This document shows, piece after piece, positions 1 to 64,000 of a stretch of DNA of 64,000 nucleotides. The DNA lies in the NCBI GenBank assembly GCA_947497985.1, contig CANMIX010000009.1, positions 124,001 through 188,000 of the forward strand, written 5' to 3'. The stretch comes from an uncultured Paracoccaceae bacterium. Its GTDB lineage: Bacteria > Pseudomonadota > Alphaproteobacteria > Rhodobacterales > Rhodobacteraceae. How positions within the stretch are numbered: position 1 is the first letter of the stretch; each line of letters opens with the position of its first letter. Both the position numbers and the translations under genes were made by a program. The notes under the pieces are model-generated. The model saw nothing but the letters and a program-made list of their open reading frames with translations. It searched no databases and was not told the origin of the DNA.

Positions 1-1370
1 TCAATGGCAAATTCCAGACTGTGGCATTCCAGACAGGTCGGGCGGATCATTTTCTCGTTCGGACGCAGCGTGTCGTTTTGGTTGTGATTGGTGGTGATCA
101 CACCGCGTTTCTCGGTTTTGGGCATGTGGCATGTGGCACATGTGACACCGGATCCCGGCGGCAGATCTCCTGCCAGCTCACCCTGCCACAGGGCAAAATG
201 CGGGCTTTGGGTGAAATTCTGGCTGTGCTCATCCGCATGGCACGACAGGCAGGCACCGACGGCGGCAAATTGCAGATCCTGTTCATGCGGGTCATGACAG
301 GTGGAACAGGTCAGCTCCTCACCATGGGCTTCGGGCAGCAGCGGCACGCGGGCTTCGGCCGTGCTCATCAAGGGGGCCGGCGTTGGGTCAACCAGATAGG
401 CCTCAAGGAAAGCAATCGCGCCATCAGACGGATCAGACCAGCCCAGACGTTTCAGCATCCGTTTGGCGGGGCGTGGATTTGACACTTCGGGGTGGCGACG
501 CATGCCGTGACGCCCCAGGGCAAAGGTCTTGGCCTCATCCTTGTGGCAGGTTGCGCAGACCTTTTCTTCGGGGTGCTCGATCCATTGCGCCTCGACCTCT
601 TCTTCGGTCTCGGCTTTGGGGGCATGACAACTGGCACAGCTCACATCCGCCAGCGCATGGGCAGATCCTGCCCAATGGGCCTCGACCTCTTGGTCACGGG
701 CGGTGGCAGGTGCGGAAACCTCAGCCAAATATGTCTCGATGTCAGCCGTTTCGGGACGGGGTTTCTCACGCGCGGCCGCTTCAATCGAATGGGTGGGGTC
801 TTCCTGCAACCAGGGTTGATCCGCATGTTTCAACAAGAAATCTTCGTAGAGCGCACGGTTGTCGTGGAAGTTGTGACAGCCGGCCGTTGCACAGGTTTCA
901 AAGCCCAGATCCTTGTGGCTTTCGCGGTTAACCCGCACGTCCTGATCACCTTCGCTGTGACAGGCCACGCAGAAATCACCCGGCTGGGTGACCAGACCCG
1001 CTGATGTGATCTCGGGCCGGTGTTCGCTGTGGCAGGATGTGCAAAACCGCGCATCAATATCATCCCAATAGGCAGACATGCGCGGCGGTTTGAATTTCTT
1101 GATCGGATGGCTGTCATCAGACGCGTTCAGCTCATCCTTGTGGCAATTCACGCAGGTCTTGTTGATGTCCTTGCGGATTTTCTTTTGTCCGGCAAAGGGT
1201 TTGGAGGTATGGCAGGTCTCACAGGCCAGCTCGATCTGATGGTGTACGCCCGCCGTCTGGCCCGGTAACAGATCGGTCCGGTCGCCCGTCACATAGATGC
1301 GCGCAAGACCCACACCTGCCAATGCAAATGTGCCAACGCCCCAGGCCATCCAAAGTAATTTGCTCTTCAT
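1..1370 (-). CDS. Multiheme c-type cytochrome, C-terminus beyond window edge
   Basis: Reading leftward from the ATG at 1370, the frame stays open to base 1. Residues about 5-23 form one hydrophobic segment (signal peptide or membrane anchor). Eleven covalent heme sites are visible: CETCH (residues 50-54), CVNCH, CTSCH, CVACH, a C-X4-CH variant (bases 873-893), CASCH, CATCH, CSTCH, CLSCH, CATCH and CLECH at the edge. The protein should be periplasmic or anchored to the periplasmic face and carry electrons. The start is 10 bases after the stop of the upstream flavoprotein gene, so the two are very probably co-transcribed. It could be a redox enzyme (nitrite, hydroxylamine or tetrathionate type) or a pure electron carrier; the sequence seen does not decide this. 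Confidence 0.88.
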   Translation of the reverse strand, partial: MKSKLLWMAWGVGTFALAGVGLARIYVTGDRTDLLPGQTAGVHHQIELACETCHTSKPFAGQKKIRKDINKTCVNCHKDELNASDDSHPIKKFKPPRMSAYWDDIDARFCTSCHSEHRPEITSAGLVTQPGDFCVACHSEGDQDVRVNRESHKDLGFETCATAGCHNFHDNRALYEDFLLKHADQPWLQEDPTHSIEAAAREKPRPETADIETYLAEVSAPATARDQEVEAHWAGSAHALADVSCASCHAPKAETEEEVEAQWIEHPEEKVCATCHKDEAKTFALGRHGMRRHPEVSNPRPAKRMLKRLGWSDPSDGAIAFLEAYLVDPTPAPLMSTAEARVPLLPEAHGEELTCSTCHDPHEQDLQFAAVGACLSCHADEHSQNFTQSPHFALWQGELAGDLPPGSGVTCATCHMPKTEKRGVITTNHNQNDTLRPNEKMIRPTCLECHSLEFAI

Positions 1371-1380
1371 CTGCTCACCC

Positions 1381-3405
1381 TCAGAACGCGTAAGAGGCCA
1401 GAACGTGCAGCAGGATCAGCACGGGCAAAGGCCAGATAGTGAGGATATGCACCCAAGTGGGCAGTTTACGCGGCGGATTGCGGCTGTTGCCGATGCGGCG
1501 GGCGCGCAATTCGTGATCGCCCCCGGTGGTGAGACCCGCAATCGCACCAAAGACCGCGGTCAGAATAAACCCAAGCCCCAAAGCCATGTTCAGATTACTG
1601 CCCAATCTGAAACCCGTATGGGCCACAAAACCGATGATCGCAGCAATCCCGATGCCCAGATGCACCAGCCTCCAGGCGTCAAAGCTGCCCAATCGGTCGG
1701 TCCAACGGATCCGTTTGCGCAGGCCAATCACCATGGCCGAGACAAACAGCCCCAACAGGATAAACCCGCTCCATTGTTTGACGATATTGTCGCGCCACAG
1801 CCAGACGCGCAGGCTGTCCGCGTCGAAACTGGTCGGCAGTGGCACATGACCCGCCAACAGTGGATACAACGCGCCGAGACCGGCAATTGAAGACAGGGCC
1901 AATACCGGTTTCCACAAAGGCATCGGTTTTGGCTTCCCACCAACATCGATCAAATCTTCTACCAGCGGACGGCAAGTGCCGCAAACCGTGGCGGCCCCGG
2001 TTTCAAAGCTGACGGCATCAACAGTGCCACAACCATTGTTGATTGCCTTGCGGATCGCACCACAGGTCACCCCGGTGCAGTTGCAGACGGTGGCCGTGTC
2101 CGGCATTGCGTCAACGGCCTGTTCGCCCTCTAACCACAGCTGCCCGGTCTTGCGGAACCGATGCAACATCCAAGGGTAGACCGTGATCTGTTGTTCGACA
2201 CCGTCCTGCAGGCGGCTCGCCTGGGGACAGGGGCCAACGGCAATGGCACCAACCAGCTTGCCGCGATCCAGAAAGATCCGGCGATAGCCCAGATTGTCTT
2301 CCCAGACATGGCTTTTGATTGCAGCCGATGCGTCGAGCTGTTCGACCGGCCCTGCAGAAAACACATCCGCGCCGATGACTTTGAGCTTGGTGGCCGGGGT
2401 CTGCCCGACAAAGGCCGCGTGGTTGCCTGCAATCTGCTCCGCCGCAACTTCAGCCTGGGCATAACCGGGCCCCACCAGACCATACATCTGGCCCTGATGC
2501 TCACTGCATTCACCAACCGCAAAAATATCAGGATCGCTGGTCTGCATCTGATCGTTGACAATGACCCCACGGCCAAAGGCCAGCTTGGCCTCTTGCGCGA
2601 GTGAGATATTGGCCCGCACGCCCGTACAGACAATCACCGTGTCACATTGGATTTCGCTGCCATCCGACAGGGTCAGCCGGTTGACGCGGAATTCGCCATC
2701 GACGGATTTCACCGCGATACCGGTCCGCACCGCAACGCCGATGTCTTCGATTTGCAGGGCAAGCCGAGCGCCGCCGCCACTGTCCAGTTGGCGCGGCATC
2801 AGGCGGGCTTCGTGCTCAATCACCGTGACCTCGCACCCGCGCGCACGCATCCCCTTGGCCGCTTCCAACCCCAAAAGGCCGCCCCCAATCACCGCCACTT
2901 TCCGGGCCGAAAGCGAACGGGCAAGCAGGGCCGCCGCATCGTCCGCCGTACGGAATGTGAACACACCTGGGAGATCGACGCCTGGTATACGCGGAACAAA
3001 CGCGTTCGACCCCGTGGCCACCACCAGTTTGTCAAAGGGCCATGTGCCGCCATCCGCGGTCACCACCTGTTGCGTGTCACGATCAATCGCAACAACACGC
3101 ATGCCTTCAACCAGGGTAAAACTGTCCCCCAAAGTATCAAGATCGGGCAGAATGATATCGCCAAACTGCACATCACCCGACAACAGCGGCGTAAGGCGCA
3201 CGCGATTGTAGGGGGTGACGGCCTCACCGCTTAGAACTGTGACCTGTTGTCCGCGTTGCACCAGTTCCTGCGCCGTGCGAATGCCGACAGGACCACCACC
3301 GATCACAACCACTTTTTGCGCATCTCGCGCGGTGGGTGTCTCGGTTTCTGTAATTTCCGGTCCTGGCGAAGTAAGCTGAGCTTCCGGTTGCAACGTTTTT
3401 CCCAC
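1381..3405 (-). CDS. FAD/NAD(P) oxidoreductase with BFD-type [2Fe-2S] site and di-heme-b-like membrane domain
   Basis: The 674-residue protein has a dinucleotide fold near residue 31 (VVVIGGGPVG) and a second (VAVIGGGLLG) mid-protein, as in the NirB/NasB/rubredoxin-reductase flavoprotein family. A BFD-like [2Fe-2S] site follows with Cys 441, 443, 475 and 478 (C-X-C...C-X2-C). About 190 C-terminal residues hold several membrane helices. Two of these carry His pairs exactly 14 residues apart (582/596 and 653/667), the spacing expected for two stacked b hemes. The siroheme/[4Fe-4S] half of a real nitrite reductase is missing, so it should not reduce nitrite alone. I infer electron flow from a cytoplasmic donor through FAD, [2Fe-2S] and heme b to the multiheme cytochrome encoded 10 bases downstream. 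The start is GTG at 3405, because an in-frame stop lies two codons upstream; no clear ribosome site is seen. Confidence 0.85.
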   Translation of the reverse strand: MGKTLQPEAQLTSPGPEITETETPTARDAQKVVVIGGGPVGIRTAQELVQRGQQVTVLSGEAVTPYNRVRLTPLLSGDVQFGDIILPDLDTLGDSFTLVEGMRVVAIDRDTQQVVTADGGTWPFDKLVVATGSNAFVPRIPGVDLPGVFTFRTADDAAALLARSLSARKVAVIGGGLLGLEAAKGMRARGCEVTVIEHEARLMPRQLDSGGGARLALQIEDIGVAVRTGIAVKSVDGEFRVNRLTLSDGSEIQCDTVIVCTGVRANISLAQEAKLAFGRGVIVNDQMQTSDPDIFAVGECSEHQGQMYGLVGPGYAQAEVAAEQIAGNHAAFVGQTPATKLKVIGADVFSAGPVEQLDASAAIKSHVWEDNLGYRRIFLDRGKLVGAIAVGPCPQASRLQDGVEQQITVYPWMLHRFRKTGQLWLEGEQAVDAMPDTATVCNCTGVTCGAIRKAINNGCGTVDAVSFETGAATVCGTCRPLVEDLIDVGGKPKPMPLWKPVLALSSIAGLGALYPLLAGHVPLPTSFDADSLRVWLWRDNIVKQWSGFILLGLFVSAMVIGLRKRIRWTDRLGSFDAWRLVHLGIGIAAIIGFVAHTGFRLGSNLNMALGLGFILTAVFGAIAGLTTGGDHELRARRIGNSRNPPRKLPTWVHILTIWPLPVLILLHVLASYAF

Positions 3406-3684
3406 CTGTCAAAGGGTCACGCACCCCCCAAAAAAGGGATGCCCTAAGCGATGAGCGGCATTGCTCGAAACTGGGTGCCTGCCAGACTTTGGCGGTACCA
3501 AATTGATCCACAGACGCCATTGTCCATGATTTAGTTGGTAAAAGCTCATCATCTTGGGGTGTCGCCGCGCAAATCCTCGGCCGGGATCAGGGGAGTTTTT
3601 TTAACAAAAGCCCAACAAATGAGCGGCTTTTGGCGCCCATGCATAACAGCGCCGCAGAAAGTGAGCAGAACGGGAAAAATAAAA

Positions 3685-3698
3685 AGCCCATTTTGGCT
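3685..3698 (-). terminator. Weak intrinsic terminator candidate after the nitrilase operon
   Basis: Immediately at the stop of the last operon gene the minus strand reads a short AGCC/GGCT stem followed by TTTTTATTTTT. The stem is only 4 bp, so the call rests mainly on the T-rich tract and its position. It would separate the Nit1C-type operon from the flavoprotein/cytochrome pair. Confidence 0.35.
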
Positions 3699-4521
3699 AT
3701 CCCTTTTGCACATGACGGTGAGAATCACAGACCGCGAGCAAGCCATTTTCGGCGTTCAGAAGGGTCAGATTACAAGCCATTTCCGAGGTCGCAGTCCGCA
3801 CCGCGGACTGGATCCCCTCGCCAAGTTCCACATTCCCAAAGTAGAGCATCATACGCGAACGGATCGAACCCTGCGCTCGGCCACGTACGGCTTCGGCCTC
3901 TGCTGCAATCCGGGTAAAGCTGGGAAAGTACAGCAGACCGACCGCGTTAAAATCCAATTCCGGCAGCGGCAAATGCGTCGCAAGACCCTGCGCGCCAAAT
4001 GCTTGCTCACGATGGGTCGTGCGCAGTTGACGGGCCCTATCCGCCGCCTCTTCCGCAAAGCCATCAGGCGCGGCAGGCAGAACCGGAATGATCGCAGGTC
4101 GCACCCGGAGCACGGATTTGTTCACCCCGGCCGCTCCATGTGTCACAAAGGTCGACACCATTCGCAGGCGCAGAATTAATGCGTCGCCAAGAAAAACCTC
4201 ATGATTGGATTGCAACCGACTGCGCCCAGCTTGCCAAAGCGAGGATCGCAGCTGCACCCGAGCGCCCAATTGCACCGCATCCGGATCAGGCTGTTCAAAA
4301 TGGGTCGCACAAAAAGCGGCATAGATCAGCCGCCCTTGTGCATCGCGAAACACCGGATCTGCCTGACCCATCGCGGTGGCGATCATCTGCCAATGGACAT
4401 CGCCGAGGTGTTTCAGCCACCAATCCTCGGACAGGCCACGAACAGACAGCTGCGCCATGCCAAGGGAAATGTCGGCCTTCTGTTGGATGGCCGACAATGA
4501 TTCACGTGAATAGAGCGTCAT
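3697..4521 (-). CDS. LnmK/Pnap_2097-like hotdog-fold protein, Nit cluster accessory gene
   Basis: About 274 residues. From memory the sequence resembles the LnmK-like/Pnap_2097 family of biosynthetic acyltransferase or thioesterase-like hotdog proteins, some of which sit beside Nit1-type clusters. No signal peptide or membrane segment is seen. The ATG at 4521 overlaps the stop of the flavin oxidoreductase gene (TGATG), so it is translationally coupled as the last gene of the operon; a GTG one codon upstream is possible. LnmK itself acts on acyl groups carried by a carrier protein, but no carrier protein gene is visible here, so the substrate is unknown. Family name is moderately sure, function is not. 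Confidence 0.55.
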   Translation of the reverse strand: MTLYSRESLSAIQQKADISLGMAQLSVRGLSEDWWLKHLGDVHWQMIATAMGQADPVFRDAQGRLIYAAFCATHFEQPDPDAVQLGARVQLRSSLWQAGRSRLQSNHEVFLGDALILRLRMVSTFVTHGAAGVNKSVLRVRPAIIPVLPAAPDGFAEEAADRARQLRTTHREQAFGAQGLATHLPLPELDFNAVGLLYFPSFTRIAAEAEAVRGRAQGSIRSRMMLYFGNVELGEGIQSAVRTATSEMACNLTLLNAENGLLAVCDSHRHVQKG

Positions 4522-5777
4522 CACGTGGCTTCCAGCACCGGGGTCTTGGCGTGTTTTGCGATGGCGTCGACCAGGAACCGGGAATCCTCGTCAATTCCAA
4601 GGAAACGTCCCGACCCCCAGGTGTTCAGCCAGCCAAGCCCAATAAAATAAAATCCCGGCACGTCACAGACACCGCGGGTGTATTGAGGACGGCCCTGCGC
4701 ATCAAAGACATCAACTTCGATCCAGCCATAGTTGGGCCGGAAACCAATCGCCCAAAGGATCGCGGTGATCCCCTCAGCCTTGGTGTTGATCTCGGTTACC
4801 TCAGCCTCAGGCCGCCAGAGCTTTTCAAACGGTTTGGCTGCTGGCGCGTCGATGCCCTGTTTTTCGATATAGCCGTCGATGGCCTTGCAGATCCCGACAT
4901 AGCTGGCGTCCGCATCATCCAGGTTCTGCTCCAGATCCGGCAGGAATTGGATGGTCTGCCCCGACATGTCCGACACCGAACCAAAGAGCCCCACGCCGTC
5001 GAGCGCGAATTTGCGCAGGTCGATCTCATGCCCGCCGTCGCGACCGGTCATATAGTGGTTTGTCTTGGTCACCGCATGGACCGGATCGGGATGGCGGTCG
5101 ATGGTCATATGGTAATGTCCCATCTCATACAGCCAATCCGTGGCATCGCGGCCCCGGTACTCGCGCGGTGATCGTGGAGCAGGCCCCACGGCCAGCGCAA
5201 CCTCGCGCCCGTCCAGGTGCAGGTCCTCCATCAGCTGCACGCCGGACTGGCCGGTGCCGACCACCAAGGTTTTGCCTGCGGGCATCTGGCTGGGGCGGCG
5301 GTAATCCACCGAATGCATCTGCATGATGCCGGGGTCCAGATCGGCGGCATAGGGCGGCACGATTGGATTGTCATAACCGCCCGTGGCAATCACCACTTGA
5401 CCCGCGCTGTAATTGCCCTGGCTTGTGTCCACCAGATATGTGCCATCCTCAACCCGCATGATCCGGGTCACGGCGCAGTTTTCCACCACGGGTGGATTGA
5501 ACTTGGCGGCAAAGGCATCAAGGTAGTCTGTGATCTCGTCCTTCACCATGAAACCATCCGGGTCATTACCAGCATAAGGAAAATCCGGCAGGCGGCATTG
5601 CCAGTTCGGCGTCACCAGACAGAATGTGTCCCAGCGGTTTTCGCGCCATGAATGGAATTTTCCATGGCGTTCCAACACCACATGGTCGATCCCCTCGCCC
5701 GTCAGATAATAGCTGACCGATAGCCCAGCCTGCCCGCCGCCAACAATGACAACGGATTTATGCTCACGCTCACTCAT
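4521..5777 (-). CDS. MSMEG_0569-family flavin-dependent oxidoreductase (Nit1C cluster)
   Basis: A 418-residue protein with an N-terminal FAD fold (VVIVGGGQAGLSVSYYL) and a second nucleotide-binding stretch (TLVVGTGQSGVQL), the layout of Baeyer-Villiger/flavin-containing monooxygenases. This matches the flavoprotein of the conserved nitrilase cluster (called NitH in the Pseudomonas cluster linked to growth on cyanide). I chose ATG 5777 because AAGGA lies just before it; an ATG at 5807 would add ten residues that overlap the previous gene. It probably oxidises or hydroxylates an N-containing small molecule made by the cluster, but its substrate is not established. Confidence 0.85.
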   Translation of the reverse strand: MSEREHKSVVIVGGGQAGLSVSYYLTGEGIDHVVLERHGKFHSWRENRWDTFCLVTPNWQCRLPDFPYAGNDPDGFMVKDEITDYLDAFAAKFNPPVVENCAVTRIMRVEDGTYLVDTSQGNYSAGQVVIATGGYDNPIVPPYAADLDPGIMQMHSVDYRRPSQMPAGKTLVVGTGQSGVQLMEDLHLDGREVALAVGPAPRSPREYRGRDATDWLYEMGHYHMTIDRHPDPVHAVTKTNHYMTGRDGGHEIDLRKFALDGVGLFGSVSDMSGQTIQFLPDLEQNLDDADASYVGICKAIDGYIEKQGIDAPAAKPFEKLWRPEAEVTEINTKAEGITAILWAIGFRPNYGWIEVDVFDAQGRPQYTRGVCDVPGFYFIGLGWLNTWGSGRFLGIDEDSRFLVDAIAKHAKTPVLEAT

Positions 5778-5788
5778 CAAGGAATTCC

Positions 5789-6067
5789 TTATCCTAACCG
5801 CAGACAATGCACTGTGGCGCTGTCTTCAAACTCTTTTGCTCGTGCTTCGATCCGATCGAGCTGCGCCTCGGCCCGGCTGCAGCGATAGCCATAAATCGCC
5901 GCGACCCGCCCGCTGGCCTTGTCCAGCGCCAAACGGCTGCGGACGACAAAATCGCCAAGGGTGTACTCGGTGGCAGGCTCCAGAAACTCGGCCACCACGC
6001 TGGAGGGGGAGTAACAGCTCTCCTCCTCACCATCGGGCCAACGGATGGTAAAGCGCATCTCAGGCAT
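5789..6067 (-). CDS. MSMEG_0570-family nitrogen starvation response protein
   Basis: A 92-residue soluble protein beginning with a strand-rich RFTIRWPDGEEE segment. It matches the small conserved protein of the Nit1C-type cluster (NitG position). It has no recognised catalytic motif. Its ATG lies inside the end of the AIR-synthase-like gene (8-base overlap) and its stop is 11 bases before the flavin oxidoreductase ATG, so translation is coupled along the operon. Function is unknown; the strict conservation of this gene order in other bacteria suggests an essential role in the same pathway. Confidence 0.8.
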   Translation of the reverse strand: MPEMRFTIRWPDGEEESCYSPSSVVAEFLEPATEYTLGDFVVRSRLALDKASGRVAAIYGYRCSRAEAQLDRIEARAKEFEDSATVHCLRLG

Positions 6068-7043
6068 GTTGGGTCTCTCGTGTTTTCAGATCGATAAAGG
6101 GGGTCTTGCCATGGTCCCAAAACAGCGCACGTTTGCCGCGCTGGCAAAGGGTCACGGTGCTGCCGTCGCTGACATCGCCGCAAACGGCGGCTGTGATGCC
6201 ACTGGCGTGGAAGGTGTCGCACACCGCATCAGCCTTGTCCGGGGCGACAGATAGAAGAAAGCCAAAGCTGGGAAAGGAGCGCAGCCAGCGATCAAGCGAG
6301 ACGCCATTTGGCAGCGGGATCGCCTCACACTGCAAGTCAATCGCCACGCCGGATGTCTCGGCCAGCATCAAAGCGGTGCCAATAATGCCGCCCTGGCTGA
6401 TGTCTTTGCCTGCGCGCACCAGTCCGGCTTCGGCCAGTCCCGGCATCAAGTTCATGTTCTTGCGCAGTTTTTCGGGGGTGGAGGTCAGCGCTGCGTTCCA
6501 ATTGTCGAACGGTTCACGGTAGCTGCCGGAATGATCCACCGCGACAATCACCACATCCCCGGGGCGCGCCGCAAAACTGGACACCAATGCCTTGGCATGG
6601 CCGATGATCGACACTGCCAATTGCAGCTGATCGGTTCGCAGGTTGCTGTGGCCACCCACAATGGGGACGCCGTAAGCGCTGGCGGCCGCCTTCATCCCTG
6701 CCAGAACCGGCTGGGCGGCCTCAGCACTTGGTGCCCACAAGGCGTTCGTCACCGCACGCGGACGGCCGCCCATCGCCAGAATGTCCGAGATATTCACCAT
6801 CACCCCGCACCAGCCGGCAAACCAGGGATCGGCCTCGACAAACGCATTGATAAAGCCTTCGCCCGCAAAGAGATCAAACCCCGCGCCATTTGGCAGAACG
6901 GCAGCGTCATCACCAGGCTGGCCCGCGCTGTCGCCGGTCAGGCCCAGCGCAGATGTAGCGTCTGCGATGTCCAGCTTCCCCCGGATCGAAGGATGCGCGC
7001 GCAATTCGCGCACCATTTGGGAGAGGTCTGCGCCCTGCTGCAT
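6060..7043 (-). CDS. Sll0787-family AIR synthase-like ATP-binding enzyme
   Basis: About 327 residues of the PurM/SelD/ThiL/HypE superfamily, which bind ATP across a dimer and activate a carboxylate, amide or similar oxygen by phosphorylation. The N-terminal half contains the acidic DDAAVLPNG segment and later MVNISDILAMGGRP, typical of this fold. It is the AIR-synthase-like member of the Nit1C cluster (NitF position). The ATG at 7043 overlaps the GNAT stop in a TGATG junction; a GTG at 7046 is an alternative. Its true substrate is unknown. It is not the purine-pathway PurM, since it sits in a dedicated nitrilase operon and differs at the N-terminus. Confidence 0.83.
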   Translation of the reverse strand: MQQGADLSQMVRELRAHPSIRGKLDIADATSALGLTGDSAGQPGDDAAVLPNGAGFDLFAGEGFINAFVEADPWFAGWCGVMVNISDILAMGGRPRAVTNALWAPSAEAAQPVLAGMKAAASAYGVPIVGGHSNLRTDQLQLAVSIIGHAKALVSSFAARPGDVVIVAVDHSGSYREPFDNWNAALTSTPEKLRKNMNLMPGLAEAGLVRAGKDISQGGIIGTALMLAETSGVAIDLQCEAIPLPNGVSLDRWLRSFPSFGFLLSVAPDKADAVCDTFHASGITAAVCGDVSDGSTVTLCQRGKRALFWDHGKTPFIDLKTRETQHA

Positions 7044-7594
7044 CACGCCCGCCTCCGCCGTCTGCGACCCAGCGTTTTCCAGCCGCAGGCCGGATCCGCG
7101 ATGGGGGGATAGAAATCCAAGTCCGCCGACATCTCCATATGGGGGACACCGTGCAGATCGACCTCTTTCACAGGGGTCCAGCGAAGGCGTTTGAACAAGG
7201 GCACGTTTTGCACCTGCACATGGGCCAAAAACCGGTCACATCCGCGCCCATTGGCGGTTGAGACGGCCAGCCGGATCAGCTCTGCACCCAGACTGCCAAT
7301 GCGGCGGTGACTGGGGGCCACGGCGAGACGCGAGCCGCGCCACTGCCCCGGCGCGTCCTCATGGATGCGTACGGTGCCGACCACCTGATCGGCCTCGGAG
7401 GCATAGGTCGAGATTGCGACCAGCGGCATCGCAATCTCATCAATCTGGTCGCGGTCGTGGCCTGTAAAAATCCCCTGCTCGCGGACAAAGACCTGATGGC
7501 GCAAGGCCTCAGCCCCCGCCTGTTCCCAGGCAAGCGTCGCCGCCCGGATAATAAAGTCCGGGGAGACAAAAGCAGATTGGTTCTGAAAGCTCAT
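7043..7594 (-). CDS. MSMEG_0567/Sll0786-family GNAT N-acetyltransferase
   Basis: A 183-residue GNAT-fold protein. The acetyl-CoA-binding loop is visible as PSHRRIGSLGAELI, followed by a conserved C-terminal region. It corresponds to the acetyltransferase of the Nit1C cluster (NitE position). ATG 7594 overlaps the radical SAM stop (ATGA), which fixes the start; the frame extends 22 residues further upstream but that stretch lies inside the radical SAM gene. The C-terminus is a run of arginines (GRRRRRRA), which is unusual and may simply reflect read-out near the overlap. The acceptor amine is unknown. Confidence 0.83.
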   Translation of the reverse strand: MSFQNQSAFVSPDFIIRAATLAWEQAGAEALRHQVFVREQGIFTGHDRDQIDEIAMPLVAISTYASEADQVVGTVRIHEDAPGQWRGSRLAVAPSHRRIGSLGAELIRLAVSTANGRGCDRFLAHVQVQNVPLFKRLRWTPVKEVDLHGVPHMEMSADLDFYPPIADPACGWKTLGRRRRRRA

Positions 7595-8709
7595 GATGCG
7601 GCCTCCAGCTTTCTGAGGCCGAGCTTTTCGTAAGTCGACAGCGCCGAACAGGCCCCGCATTTGCCACAGCCCGCCTTGATCTGATCGGCGGCCATGCCCG
7701 CACGCAGGACCATCTGCGACAGGGGCCGCAGGACCGAGGCCATGAATTCAGAACTCGGCGCGGGGTGGCTTTCCAGCGGTGTGCCAGAGACCGGCACAAA
7801 GGGCACCACAAAGGGATAGACGCCAATATCACACAGCTTTTGCGAGGTTTCCAAGATCGCTTCAGCCGTGTCGCCAAGCCCGGCCAGAATATAGGTTGAG
7901 ACCTGCCCACGGCCAAAGACCTTTACCGCCGCTTCAAAGCTGGAGAAATACTTGTCCAGCGAAACTTGCGCCTTGCCCGGCATGATGCGTTCGCGCACCT
8001 CTGGCGTCACGGCTTCCAAATGCATGCCCAGCGCATCAACGCCTGCGTCATACATTTTCTGATGCCATGCGTCGTCTTCCGGCGGTTCACATTGCGCCTG
8101 AATGGGCAGATCCACCGCCGCTTTGATCGCACGCGCACTGTCAGCCAATACTGCCGCACCGCGATCCTTGCCTGCGGGCGTTCCAGTGGTCAGAACCATA
8201 TGTTTGATCCCGTCGAGTTCGACTGCGGCCTTTGCGACCTCGGCCAGTTGTTCCGGGGTTTTATGGGCAATGGTGCGCCCGGCGGCCAAGGACTGACCAA
8301 TAGAGCAGAACTGGCAGGTCTTCTTGCGGCTTTCATAACGGATACAGGTCTGCAGCACCGTGGTCGCCAGAACATCGCGCGCGTGCAGGACGGCGATATG
8401 GTTGTAAGGAACCCCTTCGGCAGTTTTGAGATCATAGAATTTGGGCCGCGCCGGGAATGAGATCTTGCCCATTGGCGCGCCCGATTTTGTGACCTCAGCC
8501 GTGCCATCCGCCCCTTCGGGCGTCACCACATAGGGGCTTTCAAACGCAGGCGCGGTGTGAACCGGCACCATTACGGTCTGCTCGCCAATAGTCACCGCCT
8601 TATGGTCGGTTGGCCCCGCACCGCCACGACGGCTTTCGTGGCCTTGGCTGGGGTCCACCAACCGCATGCCACGGGTCTGCAATTCGTTGATCAACTCAGC
8701 TTCAGACAT
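7591..8709 (-). CDS. MSMEG_0568-family radical SAM enzyme
   Basis: A 372-residue protein whose core resembles biotin synthase-like radical SAM enzymes. The expected cluster-binding cysteines are Cys122, Cys132 and Cys135, a C-X9-C-X2-C arrangement instead of the usual C-X3-C-X2-C. A second set, Cys348, Cys351 and Cys354 (CGKCGAC), lies near the C-terminus and could bind an auxiliary cluster. It matches the radical SAM member of the Nit1C cluster (NitD position). The ATG overlaps the end of the nitrilase gene by 8 bases. The reaction is unknown; a radical rearrangement of a small N-containing metabolite is a reasonable inference from its partners. Confidence 0.87.
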
Positions 8710-9700
8710 TTTCAGCCTCCAGTTTCGGGGTCACGTCGGGGGAAAGGGTTTGGGCGGTCTCGGCCACGTCCTCGATCCGATGCACGGGCCGCGCAGGCCG
8801 CGCGTCATGGACCAGATGGAGCAATTCAGGGCGCGCATAATGGCCGACGCTGTCCATCATCCGCTTGCGTTTGGTCACCAGTCGCATGTCAAGATCGGCG
8901 ATCAGGATGCCCTCGCCCTCGGTCAGGGGCGGCACCACATGGCGACCTTCGGGGGAGATAATGCAGGTCATACAGCCATCGCGCAGACCCTTTTGCAGCT
9001 TGGGGTCATCATGGATGCTGGCGATCTGATCCTCGGTCAGCCAGCCGGTGGCATTGACCACGAAACAGGCGGACTCCAGCGCGTGGTGGCGCATGGTCAC
9101 TTCGATCTGCTCACCAAAGATTGGTCCAACCAGACTGCCGGGGAATTGTGCCGCGTGAATTTCTTCGTGCTGGGTCATCAGCGCATAGCGCGCGAGCGGG
9201 TTGTAATGCTCCCAACAGGCCAGCGCGCCCATGCGCCCCACTTTGGTGTCGACAACTTTGAGGCCCGAACCATCGCCCTGCCCCCAGATCATCCGCTCAT
9301 GATAGGTGGGTGTGATCTTGCGCCGTTTCAGCGCCAACGTGCCATCCGCGTCGTAAATCAGCTGCGTATTAAAGAGCGAGCCGTGATCGCGCTCATTGAT
9401 CCCCAGCACAATCACCACGCCGTGGGTCTTGGCCGCCTTGGCCACGGCTTCGCTTTCAGGCGACGGCACCACCATCGCCTCTTCATACAGGCGCAGATGT
9501 TCGGCCCCCTGCTGCATCGGTGGCAGCACGAATGAGAAATAGGGATACCAGGGCACAAAGGTCTCAGGAAAGACAATGAGATCCGCGCCTTTTCCGGCGG
9601 CCTCAGCAATGGCGTTCAACACGCGGGTCAATGTGCCTTCGCGGCTGGTAAGGTCAGGCGCAATCTGAACAGCGGCGGCGCGGACGGTTTGGTTGGACAT
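8702..9700 (-). CDS. Nit6803-type nitrilase of the Nit1C cluster
   Basis: A 332-residue carbon-nitrogen hydrolase. The catalytic triad is visible: Glu46 (FPETF), Lys128 ([12 protein letters not shown]) and Cys162 ([10 protein letters not shown]). Family members convert nitriles to carboxylates plus ammonia. The cyanobacterial homologue is well characterised on aromatic and aliphatic nitriles, and in Pseudomonas the homologous cluster is tied to cyanide assimilation. It is the second gene of the operon, 125 bases after the MSMEG_0572-like gene, and that gap holds two strong hairpins. Natural substrate here is inferred to be a nitrile or cyanide-derived compound. Confidence 0.92.
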
Positions 9701-9746
9701 GGGATGATCCTGCTGGGACTAATCAAATGGCAATCAGGGAAAAGCT

Positions 9747-9768
9747 GGGGCAACGTCACTGTTGCCCC
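9747..9768 (-). terminator. Hairpin between the first and second nit genes (proximal to nitrilase)
   Basis: A perfect 8-bp inverted repeat (GGGGCAAC / GTTGCCCC) around a 6-base loop. On the minus strand it is followed by AGCTTTTCCC, a weak T tract. It could act as a partial terminator or as an mRNA-stabilising stem that sets unequal expression of the first gene and the rest of the operon. Confidence 0.5.
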
Positions 9769-9787
9769 GTTGTTTGGCGCAGAGGAC

Positions 9788-9811
9788 GCGGGAGACGCCG
9801 TTGCCTCCCGC
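9788..9811 (-). terminator. Second hairpin between the first and second nit genes
   Basis: A perfect 7-bp inverted repeat (GCGGGAG / CTCCCGC) with a 10-base loop, 15 bases after the stop of the MSMEG_0572-like gene on the minus strand. There is no T run, so an RNA-protecting stem-loop is more likely than a full terminator. Confidence 0.4.
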
Positions 9812-9825
9812 TCCCTTTGCGCAAA

Positions 9826-10308
9826 TCAGACTGTCCAAGTGTCCAGAATGAAGGCGTTGTCCTTGCGGTGCAGCAACACGATGTCCAACACATCCTGCGG
9901 TGCAATCGGGGTAATGCCCGGCAACAGCGATGGCTCACCATGCCCCATCAGCATTTGCAGCGCGAAACGGCAGGCATAGACTTTGCCGCCTTCCTTCATG
10001 AACTTCATCAGGTTTGCGGAATAGTTCTGCGCGCCGGGGAAAGCTTCGTCGCCCAGCGTCGGGAAACCACGCTGCACGCCCAGTGATACGCCCGGACCAT
10101 AAAGCAGAACCGAGGTTTCAAACCCTTTGCGCTGCAGGCGGATCGCTTGCAGGATATTCACCAGACCGATGGAACCCTCAAACGCCACGGTGTGAAAAGT
10201 GACCAGCGCCTTCTCACCCGGATCGGCCTGAACGTCCTCAAAGACCTTCTCTTCATAGTTTACAAAATAGTCGCCATCCTTGTGGGCGGGTGTTGTGACT
10301 TCGGGCAT
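9826..10308 (-). CDS. MSMEG_0572/Sll0783-family nitrogen starvation response protein
   Basis: A 160-residue soluble protein, possibly DsrE-like in fold. It matches the first gene of Nit1C-type clusters (NitB position), induced by nitrogen starvation in cyanobacteria. AGGAGAGG lies 7 bases before the ATG, the best ribosome site in the operon. It is expected to be the most strongly expressed gene because hairpins follow it. Biochemical role is unknown; a DsrE-like fold would suggest a small-ligand or persulfide carrier, but no cysteine motif supports that here. Confidence 0.82.
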
Positions 10309-10384
10309 CTGCGTCCTCTCCTGTGTTCGTCGCGTTGATGTCCTCTCTTTGCTGACCTCTGCCGCAGCGCCTGCCCATCACTAC

Positions 10385-10422
10385 ATACAATTATACAATC
10401 AATATAATTGTATTGATTGTAT
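10385..10422. promoter_or_regulatory. Palindromic ATACAATY operator array for the divergent MocR-type regulator
   Basis: Two direct half-sites, ATACAATT (10385-10392) and ATACAATC (10393-10400), are mirrored by AATTGTAT (10406-10413) and GATTGTAT (10415-10422). The arms ATACAATCAA and TTGATTGTAT (10413-10422) are a perfect 10-bp inverted repeat. The array lies about 80 bases before the nit operon start and about 160 before the regulator. Tandem AT-rich half-sites are typical of MocR/GntR regulators, so this is the likely binding region of the 10579 gene product. Confidence 0.75.
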
Positions 10423-10539
10423 GCTTTGCGTATATTCTGAGCGTCAACCTGGGCAAATCGATCAAAAAAGCACCCAAAAAGGGATGATATCGTGAAATAG
10501 ACGGAAAAATCCTTGCGTGAAATTGTCTGGAAATGATCC

Positions 10540-10547
10540 ATACAATC
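10540..10547 (+). promoter_or_regulatory. Additional ATACAATC half-site before the regulator gene
   Basis: A fifth copy of the half-site, in direct orientation, 31 bases before the regulator ATG. It is followed by a related CAATCAATTT stretch. Position fits autoregulation of the MocR-type gene. Confidence 0.5.
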
Positions 10548-10578
10548 ACAATCAATTTTCTCATGAGGCGCAGCAACC

Positions 10579-11955
10579 ATGCAAAACTGGCGCAGTCGAA
10601 TCGAACATTCTTCCAGCCCGCGCTATCTGGCGATCGCCGATTGCATCGCACAGGACATCAAAGACCGGGTGCTTTTGCCGGGTGATCGCCTGCCCCCACA
10701 GCGCAAATTGGCGGATCTGCTTGACGTGGATTTCACCACCGTTTCACGCGGATATTCCGAGGCGCTGAAGCGCAAGCTGGTGGAAACCCATGTGGGACGC
10801 GGCACATTTGTACTGGCGCAACAGGCTGTCACCAACATCAGCGATGACCGCCGCGCCAATGCCTTTGACCTGACGATGAACGCGCCGCCCGAACCCACCG
10901 ACCCTGAGCTGCTCGACCGCATGCGCGCCGGACTTTCGGCGGTCTCGGACGATCTGATCCATCTGTTGCGCTATCAATCGCCTGCCGGCAGTGAACAGGA
11001 CAAGGAGGCCGCTTCGATCTGGTTGTCGATGCGCGGCATGGTGCCCAGCCTGAACCGGATCATGGTCACCCCCGGTGCCCATGCCACCATGCTCGCGCTG
11101 CTGTCCGTTCTGGCCGAACGCGGTGATACCATTCTTTGTGAAAACGTGACCTACACAGGATTTCGCCGGATCGCCAAACAGCTGGGGTTGAAACTGGTGG
11201 GCGTCCCCTGGGACAAGGACGGCATCCAACCCGATGCGCTGGCCGATCTGATCAAGGAACACCAGCCCAAGGCGCTGTATCTGAACCCGACGCTGCACAA
11301 CCCCACCACCCATACGATCCCGCAGTCGCGCCGGTTAGAAATCGCCCGCCTGATCCAGCATGAAAACCTGCCTCTGATCGAAGATGACGCCTATGGGTTT
11401 ATCCCGCCGGATGCACCGCCCCCGCTGGCCACCAGTGCACCGGAACAGACCTGGCATATCGGCGGGCTGGCCAAATGCATCGGTGCCGGCCTTAGGCTGG
11501 CCTACACCGTGGCCCCGGATGCCCGATCTGCCTTTGCACTGGAAAACGCGTTGCGTGCGGTTGCTGTGATGGCCTCACCGCTGTCCATGGCGCTGACCAC
11601 ACGTTGGGTGCTGGATGGCACCGCCGACCAGATCCGCCGCTTTATCCGGTCAGAGACTGCCGCCCGCCAAGAGATCGCCGCAGGCATCCTGACCGAGACG
11701 CAATACACCGCACAAGACAACGCCTTTAACGTCTGGCTTGAACTGCCGCCCGGCGTCACCTGTGCAGCGCTGATGTCGCAGATGTCGAATTATGAGATCG
11801 GGATTGTCCCCGGCGACAATTTTGCCGTCGGCAGCGATCAATCCAATCTGGCCCGCGTGTGCCTGGGTGGCCGCATCAGCCGCGACCGGCTGACTGAAAC
11901 CCTCACCCATATGAACAACCAGCTGTGGCAATTGTCTGCCGCCCATGGCGGATGA
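10579..11955 (+). CDS. MocR-type transcriptional regulator (GntR HTH + aminotransferase-like domain)
   Basis: A 458-residue protein. Residues about 10-80 form a GntR winged helix (GDRLPPQRKLADLLDVDFTTVSRGY), and the rest is a fold-type I aminotransferase-like domain. The lysine expected to hold pyridoxal phosphate is present (Lys299 in GGLAKCIGAGLRLAY), so the domain may bind PLP as an effector-sensing cofactor. It is transcribed away from the nitrilase operon with the operator array in between, which makes it the probable regulator of the cluster. The effector is unknown; an amino compound forming an adduct with PLP is the usual family model. Confidence 0.9.
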   Translation: MQNWRSRIEHSSSPRYLAIADCIAQDIKDRVLLPGDRLPPQRKLADLLDVDFTTVSRGYSEALKRKLVETHVGRGTFVLAQQAVTNISDDRRANAFDLTMNAPPEPTDPELLDRMRAGLSAVSDDLIHLLRYQSPAGSEQDKEAASIWLSMRGMVPSLNRIMVTPGAHATMLALLSVLAERGDTILCENVTYTGFRRIAKQLGLKLVGVPWDKDGIQPDALADLIKEHQPKALYLNPTLHNPTTHTIPQSRRLEIARLIQHENLPLIEDDAYGFIPPDAPPPLATSAPEQTWHIGGLAKCIGAGLRLAYTVAPDARSAFALENALRAVAVMASPLSMALTTRWVLDGTADQIRRFIRSETAARQEIAAGILTETQYTAQDNAFNVWLELPPGVTCAALMSQMSNYEIGIVPGDNFAVGSDQSNLARVCLGGRISRDRLTETLTHMNNQLWQLSAAHGG

Positions 11956-12054
11956 CTTAGACGCTCACCGCCTCGTTACCGCCACGCCTTAGTTTGGCCG
12001 TCCCATCACAGTAGCTCCAAAGGTACGGGAAATCGCTCGATCGAGGAACGGACA

Positions 12055-12456
12055 ATGAAACATCCAGCTGCGCTTCTAACGGCAGTTTTTCTAGCGTGCG
12101 CTACTGTGACCTACGCCAAGGATACGCATACATATCAAAATGGTTTCACCGGATACGTATCGAAAACGAGCTTCCCGCCTGATGCAACCCTTGCCAAAGA
12201 TCGGTACATCAGCTTGACAATAAAAGTCGACCAAAAGCCCACTGTTTCAAAATCTCGTTTCCGCACGGCGTTCCGTGCAGCCTGCTTCAAACACCGTTAT
12301 GAATTGCGGAAAGCAGTCCGGAAAATTTCTGATCACAACGATTGGCGTGTAAAGATAACATTCGAGTGGTTAGTAGGTAGCACCAATGGCGTTACCGTTC
12401 AAAACGGCAAAAAACTCTCCCTTGACTTGCCGTATTGCAATTACATTGACGAATAG
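12055..12456 (+). CDS. Small exported protein of unknown function
   Basis: A 133-residue protein with a clear signal peptide (residues 1-21, ending TYA). The mature part is basic, contains two cysteines about 34 residues apart at the end and middle (AACFKH, PYCNYI) that could form a disulfide, and has no motif I recognise. GAGG lies 8 bases before the ATG. It stands alone between the MocR gene and the convergent MYG1-like gene. Likely periplasmic. Confidence 0.65.
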   Translation: MKHPAALLTAVFLACATVTYAKDTHTYQNGFTGYVSKTSFPPDATLAKDRYISLTIKVDQKPTVSKSRFRTAFRAACFKHRYELRKAVRKISDHNDWRVKITFEWLVGSTNGVTVQNGKKLSLDLPYCNYIDE

Positions 12457-12483
12457 TCGCCCCTGTCACCCTGGGTGAGTGCA

Positions 12484-13443
12484 TCACGGCCTAACCTCGA
12501 CTTCTGCCACTGCCAATTCGGCCATGCGCAGCGCGCCCTCGCGACTGTCGGCCACGGCGATGAAACGACCGTTGTGGCAGAACTTTGCGCCTTTTACGCC
12601 GGATGCCTCTTCTAATGCGGCATCGGTCAACCCGGCCCAGGCTTCGGGCAGATCGGCACGGTTTTCAAAGGTGTCGCTGCCCACGCGAATGGTGGTCAGC
12701 GTCCAGTCATCGCCACGTGGATGCACGACGAACCACAGGTGATCCGCGCCTGCTGCATCGACTGCGGAGCGGAACGGCATGCCCATCGGCAGCTCCAGCA
12801 CCCGACCGTCACCTGCAGCGGTGATCGCATCGGTCACCATCGCCTCGGCGCGGCGTTTTGCAGTTTTGCGGCGAATGGAGGCTTCAATCAGCCCACGCGC
12901 CATCGCCAGCGCGTTTTGAAACGCCAGATCATCGGCCCCTTCGGTGGTGTCGTCAAACACTGGCTTCAGGCTCTCGATCAGCGCGGGCAACGTCAGCCCT
13001 GCCAGCATCGGCCCGGCTTGGCCCGGGTTCATCACCCCATTGTCCATCAAATCGATCGGCAGCACAAAACCACGATCGAAGGAGGCAAAAATATCGTCCA
13101 GATGTTCCTCTGGCACCTCAAGCTGGCGCAGATAATCCATCCCGTAATGCGCCCAGATCAAACCAAAGGAGCTGTAGGGAGACGGGTCTTCTTCTGCGCC
13201 CTCTTCTTGCGCACGCAAAGGCACCGGCTTCTGATGGTGGTCAAAGATCTGACGCGCGGCGTCAAACTCACGACCCACGTCATAGATGATCCGATCCTCT
13301 GCCGGGGTGATCCATTGCGCATCACGGCTGCGCACCAATTTGGCGTCCGGAAACAGCCGGGTCAGGATGACAGAGGACAGGACCTCATCCGCGTGGAAAC
13401 CACCGGAATGGGTGACAAGAAAAGAGATCGACATGAGGCGCAC
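12484..13443 (-). CDS. MYG1-family (UPF0160) metal-dependent hydrolase
   Basis: A 319-residue protein with the N-terminal THSGGFHADEV motif, an internal YDVGREFDAARQIFDHHQ segment and later conserved blocks of the MYG1 family, which is related to DHH-type phosphoesterases. The eukaryotic member is a 3'-5' RNA exonuclease in nucleus and mitochondria; the bacterial role is unproven. ATG at 13434 (MSISF) is an alternative start. The gene is convergent with the small exported protein and stands alone. Confidence 0.85.
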   Translation of the reverse strand: MRLMSISFLVTHSGGFHADEVLSSVILTRLFPDAKLVRSRDAQWITPAEDRIIYDVGREFDAARQIFDHHQKPVPLRAQEEGAEEDPSPYSSFGLIWAHYGMDYLRQLEVPEEHLDDIFASFDRGFVLPIDLMDNGVMNPGQAGPMLAGLTLPALIESLKPVFDDTTEGADDLAFQNALAMARGLIEASIRRKTAKRRAEAMVTDAITAAGDGRVLELPMGMPFRSAVDAAGADHLWFVVHPRGDDWTLTTIRVGSDTFENRADLPEAWAGLTDAALEEASGVKGAKFCHNGRFIAVADSREGALRMAELAVAEVEVRP

Positions 13444-13569
13444 ACCTTTGGGCGGGAATTGGGGTCTGCGTGATCTATCAGGTTATCAAGGCCCGCGCGC
13501 GAGCCTTCCAGGATCACAGTTAAGGCCGCCTCTACCGTGCGGCACCGCGATGTTCAACGCCAGCCACCT

Positions 13570-14181
13570 TCAGCGGGACCTCGCGTGGTGACGCCGCAAC
13601 AAGGTGCGTCGATCCAGCAACACCTTGATCAAGGCAAGCACAACTGCTGCACAAAGCGTCCATTTGGTCAGCATCTCCATTGTTCCTTCGATCAACAGCG
13701 CATGCAGAACACTGCCCAGGATCACGATCCCGCCCAGACCCAGATGCACCAGCCGCCACAGACGCACCCGCCATTGCAACCGCTTGCGCAACAGCACCAG
13801 ACCGGCAGAGAGAAACAGCGCCCACATGGCGGAAACACCCCAGACCGAAAACGGGGTTGGCGATCGGTACAACAGCGCATCCACAACGTCCGGCGGGCTG
13901 GTCAGCCACAGGCCCGCAACATGCACCACGATGGACAGCACCAGAACGGAGCCGACCAATCGGTGAAATCGACGCCCAACTGCCAAGGACAGGCCCGGCA
14001 AGGCCCCGGTCATCAACAGCGGCTGCAACAACAACAGCGACATTGCCACAACCCCGGCAAAACCAGCGGCGATGTAGATCCCGTCGCGCCAGGCCAGCAG
14101 CGGGCTTTGCCCTGCCACAATGACCGGCAGGGCCATCAACGCCACAAGGCCGACCCAGGTCAGGAGTGATCGCACCGACAT
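13570..14181 (-). CDS. Ferric-reductase-like di-heme-b membrane protein
   Basis: A 203-residue protein with about six membrane helices. Two helices hold His pairs 14 residues apart (His73/His87 and His146/His160), the signature of a transmembrane two-heme domain as in ferric reductases, YedZ/MsrQ and NADPH oxidases. No flavin or NAD domain is attached, so it must pair with separate partners. It starts 7 bases after the stop of a Tat-exported intradiol-like gene, which suggests a two-gene operon. Its WRLVHLGLG motif is shared with the C-terminal domain of the flavoprotein at 1381-3405. Confidence 0.8.
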   Translation of the reverse strand: MSVRSLLTWVGLVALMALPVIVAGQSPLLAWRDGIYIAAGFAGVVAMSLLLLQPLLMTGALPGLSLAVGRRFHRLVGSVLVLSIVVHVAGLWLTSPPDVVDALLYRSPTPFSVWGVSAMWALFLSAGLVLLRKRLQWRVRLWRLVHLGLGGIVILGSVLHALLIEGTMEMLTKWTLCAAVVLALIKVLLDRRTLLRRHHARSR

Positions 14182-14188
14182 TTATGGC

Positions 14189-14686
14189 TTAGGCAGGCTG
14201 CAGAACGAAATCAGCGCTCAAAGAGGTGTCGGATGCACGGCTCATCACCGGGCGCAGGAACACCGTCTCAAACTCCGGGTCATCATAGGCCAAATGCCCG
14301 TGCGCCTGACCAAAGGCCGGCACGATCTGCGGCATCTCAAGGCGGTATGTCCCATCAGCCTGCGTCAGCGTGGCGCCGTGGCTTTGAATGTCGCGCTCAT
14401 GACCTTCGGTTGTGTGGGCCCAAACCTGAATGCGGATCCCCTCCAACGGGGCACCGTCACCTGCACGGAGCACGGTTCCGGTCATCCAGAACCCGCCGCC
14501 ACCAATTTTTTCGACAATCGGCGCACCAGGGCGATAGTTATTTGATCCCCCCCGCATGGAACGCGTCGGCGCTAAACCCTGTGCGCGCGCTGGCGATACA
14601 AGGCCAGACACACCAGTGACCAGCCCCGCACCCGCTGCGCTGCCTGTCACCAGAAACTTGCGGCGGTTTTGATGATTGAAATCCAT
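14189..14686 (-). CDS. Tat-exported intradiol dioxygenase-like protein with degenerate metal site
   Basis: A 165-residue protein. The N-terminus has a twin-arginine signal (NRRKFLVTG, then a hydrophobic stretch and ARA). The mature part resembles the beta-sandwich of intradiol ring-cleaving dioxygenases (GTVLRAGDGAPLEGIRIQVW, then TQADGTYRLEMP). The His-X-His pair is present (AHGHL), but I do not see the two tyrosine iron ligands, and a histidine sits where one would be expected. It may be catalytically altered or only structural. The ATG at 14686 has AAGGGA 6 bases upstream; longer starts are not supported. It is probably co-transcribed with the di-heme-b gene that follows. Confidence 0.7.
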   Translation of the reverse strand: MDFNHQNRRKFLVTGSAAGAGLVTGVSGLVSPARAQGLAPTRSMRGGSNNYRPGAPIVEKIGGGGFWMTGTVLRAGDGAPLEGIRIQVWAHTTEGHERDIQSHGATLTQADGTYRLEMPQIVPAFGQAHGHLAYDDPEFETVFLRPVMSRASDTSLSADFVLQPA

Positions 14687-14850
14687 ATCAGTTCCCTTCT
14701 CGCAATGGCGCAGATCGCCGTCCAACGACTCTGTCTTTGGCCATATCTTAGGGCACCGCGCGTCTGTTGCGAGGGGCTGGATGTGGTCCACACGGCTTCG
14801 TGACCTAAACTGGCACGACCTCGCCGATTGTCTGTCCAGTCCAGCACAAG

Positions 14851-14881
14851 AAAAAGCCCCACGCGGGCGAACCGATGGGGC
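14851..14881 (-). terminator. Intrinsic terminator of the complex I subunit gene
   Basis: On the minus strand a GCCCCA/TGGGGC stem with a 14-base loop is followed directly by TTTTTCTT. It lies 55 bases after the complex I subunit stop. Confidence 0.75.
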
Positions 14882-14935
14882 AATCATCTATCTGGGATAA
14901 TGGTGGCAGGACAGATGCCTGCCGTCTTTTTTGGA

Positions 14936-15247
14936 TCAGTGGGTCCAGACCGCGCGGCGGTTGGTTGCGAAATTGTCGCCATAGCCACCCGCGCGAATGT
15001 TCGCCTTGCGCGATTTGGGTTCAACCACCTGTGCGTCGATACCGTTGGCCGCCGCATAATCCAGCGCTGCTTCCTTGGTCGCGAACTTGAGGCGAACCTG
15101 CGCTTGGGTGTCATCCGAAGAGGTCCAGCCCATCAACGGGTCCACTTCCCGCGCGCTGCTTTGAGCGTATTCCAGAACCCATGTCCGGGTCTTGGCCATG
15201 CCCGAAGTCATGGCGTTTCTCGCTGGACGGTAAATACGCGCGCGCAT
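14936..15247 (-). CDS. ETC complex I subunit (NDUFS4/18-kDa-like)
   Basis: A 103-residue protein starting [10 protein letters not shown] and containing [20 protein letters not shown], the conserved block of the ETC complex I subunit family. It is the alphaproteobacterial equivalent of mitochondrial NDUFS4, an accessory subunit of NADH:ubiquinone oxidoreductase on the cytoplasmic/matrix side near the NADH module. ATG 15247 gives the usual family length; the longer frame to 15361 is not supported. The gene is divergent from uvrB and is followed by a good terminator. Confidence 0.9.
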
Positions 15248-15475
15248 GGCTGTCTCCTTGGCCTTTAGAATTCGCTCCTGACTATATGCGACAAGCGCCC
15301 CCTTGGGTGCAAGATGCCTTTTGTCACGCATTGCACCGATTTCCTGTGGAATTCTTCGCAATCCCTCTGCGATCCGGTCTCAAATCCATGTCTGCGCTTG
15401 AAATCCCCCTTGCAGAAGAACAAAAACGGATCAAAATCGCCGCACTTGCCCCGCCCGGCCCCAAAGGAGTCGCTC

Positions 15476-17668
15476 ATGCCATATGCAAATTCCGACAGCT
15501 CGCAGCCAATGATGGTGGATCGTGCAGCGGAACGTCGCCCCAAGCTGGAAGGCGGCAAACGATTCGACATGCACACCACCTTTGCACCTGCAGGCGACCA
15601 ACCCACCGCCATCGCAGAGCTGAGCCAGGGTATTTTGGACGGCGAACGCAATCAGGTCCTGTTGGGGGCCACCGGCACCGGCAAGACGTTCACCATGGCA
15701 AAACTGATCGAAGAGACCCAGCGCCCGGCGATCATCCTCGCCCCGAACAAGACGCTGGCGGCGCAGCTATACGGCGAATTCAAAGGCTTCTTCCCGGAAA
15801 ACGCCGTCGAATATTTCGTCTCATTCTATGACTACTACCAGCCCGAAGCCTATGTGGCGCGTTCGGACACCTATATTGAGAAAGAAAGCCAGATCAACGA
15901 ACAGATCGACCGCATGCGCCACTCGGCCACGCGGGCGCTTTTGGAACGCGACGATGTGGTCATCATCGCCTCGGTCTCCTGTATCTACGGTATCGGCTCG
16001 GTTGAGACCTATTCCGCCATGACCCAGGATCTGAAGGTTGGCGAAGATTATGACCAACGGCAAGTCATGGCCGACCTCGTGGCGCAGCAATATAAACGCA
16101 ACGACCAAGCCTTTCAGCGCGGCTCCTTCCGGGTGCGTGGCGACAGTTTGGAAATCTTCCCGGCCCACTTGGAGGACCGCGCCTGGCGGTTGTCGTTCTT
16201 TGGTGAAGAGCTGGAAGGCATCACCGAATTCGATCCCCTCACCGGGGAACGCACTGGCACATTTGAACAAATCCGCGTCTATGCAAACTCGCACTATGTG
16301 ACGCCAAAACCGACGCTCAATCAGGCGGTGATCTCGATCAAGAAAGAACTGCGCGAACGGCTCGACCATCTGGTGAGCGAGGGCAAACTGTTGGAAGCCC
16401 AACGTCTGGAACAGCGCACCAATTTCGACATCGAGATGTTGGAGGCCACCGGCCATTGCAACGGGATCGAAAACTATTCCCGCTATCTGACCGGCCGCGC
16501 CCCCGGTGAGCCGCCCCCCACTCTGTTTGAATTCATCCCCGACAACGCCATTGTCTTTGCCGATGAAAGCCACGTCTCGGTGCCCCAAATTGGCGGCATG
16601 TACCGAGGCGACTATCGCCGCAAATTCACCCTCGCCGAACACGGCTTCCGCCTGCCGTCCTGCATGGACAACCGCCCCCTCAAGTTTGAGGAATGGGACG
16701 CCATGCGCTCACAGTCGGTCTTTGTCTCGGCGACCCCATCCGGGTGGGAGTTGGAACAAGCCGGCGGCGTCTTTGCCGAACAGGTGATCCGCCCCACCGG
16801 CCTGTTGGACCCGCAAATCGAAATCCGCCCCGTCGCCACCCAGGTGGATGATCTGTTGGATGAAATCCGCCAGGTCACTGAACGCGGCTTCCGTACGCTT
16901 GCCACCGTCCTGACCAAACGCATGGCCGAAGATCTGACCGAATACCTGCATGAACAGGGGATCAAGGTCCGCTATATGCACTCGGACATCGACACGCTGG
17001 AACGCATTGAAATCCTGCGGGATCTGCGGCTGGGTGCCTTTGACGTGCTGGTCGGGATCAACCTCCTGCGTGAAGGTCTGGACATCCCCGAATGTGGGCT
17101 GGTCGCCATTCTGGACGCCGACAAAGAAGGCTTCCTGCGCTCGGAAACCTCATTGGTGCAAACCATCGGCCGCGCAGCGCGGAACGCCGAAGGCCGCGTG
17201 ATCATGTATGCGGACAAGGTCACCGGCTCGATGGAACGCGCAATTGGCGAAACCGACCGCCGCCGCGAAAAGCAGATCGCCTATAACATCGAACACAATA
17301 TCACGCCTGAGACCGTGAAAAAGAACGTCGAGGATGTTCTGGCCGGCCTTTACAACGGCGACACCGACATGAACCGTGTCACAGCCACCATCGACAAACC
17401 CATGCATGGCGCCAATCTGGAAGCCCATCTGGCAGGTCTACGTGATGAGATGCGCAAAGCGGCCGAAAACCTCGAGTTTGAGGAAGCCGCCCGCCTGCGC
17501 GATGAGGTCAAACGCCTGGAGGCCGTCGACCTTGCCATCGCCGACGACCCGCTGGCCCGGCAATCCGCAATTGATGCGGCAGCTGAAAAAGCCGTGAAAT
17601 CACGCGGCCGGTCCAGCGCAGGACGAGCGGGACAACGCGGCGGCAATGTGAAGCGGCGGGGGCGGTAG
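15476..17668 (+). CDS. uvrB: Excinuclease ABC subunit B
   Basis: A 730-residue protein of nucleotide excision repair: it receives damaged DNA from UvrA, opens it and recruits UvrC. Visible features are Walker A (GATGTGKTF), the beta-hairpin region with [13 protein letters not shown], the DESH box ([18 protein letters not shown]), helicase motifs V/VI ([19 protein letters not shown]) and a C-terminal UVR coiled-coil motif ([17 protein letters not shown]). AAAGGAG precedes ATG 15476; the frame open from 15314 is not coding upstream of this. The C-terminus is rich in Arg and Gly. Confidence 0.98.
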
Positions 17669-17732
17669 ATTTTAAACATCACCTTTTTAACGATTCAGGT
17701 TTTAGGAGATCTTTCAACAAGGGATATTACCC

Positions 17733-18530
17733 ATGAATTTCTACGATATATTCGGATCCGTTTCCGGATTTTTTAAACTATTTTTAGAATACTGGCTTGG
17801 CTGTGACGCCTGCATAGAAGGGTTTTCCATTTCAGGAAAACTCGACACATTTGCGATTTTATATGCAGTGTGGGGGTTGCTGCTATTTGCACTGGTGCAT
17901 CTTCTGTGTCGCTTTCTTTTGGCACAGGTTCCTGCTGTGCAAGATGACGAATTCTACGACGGCCTGAATGACGACACCCTTTCAGAAGACGACCAATTCG
18001 ACGAAGACGATCAATCTCTGGACGTCGACAGCTCCGCCTATTCCGAACAGATAGAGGATAGCTTTAAAACACCTTATGTGCTGCCTATCTCACTTTTGGG
18101 GGGCGGGTTTATTATATGTATCTCCGCCGTTTTGTTAGAATTTTCTTTCTGGGTCATGGGATCACGCAGTGCCCACGAAATGGGGGACGCCTACAGCACG
18201 CTAAACGCCATGTTGCTCTTTTGCGCGGTCACAGGCCCGCTCACAGCGTTGCAGGAAATCGTAAAATTCATCAAAGCTGCCGTTGAGAAAATAACTTCTG
18301 CATGGCTGTCACCAGGCGACAAGATCTTCACGTTCATAACAGGCCTCGGGTTTCTGTACCTCTATTGCGCGGCCTATTTTGACGTTCTGCATATCGCAAT
18401 CGGGGCACCTTATTGGACCATTTTCTGGGCAACCGTTTTGCCAATATTAGCCGTGATCGCGCTCTTGGCCCCAATTGGTTTGTTGTTTTTCCGAAAAATT
18501 CGCAGGCTCAGATCTGTGTTGCGGATTTAA
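17733..18530 (+). CDS. Multi-pass membrane protein of unknown function
   Basis: A 265-residue protein. Hydrophobic segments lie at about 39-63, 117-142, 157-175, 200-222 and 230-252. Between the first two is a very acidic stretch (residues 70-110, many Asp/Glu). I do not recognise the family. Codon use looks less GC-rich than uvrB before it. There is no partner gene nearby, so no function is proposed. Confidence 0.6.
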   Translation: MNFYDIFGSVSGFFKLFLEYWLGCDACIEGFSISGKLDTFAILYAVWGLLLFALVHLLCRFLLAQVPAVQDDEFYDGLNDDTLSEDDQFDEDDQSLDVDSSAYSEQIEDSFKTPYVLPISLLGGGFIICISAVLLEFSFWVMGSRSAHEMGDAYSTLNAMLLFCAVTGPLTALQEIVKFIKAAVEKITSAWLSPGDKIFTFITGLGFLYLYCAAYFDVLHIAIGAPYWTIFWATVLPILAVIALLAPIGLLFFRKIRRLRSVLRI

Positions 18531-18798
18531 CGTAATTCTCGACAGCCCTTCCCAACATTGCCGAAAAACGGCCAGCTTCAAATGCAGAGAGCACCATCGT
18601 GCTCTTTGCAATTGCCCGCTGTCGCCAAATGGAGGCCACATCATTACGCAATAGAACGTGCAAAATTCGCGCCAATCGGATTTCGGCCTCAATGTTGCAA
18701 GACTTCCGCAACCTTTTGCTGCGAATTTCACGGTGTACTAAACGCTCGAATTTGACGATTACCTCACGGTTTTGAGGTGGAAGTTTCAGGAAGATTTC

Positions 18799-19110
18799 AT
18801 GCAGCACATGCAGCGCCCGTTTAATCCGCAGCAGATGCGGCAACAATCCGCACAGCCCGAGGCCCGCCGCCTGACCGCGGATGACAAACAGAAAATCGGC
18901 GATTGGGTCGCGTCCAAATGCACCAGTCACGATTGCCCCGTCTGCGGGCAAAACACCTGGGCAATTGGCGACTACCTGATCCAGAATGGCTCATATGTAC
19001 CGGGCAGCTCCAAACCAGGACGCGCGTCTTATCCGGCAGCGATGTTGATGTGCTCCAACTGCGCTTATCTGCGCACGTTTATGGCGGCCCCGATGGGACT
19101 GACCGACTGA
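18799..19110 (+). CDS. Small zinc-ribbon-like protein
   Basis: A 103-residue protein with one CPVCG pair (residues about 50-54) and a CSNC pair near residue 88, which together could bind one zinc. The N-terminus is rich in Gln and Pro. AGGAAG lies 5 bases before ATG 18799; the ATG at 18772 is less well placed. Function is unknown. The 268 bases between this gene and the preceding membrane protein hold no gene I can support. Confidence 0.6.
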   Translation: MQHMQRPFNPQQMRQQSAQPEARRLTADDKQKIGDWVASKCTSHDCPVCGQNTWAIGDYLIQNGSYVPGSSKPGRASYPAAMLMCSNCAYLRTFMAAPMGLTD

Positions 19111-19223
19111 CCCGGCAAGGCCCGCAATCCATCGTAAATCTGGCGATCAATGCGCTGTAAAACACTCCCCTGCCGGTTGGGGTTCGTGTTAGGCTGCGCA
19201 GAGGTAACGAGGAGAGTTTTTTA

Positions 19224-19862
19224 ATGAGCAGATGGTTTTCTCAGGCAAATATGGTGCGAAAAGCGGTAACAGCATCCCTCATCCTGTGTCTTGGCACCAC
19301 CGGAGCCATGGCCGATTATGGCGGCGGCAGTGATGAAAGCGGCAATGACACCAACCTGAACCGCAGCACAACCCGCGAAGTGGTTCGCATCCTACGCGGT
19401 GGCCATGATCGTTGTGAGCGAGAGAAAAAGATCTATAAATGGGACTGTTATCGGTTGGTCTACCGCGAAGCCAAACGCAAGATCCGCGACAATACAGCCT
19501 ATGACGAGGTCGAAGAGGCGATGGAGTTGATCGAGGACGCGATCGACGCGGCAGTGACCAAAAACATCGACCCAGCACAGCCAAACCGTCGCCGTCTGGT
19601 GCAGACCTATCGTCCGGTGAAACCTGAAGCCATTCCCGAGATCAAACGCGAGACGATCCGCGCCATGGAACAGGCCGAAACCATTCTGCTGCGCGCGCCG
19701 GAACACAAGGTCCGCCATATGGGCCAGATCGCCGAAGCGGTGAATTCCAACAAAGTTCTGCTGCGCTCGGCCCTGTTGTTGCTACCTGCACCGCTGCAAA
19801 CCGGCTTGCGGATGGCCACGCTTTACATCTGGAACCGGGATCCTTTTGGGACCCCGATCTAA
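19224..19862 (+). CDS. Exported protein of unknown function
   Basis: A 212-residue protein with a signal peptide (hydrophobic core TASLILCLGTTGA, cleavage near AMA-D at residue 30). The mature part is highly charged and helical, with two cysteines (DRCER, WDCYR) that may pair, and lacks any motif I recognise. GAGGAGAG lies 10 bases before the ATG. Likely periplasmic. Confidence 0.65.
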   Translation: MSRWFSQANMVRKAVTASLILCLGTTGAMADYGGGSDESGNDTNLNRSTTREVVRILRGGHDRCEREKKIYKWDCYRLVYREAKRKIRDNTAYDEVEEAMELIEDAIDAAVTKNIDPAQPNRRRLVQTYRPVKPEAIPEIKRETIRAMEQAETILLRAPEHKVRHMGQIAEAVNSNKVLLRSALLLLPAPLQTGLRMATLYIWNRDPFGTPI

Positions 19863-19875
19863 GCTCTGGTGACAG

Positions 19876-20196
19876 TCAGTCGAATGTGGCGGTGACGTCA
19901 TACATCACCGGCTCGAAACTGCGGCACAGCGCATTAAAAGCCCGAGTGCGTTCGCGCATCTCGGGCGTGCGCAACATGGCCATAAAGTCTTCGCGCCGCG
20001 CCCATTGTGAGTAATTTGCAATCCGGGTCTGGGCGTCATTGACGTGCAGGCCTGCCGCCACAAACCCCGGCTGGTGCGAGATAAAGGCGTTCAGCGCCTC
20101 CTCTAACGCGTCCAAAAGGTCCTGGCAGGTGCCGGGCGTGACTTCAAATGTGGTGATGACGGTCTGGATATCGTTGGATGTCTGGATCGTTGGCAT
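19876..20196 (-). CDS. Antibiotic biosynthesis monooxygenase-like (ABM) protein
   Basis: A 106-residue single-domain alpha/beta-barrel protein of the ABM/dimeric ferredoxin-like type: ITTFEVTPGTCQDLLDALEEAL, then GFVAAGLHV, NYSQWARREDFMAML. Family members include cofactor-free monooxygenases and many proteins of unknown role. It is convergent with the exported protein at 19224 and alone on its strand. Confidence 0.75.
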   Translation of the reverse strand: MPTIQTSNDIQTVITTFEVTPGTCQDLLDALEEALNAFISHQPGFVAAGLHVNDAQTRIANYSQWARREDFMAMLRTPEMRERTRAFNALCRSFEPVMYDVTATFD

Positions 20197-20514
20197 CGGT
20201 TCCTCCCTTAGACCTTCAGCTTAGGCTGTTTCGCGCATTTGCCGAGGATTTTTTCATACCAGCCGCGTTGCAATGCAAAGTTTTGCCTGCAAATGTGTGG
20301 GTTATTGGATCAGAACGTCACGGCATCGCGCGCCCATCTACCCTGCGGTCAGGCAAGCCTGTTTCAATGTCGCAAGCAAAATAGCCCTGGCCTCCAAGAC
20401 TATTTGGTCGACGAATTGGCTAAATCTAAGGTGGTTGCCCACACCCCGTGTGGCGGGACCCGGATCACGGGATGTGGACGTTGATTAACGCTGTTAGGTT
20501 ATCGGTGCCCTTGG
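20197..20514. other. 318-base stretch without a supportable gene
   Basis: Short frames here have no start context or recognisable product. I see no RNA gene, repeat or strong hairpin apart from sequence rich in short GC-rich inverted words near 20440-20475. It should contain the promoter for the ABM gene. Confidence 0.4.
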
Positions 20515-20952
20515 TTAGGGAGCCTTTGCACCGGGCATGGACATTTTGACGGTAACCGCACCGGATGCTTCGTGCAGATATTCCCCAACGAATTTAAAGC
20601 CGTACCTTTCATAGAAGGGTTTTCCGACCTTATTCTCCTTGAAAACCTCAACCCGCAATGGTCCCTTAAGCTCGGTTACATGGTCAACCATCGCCCGTCC
20701 GTACCCGTGTCCGTGATGGCTCGGATCAAGGAACAACCCACCAATTTCATTGTCCAACATGGCAATGAACCCAATGGGTGAACCATCTTTTTCCATGACC
20801 CAAGTCTCTGCATTAGGAAGAAAAATGTTGCGCATGGCATCTTTGACATAGGCCACGAAATCCTGTGACAGGAAGGGATGCGCAAGCGCGTTGGCCTTTT
20901 CCCAGATGGCGATCAACGCGTCGGTGTCTTGTGCTGTGTATTGCCTGATCAT
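20515..20952 (-). CDS. GNAT family N-acetyltransferase
   Basis: A 145-residue GNAT-fold protein, MIRQYTAQDTDALIAIWEKANALAHPF..., with the acetyl-CoA loop at DPSHHGHGYGRAMVDHV. It resembles the YjaB-type acetyltransferases; the acceptor is unknown. ATG 20952 falls 4 bases after the rsgA stop, so the two genes are probably one transcript; the longer frame lies inside rsgA. Confidence 0.85.
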   Translation of the reverse strand: MIRQYTAQDTDALIAIWEKANALAHPFLSQDFVAYVKDAMRNIFLPNAETWVMEKDGSPIGFIAMLDNEIGGLFLDPSHHGHGYGRAMVDHVTELKGPLRVEVFKENKVGKPFYERYGFKFVGEYLHEASGAVTVKMSMPGAKAP

Positions 20953-20956
20953 TGCA

Positions 20957-22030
20957 CTACTTTCGATTTTTCTTCTTGATCGCGCGGATCTTTTTGTGAA
21001 GCGCTTTGTCATTGGACCTGCGCTCGGACAAGGAGGCTGTGTTAAACTTCTCTTCCGCCACAAGCTTTTTCCAACGAGCTAGACGAGCCGGCGAAATATC
21101 ACCTTGCTCCACGGCACCTGTGATCGCACAGCCAGGTTCGGTTTCATGCTTGCAGTCGCGAAACCGGCATTGTTCGACCAATCCTGAGATATCCTCGAAC
21201 AGGTCGGCGATACCGTCCTTTGCATCCGTCAACTGCAGTTCGCGCATGCCCGGCGTGTCCAGAACCGCACAACCGTTTGCCAGAAAGTGGAGTTGCCGTC
21301 GGGTGGTGGTATGTCGCCCCTTTGCGTCATCCTCCCGAATTGCGCTTGTTTCCACAGCCTGCCCATCCATCAAAGCGTTGACCAATGTGGACTTGCCGAC
21401 ACCTGAGGAGCCAAGAAACGCAACTGTTTGACCCGGTTTGCACCAGTCTTTCAATTTTACTTGCGGCTCCTGTCCAAGCGCATCCAACGCTAAAGCAATC
21501 ACCCGAGGAGAAATTTCTGAGGCCTCTCGCACATAAGGCGCGGTGTCGTCGCAAAGATCCGCTTTGGTGAGCAAAATCACTGGCGTGACTTCGGCCTCAA
21601 AGGCCAGCGCCACATAACGTTCCAGCCGCGCCACATTGAAATCCTGATTGCAGGACGTGACGATAAAGACCGTATCGACATTGGCCGCAATCAACTGCAG
21701 CACGCGTTCCGTTCCAGGGGCACGTCGTTTAAACAGGCTCTTGCGATTAAGGACGGCGCTTTGTGCGGGCTGCTCCGGATCAAGAAGCAGCCAATCGCCA
21801 ACGGTGGCGTCCGGCCCCGGTGGGAGCAGCCTGTCAATACCATCGCCAAGGACATGCAATCCGTTGCGATGGACCTCGATGACCCGGACTGGCGGGGTTG
21901 CGGCCAGATCGCCATTGGCTTGTTGAATAAAGAACGGTTGCCACCCGAGCGCCTCCAGTTTGGATGGCACCCTGTCTTCAGTTTTATCATTGCGAGAAGG
22001 CGGCAAAAATTGGGAATAGTCCCGTGTCAT
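20957..22030 (-). CDS. rsgA: Ribosome small subunit-dependent GTPase A
   Basis: A 357-residue circularly permuted GTPase that acts in late 30S ribosome maturation. The order of motifs is the family hallmark: G4 (LLTKADLC) comes first, then the P-loop (GSSGVGKST) and G3 (DTPGMRE). A C-terminal zinc site is visible as C-X4-C-X-H-X5-C (CRFRDCKHETEPGC). The N-terminus is an OB-fold region. The C-terminus is lysine-rich, suited to rRNA contact. A GNAT gene follows closely. Confidence 0.95.
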   Translation of the reverse strand: MTRDYSQFLPPSRNDKTEDRVPSKLEALGWQPFFIQQANGDLAATPPVRVIEVHRNGLHVLGDGIDRLLPPGPDATVGDWLLLDPEQPAQSAVLNRKSLFKRRAPGTERVLQLIAANVDTVFIVTSCNQDFNVARLERYVALAFEAEVTPVILLTKADLCDDTAPYVREASEISPRVIALALDALGQEPQVKLKDWCKPGQTVAFLGSSGVGKSTLVNALMDGQAVETSAIREDDAKGRHTTTRRQLHFLANGCAVLDTPGMRELQLTDAKDGIADLFEDISGLVEQCRFRDCKHETEPGCAITGAVEQGDISPARLARWKKLVAEEKFNTASLSERRSNDKALHKKIRAIKKKNRK

Positions 22031-22454
22031 TGTCGTTAACTTTCATGTTCCGGCCACGGGAAAACCCGGGCAATAAAATGTGTCGATCGCTTGCAAAACA
22101 TCATTCACCCGCATGATGCGAATGTTGGGATCTGTTCAGTTTCGCACCGGGAGGACGCTCTGCCTCCCCACATTATCGGGACATAAAATCTCCATTGCCG
22201 TCGCCCACACGTAACAAGTCAGCGGGGCCGATACAAGTCTCTGCAATAAAAGACGTTCCTGTTTCTGGCAACTTCGGTGGTTTTGCCCACGCCTTTCACA
22301 TGGGAAGTCAGACAAAACCGGCCACGCCCTGGAAGTGACGGCTGCGTTTGACCTCGAATACGAGGTTGCCCGAGCTTCCATAACTGCGCCCAGATTTATC
22401 ACCTTGGACCCACAAACGCGACATGCCACTCTGCGATCCAAAAGGAGCGATGCC
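22031..22454. other. 424-base divergent intergenic region
   Basis: Lies between rsgA (leftward) and the HugZ-like gene (rightward) and should contain both promoters. A frame running into the HugZ-like gene from 22335 has no start support. I see no RNA gene or repeat. Confidence 0.4.
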
Positions 22455-22934
22455 ATGACCAATCCGATCCGCGAAACCGATGACGACGCGCGCAAGTTGG
22501 CCGAGGACTTCTTGCACAGCTGTCGCCATGCGGCATTGGGGGTCATGATCACCGATCAACAACCCTTGGTCACGCGGATTGCCTTTGGTCTGGATCTGGA
22601 TGGCACGCCCCTCAGCCTGATTTCAGGCCTGTCGGCACATACCAAAGCGTTGCGCGCGCATCCCCAGTGTTCCCTCTTGTTAGGAGAGCATGAAGAGCGC
22701 GGTGATCCGCTGTCACATCCCCGCCTCAGCCTGATGGCGCGGGCCGAAATCATGCCCCGCGACACCGAAGATCACGACGCCCGCGCCGCGCATTACTTGA
22801 CCCAAAACCCCAAGGCCAAACTATACCTCGGCCTTGCGGATTTCACTTTTGTCCGCTTTGTGGTGCAGGAGGCCGCATTGAACGGTGGCTTTGGCAAAGC
22901 CTATCAACTGCAGCCCTCTGACCTGGGGCTTTAA
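22455..22934 (+). CDS. HugZ/pyridoxamine-5'-phosphate-oxidase-like split-barrel protein
   Basis: A 159-residue single-domain protein. The segment CRHAALGVMITDQQPLVTRIAFGLDLDGTPLSLISGLSAHTKAL is typical of the flavin-binding split barrel found in HugZ-like heme-utilisation proteins and PNPOx-like oxidoreductases. AAAGGAG lies 9 bases before ATG 22455. The heme-binding C-terminal domain of full-length HugZ (about 250 residues) is absent, so the exact role (heme or flavin-dependent reduction) is open. Confidence 0.8.
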   Translation: MTNPIRETDDDARKLAEDFLHSCRHAALGVMITDQQPLVTRIAFGLDLDGTPLSLISGLSAHTKALRAHPQCSLLLGEHEERGDPLSHPRLSLMARAEIMPRDTEDHDARAAHYLTQNPKAKLYLGLADFTFVRFVVQEAALNGGFGKAYQLQPSDLGL

Positions 22935-22937
22935 GCC

Positions 22938-25223
22938 TTATTGATCCATCCGCACCTGGATCATGATCTGCCCGCGTACATTTTCTTGCCAGACCACGTT
23001 TACCTGATCGCGGTCGCCGCCCTGGCGCAGCGCCACATAAGGCAAGGCAAACCGGCCACCGCCGCTTGAGGTTTCAATCGCCCCCAAGGGCACGATACTG
23101 TCGACCCCGCGCGCCTCCCCCTCAAACGGCAGTTGGCCATCGGTGTCCACGGACCAGGTTCGGGTGGCGGATCCTTGGCTGTGGCGCAGACGCAGTGGAT
23201 TGGCAGCGTGCACCTCGACGTTGTGAAACGTATTGCCGTCAAAGAACACATCATTGGCCCGGTTCATATCCAGATCCGCAAAGCTGGTATCCACCCGTTC
23301 GGCCCGGTCGATCTTGCCATTGGTGGAGCGGAACTTGTTCCCCGTCACCACCAGCCCGTTCAGAAAATGCCCCGTGCCATAGGGTTTCACCACAATCGGG
23401 CTGAACCATGGAGCGACGTCACCAGAGAGGAATACATTGTCGCAGATCGACAGCGCCGAAAACGAGAACCCGCCATCGAAATCCGGCTCTTCATCTCGCT
23501 CATTGGTCCATTCAATGGAACAATTGTCCACGTAATTGTCTGATATCGTTGTCGAACAATAGGTGGACGTCAGGATAATCCCGGCCGACCGCACCCCATC
23601 GGCCACGTTGTCCCCTTGGAAAAAATGATTGCCGGTGATGATATTATTGTCCCCGCCCAGAACGCAGAAATGACGAAAATTGGTCGCCCGGCAATTGCGG
23701 ACCTTGGGGTCATTGGCATTGACGTTGAACGCAATGGATGTGCGATCCGACACTTCCATCGACTCTTCGGCCGACAGAAACTGGCAATTGTCCAGCAACA
23801 GACCCTGACAGCCGGTATTGAACGAGGTTATGCCGCGGTCCATCGGCCGCGAGATAAAACAATGCTCCATTGAAAATGTCGCCCCGGTTTGCGGCAGCCG
23901 GATCGCGCTACAGCGCGAATTACATTGCACATCCACATGGTGCATGGCGAATTTCGACAAGAGATCAAAACCCGAGAAATCAAGCAGGCATTTGAAATGA
24001 CGAAACGTATAGTTCTGCGTGCCCACCGCATCATAGAGCGGCTCGTTCAAGGTCACCTCACGCGCGCCAACATTGACGGCAGCCACATAGATCTCCCGCC
24101 CGACGCCATTGCCTTCGACCAAGGCACCGACTTTGATATTGGCCGCGTTGTTCACATTGGTCAGCTTGCGCTTGTCTTCCAACCGATAGGTCCCTTGCGA
24201 GGTGACGGTTTCGGTATTCCAGGCGCTGTTATTGGCGGCTGAGAACTGCCCGTTGCGGATCACACGCCGGGTCGAATAGGTCGCGCGATTGGGCACCGCT
24301 GCTTGCATATCAATCGGGCCGTTTACGGTGATCATGCGCCCTTTCAGGTCCAACGTGTCGTGATCCACATTGTTCAACAAGGCCTGAAAGGCTTTTTTGA
24401 AGCCCTCCTCCTCACTGCCAAAGGCCGCGGCATAGCTGGGCAGATCAAAAGATTTACTCAGCAACAACATGGCGCTTGTGGGCATGCGCACGGTGCCCTC
24501 AAACACCACCTCATGGTTCAGCGACACGGTACTGGCGATGTAAAACTGCCCCTCAGGCACCAGAATACGTCGCCCATCCGCCGCCTGATCTGCGGCTTCA
24601 AACGCGGCTGCATTGTTGGTGGAATTGTTCCCCACCGCGCCAAAATCGGTCACATCCACCAGGCTCAACATGTCACGCAGATAGAATGCGGTCACATCTT
24701 CGACCACCAGATCATCAATGCGCACCACCGCGCCATTGGCGCCGGTCAGATCCAGCCCGATATGGCCATATTGGGCGTTGCGCCCCCAGGGCATATCAAC
24801 GCCTCCGCGTCGGCCACTGCCAATAATGGCGCTCACCTCAAACACCGTGCCATATTGATCCAGCGCCACGGTTGGCCCGACTTCGACCACACCACCCAGA
24901 TGGGTTGTCCCGCCCGAACTGGCCCAGGCTGCGATCCGCACCGACGGCAGTGCGCCGCTCAACACTTTGACCCGGGCGCGCACCTGCAGATAACAACCCG
25001 GCAGGATCGGCGTCTGGCCCATGTACCGCAACCGCTGTGTGTTCGCCGTTTTCTGCAGCTCCAGACAGGCGCCAAAATCCGCATCTGCCGCCACCAATGC
25101 CGCATTGGCCGCACCGTCATATGTATCAGATCCGGCGGTTCCATTGCCGCTGGACCATTGATCCAACCCTTCAGAAAACGCGGGCGGCATCAGGTGCAGA
25201 TCGTCTGTAATGGCCTTGTTCAT
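22938..25223 (-). CDS. Large right-handed beta-helix (pectate-lyase-like) protein
   Basis: A 761-residue protein with no signal peptide. Residues about 180-250 contain VDVTDFGAVGNNSTNNAAAFEAADQAA, the start motif of the pectate lyase 3/GH28-related superfamily also used by phage tailspikes. The central part has recurring beta-helix rungs rich in Asn and Asp (NNIITGNHFF, TISDNYVDN, VTGNKF, FFDGNTFHNV). The N-terminal 180 residues look like a carbohydrate-binding beta-sandwich. ATG 25223 has AAGGAA 8 bases upstream. No phage genes surround it, so it is more likely a surface or secreted polysaccharide-active protein than part of a prophage. Export route is unclear. Confidence 0.75.
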   Translation of the reverse strand: MNKAITDDLHLMPPAFSEGLDQWSSGNGTAGSDTYDGAANAALVAADADFGACLELQKTANTQRLRYMGQTPILPGCYLQVRARVKVLSGALPSVRIAAWASSGGTTHLGGVVEVGPTVALDQYGTVFEVSAIIGSGRRGGVDMPWGRNAQYGHIGLDLTGANGAVVRIDDLVVEDVTAFYLRDMLSLVDVTDFGAVGNNSTNNAAAFEAADQAADGRRILVPEGQFYIASTVSLNHEVVFEGTVRMPTSAMLLLSKSFDLPSYAAAFGSEEEGFKKAFQALLNNVDHDTLDLKGRMITVNGPIDMQAAVPNRATYSTRRVIRNGQFSAANNSAWNTETVTSQGTYRLEDKRKLTNVNNAANIKVGALVEGNGVGREIYVAAVNVGAREVTLNEPLYDAVGTQNYTFRHFKCLLDFSGFDLLSKFAMHHVDVQCNSRCSAIRLPQTGATFSMEHCFISRPMDRGITSFNTGCQGLLLDNCQFLSAEESMEVSDRTSIAFNVNANDPKVRNCRATNFRHFCVLGGDNNIITGNHFFQGDNVADGVRSAGIILTSTYCSTTISDNYVDNCSIEWTNERDEEPDFDGGFSFSALSICDNVFLSGDVAPWFSPIVVKPYGTGHFLNGLVVTGNKFRSTNGKIDRAERVDTSFADLDMNRANDVFFDGNTFHNVEVHAANPLRLRHSQGSATRTWSVDTDGQLPFEGEARGVDSIVPLGAIETSSGGGRFALPYVALRQGGDRDQVNVVWQENVRGQIMIQVRMDQ

Positions 25224-25605
25224 GGGGCGGTTCCTTTTCAATCTGAGGTCGGATCAACAAGCAGCCCCAAAACTACCTCTCCCAGATTAACAAGGCCGAT
25301 GTAATGCGCGCGCTGCCCCCGCAACACCCGCGCCAACCGCTTCGCTTCGGAGCCGCCCATCGCCTACCCCCAAATGGGCCGCGCCCAGTGCCCGCAGGGT
25401 CCAGAAAAATTGCGGAGGCTCCGCGCGGGCACCGCGTGGAAACCGTCATTTTGCTTGACCCAAGGGTCGGCGCGGTCATGCAGGGGTGTGGACGATGGGA
25501 GGCGCCGCAAGCTTCGCTTTGGTGAGCCTCTAAAGCCCTTTTCCAAACAAAAAAGAGCGCCCAGCGGGCGCCCTTTTGTCTTCTGTGCTACCAAACGATC
25601 CGGGC
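25224..25605. other. 382-base intergenic region
   Basis: Contains the promoter side of the beta-helix gene and the lysS terminator at 25545-25571. Short frames in it have atypical composition and no start signals. No other element is seen. Confidence 0.4.
25545..25571 (-). terminator. Intrinsic terminator of lysS
   Basis: A GCGCCC/GGGCGC stem with a 3-base loop; on the minus strand it is followed by TC and a run of six T. It lies 35 bases after the lysS stop. Confidence 0.8.
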
Positions 25606-27249
25606 TTAACCCAACTCGCCCGCCAGACCTTTTTCGATCAGCTGAATGGTCTCTTCCACGCCGTAAAGGGCGATAAAGCCACCAAAACGTGGTCCTTGGG
25701 ACGCGCCCAACAGAACTTCATAGATCGCGGTGAACCAGGCGCGCAGCGGCTCAAACCCGTGGATCTTGCCGATGGCAAAGACCACCGATTGCAAGAACTC
25801 CTCGGACGCAAAATCCGCCTCAGGCAATGGATCGTCATTGCCCACAATCTCGTTCTTTTTGGCAATCGCCGCCAGCGCCGCCTCGGGCGTGCGCAGCGCG
25901 TCGGCCAGATCTTGCAGCGCTGTGCGCTCTTGATCGGTGGGCGTGCGGAACGTCTTGGTCGGCTTCACCTTGTCGTTGAAATAGGCCACCGCGAAACCCG
26001 CCGCCTGATCCATGCCCGGATGTGTTTCGGGTGTTGCATCGGGGGCGTATTTGTTGATGAAACCCCACATGGTGTCCTTGTCCTCAGCGCTCGATGCAGA
26101 GGCCAGGTTCAACAACATCGAGAACGGCACCACCATATCGGATGCAGGCACGTCGCCGCCGTGGATGTGCCAAACCGGGTTGTTCAGCTGCCCTTTGGCG
26201 TCCTGCGTGTGATAGGCGCGCAGCTGCTGGTGATATTCATCCACCGCCTTGGGGATCACGTCAAAATGCATCCGCTTGGCGGTTTTGGGCTTTTGATACA
26301 TGAAATAGGACAGGCTCTCGGTCGAGGCATAGGTCAGCCATTCATCAATCGACACACCATTGCCGGAAGATTTGGAGATCTTCTGACCGTTTTCATCCAA
26401 AAACAGCTCGTATGAGAAATGCTCAGGTTGACGCCCGCCCAACGCGCGGCAGATCGCGTCATAGATCTTCTCGTTGGTGGCGTGTTCCTTGCCGTACATC
26501 TCAAAATCAACGCCAAGAGCTGCCCAGCGTGCACCGAAATCCGGCTTCCATTGCAGCTTCACATTGCCGCCGGTCACAGGTAGGGTCCATTCCTTGCCGT
26601 CCTCATCATCAAAGGTGACGGTGTAGGTCTCGGCACAGACCTTTTTCATCGGCACATATAGAACACGGCCGGTTTCAGGATGGATCGGCAAGAAGATCGA
26701 ATAGGTCGCCGCCCGTTCTTCCCGCAGGGATTTCAACATGATCTTCATAACAGCGTCGTAATTGTCGACGGCGCGCTTCAGGATCTCGTCAAACTGACCG
26801 GACTGATAGAATTCCTTGGCTGAATAGAACTCATACTCAAAGCCAAAGGTATCCAGGAACCGGCGCAGCATGGCGTTGTTGTGGTCGCCAAAGCTTTCGT
26901 GCGTGCCAAAGGGATCCGGAACCGAGGTCAGCGGACGCTGCAGGTGTTCTTCCAACGCTTCCGGGTTCGGAACGTTCGACGGCACTTTGCGCAACCCGTC
27001 CAGATCGTCCGAAAAACAGACCAGCTTGGTCGGGATATCTGAGATTTCCTCGAATGCGCGTTTGATCATTGTGGTGCGCGCCACCTCACCAAAGGTGCCG
27101 ATATGCGGCAAGCCCGAGGGGCCGTACCCGGTTTCAAACAGCACATAACCCTTCTCTGGCGCGCCCTTGGCGTAACGTTTGACGATGCGACGTGCTTCTT
27201 CAAACGGCCAGGCTTTGCTCTTGAGAGCTTCTTCGCGCAGTTCAGACAT
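25606..27249 (-). CDS. lysS: Lysyl-tRNA synthetase, class I
   Basis: A 547-residue class I LysRS that charges tRNA-Lys. The class I signatures are visible: PHIGTFGE (HIGH box, near residue 50) and KISKSSGN (KMSKS box). Class I LysRS is typical of archaea and many alphaproteobacteria, which supports the taxonomic placement. ATG 27249 (MSELREEAL) is the natural start; 16 extra codons upstream lack support. A clear terminator follows the gene. Confidence 0.96.
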
Positions 27250-27460
27250 TTTATGTGTCTCCAAAGGGTGTCTGTTTGGGGATCCGGTGGCCCACATGGC
27301 AAACCGGCGTATCCCTCTATGGCCTGCAACGGGGATGTGTCAACCGGAACGCACCGCACAAAAATGCGCAACGGCGCATCGAACGGCGTCCGTCCCCCTT
27401 TGCGACCGCATTTACCACGGCTAAGCTAAGTGCAAATATTACCTTATAAATGTGATTGTA

Positions 27461-28963
27461 ATGCTATCAGCCATTCCTGAGATTTGGGCTTTGATCCAGA
27501 GCGGTTCGTGGTGGTTCCTTTTTATCACGCTCACCGCTATGTCCTTTTTTCTGCTGAAACGCAGCCTGAACGGTTCTGACCTTGACCGTCAGCGCATTCA
27601 AACCTGGTTGCGTCAGGATGCTGCCAATCGCCGTTATCGATCCTGGCTCAGCGCGCTGTTGAACGGGGTCCGGCGCGGGGTGGACGGGCGGCAAAGATTT
27701 GCGGCCAAAACCGCGCTTGGCACTGCATTTGCGCCAGGGTTGATCCAGATCACATTTTTGGCTGCGGTGGCCTATCCCATTTTGATGCTGCTGGGCCAAT
27801 GGTTGGCTGGCAGTCCGATGGTCTTGGGCAGCCAAGAACTCGCCCCTGCTGGTGCCCTGTGGCAACGGGCACTTTTGACCGGGGGTCTGGTGGGTGTTGC
27901 CTTGCCGTTTTTGTTGGCCACACGGTCCAAATCCCGATGGCGGCTGGCATTGTTTCTCACCGCCATCGGGATTTGGTTTGGCTTTGATTGGCTTTTGGGT
28001 CAAATCAATTTTCCGCGCACAGCCGCAGTCGCAGCCGCAGTCGCATTCGCATTCGCAGTCGCAGTCGCATTCGCAGTCGCAGTCGCATTCGCAGCCGCAG
28101 CCGCAGTCGCATTCGCAGCCGCATTCGCAGCCGCAGTCGCATTCGCAGCCGCATTCGCAGCCGCAGTCTATTTTGAACACCAAGCCAATCGTCTGGCCGC
28201 ACGGGAAAACAACCCTGTCTGGCTGTGGGGGGTATATGTTTTGTTGTTGTTGGCAGCGCTCACTCTTGTTCTGCGCCTTGTCCCTGTGGACAGCCTGCCA
28301 AATGCAAGCGCGCGAATGATGATCTTGTGTCTGGGGCTGTTCCCGCCGATCAATGCGTTGGCTGATTTCGCCTCGGTCGGTGCGACGCGGTTTTTTCTGC
28401 GTCAGGTTGCCGTTGGCGGCCGCCACCCGCTGCACAGCATCCTGTTGGATGTTGTTTTTGGCGGCGCGGCCTTCCTGACGCTGGGCTGTGTGATGATCAC
28501 ACTGGTGCATCTGCTGCGGTTTGGCGATGGCAGCGGGCTGTTGGATCTGAATGCGCTGTTTGCGGATCTGCAACAGGGCGGAGCGCATTACGGTTGGCTG
28601 TTCTTTATGTTGGCCTCCACGCTGCTGCCAACGGTTCTGCATTTTGTGCTGGCGCTGTTTGCGGTGGCCCTGACCTATCCCAAATTTTTGCGAGACTGGA
28701 TTGCCAACCGTATCGGAGAGACCTCGGGTATTCTAACCGGTGCAGGCGCTGGGGCGCTTGCCCTTGGTGCGTTGTTTGCAGCAAGCGTGACCCTGGTCAC
28801 CTGGGTCGGCATGTCGGTCTACACCTTGGATCATGCGCTGGTGCCGCGGGTGATGATCCAGATCTTTCACACCTTTGCCTGGCTGATCGGCGCGGTTGAT
28901 GACGTCCCACTGAAAATCGACGTGGACCCGGCAACCGGCGCATGGCTCCCCGTCGAAGTATAA
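27461..28963 (+). CDS. Multi-pass membrane protein with in-frame hexanucleotide repeat
   Basis: A roughly 500-residue protein with many hydrophobic segments throughout (for example VAYPILMLLGQWL, LLTGGLVGVALPFLLA, VLLLLAALTLVLRL, ALALGALFAASVTLV). Residues about 189-236 are a pure Ala-(Val/Ala/Phe) dipeptide repeat encoded by 24 GCA-NYC hexamers (28025-28168). No family is recognised. Start is either GTG 27452 or ATG 27461; no ribosome site is clear. The gene stands alone between lysS and a glycosyltransferase-like gene on the other strand. Confidence 0.65.
   Translation: MLSAIPEIWALIQSGSWWFLFITLTAMSFFLLKRSLNGSDLDRQRIQTWLRQDAANRRYRSWLSALLNGVRRGVDGRQRFAAKTALGTAFAPGLIQITFLAAVAYPILMLLGQWLAGSPMVLGSQELAPAGALWQRALLTGGLVGVALPFLLATRSKSRWRLALFLTAIGIWFGFDWLLGQINFPRTAAVAAAVAFAFAVAVAFAVAVAFAAAAAVAFAAAFAAAVAFAAAFAAAVYFEHQANRLAARENNPVWLWGVYVLLLLAALTLVLRLVPVDSLPNASARMMILCLGLFPPINALADFASVGATRFFLRQVAVGGRHPLHSILLDVVFGGAAFLTLGCVMITLVHLLRFGDGSGLLDLNALFADLQQGGAHYGWLFFMLASTLLPTVLHFVLALFAVALTYPKFLRDWIANRIGETSGILTGAGAGALALGALFAASVTLVTWVGMSVYTLDHALVPRVMIQIFHTFAWLIGAVDDVPLKIDVDPATGAWLPVEV
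28025..28168 (+). repeat. 24 tandem GCA-(GTC/GCC/TTC) hexamers within a coding frame
   Basis: One hundred forty-four bases are made only of 6-bp units GCAGTC, GCAGCC or GCATTC. Higher-order copies are exact: an 18-bp unit at 28049-28066 and 28067-28084, and a 30-bp unit at 28109-28138 and 28139-28168. Unit length is a multiple of three, so gain or loss of units keeps the frame and changes the length of an Ala-X membrane segment. Confidence 0.95.
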
Positions 28964-28980
28964 CGCCCCACAGATAGGCG

Positions 28981-29778
28981 TCACTCTTTCCAGACGTCTT
29001 CGAGCCAGCGTGTGGGTTTGAGGAAGTGGCGGTAGCCTTTGAACCCTTTGCGTCCCTGCCAGCAGTCTTTCAAATGATCCCAAGTGCCCAATGCGTCCCC
29101 TTTGGGCCACCAGCGCCCTGCCATTGCGTCAGGTGGGTTCATAGACCCGGCAAAGATCACGATCTTGGCCTTGCGCGGGCGTTTAGGCTCCATAAACAGA
29201 TTGAACGGGAACAGCGGGATACATTGGATACGGAAGTGGCGCACCCAAGCGCGCGGCCAAAAGACCACACCGCCGGGTGCATTCTTGGTCACGAAGTGCT
29301 GCTCATATCGGTATTTATCAGCCACACCCTGCGGGTCAGCGGCATAAATGTCCAAGATCGGGGCCAATTTACCAACCGGGAACCGATAGACCGAAGTCTG
29401 GCCTAAACGGTGCAGCGGCTTGGCGGCATTGCGCGCCAGAACCACGTCGTCCGGGGTCCCATAGGAAAAAAAGTCGTCCAAGGGTCCAGTAATGGCCACA
29501 TCCAGATCGATGAACAGAACCGGCCCCTCCAGATCGCCAAGCCCTTCTTCCCACAGGCGCGATTTACCCCATTTACCCAGCGTCTTGGTTGGGTGGTCCC
29601 CGCGCAAGGCCGGCAAAGGCTTACATTCGACCTCATCGCGCACGCCGTCGGTGACATCTGTAAAACAGACAAAGCGGAAAGGCGGCGTGATGTTGCGCGC
29701 GACCATGCTGTAAAGACGGTTGATATAAGGCGCGCCATAGCGCGTGCCCCAGTTGATACAGATGATTTGCTTATCCAT
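28981..29778 (-). CDS. Glycosyltransferase-like protein (family 8/nucleotide-sugar type)
   Basis: A 265-residue soluble protein. Early residues KQIICINWGTRYGAPYINRLYSMV fit a Rossmann-like sugar-nucleotide fold and VLFIDLDVAITGPLDDFF contains a D-L-D motif at the position of the metal-binding DXD. AGGAGG lies just before ATG 29778. Donor and acceptor are unknown. It does not sit in an obvious polysaccharide operon here. Confidence 0.72.
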   Translation of the reverse strand: MDKQIICINWGTRYGAPYINRLYSMVARNITPPFRFVCFTDVTDGVRDEVECKPLPALRGDHPTKTLGKWGKSRLWEEGLGDLEGPVLFIDLDVAITGPLDDFFSYGTPDDVVLARNAAKPLHRLGQTSVYRFPVGKLAPILDIYAADPQGVADKYRYEQHFVTKNAPGGVVFWPRAWVRHFRIQCIPLFPFNLFMEPKRPRKAKIVIFAGSMNPPDAMAGRWWPKGDALGTWDHLKDCWQGRKGFKGYRHFLKPTRWLEDVWKE

Positions 29779-29965
29779 GACGCCTCCTGTCACAGCCGCC
29801 ATAGCCCGGTCCAAGGGGGTATTGCAACGTGGAAGCCCGGAAATGTCATGTCCTGTCATCTGTCCCTTTGGTTCCAGACATCAAAATTGGCTGACAGTTG
29901 CGGTTGATGCAGGTTACATTGATGACTATCCTCTTGGTGCAAACACATCCAAAGGACTCCCGTTC

Positions 29966-30388
29966 ATGTCTGACCAAGATCCGCATCTTTTGACCCCGCA
30001 GGATTGTCTGGTGGCGCTGATGGTGGCGGTGTCCGCCTCGGATGAGAATATCCGCACGGCGGAACTCGTCAAAATTCAGAATGCCGTCAATATGTTGCCG
30101 GTGTTCGCGGAATACGACACGGACCGCACCAATGCTGTGAGCCAGACGGTTTATGATCTGTTTGAACAAGAAGACGGGTTGGATGCGCTGTTTGGTCTGA
30201 TCCGCGACAACCTGCCGGAACGGCTGTTTGAAACGGCCTATGCGCTGGCCTGTGATGTGGCGGCTGCGGACGGGCAATTGCATGAGCCTGAATTGCGACT
30301 GTTGGAAGAGATCAGATACGAGCTGAACATTGACCGGCTGCATGCTGCCGGCATCGAACGGGGCGCGCGCGCTCGGCATATCACCTGA
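29966..30388 (+). CDS. TerB-like protein
   Basis: A 140-residue helical protein. TPQDCLVALMVAVSASDENIRTAELVKIQNAVNMLP and a second ALACDVAAADGQLHEPELRLLEEIRYEL match the two acidic repeats of the TerB/tellurite-resistance-like family, a metal-binding helical fold. The usual tellurite operon is absent, as is common for lone TerB proteins. Its 3' end overlaps the frame of the next gene (regulator). Confidence 0.72.
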   Translation: MSDQDPHLLTPQDCLVALMVAVSASDENIRTAELVKIQNAVNMLPVFAEYDTDRTNAVSQTVYDLFEQEDGLDALFGLIRDNLPERLFETAYALACDVAAADGQLHEPELRLLEEIRYELNIDRLHAAGIERGARARHIT

Positions 30389-31046
30389 GCCGGACCCGAA
30401 AGCACGCCCTTTGAAAGACGTTCACAGCACCATGATCCTGGATGTTCTGGAGGCCGAGATTGTCTCGGGCCAGATCGATCCGGGTGCGCGCCTGAATGAG
30501 GCCGCACTGGCCGAACGATTTGGCGTGTCACGTACGCCTATTCGGGAAGTTCTGCAAAACATCGTTTCCCGCTCTCTGGCGGAACGGGTTCCATTCAAAG
30601 GCGTGGTGGTCCGTGCCTTTGACGAGGCGCGGATCCGGTCGATGTTTGAAGCCATGGCCGAAATCGAAGCCACCTGCGGCGGGCTTGCCGCCTTGCGCAT
30701 GGAGGCTGAGGCCTTGGACGCGCTGGAAAACGCGCATCTGAAAATGTCTGAAATGGCCTCTTACAAGGCGTCGCGCGAATATGAGGCGATGAATATCGAA
30801 TTTCACAACCAGATCTATCGCGGCTCAGGCAATGATGATCTGGCGCAGATGGCGATGGATATGCGTCTGAAACTGGCACCTTTTCGCAAATCGCAACTGA
30901 TGCAGGTCGACCGCATGCTGCAGTCCAATCGCGAACACGGCATGATCGTTGGCCTTTTGCGGGCCCGGAACAAGGCGGGTGTCGAAACCGCCCTGCGTCA
31001 GCATCTGGCGGGTGCCGCTGAAACCGTGGTGCAAACCCGTCAGTAA
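30330..31046 (+). CDS. GntR-family regulator, FCD type
   Basis: About 238 residues: winged HTH near residues 35-90 (GARLNEAALAERFGVSRTPIREVLQ) followed by an all-helical FCD effector domain (IEFHNQIYRGSGNDD, SNREHGMIVGLL). The frame opens with ATG 30330 inside the TerB gene; a TTG near 30411 and ATG 30432 are alternatives. It is convergent with the TauE-TRAP operon and is the best candidate for binding the TTGTATACAA-type sites found before dctP, the deacetylase and the GGT-like genes. Effector unknown, probably an organic acid. Confidence 0.8.
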   Translation: MTGCMLPASNGARALGISPEPDPKARPLKDVHSTMILDVLEAEIVSGQIDPGARLNEAALAERFGVSRTPIREVLQNIVSRSLAERVPFKGVVVRAFDEARIRSMFEAMAEIEATCGGLAALRMEAEALDALENAHLKMSEMASYKASREYEAMNIEFHNQIYRGSGNDDLAQMAMDMRLKLAPFRKSQLMQVDRMLQSNREHGMIVGLLRARNKAGVETALRQHLAGAAETVVQTRQ

Positions 31047-31087
31047 AGGGTCCCGTCCAAGCCGCGTATGCCTTGGACGGGTGACGC

Positions 31088-31903
31088 CTAGCTCAGCAAC
31101 ATTCTGAGCGACGTAATCCCCAGAAACACTGCAAACCCCCGCTTGACCCATTTGGGATCCACTTTATGGGCCAGCTTGGCACCATAAGGGGCCAGCGCGG
31201 TGGTAAAGGGGATTATGACCAGCACCGCAGGCAGGCTGACATACCCCAAAGACAGCGGCGGACGGTCTGGCACAGAGAAACCTGATACAACAAATCCCAC
31301 GACCGCAGGCACCGCGATGATCAACCCAAAGGCCGCGGCTGTGCCAACCGCACGTTTGATCGGAAAGGAAAAGGCCGCAAGGGTCGGCACGCCAAGCGTG
31401 CCACCGCCGATCCCCATAAGCGAGGAGACAAAGCCGATGCTGCCCGCCATCCCCGCATTTGCGCTGCGGGACGCAGGCAGCGCCTGGCCCACCACCAGAC
31501 TGCGCGGCAGACAGAAGTTTAACGACACCAAAAGACCCACACAGCCAAAGACCATGCGCAATCCTGCCGGATCGATCCAACGCGCGGCAAGCCCGCCCGC
31601 CAACGCTCCCAGGGCAATTGGCGGCCCCCACAGGCGCAGCAGATCCAGATCCACGCCACCGCGTTTGTAATGCGCCCGCGCCGAGGAAATTGCCGTGAAA
31701 ATGATGGTCGCCAGTGACGTCGCCACCGCCATATGCATTGTCAGGCTGGCCGGAAAATCGACCAGGCTGAACATCCAGAACATCGCGGGCACCAGCACAA
31801 TACCGCCGCCGACCCCCAGGAACCCTGCCAGAATTCCGGCAAAGACCGAGGCCCCAACCAGCCCAAAGACCAGCGGCAGATAGGTCAGAACAGATCCCTC
31901 CAC
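31088..31903 (-). CDS. TauE/SafE-family membrane permease
   Basis: A 271-residue protein with about eight membrane helices and the family start FAGILAGFLGVGGGIVLVPAMFW plus the second-half repeat FVSSLMGIGGGTLGVP. The family exports sulfite, sulfonates or related small anions, but substrates vary. GTG 31903 follows the TRAP large-subunit stop by one base, so it is the last gene of the TRAP operon. Its presence next to a TRAP importer hints at export of a catabolic product, which is inference. Confidence 0.83.
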   Translation of the reverse strand: MEGSVLTYLPLVFGLVGASVFAGILAGFLGVGGGIVLVPAMFWMFSLVDFPASLTMHMAVATSLATIIFTAISSARAHYKRGGVDLDLLRLWGPPIALGALAGGLAARWIDPAGLRMVFGCVGLLVSLNFCLPRSLVVGQALPASRSANAGMAGSIGFVSSLMGIGGGTLGVPTLAAFSFPIKRAVGTAAAFGLIIAVPAVVGFVVSGFSVPDRPPLSLGYVSLPAVLVIIPFTTALAPYGAKLAHKVDPKWVKRGFAVFLGITSLRMLLS

Positions 31904-31904
31904 C

Positions 31905-33224
31905 TTACCACCCGATCGCTTGCGGCAGCCAGGTTGCGATGCCGGGGAAACAGAACAGCAGAACCAGCGCGACGGCTTGGATGCCAATAAAGGGCAAGAC
32001 ACCGCGATAGATCATAGAAGTCGTGATCCCCGGAGGTGCCGCGCCTTTTAGGAAGAACAAGGCCCAGCCAAAGGGCGGCGTCAGGAAAGATGTCTGCAGG
32101 TTCAGCGCAATCAGCGTCGCCAGCCAGATCATATCGGTGCCCTGCGCCTGAAAGAACGGCAGCAACAATGGCAGCGCGATATAGCTGATTTCGATCCACT
32201 CCAAAAAGAAGCCGAGGATGAACAGCAACACCATAAGGAAGATCAACGCGCCGGTCTCACCACCGGGCAGAATCGCCAGCATGTCTTTGACCAGATCCTC
32301 TCCATGCAGACCACGGAACGCGATGGAGAACACTTGCGAGGCCACAAGAATGAAGAAGATCATCGCCGAAATCCGCAGAGTGCTTTGCGAGGCTTCCCAG
32401 ATCATCGGCAAGGTCAGACGTCCATAGATGGCCGCGATCACGATAGAGAAGACAGCGCCCACGCTTGCGGCTTCGGTCGGGGCTGCAAGGCCGCCGATGA
32501 TGGAGCCCAAAACGCCACCAACCAAGATCAGCGGCGGCGCCAACGCTTTGACCGCCTGCCAGACCAATGGCCAACCAATGATTTCCGCACGCTCTTCTGC
32601 GGGAATTGCAGGCACCATATCAGGGCGCACCACGCCGAGGATCAGGATAAAGACGATATAGAAACCGGCCAGCATCAGCCCCGGCATCATCGCCGCGGCA
32701 AAGAGCGTGCCAACGCTTTCGCCCATGATATCGGCCAAAAGGATCAATACCAAAGAAGGCGGAATAATCTGCCCCAGGGTGCCCGACGCACAGATGGCAC
32801 CGGCCGCGATACCGCCGTCATAGCCGCGTTTCAACAGCACTGGCATGGTCAGCAGTGTCAGCGTGACCACGGTGGCGCCAACAATCCCGGTCGAGGCCCC
32901 CATCAACACGCCAACCACAATCAGCGCAATCGCCATGCCGCCGTTCAGTCGGCCGGAAAAACGCCCCACCACCTCTAACATGTCTTCGGCGGCGCGGGAT
33001 TTCTCCAACATCACCCCCATAAAGACAAACAGCGGGATCGCCATGAATTCGTATTTGGTCACCACGCCATAGATGCGCGCGGGCGACAGGTTAAACAGGA
33101 AGTCGCCGAAACCCATCCAGCCAAACAGAAAACCGGCAACGGCAATGCCGATGCCAACCTGCATGCCCAGCAGCAGAAAGCCCATAAAGCCGAGGATCAG
33201 CCCAATTGCGAGAAAATGCTCCAT
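31905..33224 (-). CDS. TRAP transporter large membrane subunit (DctM-like)
   Basis: A 439-residue protein with about twelve hydrophobic segments, typical of the TRAP-T DctM permease that uses a sodium gradient. It begins 3 bases after the small-subunit gene and is followed by the TauE-like gene. Uptake substrate is set by the binding protein at 33822-34901 and is probably an organic acid. Confidence 0.92.
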   Translation of the reverse strand: MEHFLAIGLILGFMGFLLLGMQVGIGIAVAGFLFGWMGFGDFLFNLSPARIYGVVTKYEFMAIPLFVFMGVMLEKSRAAEDMLEVVGRFSGRLNGGMAIALIVVGVLMGASTGIVGATVVTLTLLTMPVLLKRGYDGGIAAGAICASGTLGQIIPPSLVLILLADIMGESVGTLFAAAMMPGLMLAGFYIVFILILGVVRPDMVPAIPAEERAEIIGWPLVWQAVKALAPPLILVGGVLGSIIGGLAAPTEAASVGAVFSIVIAAIYGRLTLPMIWEASQSTLRISAMIFFILVASQVFSIAFRGLHGEDLVKDMLAILPGGETGALIFLMVLLFILGFFLEWIEISYIALPLLLPFFQAQGTDMIWLATLIALNLQTSFLTPPFGWALFFLKGAAPPGITTSMIYRGVLPFIGIQAVALVLLFCFPGIATWLPQAIGW

Positions 33225-33227
33225 GGA

Positions 33228-33737
33228 TCAGTCCTCTCCGTTTAAAAATGCGTCGCCGTGACGGATCGCGTTCGCGAGGCATTGCAAGGCGAGAAAGGCA
33301 AACCCGACCGGAATAAAGCCCTTGATCAACCAACGTCCGGGCAGACCACCCGGATCTGGCGACCCCTCAAGAATGGTGAAAGAATTGGCCACATAGCCGC
33401 TGGCGTATTTGATGAAGAGCACGGAAACACAAACGCCCAGAAGCATTGTGATGCAGTCGATGGCATGTTTGACCCGCGTCGGGAAGCGGTCATAAAGCAT
33501 GTCCACCCGGACGTGACCACCCTCCATCATCAAAACCGTGATCCCCAACAGGGAGATCGGCACCAAAAGATGCCATTCCAGTTCCTGCATCCAGATTGGG
33601 CTGGTGCCAAAAACATAGCGGCCGGCCACGTTGAAAAACACCAATGCAATCATGCCGAGCAACAAGGCAGACGCCAGTCGACCGATAGCACGTGTCAGCC
33701 AATCGATCCCATCCGCGAGACGTAACGCGTAACTCAT
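33228..33737 (-). CDS. TRAP transporter small membrane subunit (DctQ-like)
   Basis: A 169-residue protein with four membrane helices and MQELEWHLLVPISLLGITVLMMEGGHVRVDMLYDR, the usual DctQ pattern. It is encoded between the binding protein and the large subunit. The 84-base gap to the binding protein gene holds an attenuator-like hairpin. Confidence 0.9.
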   Translation of the reverse strand: MSYALRLADGIDWLTRAIGRLASALLLGMIALVFFNVAGRYVFGTSPIWMQELEWHLLVPISLLGITVLMMEGGHVRVDMLYDRFPTRVKHAIDCITMLLGVCVSVLFIKYASGYVANSFTILEGSPDPGGLPGRWLIKGFIPVGFAFLALQCLANAIRHGDAFLNGED

Positions 33738-33772
33738 GAGGGTCTCATTTTTAGTTTATGGAAAAAAACGGC

Positions 33773-33793
33773 CAGGAGGTGTGGCACCTCCTG
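33773..33793 (-). terminator. Hairpin plus T-run between dctP- and dctQ-like genes
   Basis: A perfect 9-bp stem (CAGGAGGTG/CACCTCCTG) with a 3-base loop. On the minus strand it is followed by GCCG and seven T residues. It likely terminates a fraction of transcripts after the binding protein, giving more binding protein than membrane subunits. Confidence 0.75.
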
Positions 33794-33821
33794 ACCTTGG
33801 TTGCTGTCGCAAACGGGGGTG

Positions 33822-34901
33822 TTAGCCGTTGCGCAGCTGCTCGTGCCAGACTTCCTCGGACGCTGCCGCCCAGAAATCATGCTCGGCCTTGAAGGCAAAG
33901 TAGTTGTCCATGACTTTCTTGAACAAGGGATCAGACGCGCCCAGTTCTTCATAGACAGCTTTCATCTCAACCCGCAGGGCTTCGACAACCTCTTTTGGCA
34001 GGGTGCGGATTTCGGTGCCATTGGCCGCGAATTCCTTCAGTGCGGCGGCGTTGTTCGCCTCACCCCAGCTGTGAGAGATCAGGTTACAGGCCGCAGCCGC
34101 ATTGGTGACAACTGCTTGCAGGCTTGGGTCCAGACCATCCCAGGCTGCTTTGTTGATCCCCAGCTCGGTGACGGTTGTCGGCTCGTGCCAGCCGGTGGTG
34201 TAGTAGTATTTCGCTGCCTTGTTCAGACCAAGGATTTTATCCTGTGCCGGACCAACCCATTCGGCCGCGTCAATCACGCCCCGCTCCAGCGCGGGGAAGA
34301 TTTCGCCACCTGGCAGAACTTTTACATCCACACCGATGCGCGAGTAGGCCTTGCCCGCCAGTCCCGGAATACGCAGACGCAGACCGGACATATCTTCGAG
34401 GCTGTTGATTTCCTTGTTAAACCAACCAGTCATCTGAACACCGGTTGCGCCGATGGGCATGCCCACCAGGCCAAGGGGTTCATAAACTTCGTTCCACAGC
34501 TTGATGCCGTCGCCGATGTAGAACCAGGCGTTCTTACCCTGGGTCGACATGCCAAACGGTGCTGCACCAAAGAACTGCGCAGCCGGGACCTTGCCCGCAC
34601 CGAAATAGGCGATCCAGCTGTTCATCTCAACAATACCCTGACGGGCGGCGTCAAAGCCTTCGAAAGCCGGGACCAGCTCGCCTGCGTGGTAAACTTGGAT
34701 TTCCATTTTGCCACCGGACATGGCTTTGACCCGATCGGCGAAATCGGTCAGCGAGCCGGGACCGTTGGAATAGAAAGGCTGACCGGCTGGGAAGGCCGAG
34801 GTCAGCTTCCACTTAACGGGTGCGCCTTGGGCGATTGCGGGTGCGGCCAAGGAGGCGGCGCCAACAGCACCGGCAGTTGTGATAAAGGAGCGGCGGTCCA
34901 T
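33822..34901 (-). CDS. TRAP transporter substrate-binding protein (DctP-like)
   Basis: A 359-residue periplasmic binding protein with a twin-arginine-type signal (MDRRSFITTAG, then APAIAQGAP). It resembles the TakP-like (keto acid) type of TRAP receptors: VKWKLTSAFPAGQPFYSNGPGSL, a GLRLRIPGLAGKAYSRIGVDV block and VLPGGEIFPALERGVIDAAEWVGP. ATG 34901 has GGAG 6 bases upstream; ATG 34913 is also possible. The operator-like TTGTATACGA ends just upstream. Likely ligand: a small carboxylate. Confidence 0.9.
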   Translation of the reverse strand: MDRRSFITTAGAVGAASLAAPAIAQGAPVKWKLTSAFPAGQPFYSNGPGSLTDFADRVKAMSGGKMEIQVYHAGELVPAFEGFDAARQGIVEMNSWIAYFGAGKVPAAQFFGAAPFGMSTQGKNAWFYIGDGIKLWNEVYEPLGLVGMPIGATGVQMTGWFNKEINSLEDMSGLRLRIPGLAGKAYSRIGVDVKVLPGGEIFPALERGVIDAAEWVGPAQDKILGLNKAAKYYYTTGWHEPTTVTELGINKAAWDGLDPSLQAVVTNAAAACNLISHSWGEANNAAALKEFAANGTEIRTLPKEVVEALRVEMKAVYEELGASDPLFKKVMDNYFAFKAEHDFWAAASEEVWHEQLRNG

Positions 34902-34914
34902 GAGGTTCTCCATG

Positions 34915-34924
34915 TTGTATACGA
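34915..34924. promoter_or_regulatory. Near-palindrome TTGTATACGA before the TRAP operon
   Basis: Differs by one base from TTGTATACAA, the core of the site before the GGT-like gene. It abuts the 5' end of the dctP-like gene, a position suited to repression. Confidence 0.5.
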
Positions 34925-34976
34925 TTTTCGCATTTTTCTTGATTTACTCGTCACATTTCTTGGATCAATTGCGGTT

Positions 34977-34986
34977 TTGTACACAA
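34977..34986. promoter_or_regulatory. Operator-like TTGTACACAA in the dctP/deacetylase divergent region
   Basis: An ACAA/TTGT inverted repeat within TTTTGTACACAAAG, 64 bases upstream of the dctP start and 160 upstream of the deacetylase start. Same motif class as the other sites in this island. Confidence 0.6.
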
Positions 34987-35105
34987 AGAAAAAGCCTGAA
35001 TGCCGTGAAAATTTACCTGAAACGCACCAAGCTGCTTAATTCTTGACCCGCTCACGTCATCGCGGCGCATATTTCCAGCGCCAAACAGTCAAGCCAACTG
35101 TCAGA

Positions 35106-35115
35106 TTGTGTACAA
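35106..35115. promoter_or_regulatory. Operator-like TTGTGTACAA before the deacetylase gene
   Basis: Reverse complement of the 34977 core, so it is the same site in the other orientation. It lies about 31 bases before the ATG of the deacetylase gene. Confidence 0.6.
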
Positions 35116-35145
35116 AGGGCACATTTATCCATAGGACCGTTGGGT

Positions 35146-36024
35146 ATGAATATGAATCACCACCACCGCTATTCCTACTCTTCTATCACCAACCGGCCCG
35201 ATTTTGACTGGCCCGAAGGGCGCCGATTGGCGATCTATTTGGGGATGAATCTGGAGTGTTTCTCCTTTGGTGACGGGCTCGGTGCGGAGCTTGCGCCGGG
35301 TGGCCCGCAACCTGATGTGTTGAACTATGCGTGGCGCGACTACGGCAACCGGGTCGGCGCACCGCGCATGTTAGAGCTGTTTGACCGCCTAAACCTGCCC
35401 TGCACCACCCTCATCAACAGTGAATTGTACACAACCGCGCCGGGTCTCGCCGAAGCCTTTGCTGCCCGCGGGGATGAGATTGCAGGCCATGGGCGCACAA
35501 ACGCCGAACGTCAGGGCACACTGTCAGAGGCCGACGAAAGCGCGCTGATCGCTGAGGCAACCGAGGTTCTAACCAGCCGTCATGGGCGCGCGCCTAAGGG
35601 CTGGCTTGGCCCGTGGATTTCCCAATCCGCCGTGACGCCGGATCTGCTGCACGAGGCGGGGTATGAGTATCTGTTGGATTGGTGTCACGATGATCAGCCA
35701 ACCTGGATGCAGACCCGGAATGGCCGCATCCTGTCAGTTCCTTATCCGCAGGAGCTCAACGACATTCCACAGATCGTCGGTCGCAAGCGAGAGGGCGCAG
35801 ACTTTGGCGATATGCTGATCGACGCTTTTGATGTCATGCTGGAAGAAAGCGCGCGTCGTCCCCTGGTGATGGGCATCGCGCTGCATGGCTATCTGATGGG
35901 GCATCCGCATCGGCTGAAACATCTGGATCGAGCGTTGCGCCATATGCTGGCCGCCGGCGGCGACGCGGTGTGGTGGACCACCGCCGGAGCCATCAACGAC
36001 CATTTTCGCGCGCTGGACCTGTAA
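35146..36024 (+). CDS. Polysaccharide-deacetylase-like (NodB-fold) hydrolase, PuuE/allantoinase-like
   Basis: A 292-residue soluble protein of the NodB-like polysaccharide deacetylase superfamily in the branch with PuuE-type allantoinases: an N-terminal RPDFDWPEGRRLAIYLGMNLE, AGHGRTNA (metal His region) and a C-terminal MGIALHGYLMGHPHRL block. No signal peptide, so it acts in the cytoplasm on an imported small amide rather than on polysaccharide. ATG 35146 or 35152; a TTG lies two codons before. It is divergent from the TRAP operon and shares the operator motif. Confidence 0.8.
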   Translation: MNMNHHHRYSYSSITNRPDFDWPEGRRLAIYLGMNLECFSFGDGLGAELAPGGPQPDVLNYAWRDYGNRVGAPRMLELFDRLNLPCTTLINSELYTTAPGLAEAFAARGDEIAGHGRTNAERQGTLSEADESALIAEATEVLTSRHGRAPKGWLGPWISQSAVTPDLLHEAGYEYLLDWCHDDQPTWMQTRNGRILSVPYPQELNDIPQIVGRKREGADFGDMLIDAFDVMLEESARRPLVMGIALHGYLMGHPHRLKHLDRALRHMLAAGGDAVWWTTAGAINDHFRALDL

Positions 36025-36031
36025 CAGGCGC

Positions 36032-37606
36032 CTAGCGCGCGTAGCCTGCACCGTCAGAGCGCGGATCGGTTGCGGCTTCGACCAATCCATCCGCGTGGCG
36101 CACCACAGCCCCCGCCTGCCCCATGACCCCGTGATGGGGCAGCATGATTTCCAGATCATGCCCCGCCGCGCGCAGGGCGTCGATCAGCTCGGGACCAAAG
36201 TCTTCTTCCACTTTCAAGGTCGTAGACTCCTCCCCCCAGGATTTTCCCAGCAGCCAACGCGGCGCGGTGATCGCCTGTTGCAGCGGCATGTCAAACCCGG
36301 CATAGCGCGTGAAAATCGCCGCCTGCGTCTGCGGCTGCCCCTCACCGCCCTGGGTGCCATAGGCCATGACGCGCCCATCCTTCAGCTCGGCCAAAGCAGG
36401 GTTCAACGTGTGAAACGGCACCTTACCGGGGGCAAGCTGATTGACGCCCGGCGTCAAGGTGAAGTCAGCGCCGCGGTTTTGGAACAGAACACCGGTGGTG
36501 GGACAGGTCAGCCCGGAGCCAAACTCCCAAAAGATCGACTGGATAAAGCTGACAACCGTGCCATCCGCATCGGCCGCGCCCATCCAGATCGTGTCGCCTG
36601 GCTGTGCGACTTCGGGCCAGGGCATGGCTTTGGTCATATCAATTTCAGCGGCAAGCGCATCCAACCGGTCAGCCGACAAGAGGTCCTGTGCCGCCAGCCG
36701 CATCGCGGCGGGATCACCCAGTTCAGCATTGCGTACCCGATAGGCCCGTTTGATCGCCTCAACCGCGCCATGGATATGGGCAAACCCCTCGCCTTCGGTG
36801 ACGCCGAGCCGTTCAAAGATGCCCAAGATGGCCAATGACGCCATGCCTTGGGTCGGCGGTTGGGTATTGTAAAGACGACCCCATTTGGTGTCCAGCGTCA
36901 GCGGGGTGGCCAATTTGGGTTGATAGGCAGACAGGTCACCGACCCGTAACGGGCTGCCCGTTTCCTCAAGGAACCCCGCCATGGCATGGGCGATCTCCCC
37001 TTCGTAGAAACAGCGCACACCCTCCTTGCCGATCATTTCTAGCGATGCGGCAAGCGCGGGTTGTTTCAGCATCGCGCCTGTTTTCGGCGCCTGACCGTTC
37101 ACCAGAAACACGTCGCCAAACCCCGGCACGTCATGCAGCTGGTCCAGCTTTTCCGCCGCCAACCCCGCTTGGTGGCGACTGGTTGCAACGCCGTCACGCG
37201 CCAGTTTCACAGCAGGTGCCACCAGATCCGCCAAGGGGATATGCCCCTTTGGCAACAGATCCAGAGCGGCTTGCCAACTGCCCACCGCGCCAGGAACCGT
37301 CAGCGCAGCCTTTGCCCCCCGACTGGGGATCGCGTCAAAGTTTGTATACCATTCAGGGGTTGCCAATTCGGCCGCAGCCCCACACCCCATGATCGAGACC
37401 GGCGCTTGCCCTGGGCGTTTCACCACCCAGAACGCATCGCCGCCGATACCGTTCATATGGGGATAAACCACTGAAATTGCTGCAGCAGCGGCAACCATAG
37501 CCTCAATTGCAGAGCCCCCGGCCTCCATCACTTCGGCGCCAACCTTGGTGGCAACCCGGTGAGGAGCAGTCATTGCGTGCTGACGTCCCAACGCAGTTTC
37601 GATCAT
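36032..37606 (-). CDS. Gamma-glutamyltransferase-family hydrolase (HpxW/oxamate amidohydrolase-like)
   Basis: A 524-residue Ntn-hydrolase that should self-cleave to expose a catalytic threonine, probably Thr339 in QPGDTIWMGAADADGTVV. There is no signal peptide, unlike classical periplasmic GGT. Some cytoplasmic GGT-like proteins (HpxW) are amidohydrolases of ureide breakdown. The deacetylase-like neighbour also belongs to a ureide-hydrolase-like branch, so amide or ureide catabolism is a plausible joint role. ATG 37606 lies 11 bases after a perfect operator palindrome. Convergent with the deacetylase. Confidence 0.83.
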   Translation of the reverse strand: MIETALGRQHAMTAPHRVATKVGAEVMEAGGSAIEAMVAAAAAISVVYPHMNGIGGDAFWVVKRPGQAPVSIMGCGAAAELATPEWYTNFDAIPSRGAKAALTVPGAVGSWQAALDLLPKGHIPLADLVAPAVKLARDGVATSRHQAGLAAEKLDQLHDVPGFGDVFLVNGQAPKTGAMLKQPALAASLEMIGKEGVRCFYEGEIAHAMAGFLEETGSPLRVGDLSAYQPKLATPLTLDTKWGRLYNTQPPTQGMASLAILGIFERLGVTEGEGFAHIHGAVEAIKRAYRVRNAELGDPAAMRLAAQDLLSADRLDALAAEIDMTKAMPWPEVAQPGDTIWMGAADADGTVVSFIQSIFWEFGSGLTCPTTGVLFQNRGADFTLTPGVNQLAPGKVPFHTLNPALAELKDGRVMAYGTQGGEGQPQTQAAIFTRYAGFDMPLQQAITAPRWLLGKSWGEESTTLKVEEDFGPELIDALRAAGHDLEIMLPHHGVMGQAGAVVRHADGLVEAATDPRSDGAGYAR

Positions 37607-37617
37607 AGCGAGCCTCG

Positions 37618-37631
37618 CTTTGTATACAAAG
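37618..37631. promoter_or_regulatory. Perfect 14-bp palindrome CTTTGTATACAAAG before the GGT-like gene
   Basis: A fully symmetric site ending 11 bases before the ATG of the GGT-like gene. Its core matches the sites at 34915, 34977 and 35106, so all three structural transcripts of this island share one motif. It fits binding by an FCD-type GntR dimer. Confidence 0.75.
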
Positions 37632-37746
37632 TTAAGCCTGTGTTTCCCGTCGAACACCGAATGTCAAGCGCTGGAACAACCCGCGCACATCACAAATGGG
37701 CCGGTGTGTGCGGATTGAGCGGGCGTGGCCGCGCGACGTCGGAAAG

Positions 37747-39240
37747 CTAGCCGCTGTAGACAGCATCCCAACGTTCGATCAATTTCTGTTGCAGATCTTT
37801 TGCCTTGCCGTTCCAGCTTCGCGCCCCTTGTGGGCGCTCCCGCTCTGCCCGCGTGAGAGCTGCGCGCGCGCCCTCGTCAGCGGAGAATATCGCAAAAGCA
37901 AGCTCGGTCCCGTCGGCAGCGGTCATAAACCCGCCAAGGCCCGATACAAAATTCAACGTGCCGGTTTTCGCGGTGACTTTAATCCGGTGGTTCTTAATCA
38001 CGCGGCGGTTGGCATCGCGCAGGGGAAAGTCTTTGAGCAACGGTTTCAATTGCCCAGTGCGATGCGCCGCAATAAGGGCTGCGACCAGATCAGTCGGGGC
38101 CATCTTGGACTTCGAACCCAGTCCGGAGTGGTCGACCAGTTTGCTGCGTTTCATACCGTATTTGTCGGCGGCCCAACGGCTCATGACATCGCCAGACTGG
38201 GCTAGTGTTTTGGCAGACACGCCGCGCGCGCGGGTTGCGGACAGGCCGATCATTTCCGCCATCAGATTGTTGGAGAAGCGCAGCATCGCTTTCAACATGA
38301 CGGACAAAGGGGGACTTTGATGGACTGCAATCACCTGCCCGCGCGGCGCGTGCTTCGCTTGTTTTGCAGCGCCCAGGACAACCCCCTGCGCGCGCGCCAT
38401 GGTCCGAAACACATCCGCCGCATAGGCCGCTGGTTTGCGCACTGGCAACCAACGCGAGCCTCCATTGCCCAGCGCACCGCGTGCAACGGTCCAATGATCT
38501 GCGCCACCTTTATCTGCATAAGTGTAAACCGGCACACTGCGCTGCGCGATTTGCATCCGCGCCATAGAGACTGCTGGGCGATACCGTTCAGTTCGGGCGT
38601 CCATCGACACGTTCCAGTCGCTGCCGCCGCGCTTCCACTCGAAATGAACCCGATTGAAATTCAAGGCAATGCCTGAAATTGCCGGACTGTAGCCCACGTG
38701 ATCTGGCTGGCCTGGATCGATCGTCTTGATCGTCGGCAAGGCCCCATCCCAGATCCGAAAATCACCGCGCACCTCGCGAATGCCCGCCTCTTTCAAACGG
38801 CGCGCCATTTGCGCCAGATGATCGGTGGTCAGCATACTGTCACCACCACCAGACAGAACCAGATCGCCTTGCAGCACGCCGCCCGATACGGGCCCTGTCG
38901 CCACCAGCTCTGTCGAAAAGCGGTGATTGGCCCCAAGCGTGTCCAGCGCATAAAGCGCTGTCACCGCTTTGGCGACACTTGCCGGTGGCAAGGTGGATGC
39001 GCCGCCCGCTTCTTCCAGCAGTTCACCAGTGGAGACATCGGCGACCGCGCAGACCACTTTGCCCGACAAGCCCGCCCGGGCCAAAACGCCTGGCAGGCCG
39101 CCATTTGCGGTCGCACTGATCGGCCCCCCGCCTGCACGCGCCAAGGGGCGCAGCGACACAAGTGGTGCATTGGCCTGTGCGACCCCGGTGGCAACGCCGG
39201 ACATCAGCCCGGACAAAAGGAAAGAACGGCGGTTCATCAT
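37747..39240 (-). CDS. dacB: D-alanyl-D-alanine carboxypeptidase/endopeptidase (PBP4 family)
   Basis: A 497-residue exported peptidoglycan hydrolase of the DacB/PBP4 type (family S13). The three active-site motifs are visible: SVAK (PPASVAKAVT), SNN (LRFSNNLMAEM) and KTG (TAKTGTLNF). The N-terminus has an RRSFLLSGL signal suggesting Tat or Sec export. It trims or cuts peptide cross-links in the periplasm. Confidence 0.95.
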   Translation of the reverse strand: MMNRRSFLLSGLMSGVATGVAQANAPLVSLRPLARAGGGPISATANGGLPGVLARAGLSGKVVCAVADVSTGELLEEAGGASTLPPASVAKAVTALYALDTLGANHRFSTELVATGPVSGGVLQGDLVLSGGGDSMLTTDHLAQMARRLKEAGIREVRGDFRIWDGALPTIKTIDPGQPDHVGYSPAISGIALNFNRVHFEWKRGGSDWNVSMDARTERYRPAVSMARMQIAQRSVPVYTYADKGGADHWTVARGALGNGGSRWLPVRKPAAYAADVFRTMARAQGVVLGAAKQAKHAPRGQVIAVHQSPPLSVMLKAMLRFSNNLMAEMIGLSATRARGVSAKTLAQSGDVMSRWAADKYGMKRSKLVDHSGLGSKSKMAPTDLVAALIAAHRTGQLKPLLKDFPLRDANRRVIKNHRIKVTAKTGTLNFVSGLGGFMTAADGTELAFAIFSADEGARAALTRAERERPQGARSWNGKAKDLQQKLIERWDAVYSG

Positions 39241-39301
39241 CGCTTTGATATTCTGCTAAAATCCTTGCGAAACGACAAACGATCCTGCGCTGATTTACAA
39301 G

Positions 39302-39946
39302 TCACTCTTGCGTTTCTCGCAGCATTTTTTCGGCTTGAGGACGCTCTGTGGCCCAACCGCCGCGCGCACGAATTTCAGAGGACGACAGATCGACCATCGG
39401 GACGTTTATAAAGCACCAGGCAGGTGCTGCGCGTGTTGACAACAGCTGGCTTTGCCGCCCCTTTAACAAAGCGTGGCGATAGATGCGGGCGGCAGGCGAA
39501 AGGCGCGCGCGAATGCGATCTCCGGGACGGGCCAGCACGCCAACGCCCACGGTGTCCAAAATCTCGCGCCACTCTTTCCAGTGGTGGAAATGCACCAGAT
39601 TGTCGGCCCCCATCAGCCAGACAAACTGAACGCCTGGGTGCCGCGCCCGAAGACGGCGCAAGGTTTCAGCCGTGTAGCGCGTGCCCATCTGGGCCTCGAT
39701 ATCGCTGACATGAATGCGTGGATGGGTCAGCAGATCCCGCGCCGCTGCGATACGGCGCGCCATTGCGGCGGGTGCGTGTTCCTTTAACGGGTTTCCGGGA
39801 GATGCCAGCCAGAACAGGTGGTCCAGTCCAAACCGGCGTATCGCCGCTTCGCTGATGGCCACATGCCCGCAATGAGGCGGATCAAAAGATCCCCCCAACA
39901 GGCCGACGGTCTGGCCTGCCCGGATATGCGGCAGCGTTTGTGTCAC
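39302..39946 (-). CDS. nadD: Nicotinate-nucleotide adenylyltransferase
   Basis: A 214-residue NAD-synthesis enzyme that joins nicotinate mononucleotide to AMP. The nucleotidyltransferase motif [12 protein letters not shown] is near the N-terminus and [10 protein letters not shown] near the end corresponds to the ISSTxIR motif. GTG 39946 gives the usual length; a TTG at 39982 is possible. It lies 61 bases downstream of dacB on the same strand. Confidence 0.93.
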
Positions 39947-40063
39947 CCTGGCACTGATGCACAGAAATTCGCGTGGGATCAATCAGAGGCAGATAGAAAA
40001 ATCACCTGCAGCAGGGATATTATTTTAATTGACCAGCATCAACCATTGACGTAAGTCAACGAT

Positions 40064-40939
40064 ATGACACTTGATCCAATAGCCCGCATTCGCCGATTTA
40101 ACCGCGCCGTCACAACCGAAGTTGGCGCGCTCGACACGTCCTTTCTGGGGCGTGGCCGCCCGCTTGGCCATGCCCGCGTCCTGCACGCGATCGGTCATTT
40201 TGGCAGCGACCTTGGGGTAATTCGGCGCTATTTGAACCTCGACAAGGCGGTGCTGAGCCGGGCGTTGAAAGCACTGGAACAGGAAGGGCTCATTCAACTG
40301 GAAACCGACCAGAAAGACGCCCGCAAACGCCACGCCCTTCTGACTGAGGTCGGACGTCACGAGGCGCAGGCCTATGACGCGCTGTCAGATAAACAGGCCC
40401 ACGCGATGTTGGAGCGCCACCCGCGTCCCGATGCGTTGTTGGCGGCGATGGATCTGGTGGCCTCGGCGCTGGCGGCGGAGCGGATGGAGATCCATCTGTG
40501 TGATCCACGCGCGACAGAGGCCGTGTGGTGTTTGCAGGAGTTTTACGCAGAATTAGGTCGCAGATTGGACTGCGGCTTTGACGTCTCTCTCTCGTCCAAT
40601 CCAGAAGCCGTTGACATGATGGCGCCGCGCGGAGCCTTTTATGTCGCCTTTTCCGACGGGCTGCCGCAGGGCTGTGTGGGGCTGAAAGGCACCGACAAAG
40701 GATATGCCGAGATCAAACGCCTGTGGGTCGCCCCCTCCGCACGCGGGTTGGGTCTTGCACGCCGCTTGATGGATCTGTGTGAGGTGACAGCACGCGACCT
40801 TGGCATATCGGTGCTGCGCCTGGACACCAACTCCGCCCTGCCCGAAGCCTCGGCGCTTTATCCAAAACTCGGCTGGACAGAGATCGAGCGGTTCAACGAC
40901 GATCCTTACCCCGATCTCTTTTTCGAAAAAACGCTTTAG
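40064..40939 (+). CDS. MarR-type HTH fused to GNAT acetyltransferase
   Basis: A 291-residue bifunctional protein. Residues 1-130 are a MarR winged helix (LNLDKAVLSRALKALEQEGLIQLETDQKDARKR) and the rest a GNAT domain (RLWVAPSARGLGLARRLMDLCE). Such fusions are a known family of unknown physiological target. It is divergent from nadD and overlaps the DUF1203 gene end by 4 bases. Confidence 0.9.
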   Translation: MTLDPIARIRRFNRAVTTEVGALDTSFLGRGRPLGHARVLHAIGHFGSDLGVIRRYLNLDKAVLSRALKALEQEGLIQLETDQKDARKRHALLTEVGRHEAQAYDALSDKQAHAMLERHPRPDALLAAMDLVASALAAERMEIHLCDPRATEAVWCLQEFYAELGRRLDCGFDVSLSSNPEAVDMMAPRGAFYVAFSDGLPQGCVGLKGTDKGYAEIKRLWVAPSARGLGLARRLMDLCEVTARDLGISVLRLDTNSALPEASALYPKLGWTEIERFNDDPYPDLFFEKTL

Positions 40940-41403
40940 GCGCGGTCAATCCGGGCCGAGAAACAGCCGCGTTGGGCGTAATGGGCGTGGATATAGGCGA
41001 TATCGGGGTCCTCGAACAAACGCCGGATCTGGGGTTCGATTTCGTCACCCGTCGCTAAAACGGCATCTACAATACAGCCCGCGCTGTCAATTCCGCGCAG
41101 TGCCAAGGTTCGACGCTGCATGACCTCTGGCACCACGCCGGTACCGTCATAGGCGGTTGCAGCGCCTTCTTTGACATAGATCGCATGGCGCGACCGGTAG
41201 GGGCTGTCGACCGGCAGGTGTTCGTAGTTCAGCAAGAGCGCGTTTTCGCCCGGGTCTAGATCTACCATGGTGATCCGGTCCGGGCAGGCGTTTGACTCTG
41301 TCACCACATAGCGCTGGATGTTCTGCGCGGCAAGCTCTTCGTCTGAGAGGCCAAAGAGTGGCGCGAATTCGGATGGGTTCAGGCCGGTGATACGAAAGGT
41401 CAT
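40936..41403 (-). CDS. DUF1203 family protein
   Basis: A 155-residue protein. The start MTFRITGLNPSEFAPLFGLSDEELAAQ and the block GENALLLNYEHLPVDSPYRSRHAIYV are characteristic of DUF1203, whose function is unknown. ATG 41403; the frame extends further upstream without support. Convergent with the MarR-GNAT gene. Confidence 0.88.
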   Translation of the reverse strand: MTFRITGLNPSEFAPLFGLSDEELAAQNIQRYVVTESNACPDRITMVDLDPGENALLLNYEHLPVDSPYRSRHAIYVKEGAATAYDGTGVVPEVMQRRTLALRGIDSAGCIVDAVLATGDEIEPQIRRLFEDPDIAYIHAHYAQRGCFSARIDRA

Positions 41404-41554
41404 GGACAGTCTCCTGTGTTGAGGTCTGCTCATGGGTTTAGGGAGGCGGCGGCGGTGGATCAGCCCGGTTCTTGCGGGAAATACGTTGGGGCTGGCCAAG
41501 CCGCTGTGGTCGGGCTTAATCTCCCATGGGTTGATTTTATTTACGGAACACAAG

Positions 41555-42910
41555 ATGAAACGCATTACCGTCCCGGAGCCGGAGATTGAGCTGTATGAAG
41601 ATGGGTTCGAAGGCCACGATATGCTTGGGCGGGCGGAGACAGGTAAAAAGCTGTCTGAGCTGGTTGAGCGGATTGATGAACCCTTGGTGATCGCGCTGGA
41701 TGGCGCGTGGGGTTCGGGCAAGTCTTTCTTTTTGAAATGTTGGGTGGGCGAGCACCTCAAAGAAGAAAAGCATAAGGCAGAGACCGTCTATTTTGACGCT
41801 TTCAAGCATGACTATCTGGATGAACCGTTGATTGGCCTGACCCAAGCAATCGCAGATAGGCTTCCCGCTGACAGCCGCGGACGCAAGTTTATCCAGTCCA
41901 GCAAGAAAGTTGTATCAAAACTCGGCATGCCAGCTTTACGCATCGCAGGCGCAGCGGCCACCGGTGGTGCGACAGAAGTCACAGGAGCAGTACTGGACGG
42001 CGTGATAAAGTCAGGATGGAAAGAAGCTGAGAAAGCCGCGCAAGACTTTTGGAACACCCACACTGCTAAAGCAGCCGCAATGGAACAGTTTCGATCTGCC
42101 CTAGAACAATTGACCAAACCAAACGAAGATAAGGAACCCCAGCAAAAACTGGTAATTGTGGTGGACGAGCTGGACCGCTGCCGCCCGGATTACGCCTTGT
42201 CCCTGCTCGAGATCATCAAACACTTCTTTAACGTCCCCGGCGTGCATTTTGTGTTGGGGGTGAATTTGATGGAGCTGCAGAACAGCGTGAAGGCGCGGTA
42301 TGGGGCTGGGGTAGACTCTGAACGGTATTTACAGAAGTTTATCACACTCAATATGAAACTTGGATGTTTCAAAAACCTCATCATCGATGACGAAACGCCT
42401 ACGATAGGCAAATACTTTGAGCATTGCGCTCAACTAATGGGGCTGGAACATTCACCATTCTATGATCCGGTAAAAAGTTACATTTTCAATATGCAATGGG
42501 AAAGCGATTTTTCCCTGCGAGCACTTCATCGTATGTTGTCTGCTCTTAGGTTAGCCTCTCTGCCAAGCAACCAACTAGGAGACAGTACGAAAGATTACAA
42601 CATAGCACTGGTCTCTGGACTTCTTATTCTGGCAGCATTTGACCCAAAAGCGATCGCATCCGTTAGAAACGAAACCGGCGAAATGTATGAAATCGTATCA
42701 GCTTTAAACCTAGAAGATCCAAGGGATGCTTCGGGGCAAGAATTGACGAATTGGATAGCTTGGGCTGCATGTTTCAACCACCCTGAACTAAGCTATTTTG
42801 TGACCTCGGACGAAAAGGCCAACCACCTTTGCTTAGTTTTCGGCTTGGACCGCGTGCACCACTTGTTGGAAAGCTGCATAGACATATTCGAGCTGACCGA
42901 TGGTGAATAG
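41555..42910 (+). CDS. KAP-family P-loop NTPase
   Basis: A 451-residue protein. Walker A is DGAWGSGKS (residues 49-57) and Walker B is KLVIVVDELDRCRPDYAL (from about 198), the diagnostic KAP pattern. An Ala/Gly-rich stretch at residues 126-148 may be the family membrane insertion or an amphipathic helix. KAP NTPases are membrane-linked and occur sporadically; some take part in phage exclusion (PifA). Base composition becomes clearly AT-richer from about 42330 on than in ettA beside it, a sign of transfer. It is single, with no obvious defence partner. ATG 41555 follows only a weak ribosome site. Confidence 0.85.
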   Translation: MKRITVPEPEIELYEDGFEGHDMLGRAETGKKLSELVERIDEPLVIALDGAWGSGKSFFLKCWVGEHLKEEKHKAETVYFDAFKHDYLDEPLIGLTQAIADRLPADSRGRKFIQSSKKVVSKLGMPALRIAGAAATGGATEVTGAVLDGVIKSGWKEAEKAAQDFWNTHTAKAAAMEQFRSALEQLTKPNEDKEPQQKLVIVVDELDRCRPDYALSLLEIIKHFFNVPGVHFVLGVNLMELQNSVKARYGAGVDSERYLQKFITLNMKLGCFKNLIIDDETPTIGKYFEHCAQLMGLEHSPFYDPVKSYIFNMQWESDFSLRALHRMLSALRLASLPSNQLGDSTKDYNIALVSGLLILAAFDPKAIASVRNETGEMYEIVSALNLEDPRDASGQELTNWIAWAACFNHPELSYFVTSDEKANHLCLVFGLDRVHHLLESCIDIFELTDGE

Positions 42911-43009
42911 TTTTGCCTCAAAGCGATATCTGACAACCCCAATTGCCCCCGCCCCCGCCATCCGCTATCACAGCTGCCAAACAACTTCCCCCCATGACGG
43001 AGCAACCAA

Positions 43010-44677
43010 ATGGCGGCCTATCAATACGTCTACCACATGCAGGGGGTCTCTAAGACCTACCCCGGTGGCAAGAAATGCTTTGAAAACATCCACCTGTCCT
43101 TCCTGCCCGGTGTGAAAATCGGTGTGGTCGGCGTCAACGGCGCTGGTAAATCGACGCTGATGAAGATCATGGCCGGCATGGACAAGGACTTCACCGGTGA
43201 GGCCTGGGCGGCTGAGGGGGCCAAAGTTGGCTATCTGCCGCAGGAGCCGAAGCTGGATGAGAGCCTGAGCGTGCGTGAAAACGTCATGCTGGGCGTCGCC
43301 GAGAAAAAGGCCAAGGTCGACCGGTTCAACCAGATCGCGGTTGAGATGGCAGAAAACTACACCGACGAGCTGATGGAAGAGATGACCGTCCTTCAGGATC
43401 AGATCGACGCAGATAATCTGTGGGATCTGGACAGCCAGGTTGACGTCTCGATGGAAGCGCTGCGCTGCCCGCCGGATGACGCGCCGATCAAGGATCTGTC
43501 GGGCGGTGAACGCCGTCGTGTGGCTCTGTGTAAGCTCCTGTTGGAAGCGCCAGAAATGCTGCTGCTCGATGAACCGACCAACCACCTGGACGCGGAAACC
43601 ATCGCCTGGCTGCAACAGCACCTGATCGACTACAAGGGCACCATCCTTTGTGTGACCCACGACCGTTATTTCCTGGACGATATCACCAGCTGGATCCTGG
43701 AGCTGGATCGCGGCAGCGGCATCCCTTACGAGGGCAACTATTCCAGCTGGTTGGAGCAGAAGTCCAAGCGTCTGGCGCAGGAAGCGCGCGAAGACAAATC
43801 CAAGCAAAAGACGCTGGAGCGCGAACTCGAATGGATGCGTCAGGGTCAAAAGGCCCGTCAGGCGAAATCCAAAGCGCGTATTGCTGCCTATAACGAGATG
43901 GCGTCCCAGTCCGAACGTGAAAAGGTCGGTCGCGCCCAGATCGTTATTCCAAACGGTCCACGTTTGGGCTCCAAAGTGATCGAAGTTGCAGGTCTCAAGA
44001 AAGGCTTTGGCGACGCACTACTGGTCGAGGGGCTGGAATTCTCGCTGCCGCCTGGTGGTATCGTGGGTGTGATCGGCCCCAACGGCGCCGGTAAATCAAC
44101 CCTCTTCAAAATGCTGACCGGTCAGGAACAGCCCGATGAGGGCAGTGTTGAATATGGCGACACCGTGAAACTGTCCTATGTGGATCAGTCGCGCGATGAT
44201 TTGAACGACAATGAAACCGTCTGGGAAGCAATTTCCGGCGGGGCCGAGATCATTGAACTGGGCGACGCGCAGGTCAATTCCCGCGCCTATTGTTCTTCGT
44301 TCAACTTCAAAGGCGGCGATCAGCAGAAACCGCTGAACCTCTTGTCCGGTGGTGAACGTAACCGTGTCCACATGGCGCGCCTGTTGAAAGAGGGCGGCAA
44401 CGTTCTGCTGCTCGACGAACCAACCAACGATCTGGACGTGGAAACGCTGCGAGCGCTCGAAGACGCTCTGGTGGATTTTGCGGGTTGTGCTGTTGTCATC
44501 TCGCACGACCGCTTCTTCCTTGACCGGATCTGCACCCACATTCTGGCGTTCGAAGGCGACGCGCATGTGGAATGGTTCGAAGGCAACTTTGAAGACTATG
44601 AAGAAGACAAGAAACGCCGCCTTGGCCCGGACGCGCTGGAACCCAAGCGTCTGAAGCACAAGAAATTCGTGCGCTGA
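43010..44677 (+). CDS. ettA: Energy-dependent translational throttle protein EttA
   Basis: A 555-residue ABC-F ATPase that binds the ribosomal E site and gates the first elongation step by ATP/ADP ratio. Two nucleotide-binding domains are seen: Walker A GVNGAGKS and GPNGAGKS, signatures LSGGERRRVAL and LSGGERNRVHM, and D-boxes LLLDEPTNHLDAE and LLLDEPTNDLDVE. The linker includes the EttA-type arm. GGAG stands 7 bases before ATG. Confidence 0.96.
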   Translation: MAAYQYVYHMQGVSKTYPGGKKCFENIHLSFLPGVKIGVVGVNGAGKSTLMKIMAGMDKDFTGEAWAAEGAKVGYLPQEPKLDESLSVRENVMLGVAEKKAKVDRFNQIAVEMAENYTDELMEEMTVLQDQIDADNLWDLDSQVDVSMEALRCPPDDAPIKDLSGGERRRVALCKLLLEAPEMLLLDEPTNHLDAETIAWLQQHLIDYKGTILCVTHDRYFLDDITSWILELDRGSGIPYEGNYSSWLEQKSKRLAQEAREDKSKQKTLERELEWMRQGQKARQAKSKARIAAYNEMASQSEREKVGRAQIVIPNGPRLGSKVIEVAGLKKGFGDALLVEGLEFSLPPGGIVGVIGPNGAGKSTLFKMLTGQEQPDEGSVEYGDTVKLSYVDQSRDDLNDNETVWEAISGGAEIIELGDAQVNSRAYCSSFNFKGGDQQKPLNLLSGGERNRVHMARLLKEGGNVLLLDEPTNDLDVETLRALEDALVDFAGCAVVISHDRFFLDRICTHILAFEGDAHVEWFEGNFEDYEEDKKRRLGPDALEPKRLKHKKFVR

Positions 44678-44700
44678 TTTCACACTGAATCCGAAACAAC

Positions 44701-44724
44701 AAAGAGCCCCAATTGGGGCTCTTT
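44701..44724. terminator. Bidirectional palindromic terminator between ettA and pmtA
   Basis: A perfect 24-base palindrome made of AAAGAGCCCCAA and its complement, 23 bases after the ettA stop and 31 bases after the pmtA stop on the other strand. The A-flanks and T-flanks let it work in both directions. Confidence 0.88.
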
Positions 44725-44755
44725 GTACGTTTGCCACTGGGCCATGCAGACGCAG

Positions 44756-45379
44756 TTAGTTGCCGATTTTTTGCAGCACCAAAAAGGTCATCATCCCCAT
44801 CGGCGGCAGCGTTTTCTTTTCGACCACTTTGAGGTTCGGCTGCTTCAGAACGGTGCCGATTTCAAAATCCGAATGCCATCCCAAGAGATTTGCAAAAGGC
44901 GCAGTTAAGCGCTCCACACGGGCCAGCAGGCCAGATTCGGTGGCAAAATGGTTGGTCATCACAATAATACCGCCCGGTTTGCAGACCCGCGCAATCTCGG
45001 CCATGACCTGTTCAGGCTCTGGGACAACCGAGATCATGTGCATCGCGGCCACTGCGTCAAAGGAGTTGTCAGGAAAATCCAATGCGCGCGCGTCCATTTG
45101 CCTGAGCGCTGCGACATGCTCCATCCCCAACTCGTCCACTTTGTCGCGCGCCTTGGCCAGCATCTCTTCGCTGAAATCAATGCCGGTCACCGCCAAATCC
45201 GGTTGGTAAAGAGGCAAGGCCAGACCAGTCCCAACCCCCACCTCCAAGACGGTCGAAACGGGTTCTGCGTTGATATACTCAACTGCGGTGCGCCGCCCGA
45301 CATCTGTTATTACGCCGAATGTCTTGTCATACACAGGTGCCCAACGGGCATACGAGGTCTTGACTGCATTGAGTTCCAA
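44756..45379 (-). CDS. pmtA: Phosphatidylethanolamine N-methyltransferase
   Basis: A 207-residue SAM-dependent methyltransferase with motif I LEVGVGTGLALPLY and later IARVCKPGGIIVMTNHF. It matches the Rhodobacter/Sinorhizobium-type PmtA that methylates PE three times to phosphatidylcholine at the inner membrane. It is the last gene of psd-pssA-pmtA, which gives direct context. Confidence 0.93.
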   Translation of the reverse strand: MELNAVKTSYARWAPVYDKTFGVITDVGRRTAVEYINAEPVSTVLEVGVGTGLALPLYQPDLAVTGIDFSEEMLAKARDKVDELGMEHVAALRQMDARALDFPDNSFDAVAAMHMISVVPEPEQVMAEIARVCKPGGIIVMTNHFATESGLLARVERLTAPFANLLGWHSDFEIGTVLKQPNLKVVEKKTLPPMGMMTFLVLQKIGN

Positions 45380-45394
45380 TGAACGGTCCTTTGG

Positions 45395-46138
45395 CTATGT
45401 TCGGTTTCGGGATGTAAAAAATGCCCAAGCGAGGCAACCCACATAAGCCAAGCTCAGCAGGGTCAGAGTTGCCCATAGGTAAGTTAGCAAAGCCGCCGCC
45501 AGAACTGCAGCTGCCAAAAGGAAATATTTGGCATTGGCTCGGTCAATATGGGCGTTCTTAAAGGAATAGGTCGGGATCCGGCTGATCATCAGCAGGCCGA
45601 TCAAGCTGATATGCAGGGCAACCAAGACCGGCAGCAGCAAGGGCATTTCGGGAAACACAAACGACACGATCATCGGCAACATAACCAGCACCGCCCCGGC
45701 GGGCGATGGAACACCAACAAAGAAATCGGCAGAGCCGTCTTCACTCTCCTGACGGCTGCTGACGTTGAAACGGGCCAGCCGCAGGACGCAGCACACGGCA
45801 TAAAGCAGCACCGCAATCCACCCCGCACGCGGGAGGTCTTGCAAGCCCCAGCTGTGCAAGATCAAGACGGGTGCCACGCCGAAATTTACAAAATCCGCCA
45901 ATGAGTCCAATTCGGCGCCAAGGGGCGTTGAATGGTTCATCAACCGCGCCAGACGCCCGTCTAACCCATCCAGAACGCAGGCCGCCAAAACCAGGCGCAC
46001 TGCCATGTCAAAGTCGCCCTCATAGCCAAAGCGGATCGCGGTCAGACCAGCACAAATCGCCGCAATGGTAATGAGGTTTGGAAGCAGATGGACAAGTCGG
46101 ATGTCAGAGTGTTTGGCACTGTCTAACGGTCCATCCAT
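45395..46138 (-). CDS. pssA: CDP-diacylglycerol-serine O-phosphatidyltransferase
   Basis: A 247-residue membrane enzyme with about six to eight helices. The CDP-alcohol phosphotransferase motif is visible as DGLDGRLARLMNHSTPLGAELDSLAD (D-G-X2-A-R-X8-G-X3-D-X3-D pattern). It makes phosphatidylserine for the psd product. It starts 3 bases after the psd stop and is 15 bases before pmtA. Confidence 0.95.
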   Translation of the reverse strand: MDGPLDSAKHSDIRLVHLLPNLITIAAICAGLTAIRFGYEGDFDMAVRLVLAACVLDGLDGRLARLMNHSTPLGAELDSLADFVNFGVAPVLILHSWGLQDLPRAGWIAVLLYAVCCVLRLARFNVSSRQESEDGSADFFVGVPSPAGAVLVMLPMIVSFVFPEMPLLLPVLVALHISLIGLLMISRIPTYSFKNAHIDRANAKYFLLAAAVLAAALLTYLWATLTLLSLAYVGCLAWAFFTSRNRT

Positions 46139-46141
46139 CGA

Positions 46142-46834
46142 TCAATCCGCCCGTGTCTGGCGCGCGGTTTCGGAGGTTTCAAGATCGGCCAGCACAGTTT
46201 CGCCTGCGATCATTGTCTGTCCTAAATTGACCATCGGATCCACACCTTCCGGCAGATATACATCCAAGCGCGAGCCAAAGCGGATCAGGCCAAACCGCTC
46301 TCCGGTGCGCAGAGTTTCACCCTTGGAGGAGAAACACACGATCCGCCGGGCAACAAGGCCCGCAATCTGCACGACGGCAATCTGGCGACCATCCGCCATC
46401 GTGATACACAGGCTGTTGCGCTCATTGTCGGCACTTGCCTTGTCCAAGGAGGCGTTGAAAAACTTACCAGGCCGGTAAGCGATGGCCGCAATTTCGCCTG
46501 CGATTGGCGCGCGGTTTACATGGCAGTTGAACACACTCATGAAAACGCTGACACGGGTCAAAGCCTTGTCTTCCATGCCAAGTTCGGCCGGCGGCACCGC
46601 TTTTTCAATCAGGGAAACGATCCCATCGGCTGGGCTGACGATCAACCCTTCCCGGGTAGGCGTCACGCGCACCGGGTCGCGAAAGAAATAGTAACACCAG
46701 ACTGTCAGCCCAACGCCGATCCAGCCCAAAACGGACCATAGGAAAAACAATCCCACAGTGACGAGGGCAAAAATGCCAACAAATTTGCGCCCTTCGGGGT
46801 GCATTGGCTTGATGAAAGTGTCGCGCATTCGCAT
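46142..46834 (-). CDS. psd: Phosphatidylserine decarboxylase
   Basis: A 230-residue pyruvoyl-dependent decarboxylase of the short bacterial type. An N-terminal hydrophobic segment ([24 protein letters not shown]) anchors it, and the self-cleavage site is the Gly-Ser in [11 protein letters not shown], which yields the pyruvoyl group. It converts PS to PE, feeding pmtA. ATG 46834 or 46828. Confidence 0.95.
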
Positions 46835-47260
46835 GAGGGTATCGAAATTTCCTCGGGCCTACTGCTACACGCAAACAAGCGGTGCAAGACCCGTAACTTG
46901 GTAAATGGAGAGCCTGTCATAACGCTCTGGGTGTGAAGTGCCAAGGTATGAAGAAAGCGCACCTCGGTGCAAGCGCATAAAGCGCCCTGCCCTTCACCAA
47001 GCCGGGAAATGCGCACCTCACTACCCTTGTTTTGGGTTCCACGACGCCAATTTGGGTCCCGTTTGCGAATGGGGTCTTATCTGTTCAATATCGTCCAGCG
47101 CCGGGTTGTGACTACCAAACAAATGCATGTCGGCACATTTGCCTGCGTCACTGTCCTCAGTGCGGCAAGTGTTTGCCGCACCTCGCATTTTGCGCCCAGA
47201 GGCTTTGGCGCAGGAAATAGCCATCCCTCGGCACATCGTTTCGCACTGTTGGCCCTGCGT
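46835..47260. other. 426-base intergenic region with one strong hairpin
   Basis: Should hold the psd promoter and the end of the TRAP-2 operon. Besides the hairpin at 47160-47181 it contains several copies of the word GCGCACCTC-like (around 46958 and 47009) but no convincing gene. A long plus-strand frame across it is antisense to the next operon and is rejected. Confidence 0.4.
47160..47181. terminator. Strong hairpin downstream of the NIPSNAP gene
   Basis: A perfect 9-bp stem (GTGCGGCAA/TTGCCGCAC) with a 4-base loop, 79 bases after the NIPSNAP stop on the minus strand. No T run follows on either strand, so an mRNA 3'-end or processing structure is as likely as a terminator. Confidence 0.5.
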
Positions 47261-47593
47261 TTAATCTGGCTGTGTCGGAGGCGTGAAAAACGAGGCTGGG
47301 GTCAAAATCTTGTTGACTTGAGACACAAGATTTCCGGCCTCAGCAGAGAGTTTCAGGAACTGCTGCCATTCCGGGTCGGCGGCCATCGCCGCGCGTTTTG
47401 CAGCGCGATCGGCTGCGTCCTTGTAGATCCAAATGTGAACGTAAGAGTTGACGTCCCCGGTTTCGGTTGCGCCATATACAACCGGCTGGCCAAGGTGGCG
47501 GCTTTGCGCCTCCCAGCCAAATTCTTCGTAGAGTTTCATGTGCTTTTTTATGGTGCCTGGGCGGCAGGTATAGGTGCGATGGTCGTAGATCAT
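47261..47593 (-). CDS. NIPSNAP family protein
   Basis: A 110-residue ferredoxin-like (ABM-like) protein: MIYDHRTYTCRPGTIKKHMKLYEEFG, then VNSYVHIWIYKDAADRAAKRAAMAADPEW, typical of bacterial NIPSNAP. ATG 47593 overlaps the TRAP small-subunit stop (ATGA), so it is part of that operon. Function is unknown; small proteins of this type often accompany oxidative catabolic enzymes. Confidence 0.87.
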   Translation of the reverse strand: MIYDHRTYTCRPGTIKKHMKLYEEFGWEAQSRHLGQPVVYGATETGDVNSYVHIWIYKDAADRAAKRAAMAADPEWQQFLKLSAEAGNLVSQVNKILTPASFFTPPTQPD

Positions 47594-48078
47594 TTCGCAA
47601 GATCTCCTGATGTGAATTGTTCTTTGGTTTCGACAAAAAGGGTGAAAGTGGAATGCAGCGCCATGACGGCCCCGGATATGGGAATAGCCGCGTAGAAAAT
47701 GCGCTCCTGAATTTGCAAAATGGGTGTCAACGCATTGGCTTTGTAGAATAAAACGTAACCGTACCAGGTCATTACGTAGAAAAAACCGAGCGATAGAATG
47801 GCGACAAAACTGCGCAGGAGCCACTTTGACCTTTGGCCAGGCAAGGACAGTTCCAACCAGTCGACCTGGAAGTGGTCGCGCCTAATCCACAAGGCCGCTG
47901 CGCCAAAGAACACCATATAGGCGAAGCACCCGCGGACCACCTCGTCGAACCAGGCAAAGCCCGCCAATTCGAAGCTGCGCGCAACTACATTTATCAAGAT
48001 CAGCACGAATAAAACCACAAGGGAAGCCGTTGCGACCAGGCGCAATACCCCTTCGACGAATTGCTCAAGGCGGGTCAT
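47590..48078 (-). CDS. TRAP transporter small membrane subunit, second system
   Basis: A 162-residue four-helix DctQ-like protein with WFDEVVRGCFAYMVFFGAAALWIRRDHFQVDWLEL. ATG 48078 overlaps the DctM stop (TGATG); in this operon the large subunit precedes the small one, the reverse of the first TRAP operon. A longer frame upstream is not supported. Confidence 0.88.
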   Translation of the reverse strand: MTRLEQFVEGVLRLVATASLVVLFVLILINVVARSFELAGFAWFDEVVRGCFAYMVFFGAAALWIRRDHFQVDWLELSLPGQRSKWLLRSFVAILSLGFFYVMTWYGYVLFYKANALTPILQIQERIFYAAIPISGAVMALHSTFTLFVETKEQFTSGDLAK

Positions 48079-49367
48079 CACGGCCCTCCCATAATCAGGT
48101 CGGGAAGCCAGGTTGAGACCGCCGGAACGGCAACCACCGCCAGCAATACGACGCACAGCCCGACAAGGTAAGGCATCAACGCTTTGGACAGGCGCCCCAC
48201 GGAGATCTCGGCAATTGAACTGACAGCAAAAAGGACCATGCCAACAGGCGGCGTGAGCAACCCAACCATTGAACACATGATCATGATGACCCCAAATTGG
48301 ATCGGATCGATGCCGATTTGGGTCACAACTGGCAAGAACAGCGGAACGGTCAAGACAATCACCGCGATCCCCTCAAGGAACATGCCCAGCACCAACAGGA
48401 TAAAAACGATGATCGCCAAGATGAGTGCCGGGTTTTCGGAAAATCCTAGCATGGCTTCGACCAGTTGATTTGGGATACGCTGTTGGATCAACAACCATCC
48501 AAAGAAGCCGGCCGCAGCGATCACAAACATCACGCGAATGGTGTGCACTAGGCTGTCCCAGACAATCGCGGGCAAATCGCGCGGTTTGACTTCACCATAG
48601 ACCACCATGGACAGCACCAGCGCATAGGCCGTGGCAACAACCCCTGCTTCCGTTGGCGTAAAAATGCCGCCGAATATACCCGCAATGATGATGACCGGCG
48701 TCAAAAGCGACAAAAGACTGTCCAGCCCGCTTACCAAGACTTCTTTCCAGTCAATCCCGTCGCGCCGTGGCATTTTATGGATGCGCGCCACCAGATAGAC
48801 GGCAGTCATCATTGCAAGCGCCATCAGCACCCCCGGAACGACGCCCGCAAGGAAAAGCTTAGCCACCGAAACACCGGTGATAGAAGAGTAGAGCACGAAG
48901 GGAATTGACGGTGGGAAGACTGGCCCAATCGTGGACGAAGCAGCCGTAATGGCGGCGGAAAAGTCGCGATCATATCCGCGTTCGTTCATGGCCTGCAGTT
49001 CGACCTGGCCTAGCCCAGCCGCATCGGCAACCGCCGCCCCGGACATTCCAGAAAAAAACAGGGATGCCAATACATTGACCTGCCCCAGCCCCCCCCGAAT
49101 ATGACCAACGCAGGCATCTGCAAACCGGAAGATCCGTTTGGTAATGCCACCGGTATTCATCAGATTGCCTGCCAGAATAAAGAAAGGGATCGCCAGTAGG
49201 GTAAAGCTGGTGGTCGCAGAGAACATGCGCTGTGGCATCATCGGCAGGATGAAGAAGTCGCCCTGAATTACGTAAAAGCCCACGGCCGTGACGCCCAGCG
49301 CAAGTGCGATGGGCAAACCGAGCACGATCAACCCGATCAGCGCTCCGAGAATCAGAAAAGTTGTCAT
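48078..49367 (-). CDS. TRAP transporter large membrane subunit, second system
   Basis: A 429-residue DctM-like permease with about twelve helices and VSVAKLFLAGVVPGVLMALAMM, common to the family. ATG 49367 (MTTFLILGAL) chosen; ten more codons upstream lack support. It follows the binding protein after a long stable hairpin. Confidence 0.92.
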   Translation of the reverse strand: MTTFLILGALIGLIVLGLPIALALGVTAVGFYVIQGDFFILPMMPQRMFSATTSFTLLAIPFFILAGNLMNTGGITKRIFRFADACVGHIRGGLGQVNVLASLFFSGMSGAAVADAAGLGQVELQAMNERGYDRDFSAAITAASSTIGPVFPPSIPFVLYSSITGVSVAKLFLAGVVPGVLMALAMMTAVYLVARIHKMPRRDGIDWKEVLVSGLDSLLSLLTPVIIIAGIFGGIFTPTEAGVVATAYALVLSMVVYGEVKPRDLPAIVWDSLVHTIRVMFVIAAAGFFGWLLIQQRIPNQLVEAMLGFSENPALILAIIVFILLVLGMFLEGIAVIVLTVPLFLPVVTQIGIDPIQFGVIMIMCSMVGLLTPPVGMVLFAVSSIAEISVGRLSKALMPYLVGLCVVLLAVVAVPAVSTWLPDLIMGGP

Positions 49368-49414
49368 TGTGGATCCGTCTGTCTGAAAGCGTACCACGCC
49401 TGTTCCGCGGCAGA

Positions 49415-49452
49415 GCTGCTCTTGCGCAACAATTCATAAGCGCAAGAGCAGC
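49415..49452 (-). terminator. 13-bp stem-loop between the second TRAP binding protein and permease
   Basis: A perfect 13-bp inverted repeat (GCTGCTCTTGCGC and its complement) with a 12-base loop, 10 bases after the binding-protein stop. No T run follows, so it should protect the upstream mRNA and set the binding-protein excess rather than terminate fully. Confidence 0.75.
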
Positions 49453-49462
49453 AGGGAAGGAT

Positions 49463-50437
49463 TTAATCGATCAGTTCCAAGAACTTATCCATATTCTCCT
49501 GTCCGCTGTATTCAGCCACGCGGGCACGTGCATCCCCCATTAACGCGGCAAAAGGCTCCAGATCGGGTGTGGTGACTTTCATTCCACGCTCCATCAGACC
49601 GGCGATCTCAGCCTCTTCCTGAGCCTGAACCGAGGCCCGCATCAGCGCACCGGCTGCGGCACTTTCTTCGCGGATAATACGTTGCTGGTTCGGGCTCATC
49701 GCATCCCATTTGTCTTTGTTCACGACATGGATCATCGCGTTGTAGACGTGACGGGTCAGCGCCATGTGCTCTTGGAAGTCGTTGAGGTTATAGTGGTAAA
49801 TCACTCCCACAGGGTTTTCCTGCCCCTGCACGACACCCTGATTGAGCGCGTTTGGCAGTTCCGGAAATGCGATTTGCGTCGTCGCCGCGCCGAGCCCCTC
49901 CATCGCCGCAACAATTTGCAATTCTGGCGGGGTACGCAGTTTCAAGCCAACCACATCTTCCGGTGCATTGATCGGCTTGATCGAGTTGGTGATGTTGCGA
50001 AACCCGTATTCCCAATGAGACAGCATGACCAGGCCCTGCTCTTCCAGTTTGGGTGCGACCCAATCGGAAAATTCACCGTCCAACACTGCATGGGCGTGCT
50101 CATAGCTGTTAAAAGCAAAAGGCGTCATCGCCGTTCCGAGCGCGCGGTCATATTTGTCGAGACCACCATGGGTCGGCAGGTTCATATCCACGGCACCCAG
50201 GATCGTCTGCTCCAGCTGTTCTGGCGGCGAACCCAATTGGTTTGCCGGGAATAACTCGATCGCAATCGCTCCATTTGTGCGGGTCTCAACGTTTTCAGCA
50301 AATTGCACCGCTGCCAAATGACCAGGGTGGGTTTCGGCCGCGAAATGAGCCAGACGAAGTGTGACATCTTGCGCCTGTGCAGCCGTTAAGCTTGCCGCGA
50401 ACGCCAAGCCAGTGAGATAGGTTGTCTTCTTCAGCAT
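49463..50437 (-). CDS. TRAP transporter substrate-binding protein, second system
   Basis: A 324-residue DctP-type receptor with a Sec signal (MLKKTTYLTGLAFAASLTAAQA). Conserved elements: RLAHFAAETHPGHLAAVQFAENVE, GLKLRTPPELQIVAAMEGLGA (with the Arg that binds carboxylate) and PELPNALNQGVVQGQENPVG. Likely ligand is a carboxylate. It is unlike the TakP-like receptor of the first system. It lies 36 bases after the dehydrogenase gene in the same operon. Confidence 0.92.
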   Translation of the reverse strand: MLKKTTYLTGLAFAASLTAAQAQDVTLRLAHFAAETHPGHLAAVQFAENVETRTNGAIAIELFPANQLGSPPEQLEQTILGAVDMNLPTHGGLDKYDRALGTAMTPFAFNSYEHAHAVLDGEFSDWVAPKLEEQGLVMLSHWEYGFRNITNSIKPINAPEDVVGLKLRTPPELQIVAAMEGLGAATTQIAFPELPNALNQGVVQGQENPVGVIYHYNLNDFQEHMALTRHVYNAMIHVVNKDKWDAMSPNQQRIIREESAAAGALMRASVQAQEEAEIAGLMERGMKVTTPDLEPFAALMGDARARVAEYSGQENMDKFLELID

Positions 50438-50473
50438 GTTATCCTCCATAGATGCTGTTTCAGATAGAACGCG

Positions 50474-51382
50474 TCACTCCTCTAGACGCGCGACGACCCC
50501 CGTAAGGTCCTCATAAGCTTTGATCACAGCGGTACAGCCCTCCTCGCCGTGCCCCATGATCGAAGCCAATGCATATGTCTGGTGAACGGAGTCGGCCATG
50601 AAGCCGGGCAACCCCGCGCTGGACAGCCATTCGGTGTAGTAACGGACGTCTTTCTGGGCATTTGCGAGGGACATATAGGGCGTGAAGTCGCGTTTAAGCG
50701 TCTTCTCCCCATAAAGATCCATCATCCCAGACTTGCCGCCCGCGGCCGATATGATGCCAATCACTTTTGACATATCGAGCCCCTCATGCGCCGCGAGCGC
50801 GAACCCTTCGCAAAAGGCTGCAACATTTGCGAAGGCGATGAAATTATGGATCAATTTCAAACGGATCGCATGTCCGGCCGGGCCTACGTGGAAAATGTTC
50901 TCGGCGTAGAACTCAAACGTCGGGCGCAGCTCCTCCAACAGCTCCTCGTCCCCACCGAACAAGATATTCACCTCACCTCGGTCGGCATGGATGGGCGTAC
51001 GGGTCATCGGCCCCTCGCAATACCGAATACCCCGCAACTCGCATTCGCTCCGCATTTTCTCGACATGGGCGACCGATACCGTTGTGTGGTCGAGAAAAAT
51101 CGCGCCTTTCTTCATATGATCCAAGACACCATTTGCCCCCAGCGCCATGTCCTGAACCGCTTCGGCTGTGGTGATGCAGACCGCAAACACATCGCAGTCC
51201 GCAGCCATCTCTGACGGCGATGAGCCGCGTTTCGCCCCGAACCCCTCAGCCTCAGTGACCTTTTCGTCATCTAGATCGAGCGCGGTCACATCCCCTCCTT
51301 TGAGGGCAATATTCTTGACCACGCCGCGCCCCATTCCACCCAAACCGATAAATGCGATTTTCTTCGCCACATGTTCCGCCAT
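50474..51382 (-). CDS. NAD(P)-dependent 3-hydroxyisobutyrate dehydrogenase-family enzyme
   Basis: A 302-residue beta-hydroxyacid dehydrogenase. N-terminal fold IAFIGLGGMGRGVVKN, substrate loop GPMTRTPIHADRGEVNILFGG and the catalytic lysine in RLKLIHNFIAF are visible. Members oxidise or reduce a beta-hydroxy or semialdehyde acid (3-hydroxyisobutyrate, tartronate semialdehyde, sulfolactaldehyde). ATG 51382; a large upstream extension of the frame is antisense to the regulator and rejected. First gene of the operon with the second TRAP system. Confidence 0.88.
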   Translation of the reverse strand: MAEHVAKKIAFIGLGGMGRGVVKNIALKGGDVTALDLDDEKVTEAEGFGAKRGSSPSEMAADCDVFAVCITTAEAVQDMALGANGVLDHMKKGAIFLDHTTVSVAHVEKMRSECELRGIRYCEGPMTRTPIHADRGEVNILFGGDEELLEELRPTFEFYAENIFHVGPAGHAIRLKLIHNFIAFANVAAFCEGFALAAHEGLDMSKVIGIISAAGGKSGMMDLYGEKTLKRDFTPYMSLANAQKDVRYYTEWLSSAGLPGFMADSVHQTYALASIMGHGEEGCTAVIKAYEDLTGVVARLEE

Positions 51383-51429
51383 GCGAATCTCTCCCGAATC
51401 TTGGTTGACGATTAAATTACATGTTGCCA

Positions 51430-51442
51430 GTTGTCTGACAAC
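51430..51442. promoter_or_regulatory. Perfect FadR/PdhR-type operator GTTGTC-T-GACAAC
   Basis: A 13-bp fully symmetric site in the divergent region, 48 bases upstream of the dehydrogenase ATG and 86 upstream of the regulator ATG. It fits the TNGTCNGACNA consensus of FadR-subfamily GntR proteins, so the 51528 product is the likely ligand. Confidence 0.8.
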
Positions 51443-51527
51443 CTGAAATACAGTTATTAAATTGCACTGGAACGCAGGTGCGCATAGACTGCACCTGACC
51501 CTCACTTTTGAATTGCCAGGACCGAGC

Positions 51528-52268
51528 ATGCCCAAACCCACACTCTTTGAGGTTATAGAACGCCCAAGACGCCTCCCCGACGAAGTGGCCCAGACGATTA
51601 TGGCGGCCATTGCTGATGGTTCTTTGAAGGTCGGGGACAAATTACCCAGCGAGGCTGAGCTGTCCGCAAACTTTGGCGTTGCCCGGACCGTCATCCGTGA
51701 AGCGGTGTCTCTCTTGAAATTCGATGGCATGGTTGAATCTCGGCGCGGTGTCGGAGCTTTTGTGGCGGATCGCACAGAGCGCACATCCTTTCGGATCAGC
51801 CCTGCGTGTTTTGAAAAGCGCCGTGAAATCGTGAAACTTTTGCAGCTGCGCACCTCGGTCCAGTCCGGGGCGGCCGCCTTGGCCGCTGAACTGCGCAGCG
51901 AGGAACAATTGGAAATCATTGATAGCGCAATGCGGGACGTCATCCTTGCCAACGACAAAGGTCCGGACAAAGCGGTAGAGGCGCGTGTCGATTCCGAATT
52001 ACGCCTGTACCGCCTGATCACCGAAGCCTCTGACAACGAGTATTTTTGCGACGTCGTCAACATGATTGAAGCCAATATTCAGAACCATTTGCGGTCGGCA
52101 TTCCTCAAAAATGCAGCCGCTGTTGAGTTCGAGCCGAGCGTCATCAAAGAACATTTAGCCGTGGTTGAGGCGGTGCACGCCAAAGATCCCGAAGCTGCCC
52201 GTATCGCCACGCGGTTGCGCTTTGGCACTGCGGCCAAAAGCTTGGCCGCGCGTCGGGATTTAGCATAG
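51528..52268 (+). CDS. FadR-subfamily GntR regulator
   Basis: A 246-residue protein: N-terminal winged HTH (VGDKLPSEAELSANFGVARTVIREAVSLLKFDGMVESRRGVGAFVA) and C-terminal FCD domain with the metal-ligand Asp/His pattern. It is divergent from the dehydrogenase-TRAP operon and followed, 23 bases later, by the TPP enzyme gene. Likely controls both directions through the palindrome at 51430. ATG 51528 is chosen; the upstream frame crosses the operator. Confidence 0.9.
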   Translation: MPKPTLFEVIERPRRLPDEVAQTIMAAIADGSLKVGDKLPSEAELSANFGVARTVIREAVSLLKFDGMVESRRGVGAFVADRTERTSFRISPACFEKRREIVKLLQLRTSVQSGAAALAAELRSEEQLEIIDSAMRDVILANDKGPDKAVEARVDSELRLYRLITEASDNEYFCDVVNMIEANIQNHLRSAFLKNAAAVEFEPSVIKEHLAVVEAVHAKDPEAARIATRLRFGTAAKSLAARRDLA

Positions 52269-52291
52269 CAACAGCAACATAGGAGGGGGTC

Positions 52292-53944
52292 GTGCCACAG
52301 TCACAACACGGCGGGAAGGTGCTCATTGAAGCGCTTGCAAATCAGGGTGTTAAACGTGTTTTCAGCGTCCCAGGAGAGAGCTTTCTAGCGGCATTGGATG
52401 GCTTGTTTGACGCGCATATTGAAAACATCGTAACCCGTCACGAGGGTGGTGCGGCAATGATGGCCGAAGCGCACGGGAAACTGTCCGGGACACCCGGCGT
52501 TGCCTTTGTCACGCGAGGGCCAGGCGCCACCAATGCCTCAGCGGGCGTGCATGTCGCATTTCAAGATTCCACGCCGATGATCCTGTTTATCGGGCAAGTC
52601 GCCAGCGACCAGCGCGACCGGGAAGCGTTTCAGGAAGTCGACTACCGTGCCATGTTCGCTCCTCTCGCAAAATGGAGCGCTCAAATTGACCGCGTTGATC
52701 GCATCCCCGAATACATAAGCCGCGCGTTTCATGTCGCCATGTCTGGGCGTCCGGGCCCCGTGGTTTTGGCACTGCCCGAAGATATGCTCTCCTCGCTCAG
52801 CGAAGCGAAAGCCGGCCCGAAGGCGATTTTGCCAAGTGCCCTTGCAAATGACCAGGATCTTGGGACCGTCCTGTCCCTGATGAAATCCGCCCAAAAGCCC
52901 CTGGTTATTTTAGGCGGACGCAATTGGTCACAAAACGCCGCCAAGGCAATGGCCCATATCGCAGAGACGCTCGATTTGCCCGTGGCTGCATCCTTTCGGT
53001 GTCAGGATTTCTTGGACAATCGCCATCCCAATTATGTCGGAGACATCGGGATCGGTGTGAACCCGAAACTGGCACAGCGGGTTAAGGACGCCGACTTCAT
53101 TTTCTGTCTCGGTGCGCGATTGGGCGAGATGACCACAAGTGGGTATACTCTTCTGGACAGCCCGGTTCCTCATCAACAGCTGGTCCACGTTTATCGCGAC
53201 GCCAATGAATTGGGACGCGTCTATCACCCCAGTCACGCCGTTACAGCTGATGCCGGAGACCTCGTGACACAATTGTCAGAACAGCTGCGCGACCAACCAA
53301 GTGCAGGCCGCAGAGCATGGACCGCTGAGGCCAGATCCGACTATGAAACCTGGCAAATACCCGTTGAAACACCCGGCAGTCTGAAGCTGGAAAACGTGAT
53401 CGCGCACCTCAATGAAGTCCTTCCCGATGATGCAATCATCACCAATGGCGCCGGAAACTACTCTGCCTGGCTGCACCGCTACTATCGATATCGCGACTAT
53501 GGAACCCAACTTGCTCCCACCAGCGGGTCGATGGGATATGGACTGCCCGCCGCCGTCAGCGCAAAGATCGACCGCCCCGATCAAGAGGTTGTATGTATGG
53601 CGGGCGACGGATGTTTTCAGATGAGCATGCAAGAGTTCGGCGTCGCCTGTGAAAACGGTGCCAATGTTATCGTATTGATTTCCAACAATGGCATGTACGG
53701 CACCATCCGGCTTCACCAGCAAAAAAGGTTTCCCAAACGTCCAAGCGGGACGAAATTGATGAACCCTGATTACGCGGCACTGGCACAGAGCTACGGCGCA
53801 TTTGGAGCTGCTGTCGAAACAGATGCCGAATTCATGTCCGCCTTGGAGCAGGCGCGCAACTGCGGCACACCCGCCATTATCGAAATGCGCATAGACCCCA
53901 ACGCGCTCAGCCCGTTGGCAACGCTTGAGGCGATTGATGATTAA
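52292..53944 (+). CDS. Thiamine-diphosphate-dependent enzyme (acetolactate synthase/decarboxylase type)
   Basis: A 550-residue protein with an N-terminal PYR domain containing the catalytic Glu51 (TRHEGGAAMMAEA), a middle domain and a C-terminal PP domain with the TPP/Mg motif (Gly438-Asp439-Gly440, MAGDGCFQMS...ISNN). Glu51 argues against glyoxylate carboligase, which has lost it. AGGAGG lies 7 bases before the GTG start. It is probably a 2-keto acid decarboxylase or carboligase working on the product of the TRAP-linked dehydrogenase. Co-transcribed with the GntR gene. Confidence 0.88.
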   Translation: MPQSQHGGKVLIEALANQGVKRVFSVPGESFLAALDGLFDAHIENIVTRHEGGAAMMAEAHGKLSGTPGVAFVTRGPGATNASAGVHVAFQDSTPMILFIGQVASDQRDREAFQEVDYRAMFAPLAKWSAQIDRVDRIPEYISRAFHVAMSGRPGPVVLALPEDMLSSLSEAKAGPKAILPSALANDQDLGTVLSLMKSAQKPLVILGGRNWSQNAAKAMAHIAETLDLPVAASFRCQDFLDNRHPNYVGDIGIGVNPKLAQRVKDADFIFCLGARLGEMTTSGYTLLDSPVPHQQLVHVYRDANELGRVYHPSHAVTADAGDLVTQLSEQLRDQPSAGRRAWTAEARSDYETWQIPVETPGSLKLENVIAHLNEVLPDDAIITNGAGNYSAWLHRYYRYRDYGTQLAPTSGSMGYGLPAAVSAKIDRPDQEVVCMAGDGCFQMSMQEFGVACENGANVIVLISNNGMYGTIRLHQQKRFPKRPSGTKLMNPDYAALAQSYGAFGAAVETDAEFMSALEQARNCGTPAIIEMRIDPNALSPLATLEAIDD

Positions 53945-54216
53945 AATCCCTGCGAAGGCGGTGTGGAGAAGTCGCGAAAAAACGGGAACATCGCGACAGG
54001 CTTCACACGGCCCTCGCGGCGCTACGCAGGAACTGTCGCCGGTGTCTCCTGCGTAGACAGGCTTTTACCTGCAACACTTGGCAAAAGTGGGTTTGAACGA
54101 TGTGGCTAAGCTATATTGCGGCGCCGTATTAAGCGGAGCTAGGTACAAAAAGATGTTTCAATAAGAACCGGAGAACGGCATTGTTGCCGAGTTTTGGACG
54201 AAAAAGGCATGCGATC

Positions 54217-55833
54217 ATGAAGAAGAAAATTCTTGGTTCAGTTTTGGCATGTGTAGCATCGCCAGTGTTCTGCGAAACCTACGTCATCTCAAGCGCGCCT
54301 AGCTCGGTGATCGTGTATGTGGAAGGTGCCAAGGTTACCCGCAATGTGACGGTTCAATTGCCTGCCGGACGCCACGACATCATCCTTCCGGACCTGCCGC
54401 CCGAACTGAAGCACCAAATCCCGCAAATCGCCGTGAGCAACGCAATTTTGGGACCGGTGTCGGTGCGCAACGATGCATTGCCCCCTCAGTCTGAAACGGA
54501 CCCTGAAGACGTTGTATTGGCGCGCGAGCAATTGATGATCGCCCAGACGAACTTGGCCGATCACGAGGACCAAGAGGCGCGCGTTATGTCGGCAGCGGAA
54601 GCGGCCGAAATGCAGATAGAATTTCTCAAAGCGCTCGCAAGGAATGAAGGTTTATCGTCGGACGCAGGCGACCTGAATTAAATCGCCGTTATGGTTGGCG
54701 AACAGACCCAGAGCGCACGGCATCAGATACTAGATGCTGAAAAAATCGTCCGGGGTATGCGAGACACGCGAGAAAGCCTGGAAGACGCTGTCCAAGACGC
54801 GGAAGAAGCCTTAGCTGCCCTGCTGACATCGGGCAAAGATCGTGTTCAAGCGGCCATCACATTGTCCACGGACACAGCTGCAACCGCAGAACTCTCCGTG
54901 TCCTATTTTGTGTACGCCAGCTGGGAGCCGCTTTACGACGTGACCCTTTCGACGGCAGAGTCCGCACAGATAAGCATCCGGCGAGGGGCCGCTATCGAGC
55001 AGTCCAGTGGCGAAGATTGGAACGATGTCTCAGTACGCTTGTCTACGCTGCCAGTTTCAAAAGAATTGAAACCTTCCCGAATTTTCCCGCGAAAGCTAAC
55101 GGCGTTTGATCCAGTCCCACTTGCGAAGTCACTTGATCGCGGCCCATTGCAGCTCGCAGAGCCGATCATTGAAGCACCTGTTATCATAGCAGAAGCTGCA
55201 GCTGTAACCTATGATGGGCCAGGTGTGACCTACGACGTACCTGCACGTATCACGGTTGCAAATGATGTGGATGCGGCCCGGATCGCCTTGGATACGATCA
55301 CATTGCCAGCAGAGGTGTTTGCGCGTGCGGTCCCGCTCAGGGACGAAACGGCATACCTGATGGCCCGGTTCAAAAATACGTCCGACGAGCCTTTCCTTCG
55401 ATCAAATGAGACCTTGTTTTCAGTAGACAATCAATTCGTTGGACTGTCGGACATGCCTGAGGTTCCCGCCGGAGATGAAGGCGTTCTGGCGTTTGGACCA
55501 ATAGAAGACCTTAGATTGGATTTGGAGGTTCTGGATCGAAGCGACAGCGACAGTGGCATTCTAAATCGCTCCAACGTCCGAGACGAAGAAACCCGGATCA
55601 CTGTGACAAATCTGGGTGACGCGTTTTATTCCTTGGAACTGATTGGCCAGGTTCCTTACAGCGAACAAGACGAACTGCAGATCACATTCACAGCTGACCC
55701 GGAACCAACAGAGCGGAACTACGACTTTATGAGAGGCATCCTGAAATGGGATCTCGAAGTTAGACCAAAAGAAGAGATAGTCGTTTCCGTCAAAGAAAGT
55801 ATCCGCTGGCCGGAAGAAAAGTTACTGAAGTAG
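54217..55833 (+). pseudogene. MuiA/DUF4139-DUF4140 family gene with one in-frame stop
   Basis: The frame from ATG 54217 gives an exported protein (signal MKKKILGSVLACVASPVFC) of the mucoidy-inhibitor-A-like family: N-terminal DUF4140-like region (AGRHDIILPDLPPELK), a coiled-coil and a DUF4139-like beta-rich region (YFVYASWEPLYDVTL). A TAA at 54679-54681 (codon 155) breaks it; coding resumes in the same frame to the stop at 55833, for about 538 residues in total. Only this stop is seen, with no frameshift. It may be a recent nonsense mutation, a read-through case or a sequence error. Confidence 0.82.
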
Positions 55834-55958
55834 GAATTGCTTCGCGACTTCCCGGTACCAGGCATTGCTGAATTGACGTGAAACAGCTGACGCCACTTCG
55901 AGACAGCTCAATGAGCTTGACGCCTGCGACGCAATCAAAATCAATTTTATTCAAGATG

Positions 55959-57806
55959 TTAGGCGATGCGGGAACTCTCAGGCCGGGCAGTGCGCAGTGC
56001 TTCGCGAGAATATAATGGACAGCCTTTCTTGCTCATTGAGATCGACAACATCGCCTCAAGCGTAAAATAGGCGCGCAAAACCCTCAGCACCAAATACTCA
56101 GGTAAAAACAAAACGGCCAAGGGGCGCCGCAGCAAACAGGCACATAGCGTCGCCATAATCGCAGGGGCTCCGATAAAGACGGCGACCAAGGACTGCCAAG
56201 CCAATATGTTAAAGCTGTCGTAAACCGTAAAATATTCGATCACACCAAACAAAACCAAAGGGATCATCATCGCCCGCCGCGCCGAATTCACCAACATATA
56301 TGGCAGCGTAACTTTTCCCCGAATACTGGCCTGAGGGGCATAAATCAGATCTCGGCAACGTGCGGAGATATGGAACACTGAACGAAACCAGCGAGTCCGC
56401 TGCTCTCTCATATGTTTATACGTCGCTGGAACCTCTGAAATATAGCGCACAGAAGGGTCAACCAGAAGCTTGTACCCAGACTCCCCCGCACGCAAGGAGA
56501 TGTCTGTGTCCTCCCCATTCATGCCCGCGACAAACCCACCCAAGGTCCTTGGGATTTCAGTTCTATAAACCGAGAACATTCCAGGGATCCCCACCACGGA
56601 ATTGATCACGGAAAAGGCCACTGAATAAAAGCCGTGCTTTACAGCAACTTCCAAAAACCGCGCCCGGTCGAACAGACCGCCGCCGGGGGGCAAGGGAAGC
56701 CCGCCAACCACGCCTACTGCTGGGTCAACAAAATGGCGCAGGGCGCGATTAAAGGCCTGAGGGTGTAGCTGTGTGTCGGCATCAACCCGCACGCAAAAAT
56801 CGGTCTGGACCATGTCCAGGCCTTTATTCAATGCATTTGCTTTACCAGGTTGCGGGACATCAATGACCTCTCCCGTCAGCGCAGAACACTGTGACAGCGC
56901 GCTCTTAGCAACCTGTTCAGTCTTATCTACAGAGGCGTTATTCATCACCAGCAATCGCACCTGCCCCGCGTAAGCGGCTGCGGCGCGATCCATCGCTTGA
57001 ATGGTATCTGCGATAATATGTTCTTCGTTATGCGCCGGTACAAACACCGTCAAATCCGGGCTAAACGTCGACTTGCGCGCCATCTTCGCTTCAACGACGG
57101 CCCCCAAATAAAGCAGGATAAAGAAGAGAGGGAGGAACAAAAACACCCCCGGACCGATCCCGCCCAAAAGGCTGACATTTCTCAATCTCGTTTCAACGGG
57201 CAAGTTGAGCGACCCAATGTACCAGGCAAAAACGCCCGCAACACACGCCACAAAGAGCAAACGCGCGACAATCAGTCTGGTTTGCGTGCTGTCAATTTTC
57301 AATGCAAGACGAGAGGGCATTTCTCCGTGTTCAAGAAGTTTGAAGGAGAAAATCGCAAAGCCAATTAGACCTGACGCGATCTCAACAATATGCAGGGAAA
57401 AGACAACGCCAAGCCCCAGAAAAACCAGCTGCAACAACAAATCCAACGCAAGGCAGAACATGAAATAGGTCGCGACCAAATCTGCAGTAATGGTCAGCTT
57501 CCTGTACCAACGGGGGTCGCAGCACATTCCAAACGCGACAAAAAAGCTAAACAGGAAAACTCGCACAGGTATCGCATGCCCGCCCGTCGCCGGGGCAAAG
57601 ACGATGTCATTGTGCCGAAAATTATCGTTCAACACAGATAAGTTGTTGAGCAGCCATAGCGAGACAAAAGCAACCACCGCAAAGACCAGCAAGACCACAG
57701 GCGCGCGCCATGGCGCTACCTTTTCGGAAAACCGTCGCGGCGCACTGTCCACAGACCAGTATGTCTCGTCGTCCTTTGAAGAAGATGCACTGTCCTGCTG
57801 CGCCAC
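55959..57806 (-). CDS. Processive family-2 glycosyltransferase (BcsA-like core)
   Basis: A 615-residue membrane enzyme. Six or more N-terminal helices precede a GT2 domain with FVPAHNEE, the DXD site VRVDADTQ, GEDTD and the processive QRTRW (Q-X2-R-W) motif; three further helices follow. This is the layout of cellulose/hyaluronan-type synthases that couple polymerisation to export. No PilZ domain is present, so c-di-GMP control as in BcsA is not expected. GTG 57806 starts right after the BcsB-like stop. Product unknown. Confidence 0.9.
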   Translation of the reverse strand: MAQQDSASSSKDDETYWSVDSAPRRFSEKVAPWRAPVVLLVFAVVAFVSLWLLNNLSVLNDNFRHNDIVFAPATGGHAIPVRVFLFSFFVAFGMCCDPRWYRKLTITADLVATYFMFCLALDLLLQLVFLGLGVVFSLHIVEIASGLIGFAIFSFKLLEHGEMPSRLALKIDSTQTRLIVARLLFVACVAGVFAWYIGSLNLPVETRLRNVSLLGGIGPGVFLFLPLFFILLYLGAVVEAKMARKSTFSPDLTVFVPAHNEEHIIADTIQAMDRAAAAYAGQVRLLVMNNASVDKTEQVAKSALSQCSALTGEVIDVPQPGKANALNKGLDMVQTDFCVRVDADTQLHPQAFNRALRHFVDPAVGVVGGLPLPPGGGLFDRARFLEVAVKHGFYSVAFSVINSVVGIPGMFSVYRTEIPRTLGGFVAGMNGEDTDISLRAGESGYKLLVDPSVRYISEVPATYKHMREQRTRWFRSVFHISARCRDLIYAPQASIRGKVTLPYMLVNSARRAMMIPLVLFGVIEYFTVYDSFNILAWQSLVAVFIGAPAIMATLCACLLRRPLAVLFLPEYLVLRVLRAYFTLEAMLSISMSKKGCPLYSREALRTARPESSRIA

Positions 57807-59378
57807 TCACGCACCCTTTGCGACGAGTGAGGTCACCAGCAAAACAGAGCGTGGCATTTGGTCGGTCGGCAGATTGGCGGCTTCGGTCATAGGGACAACC
57901 ACCAGCCTGTTGCTATCATCACGCGCCATGTAGACAAGCCAGCTGTCACTCTCATCACCGTCAGAAATAACGCTTTGCACATCTTCTGAAGAGAGTGCCG
58001 AAATGCGTGTTTCCGGCGTTTCCTCTGCCGCTGCAATTTGCATTTCAAGCCCTTGTGCTGACAGTGATTTCAAGGTTTCAAATGCAAATTGCGCATCATA
58101 GGTCGAAACCGCAGATGGCACCGCAAGCGCGACCTTTCTATTTAGGGCCGCATAAAGGTTAAGTCGGGGACTGGCCTGAGAGGTCTCGTCAAGAACAAGG
58201 TCCGCCTTGCGAACGTCCACAACAGACGGCACCCCGGTCGCGCATAGGTTTTGCTGCTCCGCTCCGCTTTGCATGGTCACTGTCACGACATTTTCGGCTG
58301 CGAGATAGGCACTTGGAACCGCAATACGTTTCTGAAACACCCCTGTGTGGGATGATGTCCCCTCAGCATGCACCAGGCGATCGTTCAAAAAGACCGAGAT
58401 CAGCCATGCCTCGTCCTTTTGTTTGGCCGATACATATTGCATCTCGAGATCAAGCGCTTTTACCTGCCCGTCGAGTGTCGCTACATCAAAAGGCATACGC
58501 AAACGCGTTTCGCGCTCGAACGTCTGTGACCGCCTCTGCCCCAGCGTGGCGGCAAGATCTGTATACTGGCGACCGATACGTGCCTCAGGGGGTGGCATCT
58601 GCGCATCTAGCGCCGCGATGTCAGCGGGCGTCAAAGCCAATTCATCGCTCTGCGTATCCACAAACAAAACATCCCCACCGCCCTGATTCAAACGGTGGGC
58701 AAGACGCAAGGCTGCGACCTGCTCAGTTGCGGCCGCGTTGGGCCAGACCAGTCTGGTTGGCGCCCCGGCTAACAACAGCTTGTCGAAGGGATCAGTCACG
58801 TTCTCATTAAGCTGTAGCTTCAAATGGGAGCTTGGGAGAACCTGCAGCGCAACACCACCATTCCATTCCGCCGTGCATGCCATTTGTGGGGCCCGGCCGT
58901 CGACGGACAAGGAAACAGTCAATCGATCGGACGCCAACTCGCGTGTGTTCAGCGGCATGACGATCTTGCGACGCACGCTGCCCCCGTCAAGCGTGATCGC
59001 GGTCCGGCGCACGCCATTGACAGAAAGCCGCAACACCCCCTCTGCGCCGTTGTTCAGCTCTCCAGCAATCTCAAGCACAATCTCACCGGATCGAGCTAAA
59101 ACGCTGTTTGGCATATCAAAGCTCGCTCTCGCAAAGTCCGGAAAGCTGGTCAACGTAGTGAGCGTCCCGCCCTCTCGCATGGCGATTGTTGCGAGCCCAG
59201 CGCGCAGATTTTCAGGGGCAAGGCCCACTGCGGGTGCATCAATATTCGCAGAGCTAAGGGGAGCCCAACCTTCGACACTGTCCGTCAGGCGGCTAGTGAT
59301 CTCATGGCGACGCTCGTAGCTGAAGACCAAAGCAGTCAAGAGAACCACACATAAAGCAACAACGCCCAGAAGCCGCAT
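57807..59378 (-). CDS. BcsB-like periplasmic polysaccharide synthase subunit
   Basis: A 523-residue protein with an N-terminal hydrophobic segment (residues 4-20) and a long periplasmic part made of carbohydrate-binding beta-sandwich-like domains (FARASFDMPNSVL, EIVLEIAGELNNGAEGVLRLSVNG). It resembles the BcsB (DUF/BcsB) family that guides a polymer across the periplasm. The C-terminal anchor helix of BcsB is not obvious. It ends exactly where the GT2 gene begins. Confidence 0.75.
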   Translation of the reverse strand: MRLLGVVALCVVLLTALVFSYERRHEITSRLTDSVEGWAPLSSANIDAPAVGLAPENLRAGLATIAMREGGTLTTLTSFPDFARASFDMPNSVLARSGEIVLEIAGELNNGAEGVLRLSVNGVRRTAITLDGGSVRRKIVMPLNTRELASDRLTVSLSVDGRAPQMACTAEWNGGVALQVLPSSHLKLQLNENVTDPFDKLLLAGAPTRLVWPNAAATEQVAALRLAHRLNQGGGDVLFVDTQSDELALTPADIAALDAQMPPPEARIGRQYTDLAATLGQRRSQTFERETRLRMPFDVATLDGQVKALDLEMQYVSAKQKDEAWLISVFLNDRLVHAEGTSSHTGVFQKRIAVPSAYLAAENVVTVTMQSGAEQQNLCATGVPSVVDVRKADLVLDETSQASPRLNLYAALNRKVALAVPSAVSTYDAQFAFETLKSLSAQGLEMQIAAAEETPETRISALSSEDVQSVISDGDESDSWLVYMARDDSNRLVVVPMTEAANLPTDQMPRSVLLVTSLVAKGA

Positions 59379-59451
59379 GGCTTTCTCCTTACATAACTTG
59401 CGAAACAGATAAGTTCATAAAAACCCGCGTCCCCGCGTCAACACACCTGGA

Positions 59452-60699
59452 TTATGCAGCTTTATCTGACCGAGATCGCAACTTAAAGCGTTTCTGGCCG
59501 TCCCGCTTAAGCACCACACCTGGTTTCTGCTCATCAGTCCAAACCGACTTGCTCGCGATCGTTTCGGTCCGGGCTCTATTGCTAAATGTCTTTGCAATCT
59601 CAACCGTTTCGTTAAGCAATCCCTGCTCCAAAGTGGTTGGATTCAAACCAAGATCAAGGAACGTCTTGTTAGAGACTTTTAGATCGTTTTCCGCTGCCTC
59701 TTTGCGTGGGTTGTCCACATAAGCAAGCTCGGCATTCGTCACGCGTGCAACCAGTTTTGCCAGGTCGCGAACGCGATGCGTTTCTGTCATTTGGTTCAAG
59801 ATCTGAACCTTGCCATCCGGCAATGGCGGATTTTCTAGCGCCATAGCAATACAGCGAACCGTGTCTTGAATATGGATAAAGGCCCTTGTCTGCCCGCCTG
59901 TACCATGCACCGTGAGCGGATGGCCCAACGCCGCCTGCATCAAAAAGCGGTTCAGCACGGTTCCATAATCGCCGTCGTAGTCGAACCGGTTAATCAAACG
60001 TTCATCAAGTCGTGTTTCGTCAGTCTGCGTTCCCCAGACGATCCCCTGATGAAGGTCCGTAATGCGCAAGCCATTGTTCTTGGCATAGAACTGGAACAAC
60101 AACTGATCCATGGATTTGGTCATGTGGTAAACGCTGCCGGGGTTCGTCGGATACAGGATATCTCGATCAATCAACGTTTCTCGGTCCGGAGCTTCGACCT
60201 TTACGTTGAGATACCCTTCGGGAATTTCCAGCCCGTCTCCATCATAGCCATAGACCCCCATCGTTCCCAGATGGACGATGTGCGGGTTCAAGCCGAGCTC
60301 TGCAACCAAAGCGAGCAAATTATGGGTGCCGGAAATATTATTATCGACCGTGTACAGCTTTTCAGCGAGGCCGCGCATAGAATATGGAGCGGCACGTTGC
60401 TCGGCAAAATGCACGATTGCATCTGGACGGTGCGCGGACAGCACATCCTGCAATCCTTCAACGTCACGCGCGATGTCAAGTTGCACGAATTCTATCGTCT
60501 TGCCTGTCACTTCCTGCCACGCAGACAGGCGCTCATCCGGAGTTGTAATGGGCGTCAGACTGTCCGTATCCATGTCTTTGTCAATGCGACGCCGAGAGAG
60601 ATTGTCGGCAATTACAACATCAAAACCACGTGCTGACAAATACAAGGAGGTTGGCCAGCCACAAAACCCGTCACCCCCCAAGATCAATAATTTAGTCAT
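59452..60699 (-). CDS. sqdB: UDP-sulfoquinovose synthase
   Basis: A 415-residue extended SDR enzyme that adds sulfite to UDP-glucose to form UDP-sulfoquinovose. Family hallmarks are present: GGDGFCGWPTSLYLS at the N-terminus, the signature QRAAPYSMR (residues 101-109), and the catalytic Thr146 (HLGTMGVYGYDG), Tyr191 and Lys195 (VYHMTKSMD). ATG 60699. The other sulfolipid genes (sqdC/sqdD or sqdA/X) are not seen in the window; the neighbours are polymer-synthase-like. It lies 73 bases upstream of the BcsB-like gene. Confidence 0.93.
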   Translation of the reverse strand: MTKLLILGGDGFCGWPTSLYLSARGFDVVIADNLSRRRIDKDMDTDSLTPITTPDERLSAWQEVTGKTIEFVQLDIARDVEGLQDVLSAHRPDAIVHFAEQRAAPYSMRGLAEKLYTVDNNISGTHNLLALVAELGLNPHIVHLGTMGVYGYDGDGLEIPEGYLNVKVEAPDRETLIDRDILYPTNPGSVYHMTKSMDQLLFQFYAKNNGLRITDLHQGIVWGTQTDETRLDERLINRFDYDGDYGTVLNRFLMQAALGHPLTVHGTGGQTRAFIHIQDTVRCIAMALENPPLPDGKVQILNQMTETHRVRDLAKLVARVTNAELAYVDNPRKEAAENDLKVSNKTFLDLGLNPTTLEQGLLNETVEIAKTFSNRARTETIASKSVWTDEQKPGVVLKRDGQKRFKLRSRSDKAA

Positions 60700-60916
60700 A
60701 TACCTGCTCTCCGCTTCACCATGTCGCGACATGCGTTCTATTATGTCACTGATGCGACAACAGAGAATGGGAATATTTAGCTCTTATGGTCATATCCGTT
60801 ATGCCAAATCTGAATGGCTCAAGACTGAGAGTCTTGTGGATGCGGCGAAATGTTTTTTAAAACAAATTATTAGCGTGTAATGAGGCTCTATTTTAACAGA
60901 TAGTTAAGTAGGCACA

Positions 60917-61864
60917 TCACTTGAATGTTACCTCAACCCCAAGTCGTAGCGTCACCCCCTGATAGTCTCTGACAGAAACATTTGACTGGTTGGCCTCCCA
61001 TCCAACTGCCGCAAAAAGCGTCGTATTGGGATCATAGGCCTTGCGTAGCTCGACTTCAAAAGCTGTTCGTGTGTCCTCACGTTCCACTGGAAATGCTGAC
61101 GAAAACACATCTTTGTAGTCTCGAACAAAAGCACGCGCGCTTGCCCTCAGCGTCAAATCGCTTCTTAATCGGTATCTGGCCTGCACGCGAAGGCCAAATT
61201 CTTCGTAGCTAAAATTCTGACCCTCTGCATCGCGTAGGTCAAAGTAGGGCGTTACAGCAATCTGCTCGACCTGGCCTTTCGACGGCGTCCAAGCATATCG
61301 AAGGCTTCCAAACAGCTCATTCTGATCAAATCCCTCAAACGAGTTTTCCTCATTTTGGTCGCGGTAACGATACCGTAACGTATAGATACTTGAACGGCCC
61401 TGAGCATGGGTTACCCGCAATGCGGCTTGTGCAGAGTAGCGCAGGAAACGCTCTTCGGGAAAGCGGCTAAGTCGTTCGATGCCCGTTCTAAACCGGAGCT
61501 GCTTGGTCTGGTCGGATGCCAAATTGAACCTGTATTCACCAAATAACGAAAGGCGGGCTTCGTCCAGGTCGGTCTCACTTGGGAACAGGTTCACCGTGAT
61601 CCCGGGATCCAAGAAAATTTGGTCCCCGGCCGCATTTTTCCATTCAATCCTGCCTTGAGCCAACAAGGACGGTGAAAAACGAAGCTCAGTCGCCGCAACA
61701 TCACTGCTTTGATCGACAACACGGGCTGCAGTCCCCAATTGCCCAACCAACCGAAGGGACGACTTTGGCGGACCAAATGTCTCTGCAGCGGCACATGCCC
61801 CCCCCGAGAAGATCACTACTGCTAGACAATAAAAAAATCTGTGAGCAACAAAATTCAAAGGCAA
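60917..61864 (-). CDS. Outer-membrane beta-barrel protein
   Basis: A 315-residue protein with a signal peptide (to about residue 27) and repeated amphipathic strands with aromatic ends (RFRTGIERLSRFPEERFLRYS, YTLRYRYRD, LRLGVEVTFK). It ends in a Phe-Lys, close to the terminal-aromatic barrel signal. Likely an export pore or surface protein for the glycan cluster. Isolated from the sqdB gene by 217 bases. Confidence 0.72.
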   Translation of the reverse strand: MPLNFVAHRFFYCLAVVIFSGGACAAAETFGPPKSSLRLVGQLGTAARVVDQSSDVAATELRFSPSLLAQGRIEWKNAAGDQIFLDPGITVNLFPSETDLDEARLSLFGEYRFNLASDQTKQLRFRTGIERLSRFPEERFLRYSAQAALRVTHAQGRSSIYTLRYRYRDQNEENSFEGFDQNELFGSLRYAWTPSKGQVEQIAVTPYFDLRDAEGQNFSYEEFGLRVQARYRLRSDLTLRASARAFVRDYKDVFSSAFPVEREDTRTAFEVELRKAYDPNTTLFAAVGWEANQSNVSVRDYQGVTLRLGVEVTFK

Positions 61865-62009
61865 TAGCTAGCTCCTAAGACAACAATCTGGCGCTATAAA
61901 TTGACCACAATCCAGTCAAGCGCAACGCGCTCAGCGATAGATCACCCTTGAAAGCCAAACACTGCGGTAATTTAGCGCCTCACAACATGACGGGTTCAAA
62001 TAAAAACGG

Positions 62010-62030
62010 CCCTCTGCTCAGTGAAGGGGT
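62010..62030 (-). terminator. Possible terminator after the GtrA-like gene
   Basis: On the minus strand a short CCCT/AGGG stem is followed by CCGTTTTTATTT. Stem is only 4 bp with a 12-base loop, so support is weak. Confidence 0.3.
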
Positions 62031-62078
62031 CTTCTCAATGTTTAAGAACGCGGAGGAACCAGGCGGTCAACTGGGTTG

Positions 62079-62453
62079 CTATTTGAAAACAACCCAGCGG
62101 CTCATACTGTAGCTCCATATAAACACACAGCCCGTCGCGGCGATCTGGGCCAAAACGTAGAAAAGGCCCATGTGTTGGAACAATGCAAAAGCAGATGCAT
62201 TTAACCCCATGCCAAGAAGCGCGATCAAAAGAAACTGCGGGGCTGCCTTGCCATGGGATTTTTGGCTGCGAAACACAAAGCGGCGTGTCAGAAAGTAATT
62301 GCAAACTCCACCGACACAGAACCCGGCTGTCGTCGCCCACAGTGCCGCCAGGGACAGCAGTTCAACACCAAGAACCAGCACCGCATAATGGGCCAGCGTG
62401 CCAATACCGCTGGTCACCGCAAATGTGGAAACGGATCGAACGAGGCCCCTCAC
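62079..62453 (-). CDS. GtrA-family membrane protein
   Basis: A 124-residue protein with four hydrophobic helices, including VCNYFLTRRFVFRS, the GtrA signature near the middle. GtrA-like proteins flip lipid-linked sugars or assist glycan modification. GTG 62453 overlaps the stop of the upstream gene (GTGA), so it is coupled to the YfhO-like gene. Confidence 0.88.
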   Translation of the reverse strand: MRGLVRSVSTFAVTSGIGTLAHYAVLVLGVELLSLAALWATTAGFCVGGVCNYFLTRRFVFRSQKSHGKAAPQFLLIALLGMGLNASAFALFQHMGLFYVLAQIAATGCVFIWSYSMSRWVVFK

Positions 62454-64000
62454 GGCAGGCTCAACCAGGGTTGATGAAAGGCAAAGCGCACCTCGGTCTC
62501 GCCGGGGCATACATGCACGGCTTGGAAAATCCCATTTGCCGCAATCAATTCACGCGGCTTACCATCCACCCATGCTTTCCAACCCGACCGGCGGCGTTCA
62601 TGCAGAACAACCAGGCTTGGTTTTGTCACGGTGATCTTGGTCGAAAGCTGTCCGGGCTCGTAGTCGGTTATGGCCAGTTTTCCTTGTGTCGCCGTGGAAG
62701 GCGGATCCACACATGGGTGTTCATTAGTCTGCACGAGGGCCTGAGACAGATAATCGAGATCGGGCAGCGCTGCTGTGCCCTCTGCCTGTCCAGGCGAAAG
62801 CTGCTGTGTTGCTGCAGTCGGGATCAGAACCGCTCGGGGAATGGCACGTGGGTTGACGTAGAAATAACTGCCCGCGACCTCAATCGGGGTGTCAAAAAAC
62901 GGAGCACTTTGGGGATCAACAACCTCCATCGGCGCACCAAGGCCGATCACGGCCACGCCAAGGAGATCCGTCAAAGGCGAGCGATAGCCGCTGAGTTGCG
63001 CCCCGAACTTGCGCTTGGACGTATGACTGTTCTGCCCGGCTCCGGTCGCCGTATCATAGCGTCCCTTGCGAAAGGGGTTGTACCCTACAGTGCTTTCGAC
63101 ATCCAAAATGAGCGGCAAGTTCTGCCAGGCTCCACCAAAGCCTACGATCTCAGCCCGCATGGGCCCCGCGTCGGAAACGGCCTCCATAAGCTGCATCAAG
63201 GTTTCCGCCCGTGGGTCACTGGACGGGTCCGCCTGCACAGCCCATGATCCCAATGGCCGTGTGTTCATCCGGGTGCCGATGGTCTGCGTGCTAAGGTCTA
63301 CAAGGGTGAATACCGCAAGGACCAAGATTACCTGGACGCGCAGTTTCCGGGAGTGGTGCGCATAGGTAACCGAGGCGACGATCAGCCCAGTCAGCAATAA
63401 AAACAGCGCAACTTCAGGCAGGGCGGCAGACAATTTGTCATGCCACTGTGCAACCAAAAGCGCCGCAACCACAGGCCCAGCTATGCAGAAGACTCCGATG
63501 CACATGTCCGGGCGCAACCGGGGTTGTTCACTGCCGTTGTTTCGTGGTCCAAGCCCCTCGCGTAAAAACGCGCTGAGCGCACCCGTCACCACCAAGGCGC
63601 AGCCCAGGTTGAACAAGAACCCGGCATCCGAGGACCTGCGAAATTTGTCCACGCCCGGGACCCATTCATAAAATACCCAAAACGCCGGTGTCGCATTGCC
63701 CAAGCCATAAAGGAGGGACAGAGCACATAGGATCAGTCCAAACCGCACGCTTTCGCCCCGTCGCGACGTGATGCAAGCCGCCAAAGCGAGCGCGAGCGGC
63801 ACCACAAGACCCGCATAGATCTGCAAACCACTGCGCGCATAGACAGAGTGGGATTTGAACTGCCAGTGTCCTGGCCCCCAATAGCTGCCGTCCAATGTCC
63901 CAAACAGATCCGGGATGAACAGCGTCAGAAGGGAAAAGAACGTCAAATGCCCGCGCGCCGCCACGTCAAAGCCAAATGCAGGTCGGTTGCTTTCGCTCAG
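62450..64000 (-). CDS. YfhO-like multi-pass membrane protein, N-terminus beyond window edge
   Basis: The frame stays open from 62450 to the right edge with at least 517 residues seen. Many helices are visible in the part nearest the edge (LFIPDLFGTLDGSYWGPGHWQF, VVPLALALAACI), then a periplasmic C-terminal portion ending in a GWKAWVDGKPRELIAANGIFQAVHV block, a YfhO-family trademark. YfhO proteins act in glycosylation of surface teichoic acids or glycans in other bacteria, and probably in a similar membrane-glycan role here. Partner: GtrA-like gene. Confidence 0.85.
   Translation of the reverse strand: MSESNRPAFGFDVAARGHLTFFSLLTLFIPDLFGTLDGSYWGPGHWQFKSHSVYARSGLQIYAGLVVPLALALAACITSRRGESVRFGLILCALSLLYGLGNATPAFWVFYEWVPGVDKFRRSSDAGFLFNLGCALVVTGALSAFLREGLGPRNNGSEQPRLRPDMCIGVFCIAGPVVAALLVAQWHDKLSAALPEVALFLLLTGLIVASVTYAHHSRKLRVQVILVLAVFTLVDLSTQTIGTRMNTRPLGSWAVQADPSSDPRAETLMQLMEAVSDAGPMRAEIVGFGGAWQNLPLILDVESTVGYNPFRKGRYDTATGAGQNSHTSKRKFGAQLSGYRSPLTDLLGVAVIGLGAPMEVVDPQSAPFFDTPIEVAGSYFYVNPRAIPRAVLIPTAATQQLSPGQAEGTAALPDLDYLSQALVQTNEHPCVDPPSTATQGKLAITDYEPGQLSTKITVTKPSLVVLHERRRSGWKAWVDGKPRELIAANGIFQAVHVCPGETEVRFAFHQPWLSLP

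What the first reader, a model, noticed from the sequence alone, without database searches (positions are those of the whole stretch)
1..3405. Single-polypeptide flavin/[2Fe-2S]/di-heme-b protein paired with a multiheme cytochrome
The flavoprotein unites a NirB-like FAD half, a BFD-type [2Fe-2S] centre (Cys441/443/475/478) and a membrane domain with two His pairs each spaced 14 residues (582/596, 653/667). Ten bases later comes a cytochrome with at least 11 heme sites. I infer a complete route from a cytoplasmic donor across the membrane to periplasmic hemes. The missing siroheme half rules out ordinary nitrite reductase. I know of no standard name for this arrangement.
Basis: partly seen in the sequence, partly recalled or inferred. 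Interest (0 to 1): 0.75.

Follow-up and report, generated by a model that had tools for sequence, protein, structure and literature searches.

The report
NADH-to-periplasm electron wire for nitrate users
A conserved bacterial gene cluster appears to carry electrons from inside the cell across the membrane into a string of eleven hemes, seems to be switched on together with nitrate assimilation, and probably helps the cell cope with toxic nitrogen oxides; I found no description of this wiring.

Summary
A 674-residue protein joins a NirB-type FAD/NAD(P)H half, a BFD [2Fe-2S] domain and a membrane domain with four histidines. Ten bases later starts a cytochrome with 10 CXXCH motifs plus one CX4CH. 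In 44 of 46 loci compared the multiheme gene comes next, on the same strand within 157 bases; one exception ends at a contig edge, the other is a differently fused protein. The four histidines are invariant in 46 of 46, and all 11 heme sites stand in 43 of 44 cytochromes (the other is broken by a run of N). Exactly 11 non-motif histidines are equally conserved. The full cluster is five genes: flavoprotein, 11-heme cytochrome, heme-Cache (Tll0287) protein, small cytochrome c, globin.

New here: the leader carries tandem hairpins of the NasT (ANTAR) type, as does the leader of this genome's nitrate-assimilation operon. In another class of the phylum the cluster often lies beside nasT and nrtABC (12 of 29 loci). 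I read it as an NADH-driven transmembrane electron-delivery module of nitrate assimilation that handles NO or nitrite. Conduit and NasT control are well supported by sequence; the reaction served is inferred. No biochemistry was done; structure models were too weak to use.

The parts
1381..3405 (-). Flavoprotein, 674 aa: FAD/NAD(P)H half, BFD [2Fe-2S], di-heme-b-type membrane domain fused in one chain
   Evidence: homologues; ligand conservation
2185..3315 (-). [quoted passage not shown]
   Evidence: Pfam; NCBIfam
1945..2091 (-). BFD-like [2Fe-2S] domain, Cys441/443/475/478 (residues 439-487)
   Evidence: Pfam PF04324 47.5 bits
1384..1914 (-). Membrane domain (residues 498-674), His582/596 and His653/667 as likely ligands of two hemes b; no Pfam match better than E 0.15
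   Evidence: profiles A3/A5
1..1370 (-). Eleven-heme cytochrome c with hydrophobic N-terminus (signal or anchor); full gene 496 aa continues 120 bases beyond the window start (G000:C9:123880-125370)
3452..3526 (-). 5' leader with two ANTAR-type hairpins (GGAC-AATGGC-GTCT and GAGC-AATGCC-GCTC), predicted NasT antitermination target
9747..9807 (-). Second tandem ANTAR-type leader, before the neighbouring Nit1C-type nitrilase cluster; same predicted regulon, not part of the electron wire

Best explanation
A transmembrane electron-delivery module of nitrate assimilation. NAD(P)H (probably NADH) reduces FAD; electrons pass to the BFD [2Fe-2S] cluster, then across the membrane over two hemes b (His582/653 on the cytoplasmic side, His596/667 on the periplasmic side) into an 11-heme wire and on to the periplasmic heme-Cache (Tll0287) protein and, in many lineages, a small cytochrome c. 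The cluster usually also makes a cytoplasmic single-domain globin that the flavoprotein half could reduce, as Flp does for Bjgb. In the window's family the module is expressed with nitrate/nitrite through NasT antitermination, and its likely task is to dispose of NO (and perhaps nitrite) that nitrate assimilation throws off: the globin inside, the heme-Cache heme outside. Supported here by sequence and genome evidence: architecture, ligand conservation, gene order, leader, nas context. Inferred: cofactor content, direction of flow, partners, NADH preference, the chemistry at the end.
For: Domains and ligands. Gene order flavoprotein > 11-heme > Tll0287 (> cyt c > globin): multiheme in 44 of 46 loci, same strand, 3-157 bases between hit ends; Tll0287 in 43 of 46. 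Tandem hairpins with C-[A..G..]-G hexaloops upstream in 14 of 17 loci of the window's family (I picked the rows by their hairpins, so the pairing counts are not independent). A model of them finds the leader of the nas operon, L006:19706-19770, at E 0.0053. A fixed rule over window + L006 finds 4 tandems (this leader, Nit1C, nas operon, and 43193-43228) against 0.45 per block-shuffled copy. The rule rings before 7 of 27 flavoprotein genes of the other lineages against 13 of 1160 control stretches. ANTAR protein in 9 of 9 operon-bearing family genomes against 59 of 149 of a family sample. In the other lineages an ANTAR gene lies in 10 of 29 loci (each Pfam-checked), NrtA in 8 of 29, either in 12 of 29. 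NO/O2-binding partners of three kinds: globin in 28 of 46, truncated globin in 2, hemerythrin in 3. Precedent Flp-Bjgb with NasT link: PMC4724949, PMC6759348 (passages). Tll0287 proteins have no Cys besides CXXCH in their last 165 residues, 43 of 43; in PMC12889525 a Cys-free member held NO tightly.
Against: Nothing shows NO chemistry. PMC12889525 gives stand-alone Tll0287 proteins redox rather than NO roles, and a stand-alone member whose axial Cys was changed to Ala still let NO go fast, so lack of the Cys does not by itself make an NO binder. Globin is missing from 18 of 46 loci; 13 of these show no truncated globin or hemerythrin either (several are cut by contig ends). 17 of the 29 loci outside the family show neither NasT nor NrtA in the stretch fetched; G412 and G430 have no ANTAR protein at all; of the 10 loci with an ANTAR gene, 5 did not give the tandem leader. 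G845 has the core twice but no NirB over cut-off and, of siroheme proteins, only a pair that looks like dsrAB. The Bradyrhizobium data on NasT and narK-bjgb-flp conflict between two studies. Structure models were poor.
Confidence: 0.55

Rival explanations
1. Redox valve: the module disposes of excess NADH during nitrate assimilation by sending electrons past the quinone pool to periplasmic cytochrome c, oxidases or Nap; globin and Tll0287 are accessories.
For: A small cytochrome c gene lies in the cluster in 25 of 46 loci; the 11-heme protein has exactly 11 near-invariant non-motif His, as expected of a bis-His wire without open site.
Against: Beside the cluster I saw NasT/nrt genes and NO/O2-binding proteins; oxidase genes were not searched for, and none was recognised by eye in the gene lists (the last cut short). 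Cytochrome c gene not found in 21 of 46.
Confidence: 0.2
2. The multiheme protein is itself a periplasmic nitrite (or hydroxylamine) reductase that makes ammonium, a Nrf-like branch of nitrate assimilation fed by NADH.
For: Weak profile kinship to NrfA and octaheme nitrite reductases over short stretches; 5 of 25 operon-bearing genomes outside the family lack NirB over cut-off.
Against: The heme sites are CXXCH or CX4CH, so no CXXCK site of the NrfA kind among them; 11 hemes are matched by 11 near-invariant other His. NirB over cut-off in 10 of 11 and 20 of 25; of the five without, three have a siroheme protein scoring best, though below cut-off, with NirA models, and one genome is only 72% complete.
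Confidence: 0.12
3. Extracellular electron transfer or metal reduction system of the MtrA/DmsE kind.
For: TIGR03508 DmsE family 79.7 bits, below the cut-off of 192.2.
Against: In the gene lists read by eye (the last cut short) I recognised no MtrB-like porin or outer-membrane multiheme partner; no search for them was run. An Alginate_exp-type porin lies near in a few loci, some of them with nrt genes.
Confidence: 0.05
4. A decayed NirB beside an unrelated cytochrome, with no function as a unit.
For: The FAD half is NirB-like.
Against: 39 of 40 flavoprotein rows stand apart from 10 NirB rows in the tree, the exception (L118) being a long branch; invariant ligands and gene order in two groups of genomes.
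Confidence: 0.02

Closest known systems
Flp-Bjgb of Bradyrhizobium (narK-bjgb-flp-nasC; PMC4724949 and PMC6759348, passages read)
   Same: FAD-dependent NAD(P)H flavoprotein, single-domain globin partner, NasT link, nitrate assimilation setting
   Different: Flp is described as a donor to cytoplasmic NasC and Bjgb; no fused membrane domain, multiheme cytochrome or Tll0287 protein appears in the passages I read
NirB assimilatory nitrite reductase (TIGR02374)
   Same: FAD/NAD(P)H half and BFD domain
   Different: siroheme half absent, a membrane domain in its place; a NirB over cut-off is encoded elsewhere in the same genome
NOX / ferric reductase flavocytochromes b (recalled, not compared by a call)
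   Same: NAD(P)H to FAD to two hemes b across the membrane in one chain, His pairs about 14 apart
   Different: other flavin fold, extra [2Fe-2S], no Pfam match of the membrane domain to them, electrons handed to an 11-heme protein
Stand-alone di-heme-b-like proteins next to decaheme cytochromes (L049, L051, L052; no name found)
   Same: weakly similar membrane domain (E 1.8e-7 to 1.9e-4) directly before a cytochrome with 10 CXXCH
   Different: electron input seems to come from separate proteins; in L049 an FNR-type and a cNMP/Fer4 protein; larger cytochrome
Tll0287/DUF3365 heme-Cache proteins (PMC12889525; abstract, one section and passages)
   Same: PF11845 70 bits, CXXCH
   Different: no Cys that could be the axial ligand of Tll0287; sits in an electron-wire operon

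Membership tests
NirB nitrite reductase | FAD half plus siroheme half (TIGR02374 over cut-off) | tested here: not met
   417.8 bits, positions 1-466 of 794, cut-off 578.35
Flp-Bjgb NO-detoxification pair | siroheme-free FAD/NAD(P)H flavoprotein in one cluster with a single-domain globin | tested here: met
   PF07992 and PF00042; globin in 15 of 17 family loci
Flp-Bjgb NO-detoxification pair | the flavoprotein reduces the globin | not testable with these tools
   no biochemistry; the flavoprotein here carries a membrane domain
ANTAR/NasT-controlled operon | tandem hairpins with hexaloop A1, G4 and C:G closing pair (PMC7496416, passages) | tested here: met
ANTAR/NasT-controlled operon | an ANTAR protein in the genome | tested here: met
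   9 of 9 operon-bearing family genomes; not found in G412 and G430, which belong to other lineages
ANTAR/NasT-controlled operon | NasT binds the leader and prevents termination | not testable with these tools
   needs RNA binding and reporter tests
NOX/ferric reductase superfamily | sequence match to its membrane domain | tested here: not met
   only one Pfam hit on residues 490-674, an unrelated family at E 0.15
NrfA / octaheme nitrite reductase | catalytic heme with CXXCK or an open site | tested here: inconclusive
   no CXXCK among the 11 sites, and 11 near-invariant other His, but ligation is not known; kinship only over short stretches
DmsE/MtrA decaheme | TIGR03508 over cut-off | tested here: not met
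   79.7 bits against 192.2
Tll0287-like | PF11845 and CXXCH | tested here: met
   70 bits against 24.1
Di-heme cytochrome b | two bis-His hemes b in a helix bundle | tested here: inconclusive
   His invariant in 46 of 46; model pLDDT about 40-55 in this region

The most novel reading that the evidence does not exclude
The heme-Cache (Tll0287) protein, the most conserved member over long distances and the one that may have an open heme, is the terminal NO (or nitrite) reductase, fed by NADH through a transmembrane flavocytochrome b and an 11-heme wire: a new type of periplasmic NO-removing system, hard-wired to nitrate assimilation and coupled to a cytoplasmic globin by a shared flavin donor.
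Probability: 0.2. Interest if true: 0.88.

Novelty: new variant of a known kind. Interest (0 to 1): 0.72.

Why it matters
A single chain that takes electrons from NAD(P)H and puts them through the membrane into a multiheme protein, without quinones, would be a distinct way to power periplasmic chemistry. It would add a periplasmic limb to nitrate assimilation, a pathway thought of as cytoplasmic, and bears on how such cells control NO. It also gives a physiological setting for the heme-Cache (Tll0287) family, whose stand-alone members have no settled role.

Tried and rejected
The structure model of the multiheme protein has pLDDT 37 and was not used; the flavoprotein model is usable only in its soluble half, so no fold search was run. 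FNR/DNR, NnrR and simple NsrR-like boxes upstream of the gene: no match in 17 upstream stretches. Rfam on the window at gathering threshold: no family. Folding energy of the leader is unremarkable (z -0.19); the hairpins rest on pattern, conservation and reuse. The whole-genome scan with the leader model did not list the nas operon leader, perhaps because only 150 of 1358 candidates were scored; it was found when L006 was searched with five other loci. Plasmid records: no match to the multiheme protein at E 1e-30. The idea that the module replaces NirB is not supported. Papers: the searches listed none whose title or start of abstract describes this arrangement (one search held 119 papers, 12 listed). 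Five papers were opened, in parts; the rest were seen as listings, so this is no proof of absence in print. On re-checking I added the C59A result of PMC12889525 and lowered the probability of the novel case from 0.22 to 0.2 for it; no other odds changed.
Full report
What is there. The window is G000:C9:124001-188000. On the minus strand a 674-aa flavoprotein (1381-3405) is followed after 10 bases by a cytochrome that the window edge cuts. Extending into the contig (L005) shows five genes in a row on one strand: flavoprotein; 496-aa multiheme cytochrome; 190-aa Tll0287-like protein with one CXXCH; 150-aa mono-heme cytochrome c; 154-aa globin (Pfam; the globin also matches the flavohemoprotein model over its globin part, below cut-off). 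A katG and a LysR-type regulator lie beyond (named by eye). Upstream lies a cluster of the MSMEG_0568/0569 and Nit6803 nitrilase type, known as Nit1C (name recalled; it appears in the listing).

Checking the motif claims. The cytochrome has 10 CXXCH plus CX4CH at C160-H166. In the distant homologue L040 that site reads CVDCH, a canonical motif, so I count eleven hemes. Of 44 homologous cytochromes, 42 have 10 CXXCH plus CX4CH, L040 has 11 CXXCH, and L109 is broken by a run of N. Eleven other histidines (43, 88, 117, 152, 169, 238, 288, 362, 382, 391, 429) are each present in at least 43 of 44; the next best, 182, in 39. Eleven is the number needed for bis-His ligation of all eleven hemes; I take this as a sign of a wire rather than an enzyme. 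This is inference: no usable structure was obtained.

Topology. Hydropathy gives five hydrophobic segments in residues 498-673, with basic loops at 563-578 (5 K/R) and 626-650 (6 K/R). With the soluble domains in the cytoplasm this puts His582 and His653 near the inner face and His596 and His667 near the outer face, one heme per pair. The membrane domain matches no Pfam family better than E 0.15.

Homologues and gene order. The scan of genome contigs gave 13 loci, with titles of Rhodobacteraceae-type genera or of alphaproteobacterial bins. A profile of the membrane domain hits 9 of 295 genomes of the window's family, the window's own included. In a phylum sample it hits 11 of 398, of which only the own genome, G412 and G430 have strong matches. 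In the order of G430 only G430 itself, 1 of 48. I compared 46 loci: 17 of the window's family and 29 others. The multiheme gene is present in 44, always on the same strand and within 3-157 bases of the flavoprotein hit; Tll0287 in 43, the small cytochrome c in 25, globin in 28. L123 ends at the flavoprotein; L120 is a cNMP-binding/BFD/FNR fusion without a cytochrome beside it. L112 and L123, and L005, L007 and L009, are close relatives, and L011 and L017 bear the same species name, so loci are not all independent. A truncated globin lies in L107 and L113 and a hemerythrin upstream in L039, L097 and L099, all without the globin (L099 by tblastn only). The flavoprotein's FAD half separates from NirB for 39 of 40 rows; L118 falls with one NirB on long branches (40 of 46 flavoproteins and 10 of 11 NirB were long enough to use).

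Regulation. Upstream of the flavoprotein gene I found pairs of short hairpins with loops A-N-N-G-N-N closed by C:G. This is the two-hairpin ANTAR signature described for NasR and EutV, with A and G preferred at loop positions 1 and 4 and a C:G closing pair (PMC7496416, passages). Of the 17 family loci, 14 gave such a pair (in L044 the first stem has a mismatch); the rest were L012 (found weakly by the model, E 0.059), L047 (none) and L017 (contig starts inside the gene). Pairing in the chosen rows is 99.1% with changes on both sides at 6 of 8 pairs; because I chose the rows by their hairpins, this is not independent evidence. Independent evidence: the model built from them finds the leader of this genome's nitrate-assimilation operon (nrtA-type genes, nirB, nasA; names by eye except nirB) at L006:19706-19770, E 0.0053. 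A fixed rule run over the window and L006 returns four places: this leader, the Nit1C leader, the nas leader and 43193-43228; copies shuffled in 200-base blocks give 0.45 on average. Outside the family the rule rings before 7 of 27 flavoprotein genes (two more were at contig edges) against 13 of 1160 control stretches; in five of those seven (L103, L104, L109, L111, L119) an ANTAR gene lies next door, and five loci with an ANTAR gene (L098, L100, L105, L114, L116) did not ring.

Genome context. All nine operon-bearing genomes of the family that were searched have an ANTAR protein, against 59 of 149 in a family sample at a stricter cut-off (the samples overlap). In L048 an ANTAR response-regulator gene and a nasS-like gene (by eye) lie directly upstream. 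Outside the family, ANTAR genes lie in 10 of 29 loci, NrtA in 8, either in 12. G412 and G430 have no ANTAR protein, so the link is not universal. NirB over its cut-off is present in 10 of 11 and 20 of 25 of the carriers tested. Of the five without, three (G685, G725, G797) hold a siroheme protein closest to NirA models but below cut-off, one (G845) shows only a pair whose sizes suggest dsrAB, one (G946, 72% complete) none. The eleventh genome, G430, is 80% complete.

How it most likely works. [quoted passage not shown] NasT is needed for its nitrate response in one study, while a second saw narK-bjgb-flp rise in a nasT mutant under denitrification (PMC4724949 and PMC6759348, passages). The present cluster keeps a flavin donor and, usually, a globin and adds a membrane limb. 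I propose that electrons also go out, through two hemes b and eleven hemes c, to the Tll0287 protein. A 2026 preprint (PMC12889525; abstract, section 12 and passages) shows that Tll0287 domains carry heme c, that a Cys-ligated stand-alone member binds NO weakly and that a Cys-free, membrane-associated member holds NO tightly; the stand-alone member without its Cys (C59A) still lost NO fast, and the authors assign stand-alone domains redox roles. All 43 proteins here lack a second Cys in their last 165 residues. They thus share one feature with the NO-holding type while being stand-alone in architecture, and the C59A result warns that this feature alone does not decide. In the two remote lineages the Tll0287 protein is the best conserved member (57-59% identity, against 36-39% for the cytochrome and 30-36% for the flavoprotein parts), which is why I put weight on it. 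The terminal reaction is open; NO or nitrite handling is my first choice, an NADH valve my second.

Limits. No protein was made. Direction of flow, cofactor content, NADH preference and partner contacts are inferred. Counts are of loci, some closely related. The literature searches cover open-access full texts only.

Noticed in passing
window 9747-9807 minus (before the nitrilase gene at 8702-9700): The Nit1C-type nitrilase/radical-SAM cluster has its own tandem ANTAR-type leader, kept in L007 and L009, so it may belong to the NasT regulon with nitrate assimilation.
   Followed up: partly
L040 1-1695 and L120 5832-8423: Variants of the fused protein: L040 carries an FNR-type FAD/NAD module between BFD and the membrane domain; L120 joins cNMP-binding, BFD and FNR-type domains to the same membrane domain and has no multiheme gene beside it.
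   Followed up: partly
L049 8987-12213, L051 5541-8498, L052 8966-12066: Stand-alone di-heme-b-like membrane proteins next to 700-800 aa cytochromes with 10 CXXCH; in L049 also FNR-type, C554-type and cNMP/Fer4 proteins: a related module for which I have no name.
   Followed up: partly
L117 and L118 (both genome G845): Two loci of the core in one 1.7 Mb genome without NirB over cut-off; its only NIR_SIR matches are a pair that looks like dsrAB.
   Followed up: partly
L018 7209-7637: An Rrf2-family regulator gene lies upstream of the flavoprotein gene in Actibacterium ureilyticum.
   Followed up: no
L005 8276-11491 (also L007, L009; katG also in L011): katG and a LysR-type regulator sit near the cluster in the window's closest relatives (regulator by eye).
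   Followed up: no
window 43193-43228 plus: A tandem hairpin pair that fits the ANTAR rule, at about the rate expected by chance.
   Followed up: no
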